Of a stretch of 36,094 bases of DNA, positions 1 through 36,094 are shown piece after piece. The stretch comes from Bacteroidota bacterium (lineage in GTDB: Bacteria; Bacteroidota; Bacteroidia; Flavobacteriales; Schleiferiaceae): positions 1-36,094 of the forward strand of contig PZPA01000010.1 in assembly GCA_003045825.1 (NCBI GenBank), written 5' to 3'. The notes beneath the pieces were generated by a model. It had not been told where the DNA came from. It saw only the letters and a program-made list of their open reading frames with translations, and made no database searches. The position numbers were made by a program, and so were the translations under genes. Numbering within the stretch: the first letter of the stretch is position 1; every line of letters starts with the position of its first letter.

Positions 1-979
1 ACTCAAATTCTGCCGCAGTCTTGCGCACAATCTCTGCAATTTTAGGGTAATGGATGTGATTAATGGTAGGGAACATGTGATGTTCCACCTGAAAGTTTAA
101 ACCGCCTGTGTACCAAGTCACCAACCAGTTTCTCGTGGCGAAATTCGCCGTTGTTTTCATCTGGTGTTCAAGGTTTGTGATGTTCTGTACCTCTTCCTCG
201 GTAGGGAATTCAGCCTTATCCACAACATGTGCTAACTGGAAGGTGATCGAAAGAATGAATCCTGCAATCACGTGCATTACTACATTCCCCCACAGCACTA
301 GATACCAAGGCGCACCTAACAACATAGGTAGGGCATAAAACACAGAAAAATGGAAAAGTTTACCGACGATAAGTTTTGTCCAAACCATTCCTAGACTCTG
401 ATCTTTTGCTTTAAAAAGATCGCTCTTGTTGTAATTCACCACCTGCTTGAAATCTTTTTCGAGCAACCACTTATACGTCATCAACGTATACGCAAAGGGC
501 GCATAAATATGTTGGTATTTATGCTTGGGCAACAACTGCTGACTCGGATGAAAACGGAAAATACTGCCGGTTTCAATATCGTCATCGTGGCCGTCGACGT
601 TTGTATGCGTGTGGTGTTTCATATTGTGCTGGACACGCCATGTGTAGGAGTTGCCCGCCAACATATAAATCGAAGCCCCAATTCTGCGGTTCCACCATTC
701 GCTGCGCGTGACAGTGTTGTGTAGTGCGTCGTGCATGAGGTTCATTCCAACACCTGCCATTCCTAAACCGGTAATGGCCCACAAGAGTGTAGTCATACCG
801 AATCCCCAATTCGAAGTCAAGAAAAAGACAAACGGAACAAGATACATTGCCAGATTGAGAGCGGCTTTAATGTAATACCTGTAGTCTGCTAAGCTCGATT
901 TATTCTCATCCTTAAAATACGCGCGTACTCTTTTGCGTACCTCTTTTTGGAAATCACTAGAACTCTTAAATCTTAACAT
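1..979 (-). CDS. Fatty acid desaturase, 3' end cut by window edge
   Basis: Integral membrane di-iron acyl-lipid/acyl-CoA desaturase (PF00487 type), which inserts double bonds into membrane fatty acids. I translated it directly from the complement of 979 down to 1 with no stop, so 326 residues are visible and the C-terminus is missing. The three histidine boxes are present: HDALH at residues 83-87, HNMKHHTHT at 118-126 and QVEHH at 297-301. The Q-x-x-H-H form of the third box is typical of front-end/linoleoyl-CoA-like desaturases. Hydrophobic segments lie at about 40-80 and in the region before box three. There is no N-terminal cytochrome b5 domain. It is divergent from pgi across a 93-base gap. 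Regiospecificity cannot be read from sequence. Confidence 0.9.
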   Translation of the reverse strand, partial: MLRFKSSSDFQKEVRKRVRAYFKDENKSSLADYRYYIKAALNLAMYLVPFVFFLTSNWGFGMTTLLWAITGLGMAGVGMNLMHDALHNTVTRSEWWNRRIGASIYMLAGNSYTWRVQHNMKHHTHTNVDGHDDDIETGSIFRFHPSQQLLPKHKYQHIYAPFAYTLMTYKWLLEKDFKQVVNYNKSDLFKAKDQSLGMVWTKLIVGKLFHFSVFYALPMLLGAPWYLVLWGNVVMHVIAGFILSITFQLAHVVDKAEFPTEEEVQNITNLEHQMKTTANFATRNWLVTWYTGGLNFQVEHHMFPTINHIHYPKIAEIVRKTAAEFE

Positions 980-1042
980 GAAATAATCATTAATTAAGTT
1001 GATGAAATTACTAAATAACGGGCCAAGTAGCGCAACATATGG

Positions 1043-1050
1043 TAAATTTG
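1043..1050 (+). promoter_or_regulatory. Putative -7 promoter box upstream of pgi
   Basis: TAAATTTG fits the Bacteroidetes -7 consensus TAnnTTTG exactly and ends 22 bases before the pgi start codon. I see no TTG at the usual -33 spacing, so this is a single-element match. Confidence 0.4.
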
Positions 1051-1072
1051 CATTTAAATAACGCAATCAACA

Positions 1073-2710
1073 ATGTTGAAAAACATAAATCCCACAGAAC
1101 TAAAGGCTTGGAAAAGGCTTCAGAAAAACTTCGACAACGATAAACGCACCTTAAAAACGCGCTTTTTCGAAGATCCAGACCGTTTTAACAAATACCACAT
1201 TAAGTGGGACGGCCTTTTGTTCGATTTTTCTAAAAACCACATCGGTTCCGAAACCTTTGCTCTATTCAAAGAACTACTGAACGAGGCAAATGTTCGCGAA
1301 GCCATACAAATGCAACAGGGCGGAGCGAAAATTAACGCGACAGAAAACCGTGCAGTATTACATACAGCATTGAGAAATATGTCTGGCGATCCTATTACAG
1401 TAGACGGTGAAGACGTAATGCCTGGTATTCGTGATTCTTGGGCAAAACTGGCCGCTTTTTCAAATGAAATTCGTTCTGGCGCTTGGAAGGGTCATACTGG
1501 GAAGCGCATTACAGATGTGGTCAACATTGGTATAGGCGGCTCCGATCTAGGTCCTCGCATGGTGATTAATGCGCTACGTCCATTCGTTACTGACGAGATG
1601 AATTTCCACTTTGTGGCCAATGTAGACGGCGCCGATTTACACGAGGTACTGCGCAAGGTACATCCCGAGACCACGCTATTTATCATCGCTTCCAAAACCT
1701 TCACCACACAAGAAACCATGAAAAATGCGAACAGCGCAAAGCAGTGGTTTTTGAACAATGGCGGTGCTGAATCTTCTGTGGCAAAACATTTTGTTGCGGT
1801 CAGCACCAATGCTGAAGGCGTAGCTGGATTTGGAATAGACACCAAAAATATGTTTGGTTTTTGGGACTGGGTTGGCGGACGCTACAGCGTATGGTCTGCT
1901 ATTGGTCTACCGGTCATTTTGGCCATAGGTTTCCAAGGTTTCCAAGAGTTTTTAAGTGGCGCACACGCCATGGATAAACATGTAGCCACTGAGGATTGGG
2001 ATAAAAACATTCCAGCACAAATGGCGATGTTAGGAATTTGGTACCGAAATTTCCACGGCGCAGCGAGTCATGCCATTCTTCCTTATGATCAATATATGGA
2101 CCGATTTGCAGCCTATTTTCAGCAAGGCGATATGGAGAGTAACGGGAAGTATGTCGACCGCAATGGAAAGAAAGTGAACTATGCAACAGGGCCAATTATT
2201 TGGGGCGAACCTGGAACGAACGGCCAACACGCCTTTTATCAATTGATCCATCAAGGTACCGACCTGATTCCTGCAGATTTCATTGCATCCAAGAAGCCGC
2301 AACACAGCTTAAAAGATCACCACCCTATCCTTCTCGCAAATTTCATTGCACAAACTGAAGCCTTAATGACGGGTAAAACCAGAACAGAGGTGGAAATTGA
2401 AATGCGTCAGTCGGGAATTTCGGATAAGATGGTCGAAGAAATTGCGCCCTTCCGTGTATTCGAAGGAAACCGCCCAACCAACAGCATTGTTGCGGACGAA
2501 CTGAATCCCTACCATTTGGGACAATTAGTGGCCGCCTACGAACACAAGATATTTATCCAAGGTTACATCTGGAATGTGTTCAGCTACGACCAGTGGGGCG
2601 TAGAGCTAGGAAAGGTATTGGCTAAAGCGGTTCTTGGAGAACTCACTGGCAGCGGCGTGCATCACGAGCACGACAGTTCTACCATGGCGTTGATCAATTA
2701 TTTGAAATAA
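1073..2710 (+). CDS. pgi: Glucose-6-phosphate isomerase
   Basis: Cytoplasmic enzyme interconverting glucose-6-phosphate and fructose-6-phosphate in glycolysis and gluconeogenesis. The product is 545 residues, the usual length of the long-form PGI family. Visible landmarks are GIGGSDLGP near residue 150 (phosphate-binding SIS fold), the first family signature starting VGGRYSVW at 267, a [13 protein letters not shown] segment with the catalytic Glu/His region, and the second signature [10 protein letters not shown] at 505-514 with the catalytic lysine. The ATG start follows a plausible promoter box and no upstream in-frame start is needed. It converges on the marR-type gene, with only three bases between the stop codons. 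Its product, fructose-6-phosphate, is the substrate of GlmS encoded further along the window. Confidence 0.97.
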
Positions 2711-2713
2711 ACT

Positions 2714-3166
2714 TTACAACGAAGCTCTAAAAGCGTCCAATAGCTCATTAAGCTGCTGGGCGCTTTCTTCTTTTACGCCACTAGCAAGCTGGTCTATGGT
2801 TTCTTGCTCCATCAAACGCTTAACTAAAGATTGACCTTTGTCCGTAAGGTAAATGTGTAGCACACGGCGATCATCGCGGTCGCGCTGCTTAAAAAGGAGT
2901 TCCATCGATTCTAATCGGTCCACCATACGTGACGCGTCGCTCATCTTGTCAAGCATGCGTTCACGAATCTCAGAGGTCGTAATACCCTCTTTTGCAGCGC
3001 CATTGACGATACGTAAAACGTTGTACTGCTGCATCGTTACGCCCTCTTTCTTAAGTACCGTGGCAATCCTACTTTTCAGTTGATTGTAGGTATAAATGAG
3101 GTTTACAATGAGCTTAGACTGTTCGCTGCGAAAAGCCTTTTGCTTAATTTCTTTTTCGAGATTCAT
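2714..3166 (-). CDS. MarR-family winged-helix transcriptional regulator
   Basis: A 150-residue DNA-binding protein of the MarR family, normally a dimeric repressor controlled by small ligands or stress. The central part (about 45-115) reads as the winged helix: helix 'TSEIRERMLDKMSDASRMVDRL' in split form (TTSEIRERML, then SDASRMVDRLES) followed by a wing with RDRDDRRVLHIYLT, the hallmark D-x-R-D-x-R wing motif. Flanking N- and C-terminal helices would form the dimer interface. A terminator hairpin separates it from frr upstream, so it probably has its own promoter; I see no convincing one. The target is unknown. The closest genes (pgi convergent, frr upstream) do not by themselves identify a regulon. 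Confidence 0.9.
   Translation of the reverse strand: MNLEKEIKQKAFRSEQSKLIVNLIYTYNQLKSRIATVLKKEGVTMQQYNVLRIVNGAAKEGITTSEIRERMLDKMSDASRMVDRLESMELLFKQRDRDDRRVLHIYLTDKGQSLVKRLMEQETIDQLASGVKEESAQQLNELLDAFRASL
2730..2766 (+). terminator. Terminator-like hairpin for pgi, inside the marR-type gene
   Basis: Ten-base outer stem AAAGCGTCCA (2730-2739) with TGGGCGCTTT (2757-2766), including one G-U pair, and an inner AGCT/AGCT stem (2742-2745, 2751-2754). It is followed on the plus strand by CTTCTTTTA. It lies 20 bases after the pgi stop but within the 3' coding end of the convergent MarR-family gene. The U-tract is interrupted, so activity is inferred. Confidence 0.5.
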
Positions 3167-3211
3167 TAATTCTTAACGTAAAAAGAGGGTCGATGTTCAA
3201 ACATTCATTTT

Positions 3212-3238
3212 CTCAAAAGAAAACCCGCTCTAGCGGGT
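3212..3238 (-). terminator. Intrinsic terminator after frr
   Basis: On the minus strand the stem ACCCGC/GCGGGT (3223-3228 with 3233-3238, four-base loop) is followed by GTTTTCTTTTG. It begins seven bases after the frr stop codon and closes the pyrH-frr unit. Confidence 0.75.
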
Positions 3239-3244
3239 ATCCTT

Positions 3245-3808
3245 TTATACAGTCATGATATCCTTTTCTTTCTTAGCATAAAGCGCATCGCACTTCGTGA
3301 TGTAATCGTCTGTCATTTTTTGAATGTCCGACTCGAGATCTTTTCGTAAATCCTCACTTAGGCCGTCGTTGCCTAATTTTTTGAGCTCATCCATCGCGGT
3401 CTTGCGCGCTGCACGAACACCAACCTTAGCATTCTCACTTTCGCTTTTTGCCAACTTTGCAAGGTCACGACGACGCTCTTCAGTCAATGGTGGTACGCTA
3501 ATAATAACGCTATCTCCATTATTCATTGGGTTAAAACCTAAACCTGCATTCATGATCGCCTTTTCAATCTCAGTGATCAACTGCTTTTCCCATGGCTGGA
3601 TGCTGATGGTGCGGGCGTCAGGTGTATTCACATTACTTACCTGCGATAAGGGGGTGGCAGCTCCATAGTATTCTACCATGACTCCTTCAAGCATAGAAGG
3701 GTTCGCACGACCCGCGCGGATTTTCACCATCGCCTTTTCAAGATGGCTAATGGCACGATCCATATCTTCCTTCGTCGCATCAAAAACAAAATCTATTTCG
3801 TCTTGCAT
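3245..3808 (-). CDS. frr: Ribosome recycling factor
   Basis: Splits post-termination ribosomes together with EF-G so that subunits can be reused. The product is 187 residues, matching the roughly 185-residue family length. Recognisable segments are the helix HLEKAMVKIRAGRANPSML (about 22-40), the beta-domain stretch NTPDARTISIQPWEK (about 60-75), and VPPLTEERRRDLAK (about 105-118), all strongly conserved in RRF. It lies 18 bases downstream of pyrH on the same strand, the usual bacterial pairing, and ends at a strong terminator. Confidence 0.97.
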   Translation of the reverse strand: MQDEIDFVFDATKEDMDRAISHLEKAMVKIRAGRANPSMLEGVMVEYYGAATPLSQVSNVNTPDARTISIQPWEKQLITEIEKAIMNAGLGFNPMNNGDSVIISVPPLTEERRRDLAKLAKSESENAKVGVRAARKTAMDELKKLGNDGLSEDLRKDLESDIQKMTDDYITKCDALYAKKEKDIMTV

Positions 3809-3826
3809 CTTATTGATTTGAATTTC

Positions 3827-4537
3827 TTAATTCTTAACTATTGTACCCACGCCTGGTGCGCCTTCGATCACTTTCATCAGGTTTCCTTCGGTGTTCATAT
3901 CAAACACAATAATGGGTAGTTCGTTTTCTTTACTCAGGGTAAATGCTGTCATATCCATGACATTTAATCCCTTATCATATACTTCTTTGAAGCTTAGCGT
4001 TTCAAATTTCGTTGCGGTTGGGTCTTTTTCCGGATCGGCGCTATAGATTCCGTCTACGCGCGTTCCTTTAAGAATAACATCGGCTTGAATTTCCACTGCG
4101 CGGAGTGTTGCACCTGTATCTGTGGTAAAGTATGGGTTTCCTGTGCCCCCAGAAAAAATGACGACGCGGCCTTTTTCTAGATGACGAATAGCACGGCGAC
4201 GAATAAATGGTTCCGCCACTTTATCCATCTCAACAGCACTCTGTAGTCGTGTTTTTACACCTGCACTTTCAAGCGCACCTTGAAGCGCTAGGCCATTAAT
4301 TACCGTTGCTAGCATACCCATATGATCTGCTTGAACCCGGTCCATGCCTTGTGATGCACCGCTGATCCCACGGAAGATGTTTCCACCACCAATGACCACG
4401 CCTACTTGCACTCCTAATTCAGCAACTGCTTTAATCTCTTCAGCATATTCGGCAATCCTTTTTGGATCTATACCAAATTCCTTATCGCCCATTAGGGCTT
4501 CTCCGCTTAGTTTCAGGAGTACACGATTGTATTTCAT
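3827..4537 (-). CDS. pyrH: UMP kinase
   Basis: Phosphorylates UMP to UDP with ATP; the bacterial enzyme is a hexamer of the amino-acid-kinase fold. From the ATG at 4537 it has 236 residues, the normal length. Landmarks are KLSGEALMG at 9-17, GGGNIFRG at 50-57, the acceptor/effector region [15 protein letters not shown] around 71-85, and [14 protein letters not shown] at about 128-141. An in-frame GTG at 4555 would add six residues, but it overlaps a good promoter -7 box, so a transcript from that promoter would not carry it. Related flavobacterial enzymes also begin [15 protein letters not shown]. It forms a unit with frr and is separated from tsf by a terminator and this promoter. Confidence 0.97.
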
Positions 4538-4554
4538 CTCAGTAGGTTTGAACA

Positions 4555-4581
4555 CAAATATACCGCAACAATCGAAGGCAA
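4555..4581 (-). promoter_or_regulatory. Putative promoter of pyrH-frr
   Basis: Minus-strand TATATTTG (4562-4555) matches TAnnTTTG exactly. TTG at 4581-4579 lies 16 bases upstream, somewhat short for a -33 element. The predicted start of transcription near 4548 leaves a leader of about ten bases before the pyrH ATG. It sits just after the tsf terminator. Confidence 0.6.
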
Positions 4582-4632
4582 TCGAACGAGATAATTCTAG
4601 TTTTTAAACCGTTACCAACTTTTTACTTTGGA

Positions 4633-4666
4633 ACAAAAAAAACCGCGATGGCAAGCCATCGCGGTT
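4633..4666 (-). terminator. Strong intrinsic terminator after tsf
   Basis: Perfect 12-base stem AACCGCGATGGC (4641-4652) with GCCATCGCGGTT (4655-4666) and a two-base loop gap. On the minus strand it is followed by a run of eight T. It starts 24 bases after the tsf stop and separates the ribosomal protein/tsf unit from pyrH-frr. Confidence 0.9.
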
Positions 4667-4690
4667 TTCTATATATACTGAGTACAGTTT

Positions 4691-5509
4691 TTACAAGCTT
4701 ACACGCTTGAAATCTACCACTGCCAAACCAGCTTGAACGCTAGTTAAGTATTTAGATACACTCAACTTACTGTCTTTGATAAAGTCTTGGTCCACCAAAG
4801 TGTTTTCTTTGAAGAATTTATTCAATCGGCCAGCGGCTATTTTTTCAAGCATTTCCTCTGGCTTGCCTTCTTGACGCGCCAAATCTTTACCAACCTCTAA
4901 TTCACGATCGATAACTTCTTGTGGTACCGCATCACGGTTCAATGCAACAGGGTTCATTGCAGCAGCTTGCATCGCTATGTCGCGACCCGCCTCTGCAGCT
5001 TCAGCCGTCAAACCTACCAAAGTGCCAATCTTGTTGCCCATGTGGATGTAAGACGCAACGTAAGGAGCGTTTACAACCGCCATTTCGGCAACTTCAATTT
5101 TTTCACCAATCACACCCGTTTGCTCTTGCAGTTTGGCCGCAACAGTTAAACCACCTTCGAATTCAACAGCACCAAGCTCTTCAGAAGTCGATGCACCAGT
5201 AGTTAATGCGATGTCTGCAATTTTATTTGCTAAGGCAACGAAATTTTCGTTTTTCGCAACAAAATCTGTCTCACAAGATAATTTGATGACAACACCTTTA
5301 TCAGCACCGTTTGTCTTTGCAATAACAGCACCTTCAGTTGCGTCACGATCAGCACGCTTTGCAGCTACTTTTTGACCTTTCTTTCTTAGGATGTCAACTG
5401 CAGCTTCGAAGTCGCCTTCTGCTTCAACTAAAGCTTTCTTACAGTCCATCATACCAGCTCCAGTTTGCTTTCTGAGTTGATTTACTTCAGCAGCGGTAAT
5501 CTTTGCCAT
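4691..5509 (-). CDS. tsf: Translation elongation factor Ts
   Basis: Guanine-nucleotide exchange factor that recycles EF-Tu-GDP. The product is 272 residues, typical of the family. The N-terminal UBA-like domain covers about residues 1-55 with TGAGMMDCKKAL at 16-27, and the core signature TDFVAKN, which contacts the EF-Tu G domain, is at 81-87. The start MAKITAAEVNQLR is the conserved family N-terminus. It follows rpsB by 101 bases; a terminator-like hairpin lies in that gap, suggesting that tsf expression is attenuated or separately tuned relative to rpsB. A strong terminator follows it. Confidence 0.97.
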   Translation of the reverse strand: MAKITAAEVNQLRKQTGAGMMDCKKALVEAEGDFEAAVDILRKKGQKVAAKRADRDATEGAVIAKTNGADKGVVIKLSCETDFVAKNENFVALANKIADIALTTGASTSEELGAVEFEGGLTVAAKLQEQTGVIGEKIEVAEMAVVNAPYVASYIHMGNKIGTLVGLTAEAAEAGRDIAMQAAAMNPVALNRDAVPQEVIDRELEVGKDLARQEGKPEEMLEKIAAGRLNKFFKENTLVDQDFIKDSKLSVSKYLTSVQAGLAVVDFKRVSL

Positions 5510-5543
5510 GATATAGAGTATTAATTTGAATTTTAATTAAAAA

Positions 5544-5573
5544 GAGAGCCGCAAAGGTTTCCCTACGGCTCTC
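5544..5573 (-). terminator. Terminator-like hairpin between rpsB and tsf
   Basis: GAGAGCCG (5544-5551) pairs with CGGCTCTC (5566-5573); short complementary stretches in the loop could extend it. On the minus strand it is followed by TTTTTAATT. It lies in the rpsB-tsf gap, 34 bases upstream of the tsf ATG. It could be a partial terminator/attenuator or an RNA-stability element. Confidence 0.6.
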
Positions 5574-5610
5574 TCAAAAAGTCTTTATTGTTTCAACAAA
5601 CCGTTAAGGA

Positions 5611-6357
5611 TTAAGCCTTAGCCGCTTTCTTGTCAATTTTTGCTTGCTCAGCAGTCGCCTTATCGCTCTTGCGCTGAGAGAGACCACCTTTTACACCTTC
5701 AGTTACGAACTCCATAACAGCAGCGATACTTCTTGAAGCATCATCGTTTGCAGGAATCGCGTAATCTACACGGCGAGGGTCTGAATTTGTATCTACAATA
5801 CCGAAAGTTGGAATGCCCAACTTGATTGCTTCGTCTACAGCAATGTTCTCACGCTTGATATCAACGATAAACAAGGCAGCTGGCAAACGATTCATATCTG
5901 CTACTGAACCAAAATCCTTCTCAAGCTTCGCACGTTGACGGTCTACCTGTAGACGTTCACGTTTTGAAAGTGTTTCGAACGTACCGTTTTCTTTCATCTT
6001 GTCGATGCTTTGCATCTTTTTGATGGCTTTACGGATCGTTACGAAGTTGGTCAACATACCTCCTGGCCAACGCTCAGTTACGTAAGGCATGTTTGCTTCG
6101 CCGGCATATTTTGCTACGATTTCTTTTGCTTGTTTTTTCGTCGCTACGAAAAGGATTTTACGACCTGATGCTGCGATTTTTTGGAGCGCTTCTGTAGCCT
6201 CTGCCATTTTCGCCTCAGTTTTATGAAGGTCGATCACGTGGATTCCATTGCGCTCCATAAAGATGTAAGGCGCCATGTTTGGATTCCACTTACGGGTCAA
6301 GTGTCCAAAGTGAACACCCGCATCCATGAGTTTTTTAATGTTGTCTGTTACTGCCAT
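5611..6357 (-). CDS. rpsB: 30S ribosomal protein S2
   Basis: Small-subunit protein at the head-platform junction that helps recruit S1. From the ATG at 6357 the product is 248 residues. The S2 core is clear: MDAGVHFGHLTRKWNPNM from about residue 11, FVATKKQAKEIV near 68-80, RWPGGMLTNF near 95-105 and GIPTFGIVDTNSDPRRVDYAIPAN in two conserved pieces near 185-208. The frame stays open upstream to another ATG at 6420, but the 21 extra residues do not resemble S2, whose family members start just before the AGVHFGH motif, so I chose 6357. It lies in the operon after rpsI. Confidence 0.96.
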   Translation of the reverse strand: MAVTDNIKKLMDAGVHFGHLTRKWNPNMAPYIFMERNGIHVIDLHKTEAKMAEATEALQKIAASGRKILFVATKKQAKEIVAKYAGEANMPYVTERWPGGMLTNFVTIRKAIKKMQSIDKMKENGTFETLSKRERLQVDRQRAKLEKDFGSVADMNRLPAALFIVDIKRENIAVDEAIKLGIPTFGIVDTNSDPRRVDYAIPANDDASRSIAAVMEFVTEGVKGGLSQRKSDKATAEQAKIDKKAAKA

Positions 6358-6438
6358 TTTTTTGAGTTTACTTTCCCTAGTAAGCAATGTACCAGTAGCC
6401 TTGTTAAGAGTCTGGTCCATTTGGATACTAAATCTCGA

Positions 6439-6825
6439 TTAACGTTTAGAGAACTGGAATTTCTTACGTGCTTTCTTCTGACCGAATTTCTTACGCTCGA
6501 CCATACGTGGGTCACGAGTAAGTAGTCCGGCAGGCTTCAACGATGTGCGGTTCTCGTTATCAATCTCAGAAAGAATACGAGATACACCCAAACGAATTGC
6601 CTCTGCTTGACCAGTGATACCACCACCAAATACATTGACTTTAACGTCGTATTTGCCAGTAGTTTCTGTCAAACTGAAAGGCTGCTCCAATTTGTAGTGC
6701 AACGGCGCAGTGTTGAAGTAGTCCTTATAGTCCTTGCTGTTTACAGTGATGGTACCAGTACCTTCGTCCATGTAAACACGAGCTACAGAAGTTTTACGTC
6801 TTCCAATTGCGTGAAACTTTGCCAT
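6439..6825 (-). CDS. rpsI: 30S ribosomal protein S9
   Basis: Small-subunit head protein whose C-terminal tail reaches the P-site tRNA. At 128 residues it is the usual length. It begins with the conserved FHAIGRRKTSVARVY segment, has GGGITGQAEAIRLGVSR around 67-83, and ends with the basic tail GQKKARKKFQFSKR, whose last residue (Arg) is the tRNA-contacting position. It follows rplM by ten bases, as in nearly all bacteria, and is followed by rpsB. Confidence 0.98.
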   Translation of the reverse strand: MAKFHAIGRRKTSVARVYMDEGTGTITVNSKDYKDYFNTAPLHYKLEQPFSLTETTGKYDVKVNVFGGGITGQAEAIRLGVSRILSEIDNENRTSLKPAGLLTRDPRMVERKKFGQKKARKKFQFSKR

Positions 6826-6835
6826 TTATTATTAC

Positions 6836-7291
6836 TTATTTGATTTCATTAATGTTGATCACCGTTGGTTTCTGAGCTTCGTTCTTGTGCTCAGGACCAG
6901 CATATACGTGCAAGTTGCGGAACAACTCTGCACCTAGGCGATTCTTCGGTAGCATGCCCTTAACTGCCTTTTCGACAATGCGCTCAGGGAATTTCGCCAT
7001 GATCTGCTCAGGGTTCGTAGTGCGCTGACCACCAGGGTAACCTGTGTGCCATACGTACGTTTTATCCGTCATTTTGTTTCCGCTCAAAACAACCTTCTCA
7101 GCGTTAACTATAATAACGTTGTCGCCACAGTCAACGTGAGGTGTGTAATTAGGCTTGCGCTTGCCTCTGATAAGCAAGGCTACCTTAGATGCCAAACGTC
7201 CTAGTGTTTGACCTTCTGCGTCAACTACTACCCAGTTCTTTTCAACTGACGCCGCGTTGGCTGAAACTGTCTTGTAACTTAATGTATTCAC
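6836..7291 (-). CDS. rplM: 50S ribosomal protein L13 (GTG start)
   Basis: Early-assembling large-subunit protein. The product is 151 residues with WVVVDAEGQTLGRLASKVA near 20-38, the L13 signature region KAVKGMLPKNRLG near 113-125, and HTGYPGGQR near 82-90. The first codon is GTG at 7291; the resulting N-terminus MNTLSYKTVSAN closely matches the flavobacterial form MDTLSYKTVSAN that I recall, which supports this start. It is the first gene of rplM-rpsI-rpsB-tsf, and a promoter lies about 60 bases upstream. Confidence 0.97.
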   Translation of the reverse strand: MNTLSYKTVSANAASVEKNWVVVDAEGQTLGRLASKVALLIRGKRKPNYTPHVDCGDNVIIVNAEKVVLSGNKMTDKTYVWHTGYPGGQRTTNPEQIMAKFPERIVEKAVKGMLPKNRLGAELFRNLHVYAGPEHKNEAQKPTVININEIK

Positions 7292-7347
7292 CGCTAATGC
7301 GTTTTATATGTTTAAAGTGTTGCGTGTACAACCCCCAAAAAGGGCTG

Positions 7348-7379
7348 CGAAAATACATCTTTATTTAGCTAAGAACCAA
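7348..7379 (-). promoter_or_regulatory. Putative promoter of the rplM operon
   Basis: On the minus strand TTG (7379-7377), a 21-base spacer, then TATTTTCG (7355-7348), one base off TAnnTTTG. The leader to the GTG of rplM would be about 50 bases and includes a weak GTTG/CAAC stem near 7316-7330. I could not identify a known ribosomal-protein leader structure in it. Confidence 0.45.
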
Positions 7380-7464
7380 AAATCTATGCACAAATTGTTG
7401 ACATCTGGATTAGTGCTTGCTTTTTGAGTTGGATAGATGGACAATTAACACGAAATTGCACACC

Positions 7465-9498
7465 ATGCAAAAATACATACTATCCCCTATTCTAGCAGTA
7501 TTTATCCTTCTTTCCGCACCGTTGTTTGGGCAAAAATGTGGCCATGACGTGCTTGAAGAAGAAGTTAAACGACTGTATCCCAACTTAAGTGCGGACGAAG
7601 CTGAATTTATCTCGACGGTGAATTTTGATGCCCCCCACAATACTGAAGCAGTCGTTCATACTATACCTGTGGTGGTGCACATTATCTACGACACGCAAAG
7701 CGACAATATTTCTGACAAGCAGGTTCGTGATGCCATTATAGGCCTGAACGAAGATTACCGGCGTTTAAATGCAGATACTTCAAATACGCGCTCCATTTTT
7801 CAAGGGGTAGCGGCGGATTGTGAGATTGAATTTCAATTGGCAAAATTGGACCCTCAAGGAAACTGTACGACGGCAATTACCCGAACGCAGAGTGCGCTTA
7901 GTGTGGGCGCCAACAATAATGTGAAAGGGCTGATCAGTTGGCCGAATAGCAAATACCTGAATATTTGGGTGGTGAACAGTATTACGCTTTCCGGCAGCAG
8001 CTCGACAGGTACAGTATTAGGATATGCCTACAAGCCCAATCCTGGTCAAAACACGACCTACGATGGGATTGTTATTCGTCACGACCGTATGGGAAGAATT
8101 GGCACAGGTACAAGCTTGGGCAGAACCCTCACCCACGAAGCAGGACATTACCTAGGACTGGACCATCCTTTTAAAGGCGGTTGTTTTGCTGGGGATAATT
8201 GTGCAGATACTCCACCTGTGTTAGAAGCAAGTTATGGTTGTAATACGAATGCAAATACGTGTTCTAACGATAGTCCAAACAAACCCGATATGATCGAGAA
8301 CTACATGGACTACGCAGACGATAACTGTGTGAATCTTTTCACAGACGATCAGCGCGCCATCATGCGTTCAAACCTTGCGAACGTCGCCAGAAGAGGGTAT
8401 TTGATTAGTGCTACGAATGCGCAGACTACCGGGATTGAGCCGGGAATGGCACTGCCGTGTGCACCGCAAGCAAATTTTAAGGCGAATCAAACGGTAATTT
8501 GTAATGGAACTACGGTCCAATTCACTGATATGAGCACCTCTGGAAACGCGACTAATTGGTCGTGGTATTTCCCAGGAGGAACGCCATCAACTTCTACCGC
8601 GCAAAATCCGACAGTCACTTACAGTAATGCATCTGGCAAGACCTTCAAAAATTACGATGTAGGGTTAACAGTAACCAACGCAATTGGGACGACACAATCC
8701 TACATTGATGGCTACATGAGTGTTCATATGCCAAACAGCACCATTTGGGCAAATAACTTCAATTCTGGTTTTGAGTTTAATACTATTCCAAACGGCACTT
8801 GGCATGTAGAAAATTCGGAAGGCGATAATATTAAATGGGAGCGCAATAGCTTTAATAGTTTTGAAGGCGATTTCTCTGTCAAGCTCGATAACTACAACAA
8901 CGAGCCGGATAATACCGATGCTCTGGTCACTAATTTTATCAATGTAAATAGAGCGGCCGCGATGAATTTCAGTTTCCGCTATGCAGTTGCCAGTAAGCCT
9001 GGTTTTGCCATGGATAAGCTCAACGTTAGCGTAAGTCAGGATTGTGGCGAGACTTGGGAAAGTGTACGTACGCTGCTTGGGCCACTGCTTTATGCGGCAA
9101 CAAACAAACCTAATCCTTGGAATCCGACCTCGAGCAGCAATTGGCGTAAGGTAACTGTTGGTTTAGATGATTATATAGGCAATCAGCCCATAATGATCAA
9201 AGTTGAATTCATTTCAGGAGGGGGAAATAATGCCTTCTTGGATGCCTTCAACCTTGACGTTACACTAGATCAGGAAGAGTTGAGCGCCAACAGCATTACT
9301 ATCTTCCCAAATCCAAGCAATGGCCTTTTCCAAGTAGAAGGTCTGCCTGCAGGCACGGCGTACCGCATCTTTAGCATCGACGGCCGTGAGATCCAACAAG
9401 GCACGTTGGCATTGGATGCCAGTCTCCAGGTCAATGCGAGCCCAGGCTATTACATCTTCCAAACCGAAGGCGTTCGCAAACAATTGATCATTCAATAA
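7465..9498 (+). CDS. Secreted M43-type zinc metalloprotease with PKD and T9SS C-terminal domain
   Basis: Extracellular protease of the pappalysin/cytophagalysin (M43) group. From ATG 7465 the product is 677 residues, starting with a clear signal peptide (MQKYILSPILAVFILL...FGQ). The extended zinc motif HEAGHYLGLDH is at 224-234, with the catalytic Glu at 225, and the Met-turn YMDY has its Met at 281. Cysteine-rich segments between them fit disulfides in the extracellular enzyme. A PKD-like domain spans about 330-420, a jelly-roll-like region about 430-600, and the type A T9SS sorting domain begins at FPNPSNG (about 612) and ends in KQLIIQ. A TTG 48 bases upstream in frame gives a longer frame, but would put 16 polar residues ahead of the signal peptide, so I rejected it. 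It is a single gene ending at a strong terminator; substrate unknown. Confidence 0.93.
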   Translation: MQKYILSPILAVFILLSAPLFGQKCGHDVLEEEVKRLYPNLSADEAEFISTVNFDAPHNTEAVVHTIPVVVHIIYDTQSDNISDKQVRDAIIGLNEDYRRLNADTSNTRSIFQGVAADCEIEFQLAKLDPQGNCTTAITRTQSALSVGANNNVKGLISWPNSKYLNIWVVNSITLSGSSSTGTVLGYAYKPNPGQNTTYDGIVIRHDRMGRIGTGTSLGRTLTHEAGHYLGLDHPFKGGCFAGDNCADTPPVLEASYGCNTNANTCSNDSPNKPDMIENYMDYADDNCVNLFTDDQRAIMRSNLANVARRGYLISATNAQTTGIEPGMALPCAPQANFKANQTVICNGTTVQFTDMSTSGNATNWSWYFPGGTPSTSTAQNPTVTYSNASGKTFKNYDVGLTVTNAIGTTQSYIDGYMSVHMPNSTIWANNFNSGFEFNTIPNGTWHVENSEGDNIKWERNSFNSFEGDFSVKLDNYNNEPDNTDALVTNFINVNRAAAMNFSFRYAVASKPGFAMDKLNVSVSQDCGETWESVRTLLGPLLYAATNKPNPWNPTSSSNWRKVTVGLDDYIGNQPIMIKVEFISGGGNNAFLDAFNLDVTLDQEELSANSITIFPNPSNGLFQVEGLPAGTAYRIFSIDGREIQQGTLALDASLQVNASPGYYIFQTEGVRKQLIIQ

Positions 9499-9549
9499 AC
9501 CGCGATCCTTCTCGGCGAAGCCCCCGGCGGAGCCGAAAATTTAAGCATA

Positions 9550-9577
9550 AAAAAGGCGCCCCGTGGGGCGCCTTTTT
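9550..9577. terminator. Bidirectional intrinsic terminator
   Basis: Perfect 13-base stem AAAAAGGCGCCCC (9550-9562) with GGGGCGCCTTTTT (9565-9577). It carries a T-run in both directions and serves the metalloprotease (+) and the convergent propeller gene (-). A second, GC-rich hairpin TCGGC/GCCGA (9512-9516, 9532-9536) lies just before it. Confidence 0.92.
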
Positions 9578-9585
9578 CGTGGGTG

Positions 9586-12500
9586 CTATTTGCGAATTTC
9601 TTCCTCTATGTCGGTAGGAACCATGATGTCCACCGGATGTTCTTCGAGGTATTCCAACAGGCCGTTGTAATCCTCTATGAGGAAGGTCATAACCGTTTGT
9701 GCGGCTTCGTCAGTACGCTTGGATAATTGGTCAAACAACGCTTGCTCATTGCTGCCCCAAGCGCGTGACGAACTCAAGAGCTGCCACAAAGAGCTGCCCC
9801 ATTGGCTCGACCATACCTCCGGCTGTTCGAAATAGCCTTTGGTTTCTTTTTTACCAAACACATGATGCCGGGCAGCCTCCAACGCTTTGGCTGTCGCTTT
9901 CACCGTGTCCACTAAGGCCGAATCAGAAGCATAGGGCTCACGTTTCATTAAAGCTTGAAGGCGCTCGATGTTTTCATTGGCTTGTGCCAACGATTGTACC
10001 GCGAGGTCTAAATCTGCTTCTATGCCTTCGATGGCTTTGAAGGCATCGCGACGCGCTGCCAAATCTTCATCTGTGACCCAAGATTCCATACGGTAATCGT
10101 ATTCAACCTTCAGTTGTTGTGAAGCGGTTTGACCGTCCCAATTCATTGTTACGGTGTAGGTTCCCGGCAATACAGGAGCTCCGCGGCGATCGCTTTGCTC
10201 CTTCTCCTCCTTGCGAACCTTGAACTCGGGGTATTCGGTTCCTTTTTCCCACATTGCCCAGCGCCAGTTCTGTAATCCGGCCTCTTTCACGCCGATGTAT
10301 TGAGTGTAGATGGTATCTCCGGCCTCATCTTGGTAGTCGACACGAAGCTTCTTCTTATTGTCCTCGGCAACCTCAGGTAGGTAGGCCGTCATACGCGCTC
10401 CGAAACGGCGATTTTCACCCCGGAAAGTTGACATACCGGCAAAGCGTACTCCAGGGCTCTGACGACGTTCCCATTGATACGCCGTTGGCGGCTCGAAGAA
10501 CGTTGGCGTGCTGAGGCCATTGCCCGCTGCTAAAACTCTCAACGGCTCGATATCATCGATCACCCAAGCACCGCGCCCAAAGGTCCCTAGGACCAAATCC
10601 TTTTCGCGGGCCTGGAAGGCGAGGTCCATCACTTGGGCCGTCGGTACTGCATCGGTCCATTTGGTGTATGAAGCGCCTCCGTCCACACTGACGTACAATC
10701 CATATTCGCCGCCGACAAAAAGTAGGTTTGGCTCTACTGGATCTTGCCACACACTGAGAATAGGTCCGAAAATATCGCTGTCGTCCACCACACGGGTGAC
10801 CTTCTTGCCAAATTCTTCAATCTTAAACAGGTACGCGCTCCAATTATTTCTGCGGTAGTCGTTCGCTACCACCCAAGCAGTCCCTTTATCGTAATCAGAG
10901 GCACGAATTTGAGGTATCCAAGACCCCTCAGGCAAGCCTTTCAACTTCTTGCTCAAGTCTACCCAATTCGCTCCGCCGTCCATGGTCACGTGCAACTTTC
11001 CGTCGTCAGATCCCGTCCAAATCACATTTTGATCCAGGGCACTCGGCGCAATAGCAAGCAAACACGTGTGGTTTTCCGCACCCGTAACATCGTAGGTCAG
11101 CCCCCCGCTCTCGAGTTGCTTTTGTTTCTCTGGATTGTTCGAGGTCAGGTCAGGGCTAATAATGATCCAATTCTTCCCATTGTCCGTGCTCTTGTGCAAG
11201 AATTGGGAACCGAAGTACAAGCTCGTCTCCGGCGCGTGAGGATCTAGAGCAATAGGTGCATTCCAGTGCCATCGCAAGCGCTCGCCATCTGGGTGTGTAG
11301 GCTTGATGAGTTCCGAATAGCCGGTCTGCGTGTTGACCAAACCGACATTTCCTTCTTGGCTCTGCGCGTAGGCCGCATCCGTACGACCAGGCACGGGCAC
11401 GACATCAAAGCCGTCGCCAAAGAACAGCTCGCTCCACTCCTCGTTTCGAATGCCGTCCACTGTCAAGCTGTACGCCGGACCCATCCAAGAGCCGTTGTCT
11501 TGCATCCCGCCATATACATTGTACGGCAGCTGATCGTCGACGTTGATGTGGTAGAATTGGGCCAAAGGAAGGTTCTCCACAAAGTGCCAAGTCTCTCCAT
11601 AATCGTACGAAATATTCATCCCGCCGTCGTTCCCCTCAATGATGTGTGCCGGATTCGCCGGGTTGATCCACATCGCGTGGTGGTCAGGGTGAATACGATT
11701 ATAAGGGGTGATGGTTTTCCAATTTTTTCCTCCATCATCACTACGCGTCACGTAGGTCCACAAGCTGTACACGCGGTCTGGATTTTGAGGGTCCACTCTT
11801 AAATCCGCATAGTAAAACGGACGGTTTCCCGCTTGCTCACTTTCGGTAACCTTGAACCAATTCTTTCCGCCGTTCGTGCTCTTATACACCCCGTTTTTCT
11901 TTTCTGTCTCGACTAGGGCATAGACGATATTAGAATTGGACGGTGCAATACCTAAGCCAATACGGCCCAGATTCCCTTTCGGCAATCCGTCCTCTTCGCC
12001 CAGCTTCTTCCAATGTTCCCCACCATCGTAGGTGATGAACAAGCCGCCCGATGGACCACCGCTGGTAAAGAACCAAGGCGCTCTGCGGTACTCCCACATA
12101 TTCGCAATCAACTTCTTCGGGTTGTTCGGATCCATCACGAGGTCTCCCGCGCCCGTTTTTCCGTCGATATATAGGCTCTGGGTCCAATTTTTTCCGCCGT
12201 CCGAACTCTTGTACACCCCTCTTGGGCTATCTCCCCAAGCCGACCCAGTGGCACCCACGTAGATCTCATCGGTGTTCGAAGGATTAATTAAAATTCGGTG
12301 AATGGTGCGGGTCTCTTCCAAGCCCAAGCACTCCCAGCTCTGACCTCCGTCGTAGCTTTTGTACAAACCGTAACCACTGGTTTGAGAGTTTCGAGGATTC
12401 CCCTCACCTGTCCCAACATAAATGATGTCCGGATGGGTCGGATCAATAGCGATGGCACCGATCGAAGCTACTTTCTCGTTTTTAAAGAGCGGCGACCAGC

Positions 12501-12744
12501 TCTGCCCGTTATTTGCACTCACCCACAATCCACCACTAGCAGATCCTGCATAGATCGTCGTGGGAATTTGAGGATGCACAGTTATGCAAGTCACACGCCC
12601 ACTCATCCCAGCAGGGCCGATGTTTCGAACGCTGAGCCCATCCATGACTTGTTCCAATGGCGAGGCCTGCTCTTGTGCTTGCACGCCTACAACACAACTC
12701 ATTAGTACGGCTGTAATTAATAGCTTAATTCCTTTATTTTTCAT
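9586..12744 (-). CDS. Secreted BNR/Asp-box beta-propeller protein (VPS10/sortilin-like repeats)
   Basis: Large exported protein of 1052 residues, commonly labelled 'glycosyl hydrolase' or 'VPS10 domain protein' in Bacteroidetes without a proven enzymatic role. After a signal peptide (about 1-24, ending VQA) come at least ten Asp-box motifs of the form S/T-x-D/N-x-G-x-x-W, for example NNGQSW near 80, SYDGGQSW near 130, SSDGGKNW near 180, TYDGGEHW near 238, TNGGKNW near 290 and SDDGGKNW near 335, with further ones near 380 and in the middle third. This predicts two stacked propellers. The last roughly 170 residues look alpha-helical. There is no T9SS sorting domain and no obvious catalytic motif, so it is probably periplasmic or released by another route. 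The first frame codon is TTG (12747), directly followed by ATG 12744, which I use. It looks richer in G+C than its neighbours. Confidence 0.85.
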   Translation of the reverse strand: MKNKGIKLLITAVLMSCVVGVQAQEQASPLEQVMDGLSVRNIGPAGMSGRVTCITVHPQIPTTIYAGSASGGLWVSANNGQSWSPLFKNEKVASIGAIAIDPTHPDIIYVGTGEGNPRNSQTSGYGLYKSYDGGQSWECLGLEETRTIHRILINPSNTDEIYVGATGSAWGDSPRGVYKSSDGGKNWTQSLYIDGKTGAGDLVMDPNNPKKLIANMWEYRRAPWFFTSGGPSGGLFITYDGGEHWKKLGEEDGLPKGNLGRIGLGIAPSNSNIVYALVETEKKNGVYKSTNGGKNWFKVTESEQAGNRPFYYADLRVDPQNPDRVYSLWTYVTRSDDGGKNWKTITPYNRIHPDHHAMWINPANPAHIIEGNDGGMNISYDYGETWHFVENLPLAQFYHINVDDQLPYNVYGGMQDNGSWMGPAYSLTVDGIRNEEWSELFFGDGFDVVPVPGRTDAAYAQSQEGNVGLVNTQTGYSELIKPTHPDGERLRWHWNAPIALDPHAPETSLYFGSQFLHKSTDNGKNWIIISPDLTSNNPEKQKQLESGGLTYDVTGAENHTCLLAIAPSALDQNVIWTGSDDGKLHVTMDGGANWVDLSKKLKGLPEGSWIPQIRASDYDKGTAWVVANDYRRNNWSAYLFKIEEFGKKVTRVVDDSDIFGPILSVWQDPVEPNLLFVGGEYGLYVSVDGGASYTKWTDAVPTAQVMDLAFQAREKDLVLGTFGRGAWVIDDIEPLRVLAAGNGLSTPTFFEPPTAYQWERRQSPGVRFAGMSTFRGENRRFGARMTAYLPEVAEDNKKKLRVDYQDEAGDTIYTQYIGVKEAGLQNWRWAMWEKGTEYPEFKVRKEEKEQSDRRGAPVLPGTYTVTMNWDGQTASQQLKVEYDYRMESWVTDEDLAARRDAFKAIEGIEADLDLAVQSLAQANENIERLQALMKREPYASDSALVDTVKATAKALEAARHHVFGKKETKGYFEQPEVWSSQWGSSLWQLLSSSRAWGSNEQALFDQLSKRTDEAAQTVMTFLIEDYNGLLEYLEEHPVDIMVPTDIEEEIRK

Positions 12745-12904
12745 CAATCCCCGTTATTGTTTCTCGATTATTATTTCAGTCTTCGCACACAAGATGAGCA
12801 TGAAATACACACTCATACCGCGGTGCGATTGGGTTATTTTAGAATTTTGAAAGTAGAAGGTACACATTATTGATTTACCTTTAAGAGGAAAATAAACCCC
12901 TATT

Positions 12905-13468
12905 ATGAAAGCCGTCAAACTGTGGAGCCTGTGCCTCCTTTTCTTTGGATTCTTTAGCAACGTTCAAGCGCAATATCGCGAAGTAGGTCTTGTCACCTCA
13001 GCCTCGATGGGAATTATGTACGGACCCGTATTAGATGCGCGTCCCATCTATAAATGGGGGAAATCCATTTCACGTGTACACACCCTTCGTGCAGAACGTA
13101 CCTACATGAATTACTCTCGCTATCAAGACAATAATTACTTCAGTTTAAGTACCGGATTTTTTACCGGCCAAGAATGGCGTAAACCCATCACCGATCGGCT
13201 GTATTTCTTGCACGGCCCTGAGATAGGTACTTTCTATTCTTCGAGTATAAATTATTCGAACATTGCACCAAGCCTGCGCTATCAGATTGGCGCTTTTTAC
13301 CAAGTTAACGATCACCTTAACATCGCGCTGACCGCTCCAATGTCGATCACCACCTCCTTTGGAAAATCAAACGGCACTTGGAATCAAAGTGCCCTAAGTA
13401 TGGGGCTCTTTAGCGAAAACAATCTATTGATGTTGACGTATTCTTTTGAAAAGCGGGTAAGGAAATAG
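12905..13468 (+). CDS. Exported protein of unknown function, possible small outer-membrane barrel
   Basis: 187 residues. I do not recognise the family. A good signal peptide covers about residues 1-22 (LCLLFFGFFSNVQAQ). The remainder is rich in alternating aromatic/polar stretches such as YFSLSTGFF, DRLYFLHGPEIGTFY, YQIGAFYQV, LNIALTAPMSIT and LLMLTYSFEKR, which suggests an 8- to 10-strand beta barrel in the outer membrane, ending in an aromatic-containing strand. It is divergent from the propeller gene with a 160-base gap and converges on glmS, with four bases between stops. No function can be inferred from these neighbours. Confidence 0.7.
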   Translation: MKAVKLWSLCLLFFGFFSNVQAQYREVGLVTSASMGIMYGPVLDARPIYKWGKSISRVHTLRAERTYMNYSRYQDNNYFSLSTGFFTGQEWRKPITDRLYFLHGPEIGTFYSSSINYSNIAPSLRYQIGAFYQVNDHLNIALTAPMSITTSFGKSNGTWNQSALSMGLFSENNLLMLTYSFEKRVRK

Positions 13469-13472
13469 CTTA

Positions 13473-15317
13473 CTACTCCACCGTAACTGATTTTGCAAGG
13501 TTACGCGGTCTGTCAACATCACATCCGCGCATAACGGCGATGTAGTAACTCAGTAATTGCAAAGGAATCACTGTTAATAATGGGGTTAGGGCCTCTAATG
13601 TTTCCGGGATTTCAATCACGTGGTCAGCACTATTGATGATTTCAGTATCGCCTTCTGTTACAATCGCGATAACCTTTCCTTCACGAGCCTTCACTTCTTG
13701 AACATTACTAACCAATTTCTCATAGTGCCCGTTGTTCGGTGCAACCACAACCACTGGCATATTTTCATCAATCAAAGCAATAGGTCCGTGCTTCATTTCC
13801 GCTGCTGGATAACCCTCAGCATGGATGTAAGAAATCTCTTTCAACTTCAATGCACCTTCTAGAGCGATAGGGAAATTAACACCACGACCTAAATAAAGTG
13901 CATTTGACGCATCTTTATAGAGGCCTGCAATCTCCTCGATATGCTCTTTTGACTCCAGTACTTTCTCTACTTTCTTTGGGATTACACTAAGCTCATTGAT
14001 AAGAGCGCGGTATTCCGAAGTAGAGAATTCGCCACGCATTTTACCCAGCTCAAGAGCCATCATGGTAAGCACCGTTACCTGAGAAGTAAATGCTTTCGTA
14101 GAAGCAACTCCTATTTCTGGGCCAGCATGGGTATAGGCACCTGCGTGCGTTTCGCGAGAGATGGTTGACCCAGGAACATTACATATTCCGAAAACCATCG
14201 CTCCTGCTGCTTTCGCCATTTTGATCGCCGCCAATGTATCCGCGGTCTCTCCACTTTGTGAAATTGCAATGACGATATCGTTCTTGCGGATGATTGGATT
14301 ACGGTAACGGAATTCCGATCCGTACTCTACTTCCACAGGAATTCTGGCAAATTCTTCAAAGAGGTATTCCGCAACCAATGCACTGTGCCAAGAGGTACCA
14401 CAAGCCGTCATGATAATGCGGTCTGCATTTCTAAACTTATCGGCATATTCCTCAAGCCCAGACATTTTTATCATGCCTTGTTCCGGCAAAAGGCGACCGC
14501 GGAAGGTATCGTAGATCGCACGTGGCTGCTCGTAGATCTCCTTCATCATGAAGTAGTCATAACCGCCTTTTTCAATGCTTTCAAGATTCATCTGAAGCGC
14601 GTGAATAGTCGGGCGAACCGACGCGTCACTTTCAATCATTCGGACTGTAATTTCACCTTGTGCAGTGATGCAAGCCATCTCACCGTCTTCCAGGTATATG
14701 GCATCTTTAGTGTACTCCAAGAATGGGGTGGCGTCTGAACCTATGAATTTTTCGTTCACACCTAAGCCAATCACGAGCGGTGATCCTAGTTTCGCAACAA
14801 CAATCTCTTCGGGACGATTCTTGTCATAAATACATATGGCGTAGGCACCAATAACTTGAGTCAATGCTATTCGAACAGCCTTGCGAAGTTTACAACCTTC
14901 TTCTTTCTGAACGTATTCAATGAAATTCACTAGAACTTCGGTATCCGTTTCGCTGTGGAACGAATAACCCTTGCCTTTGAGTAAATCCTTTAAGCTCTGG
15001 TAGTTTTCTATAATACCGTTGTGGACCAAAACAAGGTCACCGGAATTACTAATATGCGGATGCGCATTTTCGTCTGAAGGCTGACCGTGTGTGGCCCAGC
15101 GTGTATGTGCAATGCCGGTAGAGCCGGAAGTGTCGTTTGCGAGCGCATGCTCTTCCATGGCAACAACCATTCCCTGCTTTTTATAAACAGCAATCTCTCC
15201 GTTTTGCGCTAAAGCAACGCCTGAACTGTCATATCCACGGTACTCAAGACGTTTGAGTCCGTTCACGAGAATGGGGAACGCTTTTCTGTCCCCAATATAT
15301 CCTACAATGCCACACAT
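13473..15317 (-). CDS. glmS: Glutamine--fructose-6-phosphate aminotransferase (isomerizing)
   Basis: Makes glucosamine-6-phosphate from fructose-6-phosphate and glutamine, the entry step to peptidoglycan and LPS amino sugars. The product is 614 residues, close to E. coli GlmS. The N-terminal glutaminase domain begins MCGIVGYIG, with Cys2 as nucleophile after Met removal, and continues to about 225 with the HTRWATHG motif near 72-79. Two SIS sugar-isomerase domains follow (TACGTSWHSALVAEYL near 305, SQSGETADT near 352, then the second from about 460), and the end DRPRNLAKSVTVE is the conserved C-terminal tail forming the ammonia channel. It is the last gene of the operon with the DUF4270 and GT5-like genes, 45 bases after the former. 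Confidence 0.98.
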   Translation of the reverse strand: MCGIVGYIGDRKAFPILVNGLKRLEYRGYDSSGVALAQNGEIAVYKKQGMVVAMEEHALANDTSGSTGIAHTRWATHGQPSDENAHPHISNSGDLVLVHNGIIENYQSLKDLLKGKGYSFHSETDTEVLVNFIEYVQKEEGCKLRKAVRIALTQVIGAYAICIYDKNRPEEIVVAKLGSPLVIGLGVNEKFIGSDATPFLEYTKDAIYLEDGEMACITAQGEITVRMIESDASVRPTIHALQMNLESIEKGGYDYFMMKEIYEQPRAIYDTFRGRLLPEQGMIKMSGLEEYADKFRNADRIIMTACGTSWHSALVAEYLFEEFARIPVEVEYGSEFRYRNPIIRKNDIVIAISQSGETADTLAAIKMAKAAGAMVFGICNVPGSTISRETHAGAYTHAGPEIGVASTKAFTSQVTVLTMMALELGKMRGEFSTSEYRALINELSVIPKKVEKVLESKEHIEEIAGLYKDASNALYLGRGVNFPIALEGALKLKEISYIHAEGYPAAEMKHGPIALIDENMPVVVVAPNNGHYEKLVSNVQEVKAREGKVIAIVTEGDTEIINSADHVIEIPETLEALTPLLTVIPLQLLSYYIAVMRGCDVDRPRNLAKSVTVE

Positions 15318-15362
15318 AGCGGGTTAGTTTAAAAGTTTGGTGGGGCTAAAATAAGCGTTTTA

Positions 15363-16703
15363 CTACTCCGATTTCGTGTAGTAGACGTTAAATTCTACCG
15401 GAATAGTTGGGTGAAGACCACCGCCAAGAACAACGCGTGCCGCACTAGAATTAGAACTGGCAGGCGTAAGAATGACGGGGAAAATCTTTTCTTTTTCGTT
15501 CACGAAGTCATGTACCATCCGCGTCACATTAAAACGGTAACGGAATTCACGTAAATCTGCCCGATTAACGGCGCCACCTGCAGGATTAATGGGGTTCGTA
15601 TAATCTTTAATTAACGCTTGAGATGAATCTAAGTCTTGAAGAATCAGTAACGTGTTGGGCAGGGTATATGGTGAGGCCGTGCCTTGTAAGACGTGCGCAA
15701 TGATTTCAGCACGGTTGATGCTGTATCCTTTGCCTATCAATGTATCTAAGCCTGGGAATTCTAAAATAGTACGCGCCCCACCTGCACCTTGGGAATACGT
15801 GAGCACCTCACCGTTTAGGGTATCCTGCATGTCGATACCAAAATCTGCCGTCGTAAAGTCGTTTTCGTAGGAATTAAAGGATAGTCCTGGATCACCAAAA
15901 TTCTGGCCAAAAGTCATAGTGAAGAGCTTTGGAACGGTGTCTTGCGCTCCAGTATGGTAGAATAATTGAATCAAACTACCAGAAGCGGTGAGGTTAAAAA
16001 AGGACAATGCGCTGGTTCCCGTTCCTGCATCTCTGAAGTGTAATCCAGGTACAGACGCCACGAAACTTTCATTGTCAATGAGGTAATCCTCTCCAGCTAT
16101 AGCCGCATCGAAGAGCTTTTCTTGAAAGAAGGAAGGATCTAGGTCGAAAGTGAGGTAACCAACACTAGTATCAATGCCATTAAATACAGGAACACTTGGG
16201 TCAATCATTAGCGTAGTATCCATAATAGATGGACCCATTACTCGCATAGTATTGCTGTAATAGTTGATGGTATCTGACATGGGCTCGATAACCGGTAAGA
16301 CCTCAAGATGTATGGAATCTCCACGAAGGCCGTACGTATTCTGGTAAGCCAAACGAACTTTTACAGAATCACATACCGTGCTGTCTCCGAAATCTGGTGA
16401 TAGCTTTGATAGAAGTAGACGGGTCGTAAATGCAGCGTTGAGTTTTCCAAAAATAGGATCATTGAGATTTCCTAAAGCAACAGAAACAGGGTTTTTGGTG
16501 GTAATACTATCCCAATTCGTCGTGTAGGAGACGACATTAAAGGACAATTTTTCTCCTAATTCCGGACGGTCTTCAATGAATTTTCCAGCACCAATTTCAC
16601 CGTTGCTTTTTTCGCAACTGCTGCTTAGCAGGGCCAGCCCAACGAGGACTAGTAATCCTAATAGGGTCTTATTCAACGTCCTCTTCAACCAAAAGCGATT
16701 CAT
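15363..16703 (-). CDS. DUF4270-type lipoprotein
   Basis: 446 residues from the ATG at 16703. The N-terminus is a lipoprotein signal: a positively charged start, the hydrophobic stretch LLGLLVLVGLALL, then SSSC, with the Cys at about residue 31. The mature part resembles the DUF4270 family of Bacteroidetes, with ...IGAGKFIEDRP..., repeated 'SYTTNWDSITTKNPVSVALGNL' type beta-rich text and a C-terminal GLHPTIPVEFNVYYT. The function of the family is unknown. Upstream in-frame ATGs at 16718 and 16751 exist but extend ahead of the signal peptide. The chosen start overlaps the end of the GT5-like gene by 35 bases in another frame, implying translational coupling, and glmS follows 45 bases later. Confidence 0.8.
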   Translation of the reverse strand: MNRFWLKRTLNKTLLGLLVLVGLALLSSSCEKSNGEIGAGKFIEDRPELGEKLSFNVVSYTTNWDSITTKNPVSVALGNLNDPIFGKLNAAFTTRLLLSKLSPDFGDSTVCDSVKVRLAYQNTYGLRGDSIHLEVLPVIEPMSDTINYYSNTMRVMGPSIMDTTLMIDPSVPVFNGIDTSVGYLTFDLDPSFFQEKLFDAAIAGEDYLIDNESFVASVPGLHFRDAGTGTSALSFFNLTASGSLIQLFYHTGAQDTVPKLFTMTFGQNFGDPGLSFNSYENDFTTADFGIDMQDTLNGEVLTYSQGAGGARTILEFPGLDTLIGKGYSINRAEIIAHVLQGTASPYTLPNTLLILQDLDSSQALIKDYTNPINPAGGAVNRADLREFRYRFNVTRMVHDFVNEKEKIFPVILTPASSNSSAARVVLGGGLHPTIPVEFNVYYTKSE

Positions 16704-17487
16704 ATACCTTGATAGCATCTGTAGGGTTCTCAGAAAATGCTTTACCGTCAATGCAAGGGATGTCGTTAGCCTTACAAAACTCCTCTACGTGTCCGGTGTT
16801 TTCTTCACCGAGAATCACTACATCCGCATATTTAGCGGCTAAAAGCTGCAGGTCCTCACAGGTCGGCGCTTCTAAACCTTCGCACAACGCTGGGTCTATC
16901 TCATCAAACTCCATTCCTGATTTCAAGTTTGGACCTAAAGTCCCGTCAAAACCATTGTCGTAAGCAGAGAATACAATTTTGGCATCCTTGAAAATAGGGT
17001 TGTCCGCCTGGAAAAGACGCAAGTACATGGGCACTAACGCTGACATCCAACCGTGAACGTGGATAACGTCAGGCTTCCATCCTAATTTCTCAACAGTATC
17101 AATAGCGCCTTTCGAAAAGAAAAGCGTGCGTTCGTCATTATCCTCAAACTGCTTTCCGTCAGCATCCGCATAAGTGAATTTGCGTTTGAAGTATTCTTCA
17201 TTGTCAATAAAATATACCTGCATACGTGCACCAGGAACCGAAGCAACTTTAATGATTAACGGCATATCCATGTCGTTGATTACCACGTTCATCCCACTTA
17301 AGCGAATCACTTCGTGCAGTTGATGCCTGCGCTCATTAATGACGCCGAAGCGTGGCATGAATACGCGCACCTGGTGACCACTGTCGTTCGTCTTCTTAGC
17401 CAAAGCCAGAGTCGTACTTGAAATGGTGTTTTCAGGTAAATAAGGATGAATTTCTTGGGAAATGAATAAGACGCGCTTGCTTTCCAT
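16669..17487 (-). CDS. Short glycogen/starch synthase-like protein (GT5 N-terminal domain only)
   Basis: 272 residues resembling the N-terminal Rossmann domain of GT5 glycogen synthases: RVLFISQEIHPYL at 5-17, VRVFMPRFG at 40-48, and KPDVIHVHGWMSALVPMYL from 138. Full GlgA is about 470-500 residues, so the entire C-terminal GT-B domain is missing. The nucleotide-sugar loop K-x-G-G after the first strand is replaced by PENTISS (18-24), and the usual HN-x-AYQG becomes AYDNGFDG (175-182). Glycogen synthase activity is therefore doubtful despite the usual database label. The frame opens at 17517, but the promoter box overlaps that point, so ATG 17487 is preferred. First gene of the operon with DUF4270 and glmS. 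Confidence 0.8.
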   Translation of the reverse strand: MESKRVLFISQEIHPYLPENTISSTTLALAKKTNDSGHQVRVFMPRFGVINERRHQLHEVIRLSGMNVVINDMDMPLIIKVASVPGARMQVYFIDNEEYFKRKFTYADADGKQFEDNDERTLFFSKGAIDTVEKLGWKPDVIHVHGWMSALVPMYLRLFQADNPIFKDAKIVFSAYDNGFDGTLGPNLKSGMEFDEIDPALCEGLEAPTCEDLQLLAAKYADVVILGEENTGHVEEFCKANDIPCIDGKAFSENPTDAIKVYESLLVEEDVE

Positions 17488-17514
17488 AGGAGAAAGTATA
17501 TTTAAAATAGGGTG

Positions 17515-17545
17515 CAAAGATACCTATTTTCGCCCTTTATATCAA
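17515..17545 (-). promoter_or_regulatory. Promoter of the GT5-like/DUF4270/glmS operon
   Basis: On the minus strand TTG (17545-17543), a 20-base spacer, then TATCTTTG (17522-17515), an exact TAnnTTTG. This is the best two-element Bacteroidetes promoter I found in the window. Transcription would start near 17508, about 20 bases before the ATG at 17487. Confidence 0.7.
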
Positions 17546-17554
17546 AGAATGGGC

Positions 17555-17562
17555 TAGATTTG
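17555..17562 (+). promoter_or_regulatory. Putative -7 box of the panC operon
   Basis: TAGATTTG matches TAnnTTTG exactly, 17 bases before the panC ATG. No TTG sits at the -33 spacing (TTC at 17529-17531 is the nearest). It is divergent from the promoter at 17515-17545, the two -7 boxes being about 32 bases apart. Confidence 0.5.
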
Positions 17563-17579
17563 GAGCCCTTTTAACACTT

Positions 17580-18425
17580 ATGAAACACATTCGTAGCATT
17601 GAGGAGTTAGCGCGCTGGAAATCTGAAGGTCGCGAAAAAAAATTGGGCTTTGTTCCTACGATGGGTGCATTGCATAAAGGACACTTGAGTTTGGTCCAAC
17701 TTAGTCAAGAAAAATGCGATAGAACATTAGTCAGCATTTATGTCAATCCAACCCAGTTTAACAACAAAGAAGATTTCGCTAAATACCCTAGTACGCTCGA
17801 GGCGGACTTGAGCGCGTTGGAAGCTATGGGTTGCGATGCGGTATTTCTTCCAGATGCGGAGATGCTTTATCCTGAGGGTTTGAAGTCTAGACGATTTGAT
17901 TTTGAGGGCTTGGACCGACACATGGAAGGTGCAGGACGTCCAGGTCACTTTGAAGGAATGGCCACCGTGGTCACACGATTCTTTGCCCTGATTGAACCTG
18001 ATGTCGCCGTTTTTGGTGAAAAAGATTATCAGCAACTGAGCATTATTAGACACGTGGTTGCAAAAGAGAATTGGCCCGTAGAAATCTTGCCCGGACCTAT
18101 TTTTAGAGAAGCAGACGGACTAGCGATGAGCAGCCGAAACATGCGACTTTTACCACATGAGCGTAAAGAATCCGCGCAAATTTATGCGGTATTAAGCCGT
18201 GCCATTTCTACCCTAGATCTTGAAAAAACGACCAGAAAGACCTTCGAAAAAGCGTGTATCAAAGCACTGGATGCGGTACCGTCAATTCGTGTGGAATACG
18301 TAAGCTGTTGTGATGCCGCAACACTTCAACCTTTGGACGAATTCAACACTTCCCGTCCCGCTAGAGTGTTTGCTGCTGTTCAATGTGGAAAAGTCCGACT
18401 CATTGACAACCTTCCTCTTTTTTAA
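17580..18425 (+). CDS. panC: Pantothenate synthetase (pantoate--beta-alanine ligase)
   Basis: ATP-dependent condensation of pantoate with beta-alanine to form pantothenate, the precursor of coenzyme A. The product is 281 residues, the usual length. The adenylate-forming fold shows [13 protein letters not shown] (26-38) with the H-x-G-H nucleotide motif at 32-35, YVNPTQFN near 57-64, FGEKDYQQL near 145-153 and the KMSKS-equivalent MSSRN near 180. It is first in a run with panD, 14 bases downstream, which supplies its beta-alanine substrate. No panB is present in the window. Confidence 0.97.
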
Positions 18426-18439
18426 GCTACTTTTGCCGC

Positions 18440-18790
18440 ATGCAAATAGAGGTTGTAAAAAGTAAAATTCATCGCGTTCATGTTACAGGAGCAGAGCTGG
18501 ATTATATCGGTTCTATTACCCTAGATACAGAACTCATGGATGCCGCCGGAATTTTACCCGGAGAGCGCGTTTATATCGTAAACATCAATAACGGTGAGCG
18601 TTTCGATACGTACACCATTGCAGGTACTCCTGGCGCAGGGGAAGTAACCTTAAACGGACCCGCTGCTCGACGCGTGCAAAAAGGCGATATCATTATCATC
18701 ATTGCTTACGCACACATGAGTCCGGAAGAAGCAAAATCATTCAAACCGAGCATCGTTTTTCCGAACGAGACTACGAATCGAATAGTTTAA
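18440..18790 (+). CDS. panD: Aspartate 1-decarboxylase proenzyme
   Basis: Pyruvoyl enzyme decarboxylating aspartate to beta-alanine. The product is 116 residues, typical of bacterial PanD. The self-cleavage site is visible as YIGS at 22-25: cleavage between Gly24 and Ser25 makes the pyruvoyl group. Other conserved text is [14 protein letters not shown] (7-20), [10 protein letters not shown] near 53-62 and [20 protein letters not shown] near 73-92. It lies directly after panC, whose reaction it feeds, and its stop overlaps the next start as TAATG. Confidence 0.97.
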
Positions 18791-19764
18791 TGGCGAATTG
18801 GGTAAAAAAGACGGTGCAGTACATACTCTTTTTGGGTATTGGCGTTGCCTTGCTTTACCTAACCTTTAAAAATGTCAATCCTATTGACCTGTGGAACAAC
18901 CTGAGGGAAGTGCCCGTGAGTGGTCTACTGTTGGTCGTAGCGATTGGCTTCATAGCAATTATTTTCCGCGGCTTACGCTGGGTACAGATGCTGCAAAGCC
19001 TAGGGTATGAAGTAAAGGGCACTCGCGCTATTGCTGCAGTTGCCTTTAGTTATCTTGTAAATTTAGTCACCCCTCGTGTTGGTGAGGTCGCGCGATGTAC
19101 CGCGTTGCACAAAACGGATCATGTTCCTATCGATAAGCTTGTGGGAACTGTGGTCTTGGAGCGCGTAGTAGATACCCTTTTATTTGCTGTTGTTACGTTG
19201 AGCACAGTCGTTATTTCCGGCGATGAATTACGTGATTTTATGACCCAAAGCGGCGCGCAAATTCCTGAACTTTCTATGGCGGGTACGCTGAGCATTGTTG
19301 CTGTACTAGTGGCCATTTTCGGTTTGGTTTTGTTCACGCGTAAAATTTGGATGCAATGGTCCATTGCCCTGAAAATAGCAGGATTTGCAACGGGCATGAT
19401 CACGGGACTGCGCAGTCTTCGTACCGTCAATAATAAGCCGCTCTTTTGGTTTTATTCTATTGGAATTTGGACCTGTTACGTTGTGACCATAGCCGTTGGC
19501 TTTACTATTGTAGAGGGCGTTCAAGGCATTGGTGCAGAACAAGCATTTTTCGTCAGTGTAGCAGCCGGTTTAGGGTTTGTTATTCCCGTACCGGGAGGCA
19601 TCGGCGCCTACCATTACCTCGTCTCGAAAGCTTTAGTTGTTTTGGGGCTCTCTCCATTTATTGGAACATCCTTTGCCACCCTCATTCATAGTTCTCAAAG
19701 TTTAATGTTTGTCTTTACGGGCGCCTTAGGCTTTGTTTTTCTCTATTTTGCAGGAAGAAAATAA
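18790..19764 (+). CDS. UPF0104 / LPG-synthase-like membrane protein (flippase-like)
   Basis: Integral membrane protein of 324 residues, family of the lysylphosphatidylglycerol synthase transmembrane domain (UPF0104), with about eight hydrophobic helices. Conserved segments are FRGLRWVQML near 57-66, the loop VNLVTPRVGEVARC near 91-104, a K..GTVVLERVVD stretch near 116-127, and PGGIGAYHYLVSKAL near 270. There is no C-terminal aminoacyl-transferase domain, so lysyl transfer is not expected; stand-alone members are thought to handle lipids or lipid-linked glycans. It overlaps panD by one base and precedes radA by nine, so it is co-transcribed with two unrelated functions. Substrate unknown. Confidence 0.85.
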   Translation: MANWVKKTVQYILFLGIGVALLYLTFKNVNPIDLWNNLREVPVSGLLLVVAIGFIAIIFRGLRWVQMLQSLGYEVKGTRAIAAVAFSYLVNLVTPRVGEVARCTALHKTDHVPIDKLVGTVVLERVVDTLLFAVVTLSTVVISGDELRDFMTQSGAQIPELSMAGTLSIVAVLVAIFGLVLFTRKIWMQWSIALKIAGFATGMITGLRSLRTVNNKPLFWFYSIGIWTCYVVTIAVGFTIVEGVQGIGAEQAFFVSVAAGLGFVIPVPGGIGAYHYLVSKALVVLGLSPFIGTSFATLIHSSQSLMFVFTGALGFVFLYFAGRK

Positions 19765-19773
19765 GTCTTCCTC

Positions 19774-21129
19774 ATGGCAAAGCAGAAAAGTATTTTTAAT
19801 TGTACCCAGTGCGGCACCCAACACAGCAAGTGGATGGGACAATGCCAGGGCTGTAAAGAGTGGAACACACTCGTTGAGGAAGTTGAAATAAAAAGCAAAC
19901 CGGATCCGCGCGCATGGAGCGGTGAGCAAGCTGCTGCCAAACCCATTCGAATCGAAGATGTCGAGCACCATAGTGTGCAGCGCTTCCCTATTCAAGATTT
20001 TGAGTTTTCCCGTGTTTTAGGCGGTGGGGTTGTGCCTGGATCAGTGACTCTTCTTGGTGGAGAGCCGGGGATAGGAAAAAGTACGCTTCTGTTGCAATTA
20101 GCGCTTAGTTTCAGTGGCACCGTAGCGTACATTTCCGGCGAAGAAAGTCCCTCGCAAATAAAATTGCGTGGCGAACGAATTGGTAAAGCGGTGAGCGAAT
20201 TGTATTTGCTCAGTGAGACGAAGACTGACGCGATTTTCAACCACTTAAAATCGGTCCGACCTCATCTGGTTATTGTAGATTCTATCCAAACGCTTCACGT
20301 TCCACACGTCGAAAGCACGCCGGGTTCGGTGGCACAGATTCGTGAGAGTGCCGCCAGTTTTATTCGTTATGCAAAAGAGACGGGTACGCCAGTGTTATTG
20401 ATCGGCCATATCAATAAGGAGGGCAGTATTGCCGGGCCTAAGATTCTCGAGCATATGGTGGATGTCGTGCTCCAATTTGAAGGCGATCCTAACCTACTTT
20501 ACCGCATTCTTCGAGCACACAAGAACCGATTTGGCTCTACCCACGAAATAGGTTTATACACCATGGAACAAGGCGGTCTCTATGGTGTGGAAAATCCTAG
20601 CGAACTGCTCGTGACAAAACAACACGATGGCCTCAGCGGCAATGCCGTTGCAGTAATGGTCGAGGGCGTTCGGCCCATGCTCATAGAACTTCAAGCACTT
20701 TGTTCTACTGCCGTTTATGGAACACCGCAACGTTCAACAACCGGATTCGATACGCGTAGACTCAATATGCTACTTGCGGTACTAGAAAAACGCTGCGGTT
20801 TCAGATTGGGCCAAAAAGATGTCTTCCTTAACGTAACCGGTGGTTTAAAGGTGGACGACCCGGGACTGGATTTAGCAGTTGTCGCGGCTATACTAAGTTC
20901 GAATGGGGACGATCCCATTACGGGCAAGGTATGTTTTGCAGGAGAGGTTGGGTTGACGGGCGAAGTTCGTCCCATCACACGCGTAGAGCAGCGCATCAAA
21001 GAGGCCGAGAAATTGGGCTTTGAGACCATCTACATCAGTGGACATCACCAAATAGAAAAATCCCACTACGACATTGCCATAGTGGGATTAAAGAAAATCG
21101 AAGAGCTGGTGCAAGCCCAGTTCCTGTAA
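19774..21129 (+). CDS. radA: DNA repair protein RadA
   Basis: RecA-like ATPase that drives branch migration in homologous recombination. The product is 451 residues, the standard size. The N-terminal zinc finger uses C10, C13, C24 and C27 (CTQC...CQGC), Walker A GGEPGIGKST is at 95-104, Walker B VIVDS is near 166-170, and the RadA-specific KNRFG motif is at 250-254. The C-terminal Lon-protease-like domain (about 285-451) contains GGLKVDDPGLDLAVVAA and FAGEVGLTGEVRP in the usual places. It is last in the panC-panD-UPF0104-radA run. Its stop is three bases from the convergent OmpA-like gene's stop, and its 3' end contains a terminator-like palindrome for that gene. Confidence 0.98.
   Translation: MAKQKSIFNCTQCGTQHSKWMGQCQGCKEWNTLVEEVEIKSKPDPRAWSGEQAAAKPIRIEDVEHHSVQRFPIQDFEFSRVLGGGVVPGSVTLLGGEPGIGKSTLLLQLALSFSGTVAYISGEESPSQIKLRGERIGKAVSELYLLSETKTDAIFNHLKSVRPHLVIVDSIQTLHVPHVESTPGSVAQIRESAASFIRYAKETGTPVLLIGHINKEGSIAGPKILEHMVDVVLQFEGDPNLLYRILRAHKNRFGSTHEIGLYTMEQGGLYGVENPSELLVTKQHDGLSGNAVAVMVEGVRPMLIELQALCSTAVYGTPQRSTTGFDTRRLNMLLAVLEKRCGFRLGQKDVFLNVTGGLKVDDPGLDLAVVAAILSSNGDDPITGKVCFAGEVGLTGEVRPITRVEQRIKEAEKLGFETIYISGHHQIEKSHYDIAIVGLKKIEELVQAQFL
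21059..21089 (-). terminator. Terminator-like hairpin for the OmpA-like operon, inside radA
   Basis: AATCCCACTA (21059-21068) pairs perfectly over ten bases with TAGTGGGATT (21080-21089), with an 11-base loop. Read on the minus strand the last stem bases run into TTTTTC. It lies about 45-75 bases beyond the stop of the OmpA-like gene, within the last coding part of radA. Confidence 0.6.
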
Positions 21130-21132
21130 GAT

Positions 21133-22092
21133 TTAGTTTCCGCCTTCCAATAGGTTGGCCAATTCTGTTAAGTCCGGTGTCAAAATGATTTCCGTACGAC
21201 GGTTGATTGCTTTGTTTTCTGGCGTATCGTTATCCACCAGTGGAATGAACGCTCCGCGACCTGCTGCAGTGATGCGTTCTGGATTCAAACCTTGATTGGT
21301 CGTCAAGATTTTAACCACGTTTGTCGCACGCATTACACTCAAATCCCAGTTATCACGGACCTGACTCTGTCCTCTGTAGGGGTCGTTATCTGTATGTCCT
21401 TCTACAAGCACACTAATGTCATTGTTTTCAGCGAGTACGCGTGCCAGATTTTCTAAGGCCACTTGTCCTTTCGGTGCGACATCCCAAGAACCTGGGGCGA
21501 ACAACAAGCTGTTTTCAAGACTAACATACACTTTACCATCGCGCATATTTACGGTCAGTCCCTTGCCGGTAAACCCGAGAAGTGCATCTGCCACTTTCTG
21601 GCGTACGTAAGCAACTGTGCTGTCCTTACGGCGTATCACGCCTTCCAGTTCATTCACTCTACGTTGCCCTTTTTCTAGTAATAAACGTTCCGTGTTCAAA
21701 CTGTCTTCTTTGGCTTGAAGGCGGTTTTGAAGACTGCCCAATTGGTCCATGAGTGCCTTGTTCTCTCGAGCACTGGCCGCGATCAATGAACTGTTGTTAT
21801 CGAGCAAGTAATCGTACTGTTTTGACAGGCGATCATATTTGGTCTGAAGTACACGCATTTCATCGAATTTCGTTGTGGTATCTGCCACCAACGATTTATT
21901 CTCGCGACGAGCTTCTGTCAAAGTGCGCTGAAGTTCGGTGTTCTCCGCAGCGCGGGTTTCACTTTTCTGACGCAATTGGTCCGCTTCATTGTTTAAGAGT
22001 TCGTATTTATCTTGTAATGCCTTGTGCACCTTCGTACTGACACACGAAGTTCCAAGGAAGCCTACAAGCGCAAGAATGAATAGCTTTTTCAT
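21133..22092 (-). CDS. OmpA-family lipoprotein with coiled coil
   Basis: 319 residues. A lipoprotein signal peptide ends at FLGTSC (Cys17). Residues about 22-165 form a long heptad-rich coiled coil (...YELLNNEADQLRQKSETRA..., ...RLQAKEDSLNTERLL...). The C-terminal OmpA-like peptidoglycan-binding domain spans about 185-310, with LVEGHTDNDPY near 230, the NWDLSVMRATNVVKIL helix near 248, AAGRGAF near 274 and NRRTEIILTP near 297. This indicates an outer-membrane-anchored protein that reaches to and holds the cell wall. It lies three bases after the coiled-coil membrane protein gene, so the two are almost certainly co-transcribed. Confidence 0.92.
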   Translation of the reverse strand: MKKLFILALVGFLGTSCVSTKVHKALQDKYELLNNEADQLRQKSETRAAENTELQRTLTEARRENKSLVADTTTKFDEMRVLQTKYDRLSKQYDYLLDNNSSLIAASARENKALMDQLGSLQNRLQAKEDSLNTERLLLEKGQRRVNELEGVIRRKDSTVAYVRQKVADALLGFTGKGLTVNMRDGKVYVSLENSLLFAPGSWDVAPKGQVALENLARVLAENNDISVLVEGHTDNDPYRGQSQVRDNWDLSVMRATNVVKILTTNQGLNPERITAAGRGAFIPLVDNDTPENKAINRRTEIILTPDLTELANLLEGGN

Positions 22093-22095
22093 AGT

Positions 22096-22983
22096 TTACT
22101 TTAATTCAACAGCAACGGTTCCAACTAAATAAGAATCGGTCATAATGGCAAGGGTATAGATGCCTGATGCCAATTTTACCGGCGCATCTATGGCACGCTT
22201 CGCGTCTATACATACTTCGATCGCTTCCCCTTGGAAATTTACAACCGCTTTACCGTTAAAACCAGATTGCTCGCCGCCAACCACAGCCTGATTCTGTTCT
22301 GGTGCATCTACAGGCTTGCCGTTTTCACCAATCCATTTTACATAAAGTGTTTCTTCACCTGTCGCTGCAATTCTGTTTTTTGCCAAAGTAATGCATGCTG
22401 TTATCCCGTCCGCCTTGCTGGCACGACGTGTTCTGCGCATTTTACCGTTACCTGCGATACGGAACGCCTCTGTTGTCGAAGTAGCGATGACCAACTGCTT
22501 TCCTTTAGCAACAGTCTCCGTAAGTCCTGTATTTGTATTGCGTAAAGAAGCATTTGCATCCATGGCTGTAATCAAACTATCTGCAACCAATTGCTCACGA
22601 ACACGTAGCGCTTCGTAGGCAGCGTTGGCACTATCAAGTTTCCCAACTAAGGCCGCATTCTCCTTCTTCATGGCACCAAGGCGGTTTCGGTAGCTTGTTA
22701 AAGACTTTTTATTTTGAACATTCACCGCGTTGATGCTATCAATCATGCCGCCTAATCGGGTCATTTCATATTGAATAAATGCATTCAAACTATCGTTTTG
22801 ACCCACCTGAGCTTCAAGATCTTCTTTCATATCCGCTAATTCCATGGTCAACGATTGCTTTTCTAAAGCCAGCTCGTGGTTCTCCTCACTACGTAAATAA
22901 AGCAATGCGCCTAATACGATCACGGCCAATGCCATGATGATTAAGACCGGTCCTAGTTTGCTTTTTTTGTTTCCTGTACTCAT
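22096..22983 (-). CDS. Inner-membrane-anchored coiled-coil protein, unknown function
   Basis: 295 residues; I do not recognise a named family. A short basic N-terminus (NKKSKLGP) precedes one transmembrane helix at about 12-29 (VLIIMALAVIVLGALLYL), followed by a coiled coil at about 33-165 with repeated L/N heptads. The C-terminal roughly 125 residues are predominantly beta with two cysteines (ITACITLAKN, IEVCIDAKR) and end TDSYLVGTVAVELK. The topology suggests an inner-membrane anchor projecting a rod and a small globular head into the periplasm. Its partner in the operon is the OmpA-like coiled-coil lipoprotein, three bases downstream. Confidence 0.75.
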   Translation of the reverse strand: MSTGNKKSKLGPVLIIMALAVIVLGALLYLRSEENHELALEKQSLTMELADMKEDLEAQVGQNDSLNAFIQYEMTRLGGMIDSINAVNVQNKKSLTSYRNRLGAMKKENAALVGKLDSANAAYEALRVREQLVADSLITAMDANASLRNTNTGLTETVAKGKQLVIATSTTEAFRIAGNGKMRRTRRASKADGITACITLAKNRIAATGEETLYVKWIGENGKPVDAPEQNQAVVGGEQSGFNGKAVVNFQGEAIEVCIDAKRAIDAPVKLASGIYTLAIMTDSYLVGTVAVELK

Positions 22984-23037
22984 GTGTGTGTTGTTATCTT
23001 AATTAAGTAACGAAGCTAATCATTAAGCCGCTTTCCA

Positions 23038-23745
23038 ATGTTTTCCAGAGGGTTAAGTTTTTTAACAAGGGCAGTATTCCCGCAAAGATGCTTACAATGC
23101 AACGTCGTATTGTCCGTCTTAGAGCAAAGCCTGTGCCAATTCTGTTTGTGCAGCGCACCGCAAATAGATTCCATCGCCGCCCAACGTACCAATGTACTTT
23201 CTAGCACCTTACCTACAGCCAAACCCACCTCCTTTCGATCGGCTCTTTATTTCACTGGACCGGTCGAAATCTATTGCTACAGCTTAAAATACGGCGGTAA
23301 TTATACACTAGGTGTCGTGCTCGGTAAATACTTTCTCTCACCGCTCATCTTAAAAACGCTCGAGGGCCAGCGCCGGCCGGTGGTGGTGACTGCCATGCCT
23401 GTGCATCTATGGCGCCGTTTCAAGCGAGGCTATAATCAAAGCGAAGCGCTGGCCCGCGGCGCACTTCAAGGTGTGCGCGAGGCTGGTATTGATGTACACT
23501 ACAGGACGCTCTTAAAAAAAACTGCGCACCGAAAAAGCCAAATTCATTTTGATCCGTTTCATAGATGGAGCAATACTAAAGGAGCGCTGCAAGCAACAAA
23601 AAAGCGCGTCCCGAAGGACGCGCTCATCTTTATCATTGACGACACTGTAACTACAGGGTCTTCGTTAATGCGAGCGGCAGAGGTCGTGCTACAAGCCCAC
23701 CCAAAAGCCGAAGTGCACTTACTCGCGCTCGCGCAAGAACTTTAA
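23038..23745 (+). CDS. ComF-family phosphoribosyltransferase-like protein
   Basis: 235 residues, the size of ComF/GntX proteins linked to DNA uptake and competence. An N-terminal zinc ribbon uses C18, C21, C33 and C36. A type I phosphoribosyltransferase fold follows, with VTAMPVHLWRRFKRGYNQSE near 118-137, typical of ComF, and the PRPP loop FIIDDTVTTG at 198-207. Residues around 187-196 (KKRVPKDAL) are encoded by a strong palindrome that serves as a minus-strand terminator. It is divergent from the coiled-coil gene, and its stop codon overlaps that of the giant T9SS gene within a TTAA palindrome. Confidence 0.9.
   Translation: MFSRGLSFLTRAVFPQRCLQCNVVLSVLEQSLCQFCLCSAPQIDSIAAQRTNVLSSTLPTAKPTSFRSALYFTGPVEIYCYSLKYGGNYTLGVVLGKYFLSPLILKTLEGQRRPVVVTAMPVHLWRRFKRGYNQSEALARGALQGVREAGIDVHYRTLLKKTAHRKSQIHFDPFHRWSNTKGALQATKKRVPKDALIFIIDDTVTTGSSLMRAAEVVLQAHPKAEVHLLALAQEL
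23598..23624 (-). terminator. UUCG-loop terminator for the giant T9SS gene, inside comF
   Basis: On the minus strand AGCGCGTCC (23624-23616), loop TTCG, GGACGCGCT (23611-23603), followed directly by six T (23603-23598, the first shared with the stem end). It is a perfect nine-base GC-rich stem with an extra-stable tetraloop, about 120 bases past the stop of the minus-strand gene and wholly within the comF coding sequence. Confidence 0.85.
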
Positions 23746-26700
23746 TGGCGTACCACCACTGTTTTTTGCAGTAAGCCCTTAGCGGTTTCTATTTCGATAA
23801 CGTAGGTGCCGCTCGCAGCAGCACTTAGATCATAAGTCTTTTCAAATCCACCAGCTTGTGCTTCAAATGTGTCTACATTGATCACTTGACCAAGGTAGTT
23901 CACGATACGAACAGCAACAGGCGAGGCTTGATCAAGCGTACCATTAATGGCGAGCAGGCCTTGAGTTGGGTTAGGGTAAACCACCAGGGCGCTTAAATCT
24001 GAATGCTCCTCGAGGCCAATACCTTGGATCGATACAAAGATTTGTTGGCTCGTAGTATCACAATCCCCATAAAGCTTCAATACTGCCGTGTACTGGCCAT
24101 TGGCTGTGTATGTATGGGTTTGTGACGCACCTGTACCTGATCCGTTAGTTCCGTCACCAAAGTTGATGAAATAGGACGTGTACCCGGCTGCACCTGCCCA
24201 AGTAAAGGTAATGTCAGCGAACGTTGCGCTAATGGAATCAATGTTGTAGTTCGGGTTACCTACGTTGATTGCGGAGCAACTGTCTGTAGTGAATTGGTAA
24301 TTCATACGCAATGAGGTATCCCCGGCAGCACAAACCTCAGCCACATCGAAATTGTAGCTGGTTAATGGCTGCAGACTGGTCATTGAAGCCATAGCAGACG
24401 TAGATGTTCCCATCATCGTATTGGTAGCGCCAAAGGCCGTGTAATGGAACACATACGACCCTGTACCACCGGTCCAAGAAATATCCGCAAAGGTGCTTCC
24501 CATGTTGGCTACAGCTACATTAGTTGGTGTAGGACAAGATGGTGTAACACAGTTCGCCATAACTGTATCTACAGCACCTGCATTAAAATTCCCGGCAGAA
24601 ACACTAACGTTTTGAGAACCTGAGGCATTTGAAAGTGTGTAGTATACCTCTGACGGATACGAACCTTGAGCGCCGTTTACAACAGCAATTTCAGTTCCGG
24701 CACACACTTCAAAATCAATAATCAAGCTATCTCCCGTAGTAAATGCAGATCCAAAGGTTTGTCCATAGGCGCCGTTGTAATAGAGGTCAACGGTGGCGCC
24801 GTTCCACCCATCTCCATAGGTATCGTACATACTAATGGTATATGTACAGAGATCTGTAGTATCACAACTGTTGGTACAGAATGGGATAGGACCCAATGTG
24901 TCAGATGTCCCGTTACCCCCACAATCCGCGATCAGAATAATATCGTAGCAGGTGTTCGCGGAAAGTCCCGTAACTGTAAAACCAGAACTCGTCGTGGAAT
25001 CCATGAATGAAGCCATTGAGCCCGTCGCTTGAACGAAGCCCTGTGGACCCCACTCGTAAATGAATGTACCTGAATTTCCATTCGGGTTAAAAGAGAAATT
25101 AACGTCGTTTTTACCTGCAGTGTAAATCAAATCTTTAGGGTTAGGACAAAGCGTATTGCAGCTCGCCTGGAACGCAGCCATTTGTGTTCCCACTGTTGTC
25201 GAAGAAGTATTGGTGTAGGTAGCAATGGTTGCCCCTCCACTTATCACATTCAAGCCAATTTCACTCGGGTAACTTCCATCATCACTTACCACAATAGTAT
25301 AAGAGCCACCGGTACAAACACTAATGGTTTCGATATAGCTAGAACCGGTTAAAAAGTTTGCACCTAGTTCATACTCAACTCCGCCTTGTGCGTTAATTAC
25401 TTCCACCAGGGCACCATTCCAACCGTCACCCCACGAATCGGTTAATTCAATGGTGAAGGTACACATGTTTGAAGGCGAACAGGTCATGGTTTTAAACGTA
25501 ACCGGTCCAAATCCTGCAGAAACGGAACTGTCCGCACACATTTGAACCACATAGACGTCATAAGTCGTATTGCTATCCAATCCTGTCAACCAGGCTGGAG
25601 AACCACTCACGGTCACAGAGGTACCCGTGCCTTGGACAAATCCTGGAGGGCCGTATTCTAAATAGGTTTGAATACCGTTCGAAGTGTATGTGATCTGAGC
25701 GCTGTCCTGGAGGACGGTACCGACAGCAATAGCTGAAGGCGGAAGACAATCCGGCGCGTTAGTAATGGTAATATCTTCAATGTAGACCGCGCTGTAGGTC
25801 GTTGAATCACTACTCACGATCGCAATATGATCGTCCATCATATTGTACCCCGTAGAGGCATCAAAATAAATGGTGAATTGGGTCCAGTTGCCGCCATTTG
25901 GTACAAACACTGTATCCATAATATCAAGAGTGGACAAAGAAGAGGTATTACTGACCGTCCCAATGTATAGAGCGTTACCACCAGACCATGACGTATTCGC
26001 TGCATAAAATTCCATTTGCTTCGTACCACTGTCTAGGCCGGTGATCGCTGGACTCACCAACGCCTCGTAAGAAGCGTCGAAACTGTTGTAGAGGTAATAA
26101 TAATTGGCACCACTTCTCGGCGATACACTCCAAGTAGCGTTATCAATGTATCCGTAACCCGCGGCGCCAGATTCTTCAAGATAATACCAACAAGCTGGCG
26201 CGTTGGGATTGCTAAATCCACCCGTAGAATCATTGTCGAACCCTTCATAAACCGGGGTGCTGAGGGCAGTACAAAGCGTTTTAACCGTGTAAGGACCTAC
26301 TGTTTGGCTGTACCCGTTTCCGGCTGCGCTACAATTGGTTTCAATGAAAAATTCATAGGACGTATTTGGTGACAATCCGCTCACCGTAACGAATGTATCT
26401 GTAACGGTAATAGAGGTAGGGACATTGCTTGAACCTGCGATGCCATAATCTACTGTGAAAAGCGTATCCGCACTGGTCCAAATCAACGTAGCCGTAGTAT
26501 CAGAAGCCGTTAAACTCGCGAATACAGGGGCAGGACATGCCGGCGGTGTCGTGACGGTTACAGTGTAATCATGTACCTCACCGTAGATAAAACTTGAACA
26601 GCTCTGCGCCGCAGTGATTGCAGCCGAATAGTTAGAACGCACACGTAAGCGGTACGAACCTAAACTTACCGTTGACGGTATAGTGATGGAGCCTGTAGTA

Positions 26701-27044
26701 GTGCTCCAAGTGTTTGTAGGGCTTGACCATAGATGCTCACCGCTGTCGTCAAAATCACCGTCATCATTAAAATCAATCCAAAGCGCAAAATATTGCGTTG
26801 ACCAGTTTGAAGTAAAGGATATTGACGTGGGCGCAGTCTGCTGAATGAATACTGTATCCGATGTTTGTACGTTATAGTTTCCCGTTGAACAACCCGTGGC
26901 TGTATCTTGGAAACTGCCGATGAATACATCTTCAATATCATCCCCATAGGTGCAACCTGTGGAATACGTTGGTGCACAATACGTTTGTGCTTGTAGGGCA
27001 AGAGCGAACGTACTCAAAAGAATCGGAAGTAGGAGTTTTTTCAC
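23742..27044 (-). CDS. Giant modular secreted protein with GEVED, FN3, PKD and T9SS sorting domains
   Basis: 1100 residues, exported by Sec (signal peptide to about 19, LALQAQ) and then by T9SS. Domains in order: a GEVED domain at about 20-165 (WIDFNDDGDFDDSGEHLW near 95; YGEVHDYTV near 158), FN3 at about 168-255, a MAM/jelly-roll-like module at about 260-430, FN3 at about 432-520, a first 'GDGWNG' module at about 525-625, FN3 at about 628-720, a second GDGWNG module at about 728-830, FN3 at about 835-920, PKD at about 930-1005, and the type A sorting domain from YPNPTQG (about 1025) to the end, KTVVVRH. It is acidic, Thr/Ser-rich and cysteine-containing, as surface adhesins usually are. No catalytic motif is seen; adhesion is inferred from domain content only. 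Single gene with its terminator inside comF. Confidence 0.92.
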   Translation of the reverse strand: MKKLLLPILLSTFALALQAQTYCAPTYSTGCTYGDDIEDVFIGSFQDTATGCSTGNYNVQTSDTVFIQQTAPTSISFTSNWSTQYFALWIDFNDDGDFDDSGEHLWSSPTNTWSTTTGSITIPSTVSLGSYRLRVRSNYSAAITAAQSCSSFIYGEVHDYTVTVTTPPACPAPVFASLTASDTTATLIWTSADTLFTVDYGIAGSSNVPTSITVTDTFVTVSGLSPNTSYEFFIETNCSAAGNGYSQTVGPYTVKTLCTALSTPVYEGFDNDSTGGFSNPNAPACWYYLEESGAAGYGYIDNATWSVSPRSGANYYYLYNSFDASYEALVSPAITGLDSGTKQMEFYAANTSWSGGNALYIGTVSNTSSLSTLDIMDTVFVPNGGNWTQFTIYFDASTGYNMMDDHIAIVSSDSTTYSAVYIEDITITNAPDCLPPSAIAVGTVLQDSAQITYTSNGIQTYLEYGPPGFVQGTGTSVTVSGSPAWLTGLDSNTTYDVYVVQMCADSSVSAGFGPVTFKTMTCSPSNMCTFTIELTDSWGDGWNGALVEVINAQGGVEYELGANFLTGSSYIETISVCTGGSYTIVVSDDGSYPSEIGLNVISGGATIATYTNTSSTTVGTQMAAFQASCNTLCPNPKDLIYTAGKNDVNFSFNPNGNSGTFIYEWGPQGFVQATGSMASFMDSTTSSGFTVTGLSANTCYDIILIADCGGNGTSDTLGPIPFCTNSCDTTDLCTYTISMYDTYGDGWNGATVDLYYNGAYGQTFGSAFTTGDSLIIDFEVCAGTEIAVVNGAQGSYPSEVYYTLSNASGSQNVSVSAGNFNAGAVDTVMANCVTPSCPTPTNVAVANMGSTFADISWTGGTGSYVFHYTAFGATNTMMGTSTSAMASMTSLQPLTSYNFDVAEVCAAGDTSLRMNYQFTTDSCSAINVGNPNYNIDSISATFADITFTWAGAAGYTSYFINFGDGTNGSGTGASQTHTYTANGQYTAVLKLYGDCDTTSQQIFVSIQGIGLEEHSDLSALVVYPNPTQGLLAINGTLDQASPVAVRIVNYLGQVINVDTFEAQAGGFEKTYDLSAAASGTYVIEIETAKGLLQKTVVVRH

Positions 27045-27200
27045 TTGTAGTACTATTTAGATTTTACCGAATGAAAATAAGCCTTTTTAAGATTCAACAG
27101 TCAGCGCTAGTAACATAAAAGGGTGAATGTTGAGAATAACTGATTCAAAGCATTGTTTTAATGAGGGTGGTTTGGAATGAATTGGTCAATTTTGTTTTCT

Positions 27201-28283
27201 ATGAAACGCTATTTCTCCTTTTTGGCGCTATTCCTTCTATTGGTGGGGTGTGCCGTGCAAAGCAAGCCGCAAGGCGGTCCGCGCGACGAAACACCACCAA
27301 TAATTCTTTCACAATCGCCGAGGCCAGGGGAGCTTCATTTTAACGGTCACGAGGCATCGATCGTTTTTAACGAATACATTCAAGCGAAAAATCTACGATC
27401 AGCAATGGTCGCAACCCCTGAATTGGAGGGGCTTCAAGCAACAGTCAAAGGGAAACGACTGAGCATAACGTGGGACGAACAAGAATTGCGTGCGCAAACG
27501 ACGTACCGCATCTCTTTTGGAGACGCCATCGGCGATTTAAATGAAAACAATCCCTATCCTAACCTAGAAATGGTTTGGAGCACAGGCGATTATGTGGACA
27601 GCTTACGCCTTAATGTGCGTGTCGTGCCCCAGTCAAAAGTACCGTTTGAATCGCTAAAGGTTTGGCTCGTCGCTTCTAATACAGATACCGTTCAAGCCCC
27701 TGCGTTTAGTGCTACGCCTTCCAAAGATGGCATCGTAACGTTTAATTATCTCCCTACAGATTCCTTCGACATACTGGTATTTGAAGACCTCAATTTCGAT
27801 GGAACGTGGGCCCCTGAGTCCGAAACCTTTGGATTTCTAAAAGGTGCGGCCTCCTCTTCCGATTCTATGGCATATACCGTTCCATTCTTTAACGCCTTCT
27901 TTGAAACGCCCGAGGAAAATTCAACCGCATTTATGGATTCCATCGCCACGCTTCTGGATACTGCAAAATCTGAGAATTTAGGAAGGCTGACGCTCATTAT
28001 TCCACCGGCGAATACTACCGTCTTTGCTTGGCTTACACACGAAAGTGGTTACCTGCAATCCTTTGTTTATCCTTCGTTTCGAGAATCTGATACCAGTTAC
28101 ATTGATTTAGGAATGCAATTGCCCGGGAAGTATACTTTTTCGGGTTTTACTGATACCAATGGCGATTTCTTGTGGACGCCTGCATCTTGGTACGAGGGTA
28201 AAGCGAATGATCCCATTTTGGAAGAACAAACCTTCGAACTCAAAGCAAATTGGGACCTCGAGCAACCGCTAAACTTTAAGTGA
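27201..28283 (+). CDS. Lipoprotein with N-terminal Ig-like (Big_5/SbsA-type) domain
   Basis: 360 residues from ATG 27201. The signal peptide ends in lipobox LVGC (Cys17), followed by the typical Bacteroidetes sequence QGGPRDETPP. An Ig-like domain of the Big_5 type covers about 28-125 (PPIILSQSPRPGELHF..., ...TTYRISFGDAIGDLNENNP), and the remainder is beta-rich with FNYLPTDSFDILVFEDLNFDGTW in pieces near 190-205, a carboxypeptidase-regulatory-like segment. An in-frame start 24 bases upstream would add MNWSILFS before the signal peptide and is less likely. It overlaps the next gene's ATG by one base (TGATG), so the two are coupled. Function unknown; probably an outer-membrane surface or periplasmic lipoprotein. 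Confidence 0.83.
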   Translation: MKRYFSFLALFLLLVGCAVQSKPQGGPRDETPPIILSQSPRPGELHFNGHEASIVFNEYIQAKNLRSAMVATPELEGLQATVKGKRLSITWDEQELRAQTTYRISFGDAIGDLNENNPYPNLEMVWSTGDYVDSLRLNVRVVPQSKVPFESLKVWLVASNTDTVQAPAFSATPSKDGIVTFNYLPTDSFDILVFEDLNFDGTWAPESETFGFLKGAASSSDSMAYTVPFFNAFFETPEENSTAFMDSIATLLDTAKSENLGRLTLIIPPANTTVFAWLTHESGYLQSFVYPSFRESDTSYIDLGMQLPGKYTFSGFTDTNGDFLWTPASWYEGKANDPILEEQTFELKANWDLEQPLNFK

Positions 28284-29536
28284 TGAATCGCAAACAGATC
28301 GTTCTTTTCCTACTGGTATTTGGCGCAGGGCTGCAGGGCTTCGGTCAATCGTATATATCTCGGTTATGGAATACGAAGAAATACGCCGAAATCGTCGACT
28401 ATTCAGCGAAGGGCCAATCACTTAGCGGGCAGGATAATGTCTACGTTGGTCGCGCATTTATGGCGCTTGACCCGCCCCAGCCATTACGTGCTTTAGAGCA
28501 TTACGATTTAGCGGTAGCAAAGCGCTGGCAGAAAGATGATTTGTACTTTTTTCGTTCTGAGGCCAACTATGCCGTCAAAAAATACAATGCCGCACTGGCT
28601 GATCTAGAGGTCTGCCTTCAAATGCGTCCGAACTACCAAAAATATTTGCTTTCAAAAGCGGCAATAGCTTATGAGAAAGGCGATAAAGAATTGGCTTATA
28701 AAACGTACTATACGGTAAGCGAACTCTACGATAAACAAATGCCTTATTACATGCTTGTGGTGATTAATATTGAGCGCGAGCGTTATGTAAAAGCACAAGA
28801 ACAAATTGAAGGAAACCTTCTTCGATTCGAGCGCGGCAAAGACTTTTGGACCTTTACCGCGGAACAGGAAGTAGAATTGGAATGGCGAATTTTTAAGGAC
28901 TATTCAAAAGCGCTGAAAGCGCAAGAGGCACTGCTCTCCTACAAGCCAGATAATGCCCTCTATTTGGTCAATACGTTGTTGCTGCTTCGTATCTCAAAAC
29001 AGGATACCGCAGCGGCTATGGCTGAAGAAGATTTTCAAAAGCGCTACAATACCACTGCCCTTCCTCTCGAGTATTATAAGAAAGGTTCATTCAAGGTGAG
29101 CGAGCGTTTTACAACGAATGGGGTAATCGAAGATTTCAGGTATTTCCGTCCCCGCTTGTTTGACGGTAAAAAATACAGCCGATTTTATGTAAGCGATAAC
29201 GGTCGAATAGTGGGCGAACATTGGGCAGGTCTTCAAACTTCACCTGTGGACAGCACTCAAAAACTTTGGCAATTCTACAATGGCGTAGCAACCCGTTATA
29301 CCCCGGCTTCGGATACTTCGTATGTGGGTTTTTCAAGCCTTTTCGAACTTCCGGACAGTGCATTTACCGCGAGACCTTCAGGAGAAATCCGCATGGGGAT
29401 GGACACCTCAGAGCAACACCTCCTGAACGATTCACTGCCTAAGGTGCAGCTTCCTAAAGATACCGTGCCCGCCGGAGGGGAAACACCTCTCTTTCCGGTA
29501 CGTCAGGATTCTAGCGGGGTTCTAAGAGAGCTTTGA
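28283..29536 (+). CDS. Exported TPR-containing protein
   Basis: 417 residues. The signal peptide runs to about 21 (LFLLVFGAGLQGFGQ). Residues about 30-250 contain tetratricopeptide-like helices (ALEHYDLAVAKRWQKDDLYFFRSEANYAVKKYNAALADLEV in two repeats near 70-115, then AYEKGDKELAYKTYY near 130). The C-terminal third is beta-like, with YFRPRLFDGKKYSRFYVSDN in two pieces near 280-300, and ends in a disordered acidic/proline-rich tail. I chose ATG 28283; the GTG just before it is also possible. It is translationally coupled to the Ig-like lipoprotein, and its 3' end overlaps the convergent SCO gene by 26 bases. Role unknown; a periplasmic scaffold for the lipoprotein is one possibility. Confidence 0.75.
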   Translation: MNRKQIVLFLLVFGAGLQGFGQSYISRLWNTKKYAEIVDYSAKGQSLSGQDNVYVGRAFMALDPPQPLRALEHYDLAVAKRWQKDDLYFFRSEANYAVKKYNAALADLEVCLQMRPNYQKYLLSKAAIAYEKGDKELAYKTYYTVSELYDKQMPYYMLVVINIERERYVKAQEQIEGNLLRFERGKDFWTFTAEQEVELEWRIFKDYSKALKAQEALLSYKPDNALYLVNTLLLLRISKQDTAAAMAEEDFQKRYNTTALPLEYYKKGSFKVSERFTTNGVIEDFRYFRPRLFDGKKYSRFYVSDNGRIVGEHWAGLQTSPVDSTQKLWQFYNGVATRYTPASDTSYVGFSSLFELPDSAFTARPSGEIRMGMDTSEQHLLNDSLPKVQLPKDTVPAGGETPLFPVRQDSSGVLREL

Positions 29537-30182
29537 TGTCTTCAATGATTCGTTCCGCTTCGTTGGTACCGTCGTAAAAACCACGAATGCGCTTTTTATC
29601 ATCCACCAGGATGACGTTTTCCGTGTGAATAAAATCATGCTCATCAAAGCTAGTGCCGGGCTCCATGACTGCGAAATATTCGCGGCGCGCCATACGGTAC
29701 AATTCCTCTTTATCACCGGTCAATAAATGCCATTTTCCTTTGATAGCACCCACGCGCTCGCTGTAGGCGCGCATCACTTCAACCGTATCGATTTCAGGCA
29801 TTACGGTGTGGCTCACGAGGTGCACTCGCGGGTCGTCTTTAAAAACTTCCTGTACTTGCTGAAAGGTTTTTCCCATGTCAATGCAAATGGTGGGACACGT
29901 GGTAAAGAAAAAATCGGCCACATATATTTTGCCTTGAAGCAACGACGAGTCTGCGGGATTGCCCCATTGATCGACCAATTCAAAGTCGCCGATGCGGTGG
30001 CCGCGTCCTTTGCGCTCCAAATCATCGTCCACCACAGCTGGATTCAAGTCAGACGGATTGTAGATCGGCAAGACCCTTTTAGGCTGTAAAACCACATAGG
30101 AAGCAATGGAACCTCCAACAAATACTACAAAGAGAACGGCAATTTTTAACCATTCTGACGGGCTGAGCTTTATCTTTATCAT
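29511..30182 (-). CDS. SCO1/SenC-family copper chaperone
   Basis: 223 residues, membrane-anchored thioredoxin-fold protein that delivers copper to, or reduces, the Cu-A centre of cytochrome c oxidase. One N-terminal transmembrane helix (about 13-32) is followed by the periplasmic domain with copper ligands Cys96 and Cys100 (TTCPTIC) and His186 (DFIHTENV), all three present. An upstream in-frame TTG at 30191 is rejected in favour of ATG 30182. No other oxidase gene is in the window, but the divergent neighbour is a c-type cytochrome, fitting a respiratory role. The gene overlaps the convergent TPR gene by 26 bases. Confidence 0.93.
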   Translation of the reverse strand: MIKIKLSPSEWLKIAVLFVVFVGGSIASYVVLQPKRVLPIYNPSDLNPAVVDDDLERKGRGHRIGDFELVDQWGNPADSSLLQGKIYVADFFFTTCPTICIDMGKTFQQVQEVFKDDPRVHLVSHTVMPEIDTVEVMRAYSERVGAIKGKWHLLTGDKEELYRMARREYFAVMEPGTSFDEHDFIHTENVILVDDKKRIRGFYDGTNEAERIIEDIKALLEPR

Positions 30183-30205
30183 AGAATTCAAAAGTACATC
30201 ACGGC

Positions 30206-30610
30206 ATGAAGCTTTTCCACACCTTTAGTCACGCTATTTTGGCGCTTTTCATTGCAGGTATAACCACAGCATGCGGTGGTGGTTCAGAACCCTCTGCGAT
30301 AGAATCGTCTACAAAGCAGGAATCTTTGGAAAAGGGTCAATCTGGGGGATCTGAAATTCCATCAGAAATAAAAAGTCTTTTGTCAAAAAACACCTGTTTA
30401 GGGTGCCATAAAATGGATAAAAAATTAATTGGACCTTCCTTTTTGGCGATTGCCAAGCGTGGGTATACCGATAAAGAGTTGGTGCAGTTGATCAAGGAAC
30501 CGGTCCCGGAGAATTGGTCCGACTACCCACCAATGGCCCCAATGGCGTGGGTCGAAGACAAACAACTGGAAGCCATGGCCGTTTGGATTGCCTCCTTACC
30601 AAAAGAATAA
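30206..30610 (+). CDS. Lipoprotein cytochrome c (single heme)
   Basis: 134 residues. The signal peptide ends in TTAC (Cys23), followed by GGG, so the protein is a lipoprotein. A flexible linker (about 27-52) precedes a small class I cytochrome c domain: heme-binding CLGCH at 64-68 and the probable axial Met in YPPMAPM (Met110 or Met113). The length and the NTCLGCHKMDKKLIGPSF layout resemble c-551/c-552 electron carriers. It is divergent from the SCO gene with 23 bases between start codons, suggesting shared regulation and a role in delivering electrons to a terminal oxidase; the partner is not in the window. Confidence 0.93.
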   Translation: MKLFHTFSHAILALFIAGITTACGGGSEPSAIESSTKQESLEKGQSGGSEIPSEIKSLLSKNTCLGCHKMDKKLIGPSFLAIAKRGYTDKELVQLIKEPVPENWSDYPPMAPMAWVEDKQLEAMAVWIASLPKE

Positions 30611-30620
30611 TTTTTACCCC

Positions 30621-32495
30621 TTGGATATAAAAAACCTGCTTTCCGTTCATAAGATCAGTAAGTCTTATGGCATCAAAACCTTGTATACGGACATCACCTT
30701 TGGTATTCACGAAGGCGAAAAGGTGGCTATTGTGGCCAAAAATGGCGCAGGGAAAACAACCCTGATGCGGACGCTGATGGATCCCGCAACAGCGGATACT
30801 GGCGATGTAGTCTTTCGCAATGGTGTAAAACTTCGCTACCTGGAGCAACAACCAAATTTTGATAAGGGACTTACGGTTCGTCAAGTGCTTTACGACAGTG
30901 AGCATGCTGGCTTAGAGGCGCTGCGTCACTACGAAAAGGTGCTTGAAGAGGGCGGCGATGGCGATGCCATGCAACGGGCATTAGATCAGATAGAGGCAAC
31001 GGATGGATGGAATGTTGAGGGCCGGATTCAAGAAATGCACGGTAAGATGAATCTGCCCGATATGGACCGGATTATTGATTCGTTTTCCGGTGGAGAAATC
31101 AAACGGTTGGCCTTGGCCCAATTATTTATCGAAGAGCCAGACCTCATCTTAATGGACGAGCCTACCAACCATTTAGACTTGGACATCATTGAATGGTTAG
31201 AAGAGTACCTCATTCAATACCGTGGAGCCTTGCTAATGATCACGCACGACCGCTACTTTTTAGAGCGTGTTTGTGGGACGATATTCGAGTTGGAGAACAA
31301 GCAGTTCTACAAATACGAAGGGAACTACAGCTACTACCTCGAGCAGAAAGAGGTTCGCGAGGCGAATGAGGCAGCGAACTTGCATAAAGCGAAGCAACTG
31401 TTTAAGAAGGAATTGGACTGGATGCGTAAAACGCCGAGCGCGCGAACGGGTAAATCGAAAGACCGTATTGACCGATTCAAAGACATTAAAAAAGTCGCAA
31501 AACAGCGCATCGATGACAGCGAAGTTTCTCTTGAGATCAACAGCCAGCGTCTGGGCGGAAAGATTTTAGAACTCCATAAATTAGGCAAGAGCTATCCGAA
31601 CCGTCTGCTGCTAGAAAACTTCAGTTACGTCTTTAAAAAAGGAGAGCGTGCAGGGATTGTAGGGCCTAACGGATGTGGAAAATCCACACTGCTTAAGATG
31701 ATTATGGGGCTCGAAGCCCCTGATAAGGGAAAGATCATCACGGGCGAAACCGTGGTGTTTGGACACTACACACAAGATGGCATCATCGATAAAGGCGAGT
31801 TAAAAGTCATTGAGGTTGTTCAGGAAATTGGTGAATACATCACTTTGAAGAAGGGTCAAAAACTCACTGCTTCGCAACTCTGCGAGCGCTTCCTTTTTGA
31901 TGGGCACCAGCAGTACAGTTACGTAAGCACGCTCAGCGGCGGTGAGAAAAGAAGGCTGTTTCTGTTGACTATTTTAATGAAGAACCCCAACTTTCTCATT
32001 CTGGATGAGCCGACGAACGACCTGGACATTTTAACGCTACAAGCTCTTGAAGAGTTTTTAGACGACTTCCCGGGCTGCCTGTTGGTGGTGAGTCACGACC
32101 GTTATTTCTTAGATAAATTGTGCGACCATCTTTTTGTTTTTGAAGGCGGCGGTCGCATTAAAGATTTCAATGGGCATTATTACGAATGGCGTGAAGAGCA
32201 AAAACGTATTGATGCTATTCGTGTAGCGCAAGAAAAAATGGTAGTCGCCGTAACGGAAGAGGCACCGAAGGAAAAGGTAAAACTCAGTTTCAAGGAACGC
32301 ATCGAATGGGAGGCTTTACCGGAAGAAATTGCAGCTTTAGAAGCGAAACGCGACGCACTAAATGCGGTATTCGAAGGAATCGATCAAGATCCGGAGGAAG
32401 TAGTACGCGCGGCAGAAGAAATAAAAGTCGTGCTGGCGGAGTTAGACGAGAAAGAAATGCGCTGGTTAGAATTGGCGGAATTTGCCAACGAATAA
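30621..32495 (+). CDS. ABC-F family ATPase, Uup type (TTG start)
   Basis: Soluble ribosome-associated ATPase with two nucleotide-binding domains and no membrane part. From TTG 30621 it has 624 residues. Domain one shows Walker A AKNGAGKTT (39-47), signature FSGGE and Walker B LILMDEPTNHLD. The linker at about 250-300 is rich in Lys/Arg (LFKKELDWMRKTPSARTGKSK). Domain two shows GPNGCGKST, LSGGEKRR and FLILDEPTNDLDI. A C-terminal coiled coil (EEIAALEAKRDALNAVF... to the end) is the Uup hallmark. No in-frame ATG occurs before Walker A; TTG 30621 gives MDIKNLLSVHKISKSYG, which aligns with ABC-F starts, whereas TTG 30588 would overlap the cytochrome gene. Uup acts on translation or replication-linked DNA transactions in E. 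coli; the exact role here is unproven. Confidence 0.9.
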   Translation: MDIKNLLSVHKISKSYGIKTLYTDITFGIHEGEKVAIVAKNGAGKTTLMRTLMDPATADTGDVVFRNGVKLRYLEQQPNFDKGLTVRQVLYDSEHAGLEALRHYEKVLEEGGDGDAMQRALDQIEATDGWNVEGRIQEMHGKMNLPDMDRIIDSFSGGEIKRLALAQLFIEEPDLILMDEPTNHLDLDIIEWLEEYLIQYRGALLMITHDRYFLERVCGTIFELENKQFYKYEGNYSYYLEQKEVREANEAANLHKAKQLFKKELDWMRKTPSARTGKSKDRIDRFKDIKKVAKQRIDDSEVSLEINSQRLGGKILELHKLGKSYPNRLLLENFSYVFKKGERAGIVGPNGCGKSTLLKMIMGLEAPDKGKIITGETVVFGHYTQDGIIDKGELKVIEVVQEIGEYITLKKGQKLTASQLCERFLFDGHQQYSYVSTLSGGEKRRLFLLTILMKNPNFLILDEPTNDLDILTLQALEEFLDDFPGCLLVVSHDRYFLDKLCDHLFVFEGGGRIKDFNGHYYEWREEQKRIDAIRVAQEKMVVAVTEEAPKEKVKLSFKERIEWEALPEEIAALEAKRDALNAVFEGIDQDPEEVVRAAEEIKVVLAELDEKEMRWLELAEFANE

Positions 32496-32535
32496 CTAAC
32501 TTTAAACCAGTACCTAACCTGTTAAAAAAGTACCA

Positions 32536-33228
32536 TTGAGCGATTCAAATGCCATCCTGCAACTCCGCGGAATAACGCGCGACTTTAAAATGGGCGCACA
32601 GATTGTGCATGTCTTAAAAGGCATCGATCTCGATATTTATAAAAATCAATACGTAGCATTAATGGGGCCTTCCGGATCTGGAAAGTCTACTTTGATGAAT
32701 TTGTTGGGTTGTTTAGATACGCCTACTTCAGGGTCGTATGTGTTAAATGGATCTGATGCAAGCGCCCTTGACGATAATGCACTTGCGGAAATTCGAAACA
32801 ATGAAATCGGCTTTGTCTTCCAGACGTTTAACCTATTGCCGCGCTCGACAGCGCTTGACAATGTAGCCCTACCTCTCGTCTACGCAGGCTGGGGAAAAGA
32901 AGAACGTATAGCGCGCGCTCAAGAAGTATTGGAACAAGTCGGTTTGGGCGATCGCATGGACCATAAACCTAATCAACTTTCAGGGGGGCAACGTCAACGT
33001 GTAGCGGTGGCGAGAGCATTGGTAAATAGACCTGCGCTTATTCTCGCTGATGAGCCTACCGGTAACCTAGATTCTAAGACCTCCTTGGAAATCATGAAAC
33101 TCTTTGATGCTATTCAAGCTGCAGGGAATACTGTGGTATTGGTAACGCACGAAGAAGACATCGCTCAACACGCCAAGCGTGTCATCCGTTTGGTGGACGG
33201 AAACATAGATTCAGATATTTCAAAATAA
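32536..33228 (+). CDS. ABC transporter ATP-binding subunit, LolD/MacB type (TTG start)
   Basis: 230 residues, ATPase of the LolD/MacB/FtsE-like group that powers lipoprotein release or efflux across the envelope. Walker [10 protein letters not shown] is at 44-52, the Q-loop VFQTFNLLP is near 94-102, the signature LSGGQ at 148-152, Walker [14 protein letters not shown] at 167-179 and the switch His VTHEE near 208. No upstream in-frame ATG exists and the first internal Met (residue 19) lies after conserved strand one, so the TTG at 32536 is the start. No cognate permease is adjacent: upstream is the ABC-F gene, and six bases downstream is the S9 peptidase gene. A weak promoter-like TAACTTTA with a TTG 22 bases upstream precedes it (32472-32504). 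Confidence 0.92.
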
Positions 33229-33234
33229 CCCCAA

Positions 33235-35403
33235 ATGAAAAGAATTGCACTCCTTTTACTGGTGGCATTCACTGCCCTTTCTGGCTACGCTCAAACGACT
33301 TTAACCCTAGAGGATGCCGTATTAAACGGTAGAAAATATTACCCCCAAGGGCTCATCATGCCGCAGTGGGTTCCGGGCACCGACGCTTATTCACATGTTA
33401 CAGATGGCTACCAGAGTCTTGTTGTGCTGGACGCAAAATCTGGCGAAGAAACCGGACGCATCACCGCCGGTGAAATCAATGAAACCCTTGAAGGCGTTGA
33501 AGTTTTCGGTAGACGGCCTAATTCAGACCGCACCGAAGTAAGCATTCGTGGAACCTGGATGTTGAATTGGCTTGACAAAAACACGCTGTATTTTACCGAA
33601 AAGGGAACGCTCTACACCTACGATATTGCAAATAAAACGACCTCTGCACAATATACCATGGCTGCTGGACATAGCAACCTGCACCTCAGTTCCCAATTAA
33701 ACGCTGCATTCACTGTAGGCAACAACGTGTTCGTAAACTGGATGGGCGAAGAGAGCACCGTTCAAGTAACCAAACATGAGGATCCTGATGTCGTCGCGGG
33801 CCAAGCCATTGCGCGCAGCGAATTTGGAATTACTGAAGGTTTATTCTGGAACAATGCAGGGGACGCCGTAGCCTTTTATGAGAAAAATGAAAGTGCCGTG
33901 GCCAATTATCCTTTGCTCGACATTTCCACTACCCCGGGTTCTTTGAATGAAATTAAATACCCGATGGCAGGTCAAGGCTCAGAATATGCGCGCGTTGGGG
34001 TGTATCACAAAGGGAAGAAGTCGCCTATCTACCTTGATACCGACGCCGTTGAGCACGACCAATACCTCACTAACCTGAGTTGGTCACCGGACGGTAAAAC
34101 CATTCTTTTGGCCATCGTCAACCGAGCACAAAACCACTACGATGTAGTTGCTTTCAATGCGAAAAACGGAAAAAGAGGTGCCACTCTTTTGAGTGTAAGT
34201 AATGACAAATGGGCGGAACCCGAGCATCCCGCTTATTGGGTCAGCAACAAAGAATTTATATGGCTTACCGAACGCGACGGTTACATGAACCTCTACTTGC
34301 ATACGACTAAAGGAGAATTGGTTCAACAATTGACCTCAAACGACTTTGAAATTACCGGAATTCTAGGTCGCGATAAAAGTGGCGACATCCTCTTTACCGC
34401 AACAGGTGAAGACCCTCGCGAATCCCACCTTTTCAGCGTGAGTCTCAAGGGAAAACAGCACCAGTTGACGATGGAAAACGGGACGCACAGCCCAACCGTA
34501 CAAGAGGGCGGCACGTATTTTATTGATAGTTACAGTAGCATCGACGTCCCTTCGAAAACTGCATTAAAAAGCACGGCAGGAAAGGTCTTGCGCGAACTGG
34601 CTTCTGCTAGCGATCCTTTCGAGGGCACGAACATTCGCAAGCCCATGCTGGGTAGTATTACAGGCCCTGACGGATCAACACTTTACACGCGAACCTATTT
34701 GCCTTTTGATTTCGATCCCGCGAAAAAATACCCTGTGCTTGTTTACGTCTATGGCGGGCCGCATGCACAAATGGTCACGAACCGTTGGAACGGAGGTGGC
34801 CCGTTTTGGATGAACGAATTTGCGAATCGTGGATACATTGTATTTACACTAGATAACCGCGGTTCTGCGCATCGCGGGACGGATTTTGAACAACAAATTC
34901 ACCGTCAGTTGGGCACTGTTGAAATGGAAGACCAGTTGGCCGGTGTAGCCTACCTAAAATCTCTACCCTATGTGGACGGGAATCGCATGGCCGTGCACGG
35001 CTGGAGCTACGGTGGATTCATGACTACCTCACTCATGTTACGTCAGCCGGGCACCTTTAAAGCCGGTGTTGCCGGTGGCCCAGTGACCGATTGGAAATAC
35101 TACGAAGTAATGTACGGCGAGCGCTACATGGACCGCCCAGAAGAGAATGAAGACGGCTATACAGAAAACCGTTTGCACAACTACGTGAGTAACCTTCAAG
35201 GCGACCTCCTACTCATCCACGGAACCGTGGACGATGTCGTGGTCATGCAACACAACCTCAGCTTGGTGAAATCCTTCATCGATGCGGGGGTACAAATGGA
35301 TTTCTTCCCGTACCCAATGCACCCACACAATGTGCGTGGTAAGGACAGGTTGCACCTGATGACTAAGGTGTTGAACTACGTTGAGGACAGTTTGGAGGAG
35401 TAG
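33235..35403 (+). CDS. Exported S9 family dipeptidyl peptidase (DPP IV-like)
   Basis: 722 residues with a Sec signal peptide (about 1-20, LSGYAQ). The N-terminal part (about 40-460) is the eight-bladed DPPIV propeller, with WSPDGKTILLA near 283. The C-terminal alpha/beta-hydrolase domain holds the triad: Ser591 in GWSYGG, Asp666 in GTVDD, and His698 in HPHNVRG. The segment VYGGPHAQMV near 505 forms the oxyanion region. It cleaves X-Pro or similar dipeptides from peptide N-termini in the periplasm or at the outer membrane, in peptide nutrition. It follows the LolD-like gene by six bases, and its TAG overlaps the next GTG start (TAGTG), so it is in a transcription unit with both. Confidence 0.95.
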   Translation: MKRIALLLLVAFTALSGYAQTTLTLEDAVLNGRKYYPQGLIMPQWVPGTDAYSHVTDGYQSLVVLDAKSGEETGRITAGEINETLEGVEVFGRRPNSDRTEVSIRGTWMLNWLDKNTLYFTEKGTLYTYDIANKTTSAQYTMAAGHSNLHLSSQLNAAFTVGNNVFVNWMGEESTVQVTKHEDPDVVAGQAIARSEFGITEGLFWNNAGDAVAFYEKNESAVANYPLLDISTTPGSLNEIKYPMAGQGSEYARVGVYHKGKKSPIYLDTDAVEHDQYLTNLSWSPDGKTILLAIVNRAQNHYDVVAFNAKNGKRGATLLSVSNDKWAEPEHPAYWVSNKEFIWLTERDGYMNLYLHTTKGELVQQLTSNDFEITGILGRDKSGDILFTATGEDPRESHLFSVSLKGKQHQLTMENGTHSPTVQEGGTYFIDSYSSIDVPSKTALKSTAGKVLRELASASDPFEGTNIRKPMLGSITGPDGSTLYTRTYLPFDFDPAKKYPVLVYVYGGPHAQMVTNRWNGGGPFWMNEFANRGYIVFTLDNRGSAHRGTDFEQQIHRQLGTVEMEDQLAGVAYLKSLPYVDGNRMAVHGWSYGGFMTTSLMLRQPGTFKAGVAGGPVTDWKYYEVMYGERYMDRPEENEDGYTENRLHNYVSNLQGDLLLIHGTVDDVVVMQHNLSLVKSFIDAGVQMDFFPYPMHPHNVRGKDRLHLMTKVLNYVEDSLEE

Positions 35404-35711
35404 TGCTAAAGCGTTTTGCTAAACTCCTACCCGCATTGATCATAGGATTGAATGTAATCGTATTCGTTCCAATGACCTTGTGGATTTTTATCTCTGATGG
35501 CGGGCCAATGGGTTTTGGCTACCTAGGACTGCCTTTTACTTTCTTAATGAATATTGGCGGTGTACTGAGTGCTGTGCAACTGGTTCGGAAATCGAATCGA
35601 ATGTCGTATTTAATCATCAACGGAATCTTTGCCATAGTAGGAATTTGCCTTACCCTACTATTGGTTTTAGAGGTTTGGGTATCTATTCTAGAACAGGTGA
35701 GTACGGTATAA
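35403..35711 (+). CDS. Small membrane protein of unknown function (GTG start)
   Basis: 102 residues with three predicted membrane helices: about 9-30 (LPALIIGLNVIVFVPMTLWIFI), 40-62 (LGLPFTFLMNIGGVLSAVQLV) and 68-94 (YLIINGIFAIVGICLTLLLVLEV). I do not recognise the family. The start is GTG, overlapping the stop of the peptidase gene by one base, which supports translational coupling; there is no in-frame ATG before the first helix. It converges on the Kazal-like lipoprotein gene, with three bases between stops. No function can be assigned. Confidence 0.65.
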   Translation: MLKRFAKLLPALIIGLNVIVFVPMTLWIFISDGGPMGFGYLGLPFTFLMNIGGVLSAVQLVRKSNRMSYLIINGIFAIVGICLTLLLVLEVWVSILEQVSTV

Positions 35712-35714
35712 ATC

Positions 35715-35945
35715 CTACTCCGGCGGACAGTTGATGAAATCATCTTGACCAAAGCCGTCGCACATTGCCTGGCAAGGATTGGAATAACGTAAGATCTTAC
35801 CATTGCCTTGTACACAAACGGGGTCGAACTCCATCGTACAAATGCAGTTTGGGTTTGAGGGCCCCACATTCTCCACGGGCTGCCAGCTTGAGCATCCATT
35901 TAATCCAAGGGCAACCACTGCCAGTGTTAGGATTCGTTTCATCAT
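35715..35945 (-). CDS. Small lipoprotein with Kazal-like domain
   Basis: 76 residues. The signal peptide ends in lipobox LNGC (Cys18). The mature part has six further cysteines (34, 36, 44, 58, 62, 73) with the Kazal layout: DPVC, then nine residues to Tyr54, SNPC and C62. Such domains usually inhibit serine proteases, with the inhibitory loop around the residues after the second cysteine (here T37-M38-E39). Two ATGs (35945, 35942) are adjacent and either may be used. It converges on the small membrane gene behind an S9 peptidase; a terminator for the next upstream gene precedes it. Whether it is an inhibitor or just a disulfide-stabilised surface module is unknown. Confidence 0.82.
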   Translation of the reverse strand: MMKRILTLAVVALGLNGCSSWQPVENVGPSNPNCICTMEFDPVCVQGNGKILRYSNPCQAMCDGFGQDDFINCPPE

Positions 35946-35994
35946 TTCTATATCAAATCAACTACCGTATCCGGGACAAATTTTGTGCCAATAA

Positions 35995-36025
35995 AAAGCC
36001 CGCGGACCTCCGGTCCGCGGGCTTT
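35995..36025 (-). terminator. Intrinsic terminator of the gene entering from the right edge
   Basis: Fourteen-base perfect stem, core GCCCGCGGACC (35998-36008) with GGTCCGCGGGC (36012-36022), flanked by AAA/TTT and with a three-base loop. On the minus strand it is followed by TTTTTAT. It lies 24 bases past the stop of the truncated gene. Confidence 0.88.
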
Positions 36026-36048
36026 AAGATTTTGCTAAAACGCGCTCG

Positions 36049-36094
36049 TTACTTACGACGCTTCTTGCGCTTTTTCTTGCCTTGCACCACAGTC
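36049..36094 (-). CDS. C-terminal tail of a truncated gene, very basic
   Basis: Only the last 14 codons and the stop are visible: the tail reads VVQGKKKRKKRRK and then TAA (36051-36049). Lys/Arg-rich tails of this kind occur on RNA-binding proteins such as exoribonucleases, DEAD-box helicases and some ribosomal proteins, but the fragment is too short to choose. A strong terminator follows, so this is the end of a transcription unit. The frame is supported by the terminator placement only. Confidence 0.5.
   Translation of the reverse strand, partial: TVVQGKKKRKKRRK

Follow-up and report, generated by a model that had tools for sequence, protein, structure and literature searches.

A conserved half-length GT5 protein encoded beside bamH in the Bacteroidota is probably a non-catalytic, re-used glycosyltransferase half

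Plant STARCH SYNTHASE 5 (SS5) lacks the C-terminal subdomain. It is a GT5-like but non-enzymatic protein that acts via protein partners and is bound by MRC, according to the available sections of two reports (PMC10801857, PMC11772324). As a kind, GT5 pseudoenzymes are thus known from SS5, and a bacterial one that is linked to the BAM complex and has lost a domain by excision was not found in the open-licence literature. A GlgA-GT5 fragment of Bacteroidetes has been mentioned, and the sections seen of that report do not give its function, neighbours, ancestry or anatomy (PMC11046441). In the same phylum, BamH has been described, in the portions available of two reports, as a surface lipoprotein of BAM complexes, represented by Fjoh_0823 of F. 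johnsoniae and Bt4306 of B. thetaiotaomicron; its gene resisted deletion in wild-type F. johnsoniae but was deleted in B. thetaiotaomicron (PMC12611786, PMC12578637).

The gene considered here, called half-GT5 below, lies in a stretch of 36,094 nucleotides (the window) from a genome of the Schleiferiaceae (Table 1). Its product is GT5-like and has, by its sequence, lost catalytic parts; it may resemble SS5 as a non-enzymatic protein working via partners. Unlike half-GT5, SS5 is eukaryotic and plastidial and takes part in starch-granule initiation, and the resemblance between the two is likely a convergence.

Table 1. Position of half-GT5 and its neighbours in the window.
Feature	Coordinates	Strand	Remarks
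glmS	13473..15317	-	next gene after bamH, same strand
bamH-type gene (DUF4270), 446 aa lipoprotein	15363..16703	-	lipobox LSSSC, acidic residues after Cys
half-GT5 gene, 272 aa	16669..17487	-	N-terminal GT-B Rossmann domain plus terminal helix; without K-x-G-G, HN..QG and the whole C-domain
Promoter-like site TTTG-N-TANNTTTG, Bacteroidota type	17515..17546	-	27 nt before half-GT5 ATG
panC	17580..18425	+	divergent neighbour of half-GT5
panD	18440..18790	+	after panC

The half-GT5 reading frame is open and intact over its 272 codons from an ATG start, and its end overlaps the bamH-type gene by 35 nt. A TTG start 10 codons upstream is also permitted by the ORF rules. However, the ATG is the likelier start, because the TTG falls within the promoter-like match (17546-17515, minus strand), the sole match of this kind in the window. 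The pattern used, which we take to be the Bacteroidota promoter consensus, would be expected to match 36 kb by chance 0.95 times on average. A laxer pattern was found in the 150 bp that precede the gene in 4 of 80 relatives, compared with 69 of 6311 background windows, and a sigma-70 scan stayed at chance level (5 sites found, 5.1 expected). That the site is functional is plausible, and the evidence is suggestive only. The initial annotation had described an intact gene with a clean promoter; the intact gene stands, while the promoter is plausible.

Pfam Glyco_transf_5 (PF08323) matches residues 5-225 of half-GT5 with 157 bits (cut-off 22.7), and the Pfam scan returned neither a C-terminal transferase domain nor a DNA-binding domain. 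The NCBIfam GlgA models reach only to about residue 190 and score far under their cut-offs (TIGR02095, 108.6 bits against 328.45). Among solved structures, those closest in sequence belong to starch synthase IV (6gne) and glycogen synthase (1rzu). No export signal was seen when the sequence was read by eye; the first Rossmann strand (residues 5-10) comes right at its start. An AlphaFold2 model built from 52 rows has a mean pLDDT of 90.9 and a pTM of 0.91. Foldseek places starch and glycogen synthases on top (6gne_B, E 3.3e-15), and VIA-align gives Z 26.8 with an rmsd of 2.7 over 251 residues for 6gne_A, Z 23.7 for 1rzu_A and Z 22.8 for 2qzs. The structure prediction and comparison with GlgA that had been proposed thus returned the fold of a GT5 N-terminal half.

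The alignments to the 6gne, 1rzu and 2qzs chains end at the final residue of each chain, with the model covered from 2 to 268 (or 4 to 267 and 4 to 266). For this reason, the last helix of half-GT5 (residues 256-266) is taken to correspond to the final helix of the GT-B enzymes, with which it aligns. For 36 of 60 halves, a terminal-helix profile scores best at a position at most 20 residues from the C end, compared with about 8% expected, although only 11 of the 60 are significant one by one. Within this helix, Tyr262 is conserved in 55 of 59 halves. Because the last helix matches that of the enzymes, the model and the sequences suggest that the terminal GT-B helix, packed on the N-domain, was likely kept and that the C-domain was excised internally rather than truncated. 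The protein had been described as stopping after its N-terminal domain. It is indeed an N-terminal GT5 half whose C-domain is gone, but the terminal helix lies beyond that domain.

The catalytic positions of this half have been replaced. In the window protein, PENTISS occupies residues 18-24, placing P18, N20 and T21 at the K-x-G-G positions, and AYDNGFDG occupies residues 175-182, placing YD..DG at the HN..QG positions. Both substitutions had been noted initially, and both extend to the relatives. Among 59 halves (L089-L148 without the apparently frameshifted L109, which was also left out of the second tree), K18 is found in 3, G20-G21 in none, HN in 2, QG in none and D146 in 13. By comparison, full-length GT5s linked to BAM genes possess K18 in 25 of 25, GG in 24, HN in 25, QG in 25 and D146 in 23, and canonical GlgAs possess the same residues in 11, 11, 11, 10 and 11 of 11. 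K18 and GG occur together in 0/59 halves, 24/25 linked GT5s and 11/11 canonical GlgAs. The halves without K-x-G-G include L140, which is 97% identical to the window protein. In GlgA, the C-terminal nucleotide-binding domain carries the QKG and EPCG motifs; neither motif was seen in any of the 59 halves. The proposed loss of the ADP-glucose loop therefore extends to all 59 halves, as K-x-G-G is gone from each of them.

Lacking both the C-domain and the phosphate loop, half-GT5 is highly unlikely to function as a GT5 enzyme, and we regard it with high confidence as non-catalytic. The suspicion that the family label misleads was well founded, since the K-x-G-G loop and the catalytic C-domain are absent. 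As judged from these residues, 'glycogen synthase' is the wrong name for a gene that appears to encode a non-catalytic, re-used GT5 half. That the name is right, and the protein a short glycogen synthase with activity, has almost no likelihood. The PF08323 match and the database names agree with that label, and BT_4307 of B. thetaiotaomicron is cited as a potential glycogen synthase in the sections seen of one report (PMC10797578). Nevertheless, the protein possesses neither C-domain nor K-x-G-G, and it is kept in a 345-kb genome.

Half-GT5 belongs to a widespread family. With the window protein as query and genomes at least 90% complete, a match was found in 245 of 247 genomes of the phylum. 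Among the 150 matches listed, one per genome, the frames are half-size in 30/30 genomes of the same order (its own included), 31/31 of the same class and 59/89 of other classes; nearly every complete genome sampled from the window's class carries the half. A search of the order that took in genomes of any completeness matched 270 of 296 (219 of 225 among the good ones), leaving 26 with no half-GT5 match, 6 of them good. Among the genomes of relatives, 28 of 31 have a match, and copies from the same genus show 83-97% identity where they cover the full query. The dN/dS of half-GT5 is 0.009, as calculated from L140, the sole pair with a defined dS (undefined for the L138 and L139 pairs) and one near saturation at dS 1.8. 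In the same comparison, the values are 0.009 for radA, 0.017 for glmS, 0.025 for panD, 0.031 for bamH, 0.060 for a flippase-like gene and 0.082 for panC. As the initial annotation had stated, half-GT5 is not a decaying pseudogene; the class-wide conservation and the dN/dS of the one pair rule this out. A frameshifted or misassembled GlgA is likewise out, because relatives in many families are equally long and because the only PF08323 match of its own genome (1.83 Mb, 99.5% complete) is half-GT5 itself, with no full-length copy. The family is, by its sequence distribution, widespread and strongly conserved in the Bacteroidota, which the earlier note had missed, as it had the bamH partner and the kinship with a full-length GT5 described below.

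Among 80 named loci, bamH lies directly downstream of half-GT5 in 77; it is further off in L250 and was not found in L212 or L256. In the 69 loci measured, half-GT5 and bamH are a median of 14 nt apart; glmS is downstream in 75/80 and panC is divergent in 79/80. In loci of the same order or class, bamH was seen in 36 of 40 (not in L089, L090, L105 and L108). In other classes, half-GT5 is followed by bamH and then by a FadL-like gene (bamG) in 19 of 20 loci, and neither glmS nor panC was seen in any of the 20, which weakens a function tied to GlmS or PanC.

The assignments of these neighbours rest in part on the HMMs A1, A2, A3 and bh, whose source ORFs lie next to GT5 genes, so that matches at those same loci are by construction. 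During building, one A1 member (an unrelated enzyme, presumably from L125) and 4 of 32 A3 members were dropped. Independent checks were provided by Pfam and NCBIfam on A1-A3, NCBIfam BamG on L110 and L157, the 80 named loci, and A1-A3 on 40 loci of the full-length type. DUF4270 proved to be the BamH family, which supplies the canopy lipoprotein of BAM in the Bacteroidota, as the ORFs downstream of the halves, the members of A3, match NCBIfam BamH_fj in 29/32 and Pfam DUF4270 in 29/32. Of the other members, 9/17 in A1 match DUF4270 and 6/17 in A2 are FadL-type. The FadL-like gene is BamG by NCBIfam, at 243 bits in L110 and 237.5 in L157, just under the cut-off of 250. For the bamH ORF of L157, NCBIfam returned no BamH name, only a weak DNRLRE match. 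The window bamH protein, scanned from 16691 and therefore four codons short, matches Pfam PF14092 with 124 bits and NCBIfam BamH_fj with 88.9 bits, under the cut-off of 420.

The association with bamH is not restricted to the halves. In a sample of 40 loci around other PF08323 genes of the phylum, whose host classes may be, at a guess, Rhodothermia, Ignavibacteria and Chlorobia, a full-length GT5 has bamH downstream in 25 (24 by A1-A3, with L150 added by bh). The locus order in other classes is either half-GT5, bamH and bamG, or a full-length GT5, often followed by gmhB, and then bamH and bamG. BamH is present in the 25 linked loci by definition; bamG accompanies it in 19 and a GmhB-like ORF in 18. 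None of the three was found at any of the 11 canonical GlgA loci. Of three GmhB-like proteins scanned with TIGR00213, that of L186 scores above the cut-off (153 bits) and the other two below it (145 and 135). In each of the six genomes fetched with two full-length paralogs, exactly one is BAM-linked. The linked enzymes match TIGR02095 (glgA; L157, 570.7 bits) and share the motif H58/R62/L63 with the halves in 23/25. Unlike the halves, they are full length and retain K-x-G-G and EPCG, each in 24/25.

The linked and canonical groups were set by neighbourhood and not by motif, with L167 moved to the canonical group after the first tree. The motif H58/R62/L63 is found in 59/59 halves, and in 0/11 GlgAs. 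Q90 is found in 59/59 halves, 24/25 linked enzymes and 0/11 GlgAs, R53 in 59, 23 and 0, N96 in 57, 23 and 1, and N117 in 59, 25 and 4, respectively. The phylogeny of short GT5 proteins that had been suggested sets the halves apart from ordinary GlgA: a tree of 80 N-domain rows has a clade of halves with 41 rows (100/99) and a second clade with the 11 rows of canonical GlgA (100/97). When GlgA serves as outgroup, the halves group with L149-L153 and L163-L165, with modest inner support (88/43, 88/81). This root was imposed, and a root on the branch of the halves would make them sister to all full-length GT5s, GlgA included. One full-length GT5 beside bamH and bamG, L187, nevertheless groups with the canonical GlgAs (98/95 in the first tree, 97/95 in the second). 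Based on the rooted tree, the shared synteny and the shared motif, half-GT5 most probably descends from the BAM-linked full-length lineage.

Three full-length proteins of the PRK14098 'starch synthase' type (L163-L165; L164, 937.6 bits) are, along with L149-L153, the closest tree neighbours of the halves (88/81). Like the halves, all three have lost K-x-G-G and kept H58/R62/L63, together with R53 (3), Q90 (3) and N96 (2), although none has N117. Unlike the halves, they possess the C-domain, though EPCG and QKG are lost in 3/3. Their loci contain a GmhB-like ORF nearby (3/3), and no bamH or bamG was found. From their sequences, they may represent a degenerate stage resembling an intermediate. 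A passage from full-length to degenerate full-length to excised half would be a clear case of an enzyme becoming a pseudoenzyme with much of its genomic context kept.

The half is also retained in very small genomes. The family f71, with genomes of 0.3-0.6 Mb, probably comprises insect endosymbionts such as Blattabacterium; a search of the literature on Blattabacterium and glycogen synthase found nothing on point. Half-GT5 is present in 46 f71 genomes and was seen to be absent from one (G596, 0.3 Mb in 8 contigs, with Omp85 present), as counted by eye, and up to six further genomes of the order are unmatched. No f71 genome is among the 216 genomes with DUF4270, a search that a diverged BamH could escape, and BamG was found in 0 of 6 f71 genomes tested. 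The absence of BamG from endosymbiont Bacteroidota is also reported in the sections available of PMC12578637. In three 0.63-Mb loci, half-GT5 adjoins glmS (3/3), with no bamH or panC seen. The genome of G423, a single contig of 344,793 bp, keeps half-GT5, and searches there found no glmS, BamG or DUF4270 and no match to the Omp85 barrel model. An OmpH/Skp-like gene and a gene for a POTRA protein lie close to half-GT5 in G423. The motif is near letter-perfect in all four endosymbiont-sized loci, at 22-27% GC. Because such genomes retain the half although neither BamH nor BamG is detectable in them, it is likely to have a use beyond these two proteins, and its essential task would be older or more basic than theirs.

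Conservation, an operon shared with a gene for outer-membrane assembly and retention in tiny endosymbiont-sized genomes together indicate that half-GT5 probably has a different and important job. The best explanation overall, with somewhat better than even confidence, is a non-catalytic, re-used GT5 half with a binding role in envelope biogenesis. The protein would be cytosolic, transfer no sugar and work by binding, and bamH would be co-transcribed with it. The block of R53, H58/R62/L63, Q90, N96 and N117, which was kept from the BAM-linked enzymes and is wholly or largely absent from GlgA, would bind a partner protein or a small ligand needed for cell-envelope (outer-membrane) biogenesis. 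More specifically, our best guess from these sequences, a tentative one, is a cytosolic binding or adaptor protein for envelope biogenesis. A bolder version, which is possible but rather doubtful, would make half-GT5 a near-universal cytosolic pseudoenzyme of the Bacteroidia and their relatives, on which the envelope depends: a GT5 recruited to the BAM operon and stripped of its catalytic half, and now an indispensable adaptor between sugar metabolism or precursor supply and outer-membrane assembly, needed even in a 345-kb genome where BamG, BamH and GlmS can no longer be detected. Membership in a BAM operon is, by itself, not equal to function. Half-GT5 is not among the subunits named from the BAM pull-downs of F. 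johnsoniae and B. thetaiotaomicron in the available parts of those reports (PMC12611786, PMC12578637), and the BAM link may be historical, given the endosymbiont-sized genomes without bamH or bamG.

The operon suggests a role in envelope assembly, whereas retention in endosymbiont-sized genomes suggests a basic one. The same genomes would suit a core housekeeping binder unrelated to the envelope, for example in a metabolic enzyme complex or in translation, for which the operon would be an address only. This alternative is unlikely, though far from negligible: the half persists in the single-contig genome of G423 and in all but one of the f71 genomes seen, and its dN/dS is as low as that of radA. 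However, bamH and bamG stay linked to the half throughout the phylum, even where panC and glmS do not, and full-length GT5s share this link. The envelope adaptor is favoured over this reading and also over a ligand sensor, which seems distinctly improbable. Such a sensor would use the N-domain to bind a nucleotide sugar, an amino sugar phosphate or a cofactor, and would tune envelope precursor supply or the expression of bamH and glmS. It would accord with the position of glmS, downstream in 75 of the 80 loci and the next gene in all three 0.63-Mb genomes. Moreover, two screens with a B12 photo-probe both enriched BT_4307 (log2 2.6 and 1.05), in the sections seen of PMC8941943, but section 5 of that report contains no follow-up of it, and probe enrichment may be non-specific. 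Further against a sensor, the phosphate-binding loop is not conserved, the Pfam scan returned no DNA-binding domain, and no glmS was found in the 345-kb genome that keeps half-GT5, which weakens sensing of GlcN-6-P in particular. Finally, GT-B halves can be split in nature, as Alg14 pairs with Alg13, and half-GT5 could pair with a separate C-half in this manner. This is very improbable, because the nine PF00534 places in its own genome, the search having used that model only, all lie in frames of 354-422 aa, none of them the size of a C-half, and because K-x-G-G and HN..QG, which a two-chain active site would need, are also lost.

The non-catalytic, BAM-linked reading, if correct, bears on how these genes have been used in the literature. 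The protein BT_4307 is presumably the half-GT5 of B. thetaiotaomicron, as its locus tag lies beside bamH and it bears the 'glycogen synthase' label. In the sections available, this label is accepted by two reports (PMC10797578, PMC10394638), one of which uses BT_4307 as an argument for glycogen storage (PMC10797578), and Bacteroidetes without GlgC have been found puzzling (PMC10395257). If half-GT5 is non-catalytic and tied to the BAM operon, inferences about glycogen storage and GlgC lose ground, and model species would allow tests of a protein that is under strong selection and whose function is unknown. No paper linking the gene with BAM or bamH was found in the open-licence literature. In the portions seen of the two BAM reports, 'glycogen' and 'glycosyltransferase' do not occur, and 'operon' occurs in only one of them, once, for bamG2/bamH2 (PMC12611786, PMC12578637). 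Glycogen and starch synthase go unmentioned in the main text of transposon studies in P. gingivalis and B. fragilis. In section 14 of the F. johnsoniae BAM report, the depletion constructs are driven by the promoter upstream of fjoh_0824, which, judging by its locus tag, is presumably half-GT5.

The genomic setting of the full-length GT5 proteins suggests what their ancestor may have done. Of the 25 loci with a BAM-linked full-length GT5 gene, 18 carry, beside that gene and bamH, an open reading frame (ORF) for a GmhB-like heptose bisphosphate phosphatase; L186, L181, and L160 are examples. Because of this association, the ancestral GT5 may have served envelope glycan synthesis based on ADP-sugar or ADP-heptose.

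Each of the loci L163, L164, and L165 also contains a GmhB-like ORF. Their full-length GT5s belong to the 'starch synthase' type that NCBIfam lists as PRK14098 (L164 scores 937.6 bits), and K-x-G-G, QKG, and EPCG are all gone in the three proteins. Judged from these sequences, they are probably pseudoenzymes, like the half-GT5.

Two independent screens with a vitamin B12 photo-affinity probe each enriched the presumed Bacteroides thetaiotaomicron orthologue of the half-GT5, BT_4307, as listed in Table 1 of PMC8941943.

GT5 features in loci from other genomes of the phylum
Locus	Feature	Coordinates	Remark
L164	Full-length GT5	5983-7452	Example of the L163-L165 group
L158	Half-type GT5 in 520-aa open frame	5215-6777	GT5 part, residues 266-478
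L284	Half-GT5 with OmpH/Skp-like and POTRA (BamA-like) genes	7989-12151	345-kb genome

The long N-terminal extension that precedes the GT5 part of the L158 frame is of doubtful reality. In L284, the OmpH/Skp-like and POTRA genes are close to the half-GT5 but on the opposite strand. Directly upstream of the half-GT5 in L116, L118, L119, L121, and L122, and on the same strand, is a gene of about 272 codons that is strongly conserved and whose product presumably resembles phosphosulfolactate synthase; the other four copies share 71-76% identity with that of L116.
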